From the NCBI GenBank assembly GCA_030605385.1, contig JAUWIL010000003.1, forward strand, positions 1-35,813: 35,813 nt of DNA, written 5' to 3'. Both the position numbers and the translations under genes were made by a program. This document shows positions 1 to 35,813 of the stretch, in pieces (position 1 is the stretch's first letter; every line of letters starts with the position of its first letter). This stretch comes from Methanobacteriota archaeon. Its GTDB lineage: Archaea; Halobacteriota; Syntropharchaeia; JAUWIL01. Below the pieces are notes generated by a model. That model ran no database searches. It was not told the DNA's origin and was given only the letters and a program-made list of their open reading frames with translations.

Positions 1-1
1 A

Positions 2-109
2 GAAGTAATGGAGGGAAAAGTCAAGAAGATTGGAAACGGCGGGATGATACTGTCATCAAAGAAATATATTGGAAGAAATGTTTACGTCCTGATTAGGAGA
101 CAGAAATAA
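2..109 (+). CDS. C-terminal fragment of a DUF2080-like (transposon-associated) small protein, truncated by window start
   Basis: Open frame from base 2 to TAA at 107-109: EVMEGKVKKIGNGGMILSSKKYIGRNVYVLIRRQK; the 'KKIGNGGxIxxxKxxIGKxVxVxI' pattern resembles DUF2080 proteins next to archaeal IS transposases. Confidence 0.5.
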   Translation, partial: EVMEGKVKKIGNGGMILSSKKYIGRNVYVLIRRQK

Positions 110-205
110 TTATGCAACACAGCAATAATTTAACCTGTTAGTGCAATTCAGCCTCATTTTCCCAGCCAATCCACACTCACTAGGTTTCTACACACTCGCT
201 CGATT

Positions 206-252
206 TCTATGGTGACCTCTATGGTAGTCTCTATGGTGACCTCTATGGTGAT
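206..252 (+). repeat. Short tandem repeat, 12-bp unit TCTATGGTGACC, ~4 copies
   Basis: tctatggtgacc/tctatggtagtc/tctatggtgacc/tctatggtgat read directly. Confidence 0.9.
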
Positions 253-673
253 AGCTATATATCATCACTTAACAAATCATTTAACAAATAATCACTTAGC
301 GAAGGGTAGCATTAAGGGCATTAAGGGTGGCACTAAAATCGTGATAGAGATAAAGTCAGACAGTCTTGATGAGAGGATTATCAGGATATTGATGAACCAC
401 TCTCGCCCGGTAACCTTGTCTGAGCTGCAATCGGAGCTGGGTATTTCAGAGAGTCAGTTTGATAGGGCAGTAAGAAGGATATATCGCAGGGGCATAATAG
501 GATTCGATCCACTTCCTGACAGGACATACGTGAGACTCATGAGGACCGACATAATCTTTACTGGAAGGGGCATCACCCAGAAGAAGCCGCTGAAGAAGAA
601 AAAAGGCAGAACAAAAGGTGTTAAAGGCATTGAGAACGCAGGGGCGGACGAGCATGATATCATGTATGCATGA
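209..673 (+). CDS. Winged-helix-like DNA-binding protein (true start probably near 340, not in the repeat)
   Basis: ORF with IRILMNHSRPVTLSELQSELGISESQFDRAVRRIYRRGIIGF, a wHTH pattern; N-terminal MVTSMVVSMVTSM is translated tandem repeat. Confidence 0.55.
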   Translation: MVTSMVVSMVTSMVIAIYHHLTNHLTNNHLAKGSIKGIKGGTKIVIEIKSDSLDERIIRILMNHSRPVTLSELQSELGISESQFDRAVRRIYRRGIIGFDPLPDRTYVRLMRTDIIFTGRGITQKKPLKKKKGRTKGVKGIENAGADEHDIMYA

Positions 674-815
674 ATCGCATGTATGGTGCGGGAAAATGAA
701 ATCAGATGAACTACCATCCAAGTGAAATAGCATCAGCTAATCAAGGTCTATTAGAGATTGAGGTCCATCAAGGGTTGGTAGACTTTCCGATACCAACCTC
801 TGTGTGTAATCAATC

Positions 816-1052
816 TCAGCTCTTATTATCAACAGTCTCGAGCTTGAACATGGTATTGAGACCTTTAAGTGTGAGATGGACTTTATCGCTGAGATTCAGG
901 ATCGCCTCAACACTAACCTTTTTGCTGCCCCAGTTGTAAACAAAATCATAGTTCCCTTTCACAGTCTTAAAACCCAGGGATAGGAGTCGCGAGTTTACCT
1001 CGCTTGGTGCCGCACCATCGCTGTTAAACCATACAACAAGATACGTTTTCAC
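816..1052 (-). CDS. Small hypothetical protein (78 aa, GTG start)
   Basis: ORF MKTYLVVWFNSDGAAPSEVNSRLLSLGFKTVKGNYDFVYNWG...; purine-rich sequence upstream of GTG. Confidence 0.55.
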   Translation of the reverse strand: MKTYLVVWFNSDGAAPSEVNSRLLSLGFKTVKGNYDFVYNWGSKKVSVEAILNLSDKVHLTLKGLNTMFKLETVDNKS

Positions 1053-1110
1053 CTTACCACCTCATTACGCTCCATTACTTTCACCTTACCACCTCATTAC
1101 GCTCCATTAT
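1047..1110. repeat. 32-bp direct repeat, 2 copies, overlapping the start region of the 816-1052 ORF
   Basis: tttcaccttaccacctcattacgctccatta at 1047 and again at 1079. Confidence 0.9.
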
Positions 1111-1162
1111 GGATAGCCCCATTATGGATAGCCCCATTATGGATAGCCCCATTATGGATAGC
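1106..1162. repeat. 15-bp tandem repeat ATTATGGATAGCCCC, ~4 copies
   Basis: Direct reading of (attatggatagcccc)n. Confidence 0.9.
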
Positions 1163-1245
1163 ATATAATATTTCTATCTCTGTTGTTCTATAAGTGTATC
1201 CATGGGGAACGGAATCTCATCCACCAAATCAATGAACTTTCGCAA

Positions 1246-2637
1246 TCATTCCTCGTCCTTCTTCCACAATCCAAGCACATGCCATAGCATGAAAAGGATA
1301 ATCTCTCCCATGATAAGCACTCCCATAACAAGTGCGAAGTTAAAATCCCCACCCTGAGAATAGCCAATGAGTGGGATACTAACGACCAGCAGGACAGGTA
1401 TCAGGAGCATCAGGCACAGACTCATTCCATAGATATAATGCTCCATAGCGGGAGATTCATAATTGGGGTCGATTACACGGCACAGCGACAATCCAGAGCT
1501 CATCGTTCCTGTTAGAGTTCCATAGCAAAGCACAGTCCTTTCCAGATGAGAATCTCTCCATACGTGCTTTGGTAGCAGTACGAATGCCAGCACGGTGGCA
1601 GCTCCGCCAGCGAGGGCGATAACGGCGATTGGTACGGCATACTTTGACACTGCGACTATTGGTATGGCTGCGAGCGATGCCACCACAAGATAGTCAACGC
1701 ATAGACCTGAAATTCTTGTTTGGATTCCAGAGTCTATCATTCTATCGAGCCCCAGGGGGTCAAGGATGAGGCTCCGTACGAGCATACCCACCACAACGAC
1801 TATTATGAACATGAAGCCCCAGAGTCCATCTGCGACTGCACCCATGCCTGCATATGACATGAGCTTTGTGCCGCCCAGCACTACAAGATACCCGCAGAGG
1901 TATACGATAAGACATAATGCCACCTGCAGGCTTAAGGTATCGATCGCCTCGGGGGAGGTTACAAGCCGACCGGCGGAAACTCTCCGCTCGTCATCGCTTA
2001 TTATACCGGTCCATATGTCGTCGTGGATCTCATCGTGACTGCCGATAAACTCAGCCTTATTGCGGCGCAGCCCCACGTTGATCATGATAATTCCCACGAG
2101 GAATGCCCACAGAAAACCTACCGCACCGAAGGCAAGCCCCACGCCGCTGCCGTCTATGAATCCAAGTGGTTCCCATGCCAGACCTATCGAGTATGCCTGT
2201 CCAGGTCCGCATGCATACCCCATCATCATCAGGGTGCCAAATGTGGGGAACATATCAGGGTACCATGTGTTGATGAAGAATATGGTGAGAACCGTTCCGA
2301 CAATGAGCTGCAGAATGGTGACGAAAGTCATCATTATGCCGGTGCTGATGGCTCCACCCCTAACCTCTTTATGCGCGTGGCGCTTCACGTTTCCAAGTGC
2401 AAGGGCTGCGAAGGTGATGTTGAGAAGATGGTAGATATAGCCGCCCATGTTGTCGGATAACGCTATTATGCCCATGTATTTGTTGCAGAGAATGAATCCA
2501 ATAGCCCCTCCAAGCACTGCGTTGGGTATTAGAAGTCTCTGCACGAATCTGACTCTTGCGCGTATTGCTGTGGCTGTCAGGAGAAAAATGCTGAGGTATA
2601 TAAAATCAAATACTATGCTCCACCCTATACCATCCAT
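1246..2637 (-). CDS. GltS-like sodium/glutamate symporter family membrane protein
   Basis: 463 aa, multi-TM; IRARVRFVQRLLIPNAVLGGAIGFIL and later glycine-rich hairpin regions resemble the ESS/GltS family. Confidence 0.65.
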   Translation of the reverse strand: MDGIGWSIVFDFIYLSIFLLTATAIRARVRFVQRLLIPNAVLGGAIGFILCNKYMGIIALSDNMGGYIYHLLNITFAALALGNVKRHAHKEVRGGAISTGIMMTFVTILQLIVGTVLTIFFINTWYPDMFPTFGTLMMMGYACGPGQAYSIGLAWEPLGFIDGSGVGLAFGAVGFLWAFLVGIIMINVGLRRNKAEFIGSHDEIHDDIWTGIISDDERRVSAGRLVTSPEAIDTLSLQVALCLIVYLCGYLVVLGGTKLMSYAGMGAVADGLWGFMFIIVVVVGMLVRSLILDPLGLDRMIDSGIQTRISGLCVDYLVVASLAAIPIVAVSKYAVPIAVIALAGGAATVLAFVLLPKHVWRDSHLERTVLCYGTLTGTMSSGLSLCRVIDPNYESPAMEHYIYGMSLCLMLLIPVLLVVSIPLIGYSQGGDFNFALVMGVLIMGEIILFMLWHVLGLWKKDEE

Positions 2638-3175
2638 ATGCTCAGAACCTGCGCTTCATTATATTTCTGCTCTTTTATGAACTGATTTATGAGTTGTTTG
2701 ATAATGGGTTGCTTGATAATATTACGCAAGGCTTTGTTGCGCAAGACTTATGAATTGCTTGGCAATTGCACAATTTTGTCAATAATTATTAATATCAGAG
2801 AACATCAGAGGGTGCGGCAAAGGGTATGTCTGTTTGCCTCTTAAGAAACTTTCGTTACCCAAATATACAATTTTCATGTACTATTTTGTACTGAAAGGAT
2901 ACTAAATGTTACATTTGGATGATAATTAATGCACGGAATAATACACAGCCTGCACAGCCATATGAAGATATAAAAACCAACCACCCACCACCCACCACAA
3001 ACCCATCTATCATCCCTACCACATGGTGCTGTGGTGCTGGATTTGGAAGTGTGTGGGACCACACCCAATCGGATGCACCTGCCTGTTGACAGATAATCCT
3101 TCACGCGGTGGTAGCCGCAGATAGAACCCCGTCACGACAATTCTTTTATAAGCGAAGCTATATATAAAGCGAAAT

Positions 3176-3622
3176 ATGGCTGATAAAAAAGTTGACAACC
3201 AAATCATGATAAAGAAGGTCATGGACCTTCTCAAGGACAAGGACAAGACGATACAGGCGATATATGAACAGATGGAAGAGCAGCTTGGAGAAGTACCGCT
3301 CGTCTCGCAGGTAATGTCCCGACGACCCGAGCAGTTCATACCGCATTCGATATACAGCTTTTTCACACTCAAAATGCCCAAGTCACTGAATGCAAAAACC
3401 GCAGAGTTGATAGCAATATCAGCGGCTGCTGCTGCGGGAAGCGAGCACTGTCTGCAGACGCATATAAACGCTGCACTGATTGCAGGCGCAAAAATGGACG
3501 AGATCTACGAAGCCATAATGATAAGCGCGCTAATGTCGCAGACGGCGGTATTGTCCAAGGCATTCAGAAAGCTTCTTGAAATGGAAGAGAGGCAGAGCAG
3601 CCGAGAGGAAAGAGAGCATTAA
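3176..3622 (+). CDS. Carboxymuconolactone decarboxylase / AhpD-like family protein
   Basis: SLNAKTAELIAISAAAAAGSEHCLQTHINAALIAGAKMDEIYEAIMIS: CMD-family E-x-C-x2-H core. Confidence 0.85.
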   Translation: MADKKVDNQIMIKKVMDLLKDKDKTIQAIYEQMEEQLGEVPLVSQVMSRRPEQFIPHSIYSFFTLKMPKSLNAKTAELIAISAAAAAGSEHCLQTHINAALIAGAKMDEIYEAIMISALMSQTAVLSKAFRKLLEMEERQSSREEREH

Positions 3623-3692
3623 CAAGTCATACCATTTTGCTGTTCGGGTCCAACCGGGTTCAATACCATAAACTCTCGAGGAGAAAATACCC

Positions 3693-4943
3693 TTGGAACG
3701 CTATGACGTGATAATAGTGGGATCCGGGCCGGCAGGAACGTCAACAGCATTGAACATCAGAGCACTCGCTCCTGAGATATCTGACAGAACGCTTGTACTT
3801 GAGAAGGCATCACATCCAAGGGAGAGGGTATGTGCAGGTGCTGTAAGGGCAGGTGCAGTCAGCACGCTGGAAAGGCTCGGAATCAAACTCAGCATACCAT
3901 TCAGACAGGTCAACAGGATTAGGATAAGGTACGGGGCAGACATCCTCGACTTATGTGAGAATGATATCGGAAGGGTTGTTCGCAGGAGCGAATTTGATAC
4001 ACATCTTGCTGGAGAGGCACAGCGCGGGGGAGTGGAGCTGCATGAGAATGAAGTTCTTACGGGCATGGAGAGAAAAGATGGCGGGATGATTGTAAGCACT
4101 GCTCTGGGAACATATTGGTCAAGGGTGGTTGTAGGTGCTGACGGCACTCCAAGTCGTGTGAGAAAGCTCGCAGGCATAAGGGACCGGATGGTTGCAGCCA
4201 CAAACTACATGGTTGAGGTGCCTGCGGAGATGATATCCCCGGACTATTATGGGGAAAGTGCGGACATGCTCACTTTTGATTTTTCTCTCACTCAGAGGTG
4301 TCTGAGCGGATATATCTGGGAATTTCCATGCATTATAGACGGCAGGGATTACGTAAGCATCGGTCTATTCAATAATAACCTATTCAATACAGGCCCACCT
4401 TCATACAGGCGGAATCTCAGGCAGATTCTAATGAAGCAACTCAAGAGCAGAGGTCTGAATCCAGATGACTGCAGTGTCAAGTCGCACCCAACCCGTATGT
4501 TCCAGAAGTCAAACATCGTTTCGGCGCCGGGCGTGTTACTGGTCGGAGATGCTGCGGGCGTTGACAGTTTTGCCGGAGAAGGCATATATCATGCTATAAA
4601 GTATGGTCAACTAGCAGCGCACGAGGTTGTGAGAGCGTTCAGGACCGGGGACCTTTCATTCAGCCATTACATCAGATCGATATTGAATTCTGACTTTGGC
4701 GGTGAAATAGTTAGATTCGGAAGGGTTGCAAGAGCGCTCTATGGCAGCAGTATAAAGTTCAATTTCATACTGTCGCTTTTGTGGAACAGCCCCGACATCC
4801 AGCGCATGATGATACAGAATTACAAGGGTACTTACAAGATTAGAGGACACGTTATGAAAGTTGGATGGAAGATGGCGCACCACCTCATATTTGGGGATAA
4901 GGGAGTACCAATCAGGGGACCAATCGGAAAAGTACATGGATAG
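3693..4943 (+). CDS. Geranylgeranyl reductase family FAD-dependent oxidoreductase (TTG start)
   Basis: N-terminal YDVIIVGSGPAGTSTALNI dinucleotide-binding motif; VLLVGDAAGVDSFAGEGIYHAIKYG FAD motif. Confidence 0.85.
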   Translation: MERYDVIIVGSGPAGTSTALNIRALAPEISDRTLVLEKASHPRERVCAGAVRAGAVSTLERLGIKLSIPFRQVNRIRIRYGADILDLCENDIGRVVRRSEFDTHLAGEAQRGGVELHENEVLTGMERKDGGMIVSTALGTYWSRVVVGADGTPSRVRKLAGIRDRMVAATNYMVEVPAEMISPDYYGESADMLTFDFSLTQRCLSGYIWEFPCIIDGRDYVSIGLFNNNLFNTGPPSYRRNLRQILMKQLKSRGLNPDDCSVKSHPTRMFQKSNIVSAPGVLLVGDAAGVDSFAGEGIYHAIKYGQLAAHEVVRAFRTGDLSFSHYIRSILNSDFGGEIVRFGRVARALYGSSIKFNFILSLLWNSPDIQRMMIQNYKGTYKIRGHVMKVGWKMAHHLIFGDKGVPIRGPIGKVHG

Positions 4944-4977
4944 GAGTTATTGATAGGAGTTATTGATAGGAGTTAAA
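4939..4977. repeat. 13-bp tandem repeat GATAGGAGTTATT x3, starting at the stop codon of the preceding gene
   Basis: Direct reading; TAG stop (4941-4943) is inside copy 1. Confidence 0.9.
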
Positions 4978-5076
4978 TCACAGCCTGTACTTGTGAATAT
5001 TGTTCTCCCTGAAACGGCTCTAATTAAAGCCTCTGCTTAAAGCTGTTTTTATTCAACTCCCACCCCCCGGTATAAA

Positions 5077-5829
5077 TCACATAAGCACAATTTTCATGGC
5101 GGTGAATAGTACGTCTCCGCACGTTACTGCGAGGAGGAATCCTGCTGTTATGGACATCATGAACGGCATTATTGGTGTGACCCATACCATGGCATCATCG
5201 CCTGCTGCGCTTCTCAGGTTATTGAGCACTTCATCATCAATTTCAATTCCTCTTAGTTTTAAGGCTCGTGTGAAACCTCCGTTGTTCGGCTCGTAGGTCT
5301 CTATCAGTTTGAGATTTTTACCTCCTACATCTTTTACATGTGCCTTGTAGCCAATGGCTATCAGCGGCAGACTCCTTCTCACCTCACCGTAGTCAAGTTT
5401 TGCAAGGTTATAAGCGATGAACGAGATTGGCGCAATCAAGGTAATCACGGCAGCATTGGCTAACACACTGAACGGAAACGGGTTGGCACCTGGAATGCCA
5501 AGGAGGGGCAGATAATAGCCTCCAGCGTATAACTCCGGAAACATCGGAAGCACGACAGAGATGGCTATAATCGATTTCGCATCTGCCCCACCAAATGCCC
5601 TGATTCTGAAAAGCAGGTACACTACGGCATATATGAAGGCGGTAGCCAGCACAAGGCGCAGCAGGAACATATAATCGCCTCTAAGCAGCTCGTATAACGC
5701 GAGCGCAGCGCCGACGACAATCATTACGAGCCACACTCTGTTGGAGACGCGCCTGGTGCGCAGGTCAGTGTAACATGCATATGCAAGGAACGGCAGGCAT
5801 ACCAGCACTCGAAGGATTTCCAGCTCCAT
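5077..5829 (-). CDS. Archaeal A24 family prepilin/preflagellin peptidase
   Basis: MELEILRVLVCLPFLAYACYTDLRTRRVSNRVW ... FGGADAKSI: two catalytic Asp motifs (YTDLRTRRVSN and GGADAK); ATG at 5829 preferred over the longer ORF. Confidence 0.85.
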   Translation of the reverse strand: MELEILRVLVCLPFLAYACYTDLRTRRVSNRVWLVMIVVGAALALYELLRGDYMFLLRLVLATAFIYAVVYLLFRIRAFGGADAKSIIAISVVLPMFPELYAGGYYLPLLGIPGANPFPFSVLANAAVITLIAPISFIAYNLAKLDYGEVRRSLPLIAIGYKAHVKDVGGKNLKLIETYEPNNGGFTRALKLRGIEIDDEVLNNLRSAAGDDAMVWVTPIMPFMMSITAGFLLAVTCGDVLFTAMKIVLM

Positions 5830-6108
5830 ATGTCTCACGCAAATATTCGATTTTGGATTACGCTCGGGACTCAAGTAATAAAGGGACTCAAGTAGTAAAG
5901 CACTGCAACAGGATATAATATTAGTGTCTTGGTAGCATGTCTGCAAACATCTTGGATTGTAGCTAAGCCAGCAGGTTGTAGCTAAGCCAGTCGTATATAA
6001 ACTGCCCACAAGAATACCCATGAGCTGTGCTGTTAACACTCTCAAAACCATTAAATAGTATCATGCGCAACCACGTCATGAACGGTTCGACGGAATTGGT
6101 GTTGCTTT

Positions 6109-6882
6109 TTGGATGAGACCATAATATCGAAAGCCATCATTGAAACCTGCATGAGGGAGCTGATGGACTACCTTGTGGTTGATGTGGCGATAGTCGGCGC
6201 TGGCCCTTCGGGCATGACTGCCGCGTGTTACCTTGCGGAAGATGACTTCAAAGTCGCGGTATTCGAGAGAAAGATGAGCGTTGGCGGCGGCATGTGGGGC
6301 GGCGGCATGATGTTCCCCAGGATAGTGGTTCAGGATGAGGGCAAGGAGATACTGGATAAATTCGGAATCAGGTCGGACAAGTATGAGGCGGGATACTGGA
6401 CTGCGGATTCGATAGAATCGGTATCGACTATTTGCTCGAAGACGGTTAAGGCGGGCGCCAGAATATTCAATTTGATATCTGTGGAAGATGTCATGATACG
6501 TGAGAAAGGTGTCGTAGAGGGGCTTGTGCTTAACTGGAGTGCGGTGGAGATGGCAAAACTGCATGTGGACCCTCTAACCATCAAGGCTGACATGGTGATT
6601 GACGCGACAGGGCATGACTGTGAGGTCGTAAATGTCCTGCTTAGGAAGATGGGCAATGTGCTCAACACCCCAACAGGCGGAATAATGGGTGAGAAGCCGA
6701 TGTGGGCAGAAGCGGCGGAAGAGAGTGTGGTAAATAACACGGTTGAAGTCTATCCGGGTCTGGTTGTTGCCGGTATGTCAGCGAACGCTGTTATGGGATC
6801 GCCGCGTATGGGGCCCATATTTGGAGGGATGCTGCTTTCAGGCAGGGCGGCTGCAAAACTCATTGCTGGCAAGCTCGGGTAA
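6109..6882 (+). CDS. Thi4-family thiamine thiazole synthase (archaeal sulfide-type)
   Basis: [52 protein letters not shown] ... DATGHDCEV ... [16 protein letters not shown], highly characteristic. Confidence 0.9.
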
Positions 6883-7076
6883 TGGATTTTACCGCAATGG
6901 CGTTTAGCGCCAATTTGCTAATTTCCGAAACCACCCCTTCAACACAAGGCAAAGCAACACGAACTCCACGGTCATTCCATCATTATTTTACCTGAACCGA
7001 TTATAACTGATTATCTACATGAACTGCAAAGAATCATCATGCTTTAGATTTATTTGTAAAGGGGTTAGTGTGATTT

Positions 7077-8036
7077 ATGATGAAGTTATCTGGCATCCTT
7101 TTGTTATCCCTTTTAATCCTGTGCGGCTGCACCGGCTTAATCGCATCCTGTCATACTGCATCCGATACAGAGTCTGCGGGCATCCTGCGAATACAAGGTA
7201 TTTGCAGGGCATGTGGAAGTATCTCTGAATGCAAAGCATTCAGATATCTCGCGGAAGCTTCGCACTTATGGAATCCCGGGCCAATTCAGATTGCATTTGC
7301 GCAGAATACAACAGCATACGGAAACACCACAAATGAATCAAACGCGCAGGATAACACTACACAGAACGCTGCACAGATGCCTGCAAACATAAACGAATCT
7401 CAGAATGTTAGCACTTTTGATAACACATCCTCCATCTCGGACGATAATACAACGATTGACGCTAATACAACGATCGATATTAACGTTAGTGATAACGCCA
7501 CATCTTACGCATCTCCTACAGAGGCAGTGCCTACGCATTCTCCAACAATACTGCCTACTGCGAAAATAACTTATAAACAGGAGCCGAATTTCTCGGAACT
7601 TTATGGAGACTTCATCGAGCAGATGAAAAAAGATGCTAACACCGGCATTATGAGGGGAGTAGCGGCAGTCATATGCATCGTCATCACGGCATTAACTCTG
7701 CCGGCTTTGCTATTTCCCGAGAAGTGGCGCGACATATTATGGGTAGCCCTGGAGGACGCAAAGACATATCGAAGAATCGGGATGATATTTCTGATTGTTG
7801 GTTTGGATTTAATCATCTACACGATGAGGTTAATGCCTGCCGTAATCGTAATAGCTATAACTACTGGCTTTGTCTCACTGATGATGGCGATGCTGTTCCT
7901 GAATCCATATACCTTCAGGCAGCTCATAGCAGGATGGATAGAAGACCCGGTGGCTAAACACAGGAGAGCAGTATCTTTTGTAATATCTGCAATCAGTGCA
8001 CTGACTCTTATTTTGATTCTTGCGGGAGTTATATGA
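7077..8036 (+). CDS. Secreted/membrane protein with signal-like N terminus, N-X-S/T-rich region and C-terminal TM helices
   Basis: MMKLSGILLLSLLILCGCTG...; many NTT/NES/NVS sequons; C-terminal hydrophobic segments. Confidence 0.65.
   Translation: MMKLSGILLLSLLILCGCTGLIASCHTASDTESAGILRIQGICRACGSISECKAFRYLAEASHLWNPGPIQIAFAQNTTAYGNTTNESNAQDNTTQNAAQMPANINESQNVSTFDNTSSISDDNTTIDANTTIDINVSDNATSYASPTEAVPTHSPTILPTAKITYKQEPNFSELYGDFIEQMKKDANTGIMRGVAAVICIVITALTLPALLFPEKWRDILWVALEDAKTYRRIGMIFLIVGLDLIIYTMRLMPAVIVIAITTGFVSLMMAMLFLNPYTFRQLIAGWIEDPVAKHRRAVSFVISAISALTLILILAGVI
7225..7263. repeat. Hairpin element inside the N-terminal coding region of the 7077-8036 ORF
   Basis: CTGAATGC-aaa-GCATTCAG (8-bp stem) followed by gcggaagcttcgc. 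Confidence 0.6.
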
Positions 8037-8130
8037 CGGCACTTTATTAGCATTTAACAGAGGGCATTTGACAGGATCAATAAGATTAATTTGACAGGGC
8101 CATAAAATCAGGTTGAGTCAGGAAGCCATA

Positions 8131-8186
8131 CCCACACCTATACCCATACCTATGCCCACACCTATACCCATACCTATGCCCACACT
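8131..8186. repeat. 24-bp tandem repeat CCCACACCTATACCCATACCTATG, 2.3 copies
   Basis: Direct reading. Confidence 0.9.
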
Positions 8187-8188
8187 AT

Positions 8189-8401
8189 TTATCCGCCAGA
8201 TACAACCCTGAGTATTTTGACATTCCCTGGCATCACCTCATCGTCCACAGGTCTTGGCATGTCATTCTGGAAGACCAGCACCATTTCAGGATTTATCTTG
8301 AGGGATTTGAGAAGCTCTTCGTAGGTTGTATGCTCAGATAGGGTGAGCACCCGCTCCTCTTTTGCACCCATAATTATTGTAACTGTTACGTTAACGCTCA
8401 T
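8189..8401 (-). CDS. Ubiquitin-like beta-grasp protein (MoaD/ThiS/SAMP-like) with C-terminal Gly-Gly
   Basis: MSVNVTVTIIMGAKEERVLTLSEHTTYEELLKSLKINPEMVLVFQNDMPRPVDDEVMPGNVKILRVVSGG*; ATG at 8401 preferred. Confidence 0.85.
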   Translation of the reverse strand: MSVNVTVTIIMGAKEERVLTLSEHTTYEELLKSLKINPEMVLVFQNDMPRPVDDEVMPGNVKILRVVSGG

Positions 8402-8507
8402 ATACCCATCCATTCATCCACAAACACCAGGGCAGCCCGGCATTGAATTAACCCCTGCCAGACCAATCCATCGTTTTTTCCAATAGATGTCAATCTACGA
8501 TATTAAT

Positions 8508-9095
8508 CTATGCTGTGGTTGTGTACTGGCTTTTATACGCATCCACTCTCTGCAGACTCCATTCTGCATCGTCCATCTCTCCGCGCGACTTCCAGTATTC
8601 AGCATTTTTCTTCCAGGCATCTATCGGCTTCTCGTAGTCGGAACAATCTTTGCCAGCAATTGACATAACCTCTGCCGCGTGTTCATATGCATCTGCAGAA
8701 AGGAAGAAGTTCCCGTTTTCATCAAAGAATTTGCCGAGCCCCTCATAGCATCTTGCAGATGAATCACCATCTTCTGCATTCTCATACATCTGGGATGCCA
8801 GACTGGACAGCATAAAGAGCATTGAATCATTCTTGATTTTCTTCGCAATGCTGGATGCAGCAACATAATATTTTGCAGCTTCCACATAGTTCTGAATCTT
8901 CTCGTAATTTCTTGCGACATTAAGGTGCCCGTAGATGCTTAGAAGATGGCTCCCTTTTTCCTCCTTAACTACAGCATATTGCTTCCAGGATTCGATTGCG
9001 CTGGTGTAATCCCCCGTTCTATCACTCTCTCTCGCGTTGCGCTCAAGAGATCTGGCATATGTATATGCATCAGTATTATCATTCATATCGCTCAT
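8508..9095 (-). CDS. TPR/SNAP-like alpha-helical repeat protein
   Basis: Repeated helices: GDYTSAIESWKQYAVVKEEKG, NYVEAAKYYVAASSIAKKI, GDSSARCYEGLGKFFDENGNFFLSADAYEHAAEVM. Confidence 0.6.
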   Translation of the reverse strand: MSDMNDNTDAYTYARSLERNARESDRTGDYTSAIESWKQYAVVKEEKGSHLLSIYGHLNVARNYEKIQNYVEAAKYYVAASSIAKKIKNDSMLFMLSSLASQMYENAEDGDSSARCYEGLGKFFDENGNFFLSADAYEHAAEVMSIAGKDCSDYEKPIDAWKKNAEYWKSRGEMDDAEWSLQRVDAYKSQYTTTA

Positions 9096-9292
9096 GTTAT
9101 CAGCACTCCATTGGGTATATAACCTGAATTGGCATCAATTCGCATCCAATTAGTATCATATTTGTTAATATATTCTATTTTATTCATACTTATTAATACT
9201 TTTTATTTTATTATGACTACCATCTATTGCTAAGAGGCATATTGCTGTGATTAGAAAAAGCGAAAAGAATAGGGCAGAATCCGGATGGACGA

Positions 9293-9985
9293 CTACATGA
9301 TGGTTATATCTCCTTTGTGTACGGCAGTGCCGATCAGGGCGCCGCTGACTCCCATCTCTTCAAGCATCCCTAGGTCATCTTCGTTTCTAATTCCACCGCC
9401 GATTATCATGCTCTGCCCTGATATGCCGGTAACGTTCCTTATCAACTGCTCGTTTACACCAAGGGAGGTGCCAATACGATCCATTTCGAGGATTATAACA
9501 TCTTTTAACTGCCATCCCTTCATTGCTCTTATCAGGTCAGCAGGGGTTGGAGGTTCACCGCGGTATTCTGGCATCAGTACCCTGCCGTTTTTAATATCCA
9601 CACTTACAGCTACCACATTCTCATGGATAACCATCTCTATGAGGTGCAGGGGCATGGTCTCTGTACCTACCACGACAACATCGGACATGCCGCTTGCCGT
9701 CTCCATGTCATCTATGCTCTTTACACCATAGTCCAGCATAGTATTCCATCTGCTGCTGATCTCCTGGATGAGATCCCTGTTATCACCTTTGCCCATGATA
9801 TGGTCGAGGTCAGCGATATACACCTCTTTTGGCTTTAGCGCGTCAAGTATCTCGAGTGCATCCGAGGTGCCGACCACTTTGCTCATATGGTGCACGGGCC
9901 GGTATTTACTGCGTTCGCCCCTTACCGCGTGAACCACGACGCCGTCGAGCAGGTCCAGCACCAGTATGCGTCTTATTCGGCTCAT
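9293..9985 (-). CDS. HisA/HisF-related TIM-barrel protein (hisAF-related archaeal family)
   Basis: RILVLDLLDGVVVHAVRGERSKYRPV ... EVYIADLDHIMGKGDN ... IIGGGIRNEDDL ... GALIGTAVHKG; ATG at 9985 preferred. Confidence 0.8.
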   Translation of the reverse strand: MSRIRRILVLDLLDGVVVHAVRGERSKYRPVHHMSKVVGTSDALEILDALKPKEVYIADLDHIMGKGDNRDLIQEISSRWNTMLDYGVKSIDDMETASGMSDVVVVGTETMPLHLIEMVIHENVVAVSVDIKNGRVLMPEYRGEPPTPADLIRAMKGWQLKDVIILEMDRIGTSLGVNEQLIRNVTGISGQSMIIGGGIRNEDDLGMLEEMGVSGALIGTAVHKGDITIM

Positions 9986-10118
9986 ATCAATACATACATA
10001 TATGAGTCCGCTCTTAAAATGAGTTGTTTTATCCCCCACAGTCTCAATCAAACATCATCGAGTAACATCATCGAATATTGACCATCATATGCGCTCATAA
10101 CTTATTAGAGTTGATTTA

Positions 10119-10841
10119 GTGGAGTCGTTCGACTTGAGCATAAAGCTCCTCATCAGCCCCATGAACCTGGATGAAGTTACCACAGCCGTAGACGGCGGTG
10201 CGGATATTATTGACATTAAAAAACCGGATGAAGGCTCACTTGGTGCCAACTTCCCATGGATCATACGCTCGGCAAAGGAAATGGTGCCTGACGGAACGCC
10301 GGTCAGTGCAGCCATTGGCGATTTCGACTTCAAGCCCGGTACTGCCGCTCTTGCAGCCACGGGTGCCGCAGCTGCTGGCGCCGATTATATAAAAATAGGG
10401 CTGTTTAACATTCACTCTACTGGGGAAGCCAGGGAACTCCTCGGCGGCGTTGTACATGCAGTCAAGGACACTAACAAAAAGGCTCTCGTGGTTGCAGCCG
10501 CCTACTCGGACTTTGAGCGCATACACACGATCTCGCCTCTAAAACTGCCCGGGATTGCTTCTGATGTTGGAGCAGATGTCGTTATGGTAGATACAGGCAT
10601 CAAGGACGGACGCAGTACGTTCGAGTTCATGGGCAGAGATATGCTGCAGTCATTTATCTCGGACGCGAGAGACTATGAGCTGGATTGCGCCCTCGCAGGC
10701 TCCCTGGGGGGTGAGCACATACCGCTGGTTAAAAGTCTGGCACCCGACATACTTGGAATCCGCAGTGCTGTTTGCGAAAACGGCAGAAACTCACCTATAA
10801 GCATCAGCCTTGTAAGAGAGCTTAAGGCAAGGCTGCAGTAA
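10119..10841 (+). CDS. mfnB: (5-formylfuran-3-yl)methyl phosphate synthase (methanofuran biosynthesis, MfnB)
   Basis: KLLISPMNLDEVTTAVDGGADIIDIKKPDEGSLGANFPWIIRSAKEMVPDGTPVSAAIGDFDFKPGTAALAATGAAAAGADYIKIGLF. Confidence 0.92.
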   Translation: MESFDLSIKLLISPMNLDEVTTAVDGGADIIDIKKPDEGSLGANFPWIIRSAKEMVPDGTPVSAAIGDFDFKPGTAALAATGAAAAGADYIKIGLFNIHSTGEARELLGGVVHAVKDTNKKALVVAAAYSDFERIHTISPLKLPGIASDVGADVVMVDTGIKDGRSTFEFMGRDMLQSFISDARDYELDCALAGSLGGEHIPLVKSLAPDILGIRSAVCENGRNSPISISLVRELKARLQ

Positions 10842-11054
10842 GATGTTTGCACTACCTTTTAGAATACTCTTTAGGAGTATGTTTCAATCGTTTAACCTCG
10901 AAACTGCCTTGTATACTTTTGAAGAAATTAAAAGCACTTGAAACATTCTCTGGAGAAAATATATCGCTAAACGAAAAACGGACTTTTAAGGTAATACAAA
11001 CACACCTAATATAAACAACTTTGTTAGTTGATACTTAATGCTACTTTATCCTTC

Positions 11055-11525
11055 TTACTCATATGCGGCTTTAAAGATTATTTCTTTAGTAGTTTCAACG
11101 AGCCCATAAGGTATTTTGTTTATTTCTATAAGGTGGATAGTATTTTGCGACCAAAACCAAAATAAAATCAGTATGATTATAAGAATAATCAAGAGTGGAA
11201 TAAGAGAACAAGGGTCTGGCAAACATACCTCATAGATCAGAATAGTGACGATATTTAATCCAAATAAGTATATACAACGCTCAAAGTTCTTTAGCATTTG
11301 TTTAACTCTTAACTCACACCCATCTCTTTTTTTATCGATTGCTCCACGAATTAAATCCTTTGTTGTACGCCCCAACTTCTCATTCTTTTCTATCTGTTCT
11401 CTTTTTGTTTCAAGCTCACTCAAAACACCCTGCCGAAGAGACGAGACTCCAACGATTATTGTGTGTAACGCAATCAGACCAAATGAGATAGTATAAAGTG
11501 AAGTGGGAGAGATAAAATAGTTCAT
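11055..11525 (-). CDS. Hypothetical membrane protein (~3 TM helices, charged cytoplasmic loop)
   Basis: 156 aa; hydrophobic N-terminal helix, basic/acidic loop, two hydrophobic C-terminal helices; starts just after the stop of the 207-aa gene. Confidence 0.65.
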   Translation of the reverse strand: MNYFISPTSLYTISFGLIALHTIIVGVSSLRQGVLSELETKREQIEKNEKLGRTTKDLIRGAIDKKRDGCELRVKQMLKNFERCIYLFGLNIVTILIYEVCLPDPCSLIPLLIILIIILILFWFWSQNTIHLIEINKIPYGLVETTKEIIFKAAYE

Positions 11526-11528
11526 TAT

Positions 11529-12152
11529 TCATATTTCTCCACTATGGCGCGTTAGAAAGTCGAAAGCACGGGCGATACTCTCTCCAATCTTAGGGTTATT
11601 AAAATTAGCAATACCTTCAACGTTGTAACTTTCCTCCTTAAAATCCTCAGGAATATGATGTTTTTCAAACCTAAAGGCATGACCTACGAGGAAAAAGTGC
11701 CCCCAATCTTTTATTCCTAGTTCTTCTTTAGTCTTTTTTAGCCCTTTTATCTTGATATCATTCTGTTTCACAAATTTTAAAAAGTCATAATTCTCAATTG
11801 ATGTTGATTTTTCAACGACTATGCTAATGGGGACATTTCTTTTGATGGCTTCTTCGAAGGCATCTCTAATCGTAGCATGATTATAGAAAATCTCCTCTAG
11901 TTCTCCTGTAAATATCTTTATTGGTTTCTCTTTATCTGCTCTCTCTATCAGAAGCTTTGATATGTAAATTGAGTGTTCAACTGCATCATTTGATATGAAC
12001 AAATTCTTGTTTTTTGTGCATGCCTCATCAACAAAATCCTTCCACTCTAGGTCTATTTTTTTTAACTCCACTTTAACCACTCCTTTTGAGGTAGGATATC
12101 CTATTAACGATTTGGTACCTATATCAGAAGTATCAGATAGCATCCGCCACAT
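11529..12152 (-). CDS. Hypothetical soluble protein, first gene of a two-gene cassette
   Basis: 207 aa ORF: FISNDAVEHSIYISKLLIERADKEKPIKIFTGELEEIFYNHATIRDAFEEAIKRNVPISIVVEK... Confidence 0.7.
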   Translation of the reverse strand: MWRMLSDTSDIGTKSLIGYPTSKGVVKVELKKIDLEWKDFVDEACTKNKNLFISNDAVEHSIYISKLLIERADKEKPIKIFTGELEEIFYNHATIRDAFEEAIKRNVPISIVVEKSTSIENYDFLKFVKQNDIKIKGLKKTKEELGIKDWGHFFLVGHAFRFEKHHIPEDFKEESYNVEGIANFNNPKIGESIARAFDFLTRHSGEI

Positions 12153-12326
12153 TAACCATTTTCCTTGTGCAATAGGCTGACAATCATACCATGTGTTGCT
12201 AAATTATATACAGTTATAACTATAGTTTTAACTATTTAATACATTCTATCGGAGACTACTCCTCCCTTTAGGATTTTCTCAACAGTCTTAAGCTCAATAT
12301 CAGGACCATTGTGTATTTCGCCAGAG

Positions 12327-13274
12327 CTATATCTTGTTAACCGGAATACTCACGGGCTCTCCGCGGAAGAATTTGAGCATCTCCTCTGCAACGGTTACTG
12401 CCACCCTGACCTGTGCCTCACTGGTGGATGCACCGAGGTGCGGTACCGCCAGAACATTGCTCATTTTGAGCAGCGGGCTATCTGTCGGCGGCTCCTTCTC
12501 AAAAACGTCAAGAGCAGCTCCTGCTACTGTACCATCCTCTATAGCCTTTGCAAGGGCATCTTCATCTATGATCCCACCGCGCGCACAGTTCACGATTCTG
12601 ACTCCTTTCTTCATCTTCTCGAACTGCTCTTCCCCGATCATGTGGTAAGTCTCTTTATTCTTCGGTGTATGGACCGTGATATAATCAGAGCTCTTGAATA
12701 TCTCGTCCAGCGTTACAGACTCCACCCCTAACGCTTTTACCTTCTCTGGCGGCGCCATTGGGTCGAAACCTATTGTTTTCATGCCCAGTCCCTGCGCCAT
12801 CTTTGCCACGCTGGCACCAATACGTCCGAGCCCGATAATCCCGATGGTTTTACCATTTACTTCAACGCCTTTGAATTTGCTCCGGCTCCACTCTCCTGCG
12901 CGCAGTGATGCGCTTGCTTGGGAAAGGTTTCTTGAGATGCACATCATCATCGCTATGGTGTGCTCTGCGGCTGATTGGGTGTTACCGGCAGGTGCGTTGA
13001 TCACGAGTATCTTTTTCGTGGTGGCATGTTCTACATCTATGTTATCTACTCCAACTCCTGCGCGCCCAACAATTTTAAGGTTCTTCCCCGCGTCAAGTAC
13101 GTCCTTCGTTACTTTGGTCTGACTTCTAACGACAAGTGCATCGTACTCGCCTATTTTTTCTATCAGTTCTTCCGGCGTAAGGTTGGTGTTTACATCAACA
13201 TCTGCCCCGGTTTTGAGTATTTCAACTCCTTCTCCTGCCAGTTTATCGCTGACAAGCACTTTCGGCTTTGACAT
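12327..13274 (-). CDS. serA: D-3-phosphoglycerate dehydrogenase, short form without ACT domain
   Basis: VGRAGVGVDNIDVEHATTKKILVINAPAGNTQSAAEHTIAMMM...GKTIGIIGLGRIGASVAKMAQGLGM...; ends at 315 aa. Confidence 0.88.
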   Translation of the reverse strand: MSKPKVLVSDKLAGEGVEILKTGADVDVNTNLTPEELIEKIGEYDALVVRSQTKVTKDVLDAGKNLKIVGRAGVGVDNIDVEHATTKKILVINAPAGNTQSAAEHTIAMMMCISRNLSQASASLRAGEWSRSKFKGVEVNGKTIGIIGLGRIGASVAKMAQGLGMKTIGFDPMAPPEKVKALGVESVTLDEIFKSSDYITVHTPKNKETYHMIGEEQFEKMKKGVRIVNCARGGIIDEDALAKAIEDGTVAGAALDVFEKEPPTDSPLLKMSNVLAVPHLGASTSEAQVRVAVTVAEEMLKFFRGEPVSIPVNKI

Positions 13275-13738
13275 GATACCAGCTCCAATAACTCTTATGA
13301 AATTTTATAATTTTATTTCGCTTATACCCCTACCATCCCTGCTTGTATTGCAAGTTATATCGTGACTACAGGTTATGGCTTCCTTTATTACCACGCCAGT
13401 TATCACACCCATGCTATTATTGTTTTTCGCTTATTTCTCGTTGGTCAGTCGATTACAGTCTCTAACCGAAACCACCACTCTGAAATGTACTGACAGACGT
13501 CTTGATACTACCATCCTCAACTGTCCGGATACTACTATCATGATACTGTCATCTTTACTGTCATCTTGGTATTACCAGATAATATGGGAAATCGAACGAT
13601 ATAAGAGGGGTTATATATTCTTAAGCTTATAATCTGAAAATCTGGAAGAAGTCTGAAGGAGAAGTTCGAAGGCGAAAGCTCGATCTAATGCAGTCTGTCT
13701 GCATCCAATCATATCGTTAGAGCGGAGGCGCATTCAAC

Positions 13739-14875
13739 TTGGATGAAGCCGGCACACCAATAGAAGAGGTAATAGCATCCATTGAGGAGGCTAAGAAGAA
13801 GGACCTTACATATGACCATATTCTGAGTTCCATGTGCACTGATCCGCACCCTATAGCAGTGCACGCCCATGTACGTTTCATCGAATCCAATCTTGGCGAC
13901 AGCGGTCTTTTCCCGGGTACAAAGGAGATCGAAGGGCGTGTCATCGAGATGCTGGCATCTCTTCTTAACTATCCCTCAGGCACCGAGCCTGCTGCCTATC
14001 TGACTACAGGTGGCACTGAGTCCAACATTCAGGCAGTGCGCGTTGCCAGAAACTTAAAAAATACTGATAAACCGAACATTGTCATACCAGCGTCAGCACA
14101 TTTCTCCTTTGACAAGATAGGGGACATTCTGCGCGTGGAGCTGAGGAAGGCGGACGTTGACAATGACCTGAAGGTTGACATCGCATCTGTTGAGAGTCTG
14201 ATTGATGAGAACACTGTTGGATTGGTGGGCATTGCAGGCACAACCGAGTTCGGTCAGATAGATCCGATAAAGGAGCTGTCAGATGTTGCTCTGCGTGAGG
14301 GCATCTACCTGCATGTGGATGCTGCATTTGGCGGATTTGTAATCCCCTTCATCGAGGAGAAATATGACTGGAATTTCAAGGTTGAGGGCGTTTCATCGAT
14401 AACGATTGACCCGCATAAAATGGGTATGAGCACCATTCCATCGGGAGGACTGTTCTTCAGGCGGCAGGAGGATATGGACGAACTCAGCATTGATACCCCA
14501 TATCTGTCAACGAAACAGCAATATTCACTTACAGGTACAAGGAGCGGGGGTGCTGCAGCAGGCACTTACGCGGTACTAAAGCATCTGGGTATGAGAGGGA
14601 TGCGCGAGGTAGTGCAGGAGTGCATCCGCCTTACCAGGATACTCGTGGAAGAAGCAGCCTCTTTTGGCATCTATCCTGTAATCAATCCCGTTATGAATGT
14701 TGTGGCACTTGAGGTGCCGGATATTGACGCTGTGGTCGTAGGTTTGATGCGGAGGGGCTGGAGAGTATCAATTTCCAGGGTGCCGAGAGCACTGAGGCTT
14801 GTTATCATGCCCCACATTTCTGAGGAAACGCTCAGGCTGTTCATCGATGACTTTAGGGACACCATTAAGGGCTGA
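13739..14875 (+). CDS. mfnA: PLP-dependent tyrosine/aspartate decarboxylase MfnA (TTG start)
   Basis: YDHILSSMCTDPHPIAVHAHVRFIESNLGDSGLFPGTKEIE ... YLTTGGTESNIQAVRVARN ... SITIDPHKMGMSTIPSGGLFFR. Confidence 0.9.
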   Translation: MDEAGTPIEEVIASIEEAKKKDLTYDHILSSMCTDPHPIAVHAHVRFIESNLGDSGLFPGTKEIEGRVIEMLASLLNYPSGTEPAAYLTTGGTESNIQAVRVARNLKNTDKPNIVIPASAHFSFDKIGDILRVELRKADVDNDLKVDIASVESLIDENTVGLVGIAGTTEFGQIDPIKELSDVALREGIYLHVDAAFGGFVIPFIEEKYDWNFKVEGVSSITIDPHKMGMSTIPSGGLFFRRQEDMDELSIDTPYLSTKQQYSLTGTRSGGAAAGTYAVLKHLGMRGMREVVQECIRLTRILVEEAASFGIYPVINPVMNVVALEVPDIDAVVVGLMRRGWRVSISRVPRALRLVIMPHISEETLRLFIDDFRDTIKG

Positions 14876-14961
14876 GAACAGCATATTTTTAATCATTTAC
14901 AGAGCACAATATTTTGTATTCGTTCCCTAAACCAGATCCAATTTCACGTGGATGGTAGATC

Positions 14962-16029
14962 ATGGACTACGACTTCGAGCTTGACAGGATTGCCAGCATA
15001 ATAAAGGAGCGCAAGCCTGGAAGGGTGGGAATCCAGCTACCTGAGGGTTTGAAGCGCCGCGCGATGACAATAGCTGATGCTATACAATCCAGTACGGGTG
15101 TTGAAGTAATTATATCGGGCGAGCCGTGCTACGGCGCATGTGACATTGATGAGAACTTGAAGGGCACGGTCGATCTGCTCCTTCACTTTGGGCACTCTGA
15201 ACTCATCGCTGACCCCGAAGAAAAGACCATATACGTAGAACTGCACTCAACCGCGGATGTTGAAAAGGTAGTTCTGGAAGCTGTTGAACACCTCCACGGC
15301 GGGACAATAGGGCTCGTTACGACGGTCCAGCATGTAAACCAGATTGATGCCGCAGTTAGAATACTGCAGAACGCGGGCAAAAAGACGGTCGTGGGTGAAG
15401 GCGATTCGAGGGTGAAGCACCCTGCACAGGTACTGGGATGCAACTTCTCGGCTGCGAGATCGGTGGGATCGGTGGAGTGCGATGAATACCTTTTCATCGG
15501 CAGCGGCGACTTCCATCCGCTGGGTGTGGCACTCTCCACGGGGAGGCGGGTGGTGGTAGCGTATCCGCTTATGGGGGAGGGGAGGGAGGTAAATACAGGG
15601 GCTGCAGAGGCGGTCCTGCGCCAGAGGTATGCCAGGATAGAGAAGGCACGGGATGCACGAACATTTGGCATAATCATGGGCATGAAACCCGGTCAGCAGA
15701 GAATTGGACTTGCTGTGAAGCTTCTGGAAAAGGCGAAAGGTCATGGGCTTGAAACCATCCTGATTGCGGTGCGTGAGATAACCCCTGAAGTGATTATGTC
15801 ATTCGGTATGGATGCATATGTCAGCACGGCATGCCCTAGACTTACCATCGATGATGCAGAGCGCTTTGACCGACCAATCCTCACTCCAGCAGAGTTCGAG
15901 ATAGCGGTGGGAGAAAGGACCCTCGAAGATTACAGGCTTGATGAGATATCTGTGGAAGCGGAGTCTTGCGAAATCAAGGATTTCGCAAATGTCTCACGAA
16001 AGCAAAACCTTCGCAAGATAACAGGCTGA
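14962..16029 (+). CDS. dph2: Dph2, diphthamide biosynthesis radical enzyme; C-terminal ~20 aa derive from a hairpin element
   Basis: GRVGIQLPEGLKRRAMTIADAI...GEPCYGACDIDE...LLHFGHSEL; conserved cysteines. Confidence 0.92.
   Translation: MDYDFELDRIASIIKERKPGRVGIQLPEGLKRRAMTIADAIQSSTGVEVIISGEPCYGACDIDENLKGTVDLLLHFGHSELIADPEEKTIYVELHSTADVEKVVLEAVEHLHGGTIGLVTTVQHVNQIDAAVRILQNAGKKTVVGEGDSRVKHPAQVLGCNFSAARSVGSVECDEYLFIGSGDFHPLGVALSTGRRVVVAYPLMGEGREVNTGAAEAVLRQRYARIEKARDARTFGIIMGMKPGQQRIGLAVKLLEKAKGHGLETILIAVREITPEVIMSFGMDAYVSTACPRLTIDDAERFDRPILTPAEFEIAVGERTLEDYRLDEISVEAESCEIKDFANVSRKQNLRKITG
15961..16020 (+). repeat. Two-hairpin element (family 2-like) forming the dph2 3' end
   Basis: TTGCGAAATC-aag-GATTTCGCAA (10 bp), junction ATGTCTCA, then CGAAAG-caaaa-CCTTCG, CAAGA. 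Confidence 0.8.
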
Positions 16030-16075
16030 TGCTGAAAAAGATTGTGGAGAAACGAAGAGGAAGAAGAGGAAGAGG

Positions 16076-16690
16076 ATGAAGAAAAAGCAACTTGAGATGC
16101 AGCTTGAGAAAATAAAGGGATTTAAAACCCCATCTCCGAGGCTGGAACAGTACGTCACACCTGCGCCGGTAGCCGCGGAACTCCTTCATATGGCGTATAT
16201 GAGGGGGGATATAGAGGGCAGAGTGGTGTATGACCTTGGGTGCGGCACAGGGACACTTGCGATAGGCGCAAAACTGCTTGAAGCCTCTGAGGTGGTGGGA
16301 TTCGACATTGATGCGGAGGCTGTTGAAGTGGCAGAACAGAACTCCCGACTCTTCGGCACGGATGTAAGGTTCATACAATCGGATATAAACGGCGTGCAGG
16401 GAAATGCTGATACCGCGGTCATGAATCCCCCGTTCGGGGCGCAAAATCCTGGGGCAGACAGGCCCTTTATATCTAAAGCTCTCCAGATAGCGCCAGTAGT
16501 ATACTCACTTCACAATGCGGGTAGTGAAGATTTTATCAAAAGGTTTATAGAGCCAAACATCACAAAGGAGCGATGCCCCATAAGCTTTCCTATAAAGTGG
16601 ACTTTTGATTTTCACACTCAGGAAGTGAGGGAAGTGGATGTAGATTTATATATGATGAAGAGAAGAGAAAGGGGAGAAAGAGAGCGATAA
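16076..16690 (+). CDS. METTL5-family SAM-dependent methyltransferase
   Basis: LEQYVTPAPVAAELLHMAYMRGDIEGRVVYDLGCGTGTLAIGAKLL ... AVMNPPFGAQN (NPPF motif). Confidence 0.9.
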   Translation: MKKKQLEMQLEKIKGFKTPSPRLEQYVTPAPVAAELLHMAYMRGDIEGRVVYDLGCGTGTLAIGAKLLEASEVVGFDIDAEAVEVAEQNSRLFGTDVRFIQSDINGVQGNADTAVMNPPFGAQNPGADRPFISKALQIAPVVYSLHNAGSEDFIKRFIEPNITKERCPISFPIKWTFDFHTQEVREVDVDLYMMKRRERGERER

Positions 16691-16750
16691 GTTATAGGGT
16701 TTATATATTGTTGCTAAACAGTGTTGTTGTGTTGTTTAAACAGTTAATGG

Positions 16751-17067
16751 ATGTTTATGGAACTTTGTTCCATAACCGTATGGAGGTGGAGCTTCCATAC
16801 ATGTTTGCGGAACAAAGTTCCGCAACAGTCTAAAAGTTCCACTTTTAGACATGTTTGCAAAAACGTAGTTTTTGCAACCGTATAAAATCAGGAGATTTTA
16901 TACATGTTTACAGAGCAGGGCTCTGTAACCGTATGAAATGCTTTGCATTTCAGACATGTTTGAAAAACCTACGGTTTTTCAACCGTCTAAAACGCAAAGC
17001 GTTTTAGACATGTTTATGGAACGTAGTTCCATAACCGTATGAAAAGCGGAGCTTTTCAGACATGTTT
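16751..17067 (+). repeat. Hairpin array, family 1: six ~52-bp units, each two different stem-loops joined by ACATGTTT and AACCGT
   Basis: Stems incl. ATGGAAC/GTTCCAT, GCGGAAC/GTTCCGC, CTAAAAGT/ACTTTTAG, GCAAAAAC/GTTTTTGC, ATAAAATC/GATTTTAT, ACAGAGC/GCTCTGT, TGAAATGC/GCATTTCA, GAAAAACC/GGTTTTTC, CTAAAACGC/GCGTTTTAG, TGAAAAGC/GCTTTTCA. Confidence 0.95.
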
Positions 17068-17202
17068 AAAACGGGTAATGGGCTTTGAAAACTCAGAACT
17101 GACATAAACCGACATAAACCGACATATATTCTGCAGAAACTAGTGAACGCAGAGCGTTCACAAGACTTTGTATTCGACAAGTAATCAGGAAGTGTTTTTT
17201 TG

Positions 17203-17790
17203 ATGGGCGATGAGATAGGCAGTAAAGTAGAAGAAGGTAGCTTTGTAACTCCAGGGGGCTTTATTGGGACATCGGAGGAGTTTCTGACAGGCACCGGAAC
17301 ATATGAGGAGAAAGGGAAAGTATACGCGTCGACCACAGGGATATTGAACATAAATACTAAAGAACGCATAGTCAGTGTTAAACCCACAGTGAAGACCCCG
17401 CCAATACCCAAAGTGGGGGATATAGTGGTTGGTAGGGTGCTTGATATCAAAGGCTCCATGGTATTTGTGGATGTGGGAAGGATAAAAGGCTCCGAAGACA
17501 GAGAGATAGCCGCTTCAGAGCAGGGAGTTATACACGTATCGAACGTTAAGGAAGCATATGTATCTGAACTGAGCGATGAATTCGGTTATATGGATATTAT
17601 TAAGGCGAAAGTTATTGATGCCAAGGCCATGAGACTCAGCACCTCTGCAAAGGACTTGGGAGTTATAAAGGCAATATGCTCCAGATGTAAAGTGGGCATG
17701 AAGAGGAAGAACGACCGCCTTGAGTGCCCCAACTGCGGAAGAATAGAAATGAGAAAGATCTCAGAGGACTATGGTATGGGAATAATTTAG
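17203..17790 (+). CDS. csl4: Archaeal exosome RNA-binding subunit Csl4
   Basis: GSKVEEGSFVTPGGFIGTSEEFLTGTGTYEEKGKVYASTTG ... S1-like domain ... CSRCKVGMKRKNDRLECPNCGRIEMRK zinc ribbon. Confidence 0.92.
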   Translation: MGDEIGSKVEEGSFVTPGGFIGTSEEFLTGTGTYEEKGKVYASTTGILNINTKERIVSVKPTVKTPPIPKVGDIVVGRVLDIKGSMVFVDVGRIKGSEDREIAASEQGVIHVSNVKEAYVSELSDEFGYMDIIKAKVIDAKAMRLSTSAKDLGVIKAICSRCKVGMKRKNDRLECPNCGRIEMRKISEDYGMGII

Positions 17791-17876
17791 TTCTTGGGGT
17801 TGATGTTTAGAGCTGATTTAGAGCTGATGTTAGGATTTAGGATTGACCATTAACCGGGACTTCAGATTATAACAAG

Positions 17877-18167
17877 GTGACACTCTTGGAGATAAATATA
17901 CTGGAAAAGTCGGATAAGGAGATAAAGGTAGAGGTAGTTGGGGAGGACCATACATTTATGAACGCCCTAAAGGCCGCACTCCTCGAGGACAAGCGCGTCA
18001 ATGTTGCAACATACGATATTGAATTTCCTACAATTAGTGACCCCGTACTTCACGTAATGACAACGAGCAAACCGATCCCAATTCTAAAGGCTGCGGCGAA
18101 GCGACTGATCAAACAGTGCGACAAATTCTCTGATAAATTCGGCAAGAGTATTGAGGAAAAGCAGTAA
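17877..18167 (+). CDS. rpoL: DNA-directed RNA polymerase subunit L (GTG start)
   Basis: EINILEKSDKEIKVEVVGEDHTFMNALKAALLEDKRVNVATYDIEFPTISDPVLHVMT. Confidence 0.92.
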   Translation: MTLLEINILEKSDKEIKVEVVGEDHTFMNALKAALLEDKRVNVATYDIEFPTISDPVLHVMTTSKPIPILKAAAKRLIKQCDKFSDKFGKSIEEKQ

Positions 18168-18223
18168 ACAGTGCCGCGCGTCAAAATCCACCTACAGGCC
18201 AGGTTTGCCGTCCGCATCTTATG

Positions 18224-18335
18224 GTGTTTGCAAAATCGAAGATTTTGCAACAGTATAAAAACCGAAGGTTTTCAGACATGTTTGTAGAACCACGTTCTAC
18301 AACCGTCTAAAACACGCAGTGTTTTAAACATGTTT
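18224..18335 (+). repeat. Hairpin array, family 1: two units (four stem-loops)
   Basis: GCAAAATC-gaa-GATTTTGC, AACAGT, TATAAAAACC-gaa-GGTTTTCA, ACATGTTT, GTAGAAC-cac-GTTCTAC, AACCGT, CTAAAACAC-gca-GTGTTTTA, ACATGTTT. Confidence 0.93.
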
Positions 18336-18522
18336 TAGAGGGTTTTGACACCGTTCAGACCGTTAGGTCCGATCCAGGGTGTTGAGTCCAGGGTATTAAG
18401 AAATTATTTACCTAATCAGTAACATCAATATCATACATAGTGTAAACTATGGTGTAAACTCCATAAACCCAAAAAGGTGATGCACAATCCTTCAAATTCT
18501 TCAACTTATACCGGCCGAGTTT

Positions 18523-20253
18523 ATGGGCTGGTTCATTATGACCATCATACTGGTGGTCATTGTAGTGGCATTCTGGATATGGAGTGAGATAGCACCTTCT
18601 CGCCGGGAGGTTCGCAGGAGAGCCAGAGGAAAAGCAGGTCGCAGGCGTGCCAGGAAGGATGAGGAGACCGAACGCGCCGAGGTGAAGGAGGAACATAAGC
18701 GCACCAAGATTCTTGAAAGTGCCAGGAGAGCAATGAAGCGAGAGCGCACCAAGATGGAGGGGGCAGGCAAGCGCCGTGGAAGGGGGAAGGAAAAAGAAGC
18801 TGGGGTTGACACCCAAACAGGCGAAACCGTACCATCCAAACCATCCATTTTAGACTCGGTCTATGATCTTGCAAGGAAAAGAGGAAAGGAGATACGATCA
18901 GCAGTGGAAGGCAGCTTGGACGAACCATCCGCAGACGAAAAATCACTATCAGGCATTATTGATGATGCAATCGAGACCAGGAAAGGAGAAGAGGCATCGG
19001 CATTAGGAAAGATAACCAAGCTCAGGGATAGGACCAAAGAACTTCATTTAAGTTTGAAAGAAGAATATGAGCACGGTATAATATCAGAGAAGACCTACAA
19101 GGAACTGCTGCAGATAATGGGCCAATCGGAAGGATATGAAGAAACCATAAAGAGAGTCCCAACTACGGACCAGCAAACCGCTGAAAGTGTGCGATATGAT
19201 GGCAGCGAGATAGAGGAAATAACATCCTTTGAGATTGCTCCACCTACAAGCTCCGAACCAGAGAGTTATGCCACCCGCGGCGGAAGAGCTGCTGTGCAGG
19301 CAGATCAATCGCATGTGGCAGCTCTTGAGGAATATGAGGTAATGGCTTATAAGGACATGGAGGCAGACGAAGGTAAATCGGCTGCCGAGGATACTTCAGG
19401 ACATTTTGAGTCTCTTGAACCAAATGTTCCTTTGGAGCCCGAAAGACACACCGGGCGTATAGCAGGAGAATCAGGTGGCAGCGATACCTTTGTCTTTGAG
19501 GGGCACGATATTGGAATTAAGGCCAGGTCAAGAGAACCGGAATCAGCAGAGCAAATAGGGATTGGTGCCGATGCAGAGAGCGCGGAACAAATATCTCAAC
19601 ATGAATCAGAATCCGGGGGAGCAGCTGGCAAAAGTGAGCGTGCACCAAAGCCAGAAGTCCAGGTTGACATATCCTCGGGTGAAGTGAAAGTAGGATTGGC
19701 CGAGCAAGAAACTGAATCCGAATCGTCAGGCGAGCATTATGAGGATGTAGTGCCAGCCCCAGCAGAACAGGAGCCAGAAGCAGAGGAAACGGCGCCTGAG
19801 AAAGAGAAGCATTTGCCTTCATCAGAACCAGAGCCGCTGACTCCGGCAGAACCAGAACCATCAGTTTCAGAGGAAATGGCGCCTGTGGCTGAACATGAGC
19901 CACAGGAATCAGAAGAACAGCCTGTGGGGCAGGTTGAGCCGTTTGTGCCCGAAGAGCCATCAGAACCCGAGAAACCGATCTTTGAACCCGAAGCCGGGGA
20001 AGAGAAGCCTTTACCTTCATTAGAACCAGAGCCGCTGACTCCGGCAGAACCAGAACCATCAGTTTCAGAGGAAATGGCGGATAAACAATCAGCAGAAGAG
20101 CTGGAAGCCATCATAGAAAAGACACATAAAGTACTTAGAGTGCTGGAGAAGCAGCATGAAAAAGGCGCAATTTCAGACGAAACTTACAGAGAGCTGCTTG
20201 AATTAAATGAAGAAAAAATTAAAAATGCAACAGAGAAACTTGAAAAACTATAG
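18523..20253 (+). CDS. Membrane-anchored, Glu/Pro/Ser-rich protein with two SHOCT-like helical motifs
   Basis: N-terminal TM MGWFIMTIILVVIVVAFWIW, basic stretch; LHLSLKEEYEHGIISEKTYKELLQIMG and LEKQHEKGAISDETYRELLELNEEKI; PEP-rich linker. Confidence 0.75.
   Translation: MGWFIMTIILVVIVVAFWIWSEIAPSRREVRRRARGKAGRRRARKDEETERAEVKEEHKRTKILESARRAMKRERTKMEGAGKRRGRGKEKEAGVDTQTGETVPSKPSILDSVYDLARKRGKEIRSAVEGSLDEPSADEKSLSGIIDDAIETRKGEEASALGKITKLRDRTKELHLSLKEEYEHGIISEKTYKELLQIMGQSEGYEETIKRVPTTDQQTAESVRYDGSEIEEITSFEIAPPTSSEPESYATRGGRAAVQADQSHVAALEEYEVMAYKDMEADEGKSAAEDTSGHFESLEPNVPLEPERHTGRIAGESGGSDTFVFEGHDIGIKARSREPESAEQIGIGADAESAEQISQHESESGGAAGKSERAPKPEVQVDISSGEVKVGLAEQETESESSGEHYEDVVPAPAEQEPEAEETAPEKEKHLPSSEPEPLTPAEPEPSVSEEMAPVAEHEPQESEEQPVGQVEPFVPEEPSEPEKPIFEPEAGEEKPLPSLEPEPLTPAEPEPSVSEEMADKQSAEELEAIIEKTHKVLRVLEKQHEKGAISDETYRELLELNEEKIKNATEKLEKL
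19804..20079 (+). repeat. ~78-bp direct repeat (offset 198 bp) within the PE-rich linker
   Basis: gagaagc..tt.ccttcat.agaaccagagccgctgactccggcagaaccagaaccatcagtttcagaggaaatggcg at 19804 and 20002. Confidence 0.9.
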
Positions 20254-20274
20254 TGCCTGCGCCCACCTTAATGC

Positions 20275-20326
20275 TTGGCGAAAAACTATGTTTTTCGCCT
20301 GTCTCACGGAATCAAAGATTCTGCAA
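20275..20326. repeat. Two-hairpin element between, and overlapping the end of, convergent genes
   Basis: GGCGAAAAAC-tat-GTTTTTCGCC (10-bp perfect), junction TGTCTCA, CGGAATC-aaa-GATTCTG, CAAGG. Confidence 0.85.
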
Positions 20327-20959
20327 GGTTTTAAGTTCGGATTCTATCTCTTTTATCCTCATCGCATTCTCTCTAGCAGCACGTTCATAACTATCCTTTG
20401 ACATCAGCCCGCCGTTATAATCCTCTTTTATGGATTCCAGAATCATCTCGATACCATCCCTCTCACTTTCCAGTTCCATAGCGCGGGTTTCAACATCGAC
20501 CTCTTCCTCTTCACCCATCTCTGGCTCTTGAGTCGTAGTTGATGTGGGTTCAATCACAATTTTGCTGGCAGGCTTGCTGGCAGGCGGACTAACAGAAGGC
20601 GTGAATCCTTCACCAAGCCCATCCATCTTTAACAGCACCCTCTCAATCTTGCTGATTTTGTCTATTAATACGGAATCAACATCCGAGAGTTCGGCTATAC
20701 AATCACTGGTAACGCCAAGACACCTCTCAAGTTCAGCATCAATGGCAGCCCTTTGCTCAGACATATTGTTCTTAATCTCGTTCTTCACATCATTCAGCGA
20801 TTTGGCAAGTTCATGAAGTGCCACCTCATGCTCGCCGAGAATCCTTAGCGGGCGCTCCATGGAACTTAGCTCGTCTATGCCTCTACCGAATCCTGAAAGC
20901 TTGTTTATATTATCCTTTAGGCTACGATCATAATCGTCTTCAGCCATAACCACCCACAC
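20312..20959 (-). CDS. Coiled-coil protein, paralog of the 20989-21354 gene, with C-terminal SHOCT-like motif
   Basis: MAEDDYDRSLKDNINKLSGFGRGIDELSSMERPLRILGEHEVALHELAKSL...; IKEDYNGGLMSKDSYERAARENAMRIKEIESELKTL. First ATG may be internal (MAEDDY at ~20947). Confidence 0.7.
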   Translation of the reverse strand: MWVVMAEDDYDRSLKDNINKLSGFGRGIDELSSMERPLRILGEHEVALHELAKSLNDVKNEIKNNMSEQRAAIDAELERCLGVTSDCIAELSDVDSVLIDKISKIERVLLKMDGLGEGFTPSVSPPASKPASKIVIEPTSTTTQEPEMGEEEEVDVETRAMELESERDGIEMILESIKEDYNGGLMSKDSYERAARENAMRIKEIESELKTLQNL

Positions 20960-20988
20960 CTATAATATCATGTTACTGAATAGTACCT

Positions 20989-21354
20989 TCATCTTGCAAG
21001 GTCGTCTGCCAAGGTACCGGATTCATCGATCTTACCCACAAGTATGTCTTCTATCTTACTAACCTTATCTATTAAGGTTGCATCTATCTCTGACAGCTCC
21101 GTAACTGCCTCTTTGACCACTTGCAGATAATCATCAATCTTACCCTCAAAGTAGGCTCTCTGCTCATCTAAATCGCTTTTAATCTCGTTCGCAGCGTCTT
21201 CAAGCATTTTAGCCAGGCTCTGTATAGCAACTTCATGCTCACCCAATCTTCTTAGCGGGCGCTCCATGGAACTTAGCTCGTCTATACCCCCACCAATCTC
21301 TGAAAGCTTTCTGAGATTATTTTTGATAATCCCTGCATAATTATCTTCAGCCAT
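20989..21354 (-). CDS. Coiled-coil protein, paralog of the 20312-20959 N-terminal half
   Basis: MAEDNYAGIIKNNLRKLSEIGGGIDELSSMERPLRRLGEHEVAIQSLAKML...LSEIDATLIDKVSKIEDILV. Confidence 0.7.
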   Translation of the reverse strand: MAEDNYAGIIKNNLRKLSEIGGGIDELSSMERPLRRLGEHEVAIQSLAKMLEDAANEIKSDLDEQRAYFEGKIDDYLQVVKEAVTELSEIDATLIDKVSKIEDILVGKIDESGTLADDLAR

Positions 21355-21393
21355 ATTATCTCACTCCCCCTTCAATTGAAAACAGAATAGGCA

Positions 21394-21450
21394 CATTAAG
21401 TCTATTCCCATGCATTAAGTCTATTTCTATACACTAAGTCTATTTCTATT
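21394..21450. repeat. 19-bp tandem repeat CATTAAGTCTATTTCTATA, 3 copies
   Basis: Direct reading. Confidence 0.85.
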
Positions 21451-21568
21451 ATCCTGTTACAAATGAGCTGCATACCAGATATATTTCCACTCTCTCAATT
21501 TACTTTCAAAAGCTTATAAGCTTTATGCACGGCGATAACGCTTGTCTCAGGCAAACATCCAATCCACT

Positions 21569-22285
21569 CTAAATCTCGATGCCCATACACTCTTTGGAAC
21601 GGTTGCGAATGTAAGAGCCAGCAAGATCATCCATATCAAACGAATACGGCGCAACATCGCTGAGAAGTGCATCACCATCCAGAACCCCCACATTGTCCTC
21701 ATCAACCAGCATAACATACTCAATTCCATCATACATGAAGCCCATACATAATTCGACAATTGTCGGCGTCGGAATGAACTTTAACATAGGAAGAACATCC
21801 ATTCTGGCACGCAGCACCATTGGATTATTCTTGCCGCATGCGGGGTCAACCAGCTTCATCTTAGTATAGTCATCCGAGACCTCGATACCGTGAATGCTGC
21901 GCACGCTCAGATCAGGATAGGCAGTCTGAACGTATTTTGCGAAGCGCACCCATCCATTGTTGGTATCGGTCCACCTCCAATCAGGATTCCAGAAGCCAAG
22001 AAAGATATCCATGGTGAGTTTCAGGAGCCTCTTCCAGTCAACGCCAGAGGTTTTCAGGAAAGTGCCGCCATCAACATCCTCATAGAGGTCAACGCACTCA
22101 ACCCATTCATACCTCTGCATCACGATGGCGATTATATCAGTCCTGTAATAATCCTCTTCCACAGGGCATGCATCACTTTCATACAGCAGCCTCACCCTAT
22201 CGTCAGGGTACCATTGGAGCAAAGCATTGTTTAGACTGGAGCCGACGTAACTCAAAGATTCAGGCACATTCGATGAAACAGACAT
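21569..22285 (-). CDS. Hypothetical protein, 238 aa
   Basis: Long ORF without recognisable family; plausible composition. Confidence 0.6.
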   Translation of the reverse strand: MSVSSNVPESLSYVGSSLNNALLQWYPDDRVRLLYESDACPVEEDYYRTDIIAIVMQRYEWVECVDLYEDVDGGTFLKTSGVDWKRLLKLTMDIFLGFWNPDWRWTDTNNGWVRFAKYVQTAYPDLSVRSIHGIEVSDDYTKMKLVDPACGKNNPMVLRARMDVLPMLKFIPTPTIVELCMGFMYDGIEYVMLVDEDNVGVLDGDALLSDVAPYSFDMDDLAGSYIRNRSKECMGIEI

Positions 22286-22403
22286 AGCAAAACACCATTA
22301 ATATGCGATAGCAGTATTGGCTGTAAGTACAGTATAGTTAATCCGATGCGTCATTTTATATAAGCGTTTCAATAGTCGCCTCCATATCCCGGCGTGAGCT
22401 TTC

Positions 22404-22540
22404 GTCAAGTCTTGCGAACCAAAAGTTCGCGGGACAACCAAATGCCATGCATTTGTTAAGTCTTGCGGAGCAAAGCTCCGCGGGACAGACGGACTACTGT
22501 CCGTCAAGTCTCGCAAAAACTTCGTTTTTGCAAGACTTCC
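22404..22540 (+). repeat. Hairpin array, family 2, directly upstream of mevalonate kinase
   Basis: AAGTCTT-GCGAAC/GTTCGC-GGGACA; CAAATGC-cat-GCATTTG; AAGTCTT-GCGGAGC-aaa-GCTCCGC-GGGACA; GACGGAC-tact-GTCCGTC; AAGTCTC-GCAAAAAC-ttc-GTTTTTGC-AAGAC. Confidence 0.93.
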
Positions 22541-22585
22541 GCAAATGTATTCAGGAATTGTATCGAATTTCAGGCGGTAGCAAAG

Positions 22586-23515
22586 ATGGGTAAAGGCAGT
22601 GGGTATGGAAAAGTAATACTGTTCAATGAACATTTCGTGGTGCATGGAATACCTGCCGTAGCTTCGGCAATCAGACTTGCGACAGATGCAATCGTCAAAC
22701 GGCTCGACAGCGGATCGGGCATAACCATCCACGATGAGCGCATGGGAACCGAAGGGTACTCCGAGGCAAAGCGCGAGCATCAAAGAGAGGCGTTGGAGCG
22801 CATGATGAGGATGATGGGTGTGAACACAAGCAAGATGGCTCTCGATGTGACTGGCGGCGGAGAACTTCCCACATTCAGCGGTATCGGCGCAAGTGCAGCC
22901 AACTGTGTGGCTGTGGCAAGGGGTGTATCCGATGAATTCGGGATGGGGCTGCCAGATGACCGCATAAACGAGATTGCGTATGAAGGAGAGCGCGCCTTTG
23001 CAGGCAACCCATCGGGCATTGATAATACCGCCGCAACCTATGGCGGGCTCGTTTGGTTCAAAAGAGGTGAACAGAACGTCATTGAGAGATTGAAAATCAA
23101 GCAGCCTGTGGAGATCGTGATGGGCAACACCGGCGTCGTTGCCAACACCAAGGAGGTGGTTGCAGGCGTCAGAGAGCGCAAGGAGAAGTATCCTGACAAA
23201 TACAGCAAAATCTTCAAAGAGGCTGAAGAGCTGGTGCACAGGGCAAGAAAGGCGCTCGAGGACTTTGATCTTGAAACTGTGGGCGAGTACATGAACCAGA
23301 ATCATGCACAGCTTCAGGCAATAGAAGTGTCGTCAGAAGTGCTGAACCGTCTTGTCGATATTGCAAGAGACCATGGTGCGCCCGGTGCAAAGATGACTGG
23401 GGGAGGGCGCGGCGGCTGCATGGTTGCACTGACTCCCGGAAAAGATCTGCAGGAAACGGTTGCGCAGGCAATGGAAAAAGAGGGTTTCGTGGCACTCAGA
23501 ACCACAATAGGCTGA
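22586..23515 (+). CDS. mvk: Mevalonate kinase
   Basis: GSGYGKVILFNEHFVVHGIPAVASAI ... LPTFSGIGASAANCVAVARG ... GAPGAKMTGGGRGGCMVAL (GHMP motifs). Confidence 0.92.
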   Translation: MGKGSGYGKVILFNEHFVVHGIPAVASAIRLATDAIVKRLDSGSGITIHDERMGTEGYSEAKREHQREALERMMRMMGVNTSKMALDVTGGGELPTFSGIGASAANCVAVARGVSDEFGMGLPDDRINEIAYEGERAFAGNPSGIDNTAATYGGLVWFKRGEQNVIERLKIKQPVEIVMGNTGVVANTKEVVAGVRERKEKYPDKYSKIFKEAEELVHRARKALEDFDLETVGEYMNQNHAQLQAIEVSSEVLNRLVDIARDHGAPGAKMTGGGRGGCMVALTPGKDLQETVAQAMEKEGFVALRTTIG

Positions 23516-23570
23516 ACTCGCCATCTTTACATATTCATTCTAAATGAGGTCATTAATGAGGTGTGTTACC

Positions 23571-24848
23571 ATGAACATGAGAGAATTCATAGGTGTGCTG
23601 GATGAAAAAGGGCTTCTGAAGCGCGTCAAGAAGCCCATGAGCGTCAAATACGAAATACCAACGCTGATGAAGCTGATGGATGGTACGGCCCTGCTGTTTG
23701 AAAATCCCGAGGGCTTCTCAATGCCCATTGCGGCAAATATATGTTCATCGAGGGAGCTTGTCGCGGCGGGTCTTGGCATAAAAAAGGAAGAGCTTATACA
23801 GAGGCTTGCAGGTGCCATAGACGACCCGCACAAACCGGAAGTCGTTGGAGCGGAGGAGTATAATGAAGTACCTGCCGATCTGTCACAATTGCCGATACTC
23901 ACCTATTACCCATTCGACGGCGGCCCGTACATCGCATCGGGAGTGGTCATTTCCAGAGACCCCGAACTGGGCATGAATGCATCCTACCACCGCATGATGG
24001 TGATTGACAAAGATCATATGGTGCTGCGGATTCTCCAGCGCAATTTTGACAAGATACTGGAGCGCGGCAGCACCGAATTTGCCATATGTATCGGCAGCCC
24101 GATGCCCGTACTTGTCGCCTCTGCGGTATCGGTGCCGCTGGGTGAATGTGAACTAAATGTCGCCAATGCACTGAGTGATATAAAGTTGGTGGAGCTTGGC
24201 AGCCATACCGTGCCCGAGGCTGAGATCGTAATGATCGCAGAGATGACAGGAGAAATGCACGACGAAGGCCCATTCCTTGACCTGACGGAGACGCCCGACA
24301 TCGTGCGCCAGCAGCGCGTTGCGCGCATAAAACAGATGTTTCTGCGCGAGGGTGCAGTATTCCATGGTCTCCTGCCCGGCGGACTTGAGCATAAACTGCT
24401 GATGGGAATGCCGCGCGAACCCACAATATTCCGCGAGGTGAGCAAGGTGTGCGAATGCGCTGACGTATCGGTGACTCCCGGCGGCTGTTCATGGCTGCAC
24501 GGCGCGGTGGCAATACGAAAGAAGAGCGCGGATGACGGCAGAAAGGCGATAGAGGCTGCGTTTAGAGGGCACACCTCCATGAAGCACGTGTTCGTGGTGG
24601 ACGACGACATCGACATCCACGACCCCAACGAGATAGAATGGGCAATGGCAACGCGCTTCCAGGGCGACATAGATATGATAATCAAGCCGAACGAGAAGGG
24701 TTCCTCACTTGACCCGTCATCCAATCTGGAAACGCGCGAGACCGCGAAAATAGGATTCGACCTTACCATGCCGTGGGGGCGCAAGCCAGAAGAGTTCAAG
24801 AAGCCCGAACTGCCGTTGAAGATGAAGATAGGGGATTATTTGGAGTGA
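23571..24848 (+). CDS. UbiD-family decarboxylase; likely anhydromevalonate phosphate decarboxylase
   Basis: MNMREFIGVLDEKGLLKRVKKPMSVKYEIPTLMK ... PILTYYPFDGGPYIASGVVISRDPE ... RATRFQGDIDMII-like; adjacent to mvk. Confidence 0.85.
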   Translation: MNMREFIGVLDEKGLLKRVKKPMSVKYEIPTLMKLMDGTALLFENPEGFSMPIAANICSSRELVAAGLGIKKEELIQRLAGAIDDPHKPEVVGAEEYNEVPADLSQLPILTYYPFDGGPYIASGVVISRDPELGMNASYHRMMVIDKDHMVLRILQRNFDKILERGSTEFAICIGSPMPVLVASAVSVPLGECELNVANALSDIKLVELGSHTVPEAEIVMIAEMTGEMHDEGPFLDLTETPDIVRQQRVARIKQMFLREGAVFHGLLPGGLEHKLLMGMPREPTIFREVSKVCECADVSVTPGGCSWLHGAVAIRKKSADDGRKAIEAAFRGHTSMKHVFVVDDDIDIHDPNEIEWAMATRFQGDIDMIIKPNEKGSSLDPSSNLETRETAKIGFDLTMPWGRKPEEFKKPELPLKMKIGDYLE

Positions 24849-24961
24849 TGTTCAGGTGCAAATCTGAGGGTGGGCGCTGGATGTATGTAGATAGGATGTG
24901 GATGTACAACTGTTGATTAATGTCTCCAAAAAAAACAAACCCCTTACATTCCCAGCCGCAC

Positions 24962-25570
24962 TCATTCCTCTTGCTTGCTGCCTATCCACATAATAGGGGA
25001 TTTGCTGTAAACAGGTCTTCCTAAGCCGGTAACCTGACCTCTCCGCTCTTTGTGCTCATGGCACAGGGCGCAGAAGATCGGATTCGGGTTGAAGAGGTAG
25101 TGTCCGCTGTCAGTCTTCATCGGCTTTCCCATGTGCGCAGGGTTGTCCTTTTTGGATAACAGGTAAAATGAACATATTCCATCATGCTCATCGTAATGCG
25201 CGCAGGAGTCTTTCTTGGCGGATCCTATCTTGGATGCAGAATACTCTAGAATATTGATTGTGCCTTGAATATTGAGTGCGCCTTCAAGCGATTTTGCCCT
25301 GCCTTCAACCAGATCGGGCGCTTTTTTTTGTACGGTTTTCTTGCTGGATTTTGGACCGCGCTTTCGGCTGGACGTTTTGACAGTCTTTTTGCTTACATTT
25401 GCGGATGTGTCCTTGCAGTATCTTCTTACTGTTGGGATGCTGTAACCCGTGATGCTTGCTATCTCCTTGTAGCTTGTTCCTCCGGCTCTCAGTTCTCGCA
25501 TTCTTTTAATTTCCTTCTGTTTCAGCGCCAAATAAACACCCCGTGTCAAGCCATAGTTTTCTAAACGCAC
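24962..25570 (-). CDS. HTH (resolvase-like) plus Cys/His zinc-cluster DNA-binding protein
   Basis: MRELRAGGTSYKEIASITGYSIPTVRRYCK HTH; basic linker; SCAHYDEHDGIC and FCALCHEHKE clusters. Confidence 0.65.
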   Translation of the reverse strand: MRLENYGLTRGVYLALKQKEIKRMRELRAGGTSYKEIASITGYSIPTVRRYCKDTSANVSKKTVKTSSRKRGPKSSKKTVQKKAPDLVEGRAKSLEGALNIQGTINILEYSASKIGSAKKDSCAHYDEHDGICSFYLLSKKDNPAHMGKPMKTDSGHYLFNPNPIFCALCHEHKERRGQVTGLGRPVYSKSPIMWIGSKQEE

Positions 25571-25710
25571 CCAATATAAGCATCCAATATAATATTAGTT
25601 CTTTCCCAGCCTACGAGTCTACGCACCAATATAAATTAATTCTTTCCCCCACCCACATTACATTACCAGAGTCATCCTACGGAATCTATTTATTAAATGT
25701 TTATCTAAAT

Positions 25711-25740
25711 GACTGTGAGTGACTGTGAGTGACTGTGAGT
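25711..25740. repeat. 10-bp tandem repeat GACTGTGAGT x3
   Basis: Direct reading. Confidence 0.9.
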
Positions 25741-25920
25741 GAGCTTAATGTGCATTGAAGTTAAAGGGCTGCCCGAGACGTTTAACGGCAGAAGTTTAGC
25801 GGCAAACATGAAAAATATATGAAACAGTACGACGTTATTGATTGCGGCAGTATACGAACGCCCCAAACCAAAACAAGACAGGACTGCATGACTGGATTAT
25901 TTGACTGTCAAAACAGCGTT

Positions 25921-26010
25921 CACCAATAACCATTTCACCAATAGCCACCTCACCAATAGCCACCTCACCAATAGCCACCTCACCAATAGCCACCTCACCA
26001 ATAGCCACGC
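25921..26010. repeat. 15-bp tandem repeat CACCAATAGCCACCT, 6 copies, just upstream of the 26030 CDS
   Basis: Direct reading; four identical central copies. Confidence 0.95.
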
Positions 26011-26029
26011 AAACGATAAGTGATATCAC

Positions 26030-26806
26030 ATGAAGCGCTTCAGCTGGGAAAGGATCGGATGGGAAGTTGCACTCGGCGTATTTCTAGTTGTATTATCCTT
26101 TATCCTCTATTTCCTCCACTACATTCTCTTCCATGACCTGCACCATATCCTCATATATCTCGTCGGAGATCTCGCCTTCCTACCTGTCGAGGTCCTGATT
26201 GTCACCCTCATCATACACAAGCTTCTCAGTGAAAGGGAGAAAATCTCCCGTCTGGATAAGATGAATATGGTCATAGGCGCCTTCTTCAGCGAGGTTGGAA
26301 CATCACTTCTGACCTATCTGTCTGACCTTGATCCAAAACTGGACGAAATAAAAGAGAAACTTATCGTTACCAATGACTGGAGTGATGAAGAGTTCGACAG
26401 AGTGAATAAGATTCTCAAAAGCTACGATTATGGAGTTCAAATCCAGAAAATAAACCTGGATGATTTGCGCAACTTCCTGACCTCGAAGCGCGATTTTCTG
26501 CTCAGACTACTTGAAAACCCCAGCCTTCTCGAGCACGAGTCATTTACAGAGCTTCTCAGGGCAGTCTTCCACCTGGAGGAGGAGTTGAGTCGGCGGAGTG
26601 ATATGGGTCAACTCCCTGATGTCAACTGCCAACTCCCTGATACCGACTGTGAGCATCTGGCTGGAGACATTAAAAGAGCGTACACCATGCTCGTACATCA
26701 ATGGCTTGACTATATGAAGTACTTGAAAGATAGTTATCCCTACATGTTCTCATTTGCCATGAGGACCAATCCTTTCGATGCAAGTGCGTCGCCGGTAGTA
26801 ACATAA
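26030..26806 (+). CDS. Conserved-looking membrane protein, 2 TM helices plus cytoplasmic helical domain
   Basis: VALGVFLVVLSFILYFLHYILFHDLHHILIYLVGDLAFLPVEVLIVTLIIHKLLSEREK...NMVIGAFFSEVGTSLL. Confidence 0.7.
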   Translation: MKRFSWERIGWEVALGVFLVVLSFILYFLHYILFHDLHHILIYLVGDLAFLPVEVLIVTLIIHKLLSEREKISRLDKMNMVIGAFFSEVGTSLLTYLSDLDPKLDEIKEKLIVTNDWSDEEFDRVNKILKSYDYGVQIQKINLDDLRNFLTSKRDFLLRLLENPSLLEHESFTELLRAVFHLEEELSRRSDMGQLPDVNCQLPDTDCEHLAGDIKRAYTMLVHQWLDYMKYLKDSYPYMFSFAMRTNPFDASASPVVT

Positions 26807-27084
26807 GTGTACAGTAACATAGGTATGGTAACCTAGGTAACAATTGAGTTACACACCATGGGTAACAACCAGATTGCAAACAACAATTGGGTCATACACT
26901 TACCAAAACTTTTTTATATATAGGAAGTTACCTTCCTACCTTAATATCAGATGCTTATGTAAGCTGATTATCGGTCTAAAACCCGATATCTGGTGTATGC
27001 CAATAATAAACGTGCGTAAAAGATTTGAAATAGCAAGAGTGTAATAGGGCATATTTAAAAATAGGGAAAAAGCGGGAGAACAAA

Positions 27085-28332
27085 ATGTCAGACTTTAATC
27101 CTTTTGAGGTTGCGCGAAAACAAATTGATGAGTGTGCAGAAATTTTAAAACTGGATTCGAGTATTCACGAAGTTCTTAAAAACCCGATGCGAGAGCTCCA
27201 TGTATCGCTTCCAATCCGCATGGATAACGGAGAGGTCCATGTTTTTAAAGGGTTCAGGATTCAGTACAATGATGCCAGGGGTCCGGCAAAGGGAGGCATC
27301 AGATTTCATCCTGAAGAGACGATTGATACTGTACGGGCACTTGCATGCTGGATGACATGGAAGTGTGCACTTGCCGATATACCTCTTGGTGGGGGGAAAG
27401 GTGGTATCATTTGCAATCCAAAAGAGATGTCTCAGGCCGAGCTGGAGCGTTTAAGCAGGGCATACATAGGGGAAATATACAGGTTCATCGGACCGAGGAT
27501 GGATGTTCCTGCCCCGGATGTCTACACAAACCCTCAGATAATGGCATGGATGATGGATGAATATTCAAAAATTGTTGGGGGGCACCAATTCGGTGTCATT
27601 ACGGGCAAGCCCTTATGTGTGGGTGGATCTCGCGGGCGCGGAGATGCAACTGCCCGTGGAGGTATGTACACCATTCGTGAGGCAGCTAAAGTCTGTAATA
27701 TAGATCTTGAAAAGGCGACCATTGCTGTGCAGGGTTATGGAAATGCAGGTTATTTTGCGGCAAAACTTGCCAAAACATTCTTCGGCTCCAAAATAGTAGC
27801 AGTAAGCGACTCTAAAGGTGGAATCTACAGCAGCAAAGGTATTGACCCTGATGCTGCCATGGAGCATAAATCTAAAACACGTTCGGTAGTAGGTTTGCCA
27901 GGTACCGAGAGCGTTTCCAATGAAGAACTCTTGGAACTCGAAGTTGACGTACTGATACCAGCAGCACTGGAGAATGTCATCACAGAAAAGAATGCCAAGA
28001 ACATTAAGGCTAAGATTGTTGCCGAACTGGCCAACGGACCAACTACACCGGAGGCTGACGTAATTCTCAACAAAAACGGCATCCATCTGATACCTGATTT
28101 CCTCTGCAATGCCGGCGGCGTAATAGTGTCATACTTCGAGATGATTCAGAACTCCTCAATGTACTACTGGGAGGAAAAAGAAGTCTACGAGCGCCTGGAT
28201 AAGAAAATAACGGCAGCCTATCAGTCAGTACTGGAGAGTTCCAAAAAATACAACATAAACATGCGTCAGGCTGCTTATGTGGTGGCTGTTGAACGTGTTG
28301 TCGAGGCGATGAAGACCCGCGGTTGGGTCTGA
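27085..28332 (+). CDS. gdhA: Glutamate dehydrogenase (Glu/Leu/Phe/Val dehydrogenase family)
   Basis: [83 protein letters not shown]. Confidence 0.93.
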
Positions 28333-28355
28333 TTCAAAGCCACATGTAAAGAAAC

Positions 28356-28398
28356 ACCGGTCAATAGATCAATAGACCGGTAGCATGTAGGTTTCAAT
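28356..28398 (+). repeat. Dispersed stem-loop element, copy 1 (downstream of gdhA)
   Basis: ACCGGTC-aatagatcaata-GACCGGT-AGCATGTaGGTTTCAAT. Confidence 0.75.
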
Positions 28399-28437
28399 GG
28401 TGGGAGACATCCTATCTAAAACCATTTATAGAGGTTA

Positions 28438-28656
28438 GTGCCGCTGCCCGACAAGAACTATCTGGTGGATCATCCGCACCTGAATATCCAGGGCTGCGCT
28501 GTAGGAACAAGAGGATTGCTATAGGATGTGGAGGCTGATGCATCCTATAATCTCGGTGAATTAAGTGTTGTAGTAGGAGCGGGGGAGTTGCCAGAAGATG
28601 TGGAGGCTGGCCCTGATACTGCAATCATAGCGGCAGTATGTATAGCAGCAGTATGA
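28438..28656 (+). pseudogene. Possible small ORF interrupted by one in-frame TAG (28522-28524)
   Basis: VPLPDKNYLVDHPHLNIQGCAVGTRGLL*DVEADASYNLGELSVVVGAGELPEDVEAGPDTAIIAAVCIAAV*. Confidence 0.35.
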
Positions 28657-28718
28657 TTACCGTATGAAAAGATTTATGATGTAAACAATATGTTGATGGT
28701 TATTGTGGGTACACAAAT

Positions 28719-30146
28719 ATGAGCGGCATCTTTGGTGTAGTCTCTGAAGAGGATTGCTCAGAGCTGTTATTCTACGGCACTGACTACCATTCTCACATGG
28801 GCACGGAGTTTGGAGGTTTGGCAGTTTTCGGGAAAGATGGAATAACCAGAAAAATCCATGATATACGGAGCGTTCAGTTTAAATCTATCTTTTACGACGA
28901 CTACAAAAAAATGAAGGGCAAGTATGGCATAGGGGTCATCTCAGCTCAGGAGGAACAGCCCATTTACCTGAATTCAAAATTTGGGCCTCTTGCTATCTGT
29001 ACAAACGGCAGGATTGGGAATCTGGATAGACTGGTCGCTGTGCTGCACAAAAAAGGGATCTCCTTTAGCGAGGTTTATGAAGGTTCTGTGAATCCAACCG
29101 AAGTAGTGTCAAAGCTGATAAACCAAGGAAAAAGCATCGTGGATGGAATTGAGAGCGCACAGAGCAAAATCGATGGTTCCTGCTCCATCCTGCTGCTGAA
29201 CAGCGAAGGGATATACGCTGCGCGTGATAGACTTGGTTATAGCCCTCTGGTAATAGGCAGAAAAGAGGGGTTTTGGGCTGTTACATCTGAAACAGCGGCT
29301 TTCCCCAACCTTGGATTCGAAGTGGAAAAGTACCTTAAGCCCGGCGAGATTGTATTGGTGAATGAGCGCGGGCCAAAGCAGAAGAGGGTAGGCAGCACTA
29401 CAAACCATATCTGCGCATTTCTATGGATCTACACGGGGTTTCCTGCATCCAGCTATGAGGGAATTAACGTTGAGAAGGTACGAATGAGATGCGGTGCCGC
29501 TCTTGCCAGGCGTGACTGTGTAGAGGCTGACATAGTAGCTGGAGTGCCAGACTCTGGAACTGCGCATGCAGTCGGATATGCAAATGAGTCAAAAATACCC
29601 TTTGCAAGACCCCTTATAAAATACACTGATGGGTGGGGCAGAAGCTATACACCCCCATCGCAGGAAGTTAGAGATATAGTTGCGACGATGAAATTAGACC
29701 CTATCAACGACCTGATCAAGGGTAATAAAATAATCCTATGCGATGACTCGATTATTAGGGGAACACAGTTGGGGAATTCCACCCTTCAAAAGCTGTGGAA
29801 GAATGGGGCTGTAGAGGTACATGTGAGGGTGGCTTGCCCTCCGCTAATGTGGCCGTGCAAGTATAATGTCTCAACAAGAAGTATAGAGGAGCTGGCAGCG
29901 CGCAAGGCTATTGAAGTGCTTGAAGGCAGGGATGTAGAGAATGTTTCAGAATATCTCGATCCGGACTCTGAGAAGTACAAGCGGATGGTTGAGGAGATCA
30001 GAGAGGAAATAGGTGCAACCTCCCTAAGATATCAGCGCCTGGATGACATGGTCGAAGCCATAGGCATACCGAAAGAGGATTTGTGCCTGTACTGCTGGAC
30101 AGGGGAATCTCCAAAATCTCACCACATCAGGCTATCAAGTTTTTAA
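28719..30146 (+). CDS. Amidophosphoribosyltransferase (PurF)-like protein lacking the N-terminal catalytic Cys
   Basis: MSGIFGVVSEEDCSELLFYGTDYHSHMGTEFGGLAVFG; PRPP motif IILCDDSIIRGTQL. Confidence 0.85.
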   Translation: MSGIFGVVSEEDCSELLFYGTDYHSHMGTEFGGLAVFGKDGITRKIHDIRSVQFKSIFYDDYKKMKGKYGIGVISAQEEQPIYLNSKFGPLAICTNGRIGNLDRLVAVLHKKGISFSEVYEGSVNPTEVVSKLINQGKSIVDGIESAQSKIDGSCSILLLNSEGIYAARDRLGYSPLVIGRKEGFWAVTSETAAFPNLGFEVEKYLKPGEIVLVNERGPKQKRVGSTTNHICAFLWIYTGFPASSYEGINVEKVRMRCGAALARRDCVEADIVAGVPDSGTAHAVGYANESKIPFARPLIKYTDGWGRSYTPPSQEVRDIVATMKLDPINDLIKGNKIILCDDSIIRGTQLGNSTLQKLWKNGAVEVHVRVACPPLMWPCKYNVSTRSIEELAARKAIEVLEGRDVENVSEYLDPDSEKYKRMVEEIREEIGATSLRYQRLDDMVEAIGIPKEDLCLYCWTGESPKSHHIRLSSF

Positions 30147-30177
30147 TCCATAGCCTTATTTTAAACTGTGGAGAACC

Positions 30178-30212
30178 ACCGGTCAATAGACCAGTAGCAT
30201 GTCGGTTTCAAT
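30178..30212 (+). repeat. Dispersed stem-loop element, copy 2 (downstream of the PurF-like gene)
   Basis: ACCGGTC-aata-GACCAGT-AGCATGTcGGTTTCAAT. Confidence 0.75.
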
Positions 30213-30651
30213 ATTGACCTAATCATAGTGGAAGCAAGGGAGCGGTTTATGAGTGGGATGCACTGTATGGATACTCCCGAGGAAAAACGCCGAATAATGA
30301 GTGGGGAATATATATAGGTATTTGGGGGGAGGGTAGAAAAGATCGAACGGGTTGACTGGCTCGTTCAGGGAACCGATATGTTTCAATAGAACCGAGAGTG
30401 CTGCGACCTGTAGTAGCGCTTACTATGCCAGCCTGCCTTCTCCCGCATTGTGTATAAGCCATTGTGTGGGCATGACATTGTTCAGGCATAAAATACCTCG
30501 TGTAAGCGCAAGTGTGCAGTTATAAGAGTACATAGGTATAACACCGTGCATGGGCATAAGATACGTGACGAAAGAAAAATATAGACTCAGGACAAATGTG
30601 GACTAAAGGTTTTTCTTTTAAAAAAATAAACAAGCTGGAAATGAATTGATC

Positions 30652-32259
30652 ATGAAGTTCATATTCGTAACAGGCGGCGTGATGAGCGGTATCGGTAAAG
30701 GCATAACGGCAGCCTCTGTCGGACGACTTCTGAAAAGCTACGGCATATCAGTCACCTCCATAAAAATTGATCCTTACGTAAACGTAGATGCCGGAACGAT
30801 GAGTCCATATCAGCACGGAGAGGTCTGGGTAACCGAAGACGGCGGAGAGATCGACCTTGACCTGGGACACTATGAGCGATTCCTGGATCAGAGCATACCA
30901 AAGGACCATAACATCACCACCGGTCAGATTTACCAAACCGTAATAGGGAAAGAAAGACGGGGCGAGTATCTGGGACAGACCGTCCAGATCATCCCCCACA
31001 TCACAAATGAAATAAAACGCCGCTTTAAAGCAGTCGCGGAGCATACAAAAGCCGACGTAGTTATTATCGAGATCGGAGGGACCGTTGGGGACATTGAAAG
31101 TGAGCCGTTTCTGGAGGCTGCACGTCAGGTAAGAGGTGATGAAGGGGTTTCAAACACACTATTTATCCATGTAACACTTGTTCCCATCTCCAAAACAAAA
31201 GAACAAAAGACCAAGCCAAGCCAGCACTCAGTGGCTAAACTGCGCGAACTCGGTATCCAGCCGGACGTTATTGTCCCGCGCTGCTCTGAAGTTCTGATGC
31301 CGGATGCAAGATCGAAAATTGCACTTTTCTGTAACGTACCTGAAGAGGGAGTCATCTCAGGATATGATGTTGACCTCATATACCGCATTCCCCTGATCTA
31401 CCATGAAGAGGGTTTGGGGGACTTCATCGCGAAAAGACTCGGTCTCAAGGTCAAGAAGAGAGAGATGGGTGAATGGAAGAAGATAGTGGAACAATTCGAA
31501 AAAACAGACAAAGAAGTCACAGTAGCCATGGCAGGAAAATATGTGGAGATGGAAGATTCATATCTCAGCCTGAATGAGGCGCTGCGCCATGCCGGTGCGC
31601 ATTTTGGCGCACGGGTCAACATCAAATTTGTGGGTACAGAAGCGTTCGAAGAAAATCCAGAAGAAGTCGGCAGTCTTGATGAAGTGGATGGCATACTCGT
31701 ACCCGGAGGATTCGGTGAGCGGGGGAGCAGGGGCAAGATTCTTACGATTCAATACGCAAGAGAGAACGACATCCCCTACCTGGGTCTCTGTTTCGGGTTC
31801 CAGCTTGCCGTGGTGGAGTATGCAAGAAATGTCGCCGGGCTGGAGAAAGCCAATTCATCTGAGATAGATGCGAACACCCCGCATCCGGTTGTTGACCTTC
31901 TCCCAACACTGAGGGGAGTTAAAGATATGGGCGGCACCATGAGATTGGGAGCACAGCCGATCAAGATCAAAGCCGGTACAAAAGCCTTTGACATATACAA
32001 CCACCAGGAGGTTATTCTGGAGCGCCACCGGCACAGATATGAAGTTAATCCCAGATATATTCCCACCTTGAAAGATAATGGATTGGTGTTCTCGGGCGCC
32101 GCTCCGGATGGGAGAGTGGAGATTATCGAGTTGGATGAACACCCGTTTTTTATGGCAACGCAGTTCCATCCGGAATTCAAATCCAGACCCGGAAAGCCGT
32201 CTCCAATTATCAGGGCATTCGTTGAGGCAGCCATTAGCAGGCGGTATGGCGCACAGTGA
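30652..32259 (+). CDS. pyrG: CTP synthase
   Basis: [31 protein letters not shown] ... [40 protein letters not shown]; GATase domain GLCFGFQ. Confidence 0.97.
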
Positions 32260-32329
32260 TCGATGGGTTGTACAAAACCGCACAAAACCAATAAGTAGTA
32301 TAAGTCTAAAAATAAGTCTAAAACAGCAT

Positions 32330-32395
32330 AAGTCACTTATAACTGTAGTCTAAGTCACTTATAACTGTAGTCTAAAATAGTATAGGTCACTTATA
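32330..32395. repeat. 22-bp tandem repeat AAGTCACTTATAACTGTAGTCT x2 plus a diverged third copy
   Basis: Direct reading; ends ~30 bp before the ferritin-like start codon. Confidence 0.85.
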
Positions 32396-32426
32396 ATGTC
32401 TAATATATATGTTTGGAGGTGTAGTT

Positions 32427-32711
32427 ATGCTTTCAGTAATACCCGTGAATATCGATAAGTTAGAGAAAAATACTCTCGACATGGAAATTTTGAGGCTCGG
32501 AATGATAGCTGAACTGGATGCCGTAAACCTCTACGAGCAACTTGCTGCAAAGACTGATAACAATGACATCAGGAAAATTCTGCTGGACATAGCAAAAGAG
32601 GAGAAAACGCATGTTGGGGAGTTCCAGACTCTGCTGCTGAGAATGGATGCCGAACAGGTCAAGGAACTGGAGAACGGAAAAAAAGAGGTTGACGAAGAAC
32701 TATCAAAATAA
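32427..32711 (+). CDS. Short ferritin-like/rubrerythrin-like (encapsulated-ferritin-type) protein
   Basis: [53 protein letters not shown] and ExxH metal ligands in two helices. Confidence 0.75.
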
Positions 32712-32724
32712 TGGGAGTTTAGAT

Positions 32725-33102
32725 ATGACAGAAAAGTTACAAGTATATAAATGCAGTATTTGCGGTAATATTGTTGAGGTTCTGCATGCAGGGAAGGGAC
32801 AGCTTGTCTGCTGCGGACAGCCGATGGAACTGCTTCAGGAAAAGTCCAAGGATACCGGGATGGAGAAACACGCGCCTGTGATTGAAAAAACAGATTCCGG
32901 AGTAAATGTAAAGGTCGGTTCAGTTGCACACCCGATGGAGGAAGACCATTATATAGAATGGATAGAGGTAATTGCCGACGGCAGTGCCTACAGAAAATCC
33001 CTTGCACCTGGCAATGCGCCAGAAGCGAGCTTTGGTATAAAAGCAGACAAAATTACCGCAAGAGAGTACTGCAGTGTACATGGGTTGTGGCGGTCAGGTT
33101 AA
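32725..33102 (+). CDS. Desulfoferrodoxin / superoxide reductase
   Basis: [64 protein letters not shown]. Confidence 0.93.
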
Positions 33103-33284
33103 TTCACTTGAGCCATAACCGCAACTCTCCATTACCGTAGTAATCCATGTTAATCTACGTAATCTATGGTAATCTACGATTAATCCACAGGCTGGCAATC
33201 TACATGCTGAATTTGGCTGAATTTTATAGGTTAGGTGGAGTGTGCAATGCTGAAAGGCGCTGCCTGACAGCACCTTTATTTCTT

Positions 33285-33400
33285 TAGCCTGTAAACTACT
33301 ACAAACTAAAGTTTGTAGCGTTTACAAAATTGCTTGATGATGTGCTGCATTCACCCCCGTCTTTAAAGGCGGAGCGTTCTGCAAGCAATTTTGTAAATGA
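33285..33400 (+). other. Highly structured intergenic element (nested hairpin plus 16-bp stem with inner IS605-end-like hairpin)
   Basis: GTAAAC-ta-CTACAAAC-taaa-GTTTGTAG-c-GTTTAC; TTTACAAAATTGCTTG (33321-33336) pairs with CAAGCAATTTTGTAAA (33382-33397); inner CCGtCTTTAAAGgCGG. Confidence 0.7.
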
Positions 33401-33551
33401 TGCGGGTAGCGCAGGCGTTTGCCGCAAAAGTTGTCGAGCTGCCGATTCGCCATAATAGGGTTTAACTATAACAGGTGTTAGAAAGAAGTTAATATAAGTG
33501 GATAAAATTAAGTGAATAAGGTATAGAGCCTACAGAGGAGCTGTAACGATC

Positions 33552-34745
33552 ATGTATCTGACAAAGGAAGAGGAAGGAATGCTGGCAGGGGAGCAGGGAG
33601 ATGTCATAGAAAGGCTCTTCCGCCTTCTGGTGCGCCTGGGAGATATATACGGAGCCGACCGCATGATACCCATAGGCTCGGCGCAGGTTGCAGGAGTGTC
33701 ATACAAATCGCTGGGCATGCCGGGGCTGGAGTTTTTGGAGGACTACGCCAGACAGGGTGCCAGAGTACGAGTACTAACATTTCTCAACCCTGCAGGCATG
33801 GACCTCGAGAACTGGAAAGAGCTTGGATTTCCTGATGAGTTTGCCAAGATGCAGACACGAGTTATGGATGCTTTCAGGAAAATGAGGATAATAATCACGT
33901 CAACCTGCACCCCATACCTGGCTGGAAATCTGCCGCGCTACAGGGAGCATATCGCATGGTCAGAATCATCAGCGGTCTCCTTCTCCAATTCGGTTATAGG
34001 TGCGCGTACTAACAGAGAGGGGGGACCCTCGGCACTTGCTGCGGCAGTATGCGGAGTGACACCCAACTACGGTCTGCATCTGGATGAGAAACGCACACCT
34101 GATCTCGTGGTGAGACTTGGCAAAGATGTCAAGCTGGAGTTTAACTCGGATTTCGGCGCTCTAGGCTACTATGTTGGGCGTCAGGTCAAGAACAAGATAC
34201 CCTATTTCACGGACATGAAAAGTGCCAACACCGACCGGCTAAAGGCGCTCGGTGCCGCCATGGCTGCCTCCGGGGCAGTTGCGCTGTACCATATTGAGGG
34301 GCAGACACCTGAGGCTCAGCTTATGGACACTACAGGTCTTGAAGAAATAGATGTGAGCCAAAAAGATATCGACGAGACCTATGCAGAATTGAGTACCACC
34401 AGAGAGCCTGATATTATCATCTTCGGCTGTCCGCATGCCTCACTGCGCGAGATTGCAGCTCTCGCCGACAAGGTGGAGGGTAAAAAGCTGAAGAAGCCCG
34501 TATGGATATGTACATCGCGCATGATGAAAGAGGCTGCGACGAGAATGGGATTCACCAGGACTATTGAGGATGCCGGCGGATATATAGTTGCAGATACATG
34601 CATGGTGGTCTCACCAATAGAGGATATGGGATACAAAACCACAGGCGTCAACTCAGGTAAGGCGGCAAACTATTTGCCAGGTTTCTGCAAGCAGGAGGTC
34701 GTGTTCACCAATATTGACAAACTGCTGGAGGCGAGTTTAGAATGA
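33552..34745 (+). CDS. AcnX large subunit (phosphomevalonate dehydratase large subunit, DUF521)
   Basis: MYLTKEEEGMLAGEQGDVIERLFRLLVRLGDIYGADRMIPIGSAQVAGVSYK ... TCTPYLAGNLPRYREHIAWSESSAVSFSNSVIGARTNREGGPSALAAA. Confidence 0.92.
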   Translation: MYLTKEEEGMLAGEQGDVIERLFRLLVRLGDIYGADRMIPIGSAQVAGVSYKSLGMPGLEFLEDYARQGARVRVLTFLNPAGMDLENWKELGFPDEFAKMQTRVMDAFRKMRIIITSTCTPYLAGNLPRYREHIAWSESSAVSFSNSVIGARTNREGGPSALAAAVCGVTPNYGLHLDEKRTPDLVVRLGKDVKLEFNSDFGALGYYVGRQVKNKIPYFTDMKSANTDRLKALGAAMAASGAVALYHIEGQTPEAQLMDTTGLEEIDVSQKDIDETYAELSTTREPDIIIFGCPHASLREIAALADKVEGKKLKKPVWICTSRMMKEAATRMGFTRTIEDAGGYIVADTCMVVSPIEDMGYKTTGVNSGKAANYLPGFCKQEVVFTNIDKLLEASLE

Positions 34746-35125
34746 AGGGGAGAAGCATCTGCCCAGGCAGTGCCGAAGGGACAGCTATTGTATCGCGCGA
34801 ACCAATAGGATTCTACGGCGGCATCGATGCGAAGACAGGTATAGTGATAGAAAAAGGGCATGAACTGGAGGGCGAGTCGGTCAAAGATAAGATACTCGTA
34901 TTTCCATGCGGTAAAGGTTCCACGGTGGGCTCCTACGTAATATACGGACTCAAGATAAATGGCGTCGCACCGAGTGCCGTTGTCAACAAAGAGACCGAGA
35001 CCATTGTTGCCACGGGTGTCATTCTTGCGGGCATTCCATGCGTCGACGGTATAAACATCGATGAGATAAAAAGTGGCGATAATCTGGTTGTTGATGCCGA
35101 TAACGGTGTGGTCAATAAAAAATAG
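34742..35125 (+). CDS. AcnX small subunit (phosphomevalonate dehydratase small subunit, DUF126)
   Basis: GRSICPGSAEGTAIVSREPIGFYGGIDAKTGIVIEKGHELEGESVKDKILVFPCGKGSTVGSYVIY; overlaps the large-subunit stop. Confidence 0.93.
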   Translation: MKGRSICPGSAEGTAIVSREPIGFYGGIDAKTGIVIEKGHELEGESVKDKILVFPCGKGSTVGSYVIYGLKINGVAPSAVVNKETETIVATGVILAGIPCVDGINIDEIKSGDNLVVDADNGVVNKK

Positions 35126-35180
35126 GGCTGAAATTCCCCAATAAGATATGTGATTCGGCAGTGGCACAAGTTGGTCGATT

Positions 35181-35813
35181 ATGTCTGATGGAATAACAAT
35201 ACTCAAGATCGGCGGCTCGGTAATCACGGATAAAAAGCAGCCGAGAACGCTCAACCGAGATGCACTTTACAGGATAGTGGGCGAGATATCAGAGGGTCAA
35301 CATCATGCGCTGATCCTCGTGCACGGAGCCGGCTCGTACGGGCACCCCCAGGCAGTGGAAAAAGGTCTTGGAACGCCTGAAAGCAGACTCGTCATACACG
35401 AGACCGTGAAGGAACTTAACAGCCTCGTTGTCAATGCTCTTGTAAATGCGAGAGTCAACTGCGCTCCTGTGCATCCAATGAGCTGCACCATTCTGCAAAA
35501 TGGCAGGATTGCGTCAATGATGACCGGGCAGATCACGGCGATGTTATCCCTGGATGTGGTCCCTGTGCTGCATGGTGATGTGGTATTGGATGCCGTAACG
35601 GGCGCATCCATACTCTCGGGTGATCAGATTGTTTCGCATCTGGCGCGCGATGTGCATGCATCATATGTTGGATTGGGCTCCAATGTAGATGGAGTGCTGA
35701 ACGTTGATGGAAAACCCATATCACGTATAACGCCTGGCACTTTCAATGACGTTAGGGGTGCAATAAGCGGCTCGGGCTCGATGGATGTCACATCAGGCAT
35801 GCTGGGGAAGGTG
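35181..35813 (+). CDS. ipk: Isopentenyl phosphate kinase (truncated by window end)
   Basis: MSDGITILKIGGSVITDKKQPRTLNRDALYRIVGEISEGQHHALILVHGAGSYGHPQA ... VVPVLHGDVVLD. Confidence 0.9.
   Translation, partial: MSDGITILKIGGSVITDKKQPRTLNRDALYRIVGEISEGQHHALILVHGAGSYGHPQAVEKGLGTPESRLVIHETVKELNSLVVNALVNARVNCAPVHPMSCTILQNGRIASMMTGQITAMLSLDVVPVLHGDVVLDAVTGASILSGDQIVSHLARDVHASYVGLGSNVDGVLNVDGKPISRITPGTFNDVRGAISGSGSMDVTSGMLGKV

Follow-up and report, generated by a model that had tools for sequence, protein, structure and literature searches.

The mevalonate kinase gene (mvk) in the window, as we call the whole 35,813-nucleotide stretch analyzed here, is preceded on the plus strand by a run of alternating hairpins of two kinds, A and B, at positions 22398–22538 (Table 1). 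The identity of mvk is well supported (TIGR00549, 245.6 bits; cut-off, 163). The run follows the grammar AAGTCTY-A-GGGACA-B: an orphan B arm is followed by two full A-B pairs, and an A hairpin closes the run. AAGTCT junctions occur at 22407, 22458, and 22506 (spacing of 51 and 48), and GGGACA junctions at 22431 and 22482. All the arm pairs named in the initial annotation were found, and, as proposed there, stem A can be extended by its junctions, with pairing through GTCTT/GGGAC that includes two G·T pairs. The last hairpin stops at 22538, which leaves 47 nt up to the ATG at 22586, close to the ~45 bp first given. The start had to be moved slightly upstream of 22404, as the orphan B arm begins at 22398; intact forms of this arm (GACGAAAGCnnnGCTTTCGTC) are present in other arrays, and a terminal form like A3 recurs at many loci. 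The plus-strand RNA fold of the array has a predicted energy of -74.3 kcal/mol, as compared with -38 ± 3.9 for shuffled sequences (z = -9.3; none of 200 shuffles did as well), and the minus strand also lies below its shuffles (z = -6.5). The mvk array is thus two family 2 units plus remnants; unit boundaries were placed from two insertion sites described below, that of an F2-type pair and that in a GNAT gene.

Table 1. Hairpin arrays and neighboring gene in the window.
Feature	Position	Strand	Basis
Family 1 array, about six P+Q double-hairpin units; start GATG^TTT, end ..GACATG^	16754–17064	+	sequence
Second family 1 array, four hairpins (two units); start GGTG^TTT, end AACATG^	18227–18332	+	sequence
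Orphan 3' arm of truncated B hairpin (GCTTTCGTC, 22398–22406) plus AAG; decayed left edge of mvk array	22398–22409	+	sequence
Family 2 unit 1, TCTTGC-A1-GGGACA-B1-TTAAG (A1, 22414–22430; B1, 22439–22455)	22410–22460	+	sequence, fold; boundary inferred
Family 2 unit 2, TCTTGC-A2-GGGACA-B2-AAG (A2, 22465–22481; B2, 22488–22505)	22461–22508	+	sequence, fold
Terminal A hairpin A3 (TCTCGCAAAAAC-TTC-GTTTTTGCAAGACTT; 22513–22531), symmetrical feet	22509–22538	+	sequence, fold
mvk, mevalonate kinase (context only, outside element)	22586–23515	+	TIGR00549; GHMP kinase Pfam domains

Two further arrays in the window follow a second sub-grammar of P and Q hairpins (family 1), as distinct from the A and B hairpins of family 2. 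In both families a unit of about 48–54 nt comprises one A (or P) and one B (or Q) hairpin joined by short conserved linkers, with hairpin centers spaced by 26 ± 2 nt and units by about 52 nt. The 5' arms are purine-rich (97% purines at positions four and five, counted from the loop) and lead into a C-NNN-G triloop. The loop is GNA or TNC in 46% of distinct hairpin types (12.5% by chance); GNA triloops closed by C-G are unusually stable in DNA. The junctions of the two families had been considered unrelated, but both contain GTCT/AGAC, some inner arm pentamers are common to the two, and the families are found fused inside single arrays. The fusions, the common triloop and arm grammar, and the two-hairpin units bear out the earlier suggestion that one mechanism generated both.

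The arms vary and their pairing is preserved. Array hairpins have 88 distinct arms; all seven inner pairs are nevertheless intact in 148 of 166 middle hairpins, an unbiased set picked solely by the position of their neighbors, and in none of the shuffled controls. Among 13 distinct A hairpins, 13 cells were changed on both sides (4.3 in shuffles), while pairs altered on both sides numbered 3, which is not unusual (2.0 in shuffles). A CRISPR-like array was ruled out because the 'spacers' are palindromes drawn from a small vocabulary. Symmetric terminal inverted repeats were likewise abandoned as a description, the P+Q unit having asymmetric ends.

The arrays are spread throughout the genome (1.87 Mb in 168 contigs, 85% complete). 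The pattern AAGTCTYGC-N8..24-GCGGGACA has 25 exact matches genome-wide, as against none for the reversed control, so that family 2 does occur elsewhere, as the initial annotation had proposed to check; blastn gave 74 matches. In 523 kb of sampled sequence, about half of it selected from contigs already carrying matches, there are 114 arrays totaling 13.1 kb (2.5%). Array density is alike in a mostly arbitrary 175-kb subset made up of the window and contigs picked by number (20.0 vs. 20.2 per 100 kb), and scaling from the sample gives about 400 arrays in the whole genome. Per 100 kb, the first sample from this genome has 100 hairpins with arms of at least 8, and a 252-kb sample from relatives in the class has 15; C-G closes the triloop in 223 of 236 and 4 of 22 cases, respectively. 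The double-hairpin family was found in none of 57 other genomes of the class; among the genomes searched, the source species alone represents its order. A stricter form of the family 2 pattern (F2) had no matches in either genome_contigs or viral_contigs. Looser viral matches were not palindromic and were taken as chance.

Exact empty and filled insertion sites are supplied by copies of a further palindromic repeat (AAACCGACATTCCACCAGT..), although these pairs are few and all come from one genome. At site 1 (..GTG^GTTAGG), copy L229 has no insert and copy L099 has 108 nt (two units). At site 2 (CAGTTAGATG^CCACTGGTC), the insert is absent from L099, measures 54 nt (one P+Q unit) in L229, and reaches 108 nt in L090, where a single P+Q unit holds an F2-type pair within its Q loop. 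Both sites, and that of the F2-type pair in L090, are within hairpin loops. A dispersed, palindromic, hairpin-forming repeat that is a target of the double-hairpin units (AAACCGACATTCCACCAGTTCTATTGACTGGTGG...CCAGTGGTTCTTCACA) was observed at L245:5366–5455, L099, L229, L090, L230, and L240. At fixed TG sites, family 1 units are present or absent as whole double hairpins, with insert lengths that are multiples of 54 nt. Each begins right after (A/G/T)TG and has ACATG as its end, and TG precedes the first P hairpin in 24 of 27 clean family 1 array starts (background, 8%; p = 2e-23). Units flanked on the left by GTG keep the ACATG end just as those flanked by ATG do, and for this reason no target duplication is evident; direct repeats flanking the arrays were no longer than in shuffled pairs.

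Units also occur inside genes. A GNAT gene is interrupted by inserts of 51 and 102 nt, where homologues are contiguous at IQxV and GTW. The 51-nt insert is in frame and is bordered by a 6-bp repeat (CAGCAC), an exception to a strict rule of no duplication, while the 102-nt insert introduces a stop codon; a GCAT duplication considered for this gene was abandoned once homologues were compared. With two double-hairpin inserts and an upstream frameshift, the gene (L102:18442–18536 and alongside) appears to be either a pseudogene or a product of misassembly. A PfkB-like kinase gene (L092:16269–17280) carries an in-frame hairpin insertion of 57 nt, at a site that we take from knowledge of the family, rather than from a retrieved homologue, and that departs from the TG rule. 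The same gene has a TAG stop further on and is otherwise continuous in coding sequence. A coding constraint was rejected, as unit lengths show no preference for multiples of three or for frame.

We conclude that the arrays are stacks of non-autonomous mobile double-hairpin units of about 48–54 nt each, a reading to which we assign a probability of roughly 0.8. A unit would insert 3' of TG as a whole block, and its ATG end, which resembles a target, may let further units stack head to tail onto it and so build an array. As in IS200/IS605 and REP systems, transposition could proceed through a single-stranded intermediate, since two hairpins fill the element, loops serve as targets, and no duplication is seen; the closing C-NNN-G triloop together with insertion into hairpin loops points the same way. 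By analogy, single-strand transposition of the IS200/IS605 or REP type appears to be the best mechanistic fit. The arms would then drift yet stay paired if the DNA must fold into hairpins in order to move; alternatively, one arm might be copied from the other during replication. A more specific version of this reading is tentative and, in our judgment, rather doubtful: two triloop hairpins alone would form the whole element, which would enter TG sites and hairpin loops in single-stranded form, stack on the regenerated target, and keep its arms paired while drifting within a limited purine-rich vocabulary, the enzyme lying outside the known Y1, reverse transcriptase, and TnpB systems.

Copying of one arm onto the other could also be the entire explanation, with replication errors such as template switching making and keeping the hairpins and no transposition at all. 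The perfect pairing of most middle hairpins in spite of their many distinct arms and the C-NNN-G triloops would both fit, and a comparable maintenance model has been discussed for the mitochondria of Nematomorpha (PMC6649704). However, template switching alone cannot yield common linkers at hundreds of loci, inserts in exact multiples of 54 nt, or a fixed TG target, which makes it a very unlikely sole cause; it could maintain pairing alongside transposition. Somewhat less improbable, though still unlikely, is a true REP/BIME family mobilized by a RAYT (TnpA_REP) enzyme. In its favor, short palindromes occur by the hundred in mosaics, mostly between genes and in some cases within them, and Y1 transposases are present in 34 of 58 genomes of the class. 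Against this, the genome itself has no Y1_Tnp match, a GT[AG]G foot is found in just 5 of 507 hairpins, and the two hairpins of a unit differ from each other and share one orientation, unlike inverted REP pairs.

The initial annotation had implied instead a cis-acting RNA leader, or riboswitch-like element, that controls mvk from its 5' untranslated region. The nearness of the array to the ATG is in keeping with this, as is its better folding on the plus than on the minus strand, and the array could be transcribed with mvk from a TATA-like TTTATA at 22355, although the same stretch reads TTATAT on the opposite strand. Arrays of this family, however, occur in all gene contexts, including within genes. 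Their occurrence in codirectional, divergent, and convergent intergenic DNA is proportional to the available bases. There is no clear bias in orientation relative to genes (23 same, 13 opposite) or, from G·T and A·C mismatches (31 vs. 23), in strand. The closest named mvk relatives (L118–L120, 71% identical) have no array before mvk, and an Rfam scan of the window gave no matches. A leader function is thus highly unlikely. As judged from the sequence, the array is most likely an incidental insertion as far as mvk is concerned, and is probably neutral or mildly disturbing for the gene; the arrays look more like selfish mobile DNA than an mvk switch.

A mobilizing enzyme was sought in the genome, which is 85% complete. 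Y1_Tnp (PF01797) and the reverse transcriptase RVT_1 (PF00078) had no matches there while their controls matched, and the TnpB zinc-ribbon (PF07282) was not found there either; with these three not found in the genome, we do not claim membership in the IS200/IS605 or REP systems. The Y2 transposase of IS91-like elements (PF04986) also had no matches in the genome, but its control likewise matched nowhere. One serine recombinase gene (contig C54) has no array next to it, in a stretch of 3.4 kb. On this contig of G000 (L256, about 10.9 kb), the recombinase gene is followed by two reading frames in which HNH-like and recombinase C-terminal-like segments recur. An open reading frame in the window (24962–25570, minus strand) has weak matches, none reaching the cut-off, to TnsD, a resolvase helix-turn-helix, and IS21 transposase.

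Among known systems, the closest archaeal relatives in kind appear, by analogy, to be the PATEs (palindrome-associated transposable elements) of Haloquadratum. These are transposase-free relatives of IS605-type transposons with near-terminal palindromes and no target duplication, of which a terminal-only version is 52 bp, and mobile elements of Haloquadratum often insert into one another (PMC3119063). Like PATEs, the units described here are archaeal, lack a transposase gene, have palindromes near both ends (the two hairpins fill a 54-nt unit, too short for a transposase), and insert 3' of a short target (TG) without duplication, the 51-nt GNAT insert excepted. Unlike PATEs, they consist of only two hairpins, form long head-to-tail stacks, and are present in hundreds of copies with variable arms; moreover, no IS605-type transposase was found in the 85%-complete genome (no PF01797 or PF07282). 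In anatomy, the closest counterparts would be mitochondrial double-hairpin elements. Those of Allomyces, and similar hairpin-forming elements, are reported to be small and dispersed, with mobility inferred and no mention of a duplicated target (Paquin 2000, as cited in PMC2800124 and PMC4478555). Their mobile unit is of two hairpins, as in the 54- and 108-nt inserts here, whereas the cellular archaeal genome, the tandem arrays, and the strict grammar of purine arm and C-NNN-G triloop set the present units apart; sponge-type elements are reported to conserve stems and vary loops, the reverse of the archaeal arrays (PMC2800124, PMC4478555).

REP/BIME sequences with TnpA_REP are high-copy short palindromes in mosaics, mostly intergenic and some intragenic (PMC8266576, PMC3733652). 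Unlike these, the arrays have no conserved GTAG foot, no RAYT gene was found, and arm sequence is not conserved. CGTC-tagged REPs, with CGTC (or TGTC/CCTC) at one end and loops of 4–5 nt, are not matched either: P-to-Q linker tags vary (CCGTA, CCGTC, CCGTT, or CAGTN), and array hairpin loops are 3 nt. Rickettsia palindromic elements (RPE) sit in coding genes, and yeast mitochondrial GC clusters are small palindromic units that merge and shuffle (PMC6649704, PMC4478555). The arrays resemble the former in having palindromes inside coding genes and the latter in their merged and shuffled units, but differ from both in unit, target, and genome, and a sequence relation to either is not known. The absence of PF00078 matches in the 85%-complete genome speaks against a retroelement or group II intron derivative.

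The arrays are a real, unusual, genome-wide family of mobile double hairpins, a variant of an already known kind. About 2.5% of the sampled DNA is made up of two-hairpin units that are stacked and have exact insertion quanta. This makes the genome a natural test case for the spread of tiny non-autonomous DNA where no transposase is obvious, and for the question whether DNA mobility, instead of RNA function, can give rise to covarying hairpins. Strong intergenic RNA-like covariation and large folding z-scores need not imply a regulatory RNA. Many short tandem repeats of differing sequence were also observed in intergenic parts of the window (1047–1162, 8128–8185, 25710–25742, 25920–26008, and 32329–32375; 35 tandem repeat finder rows).
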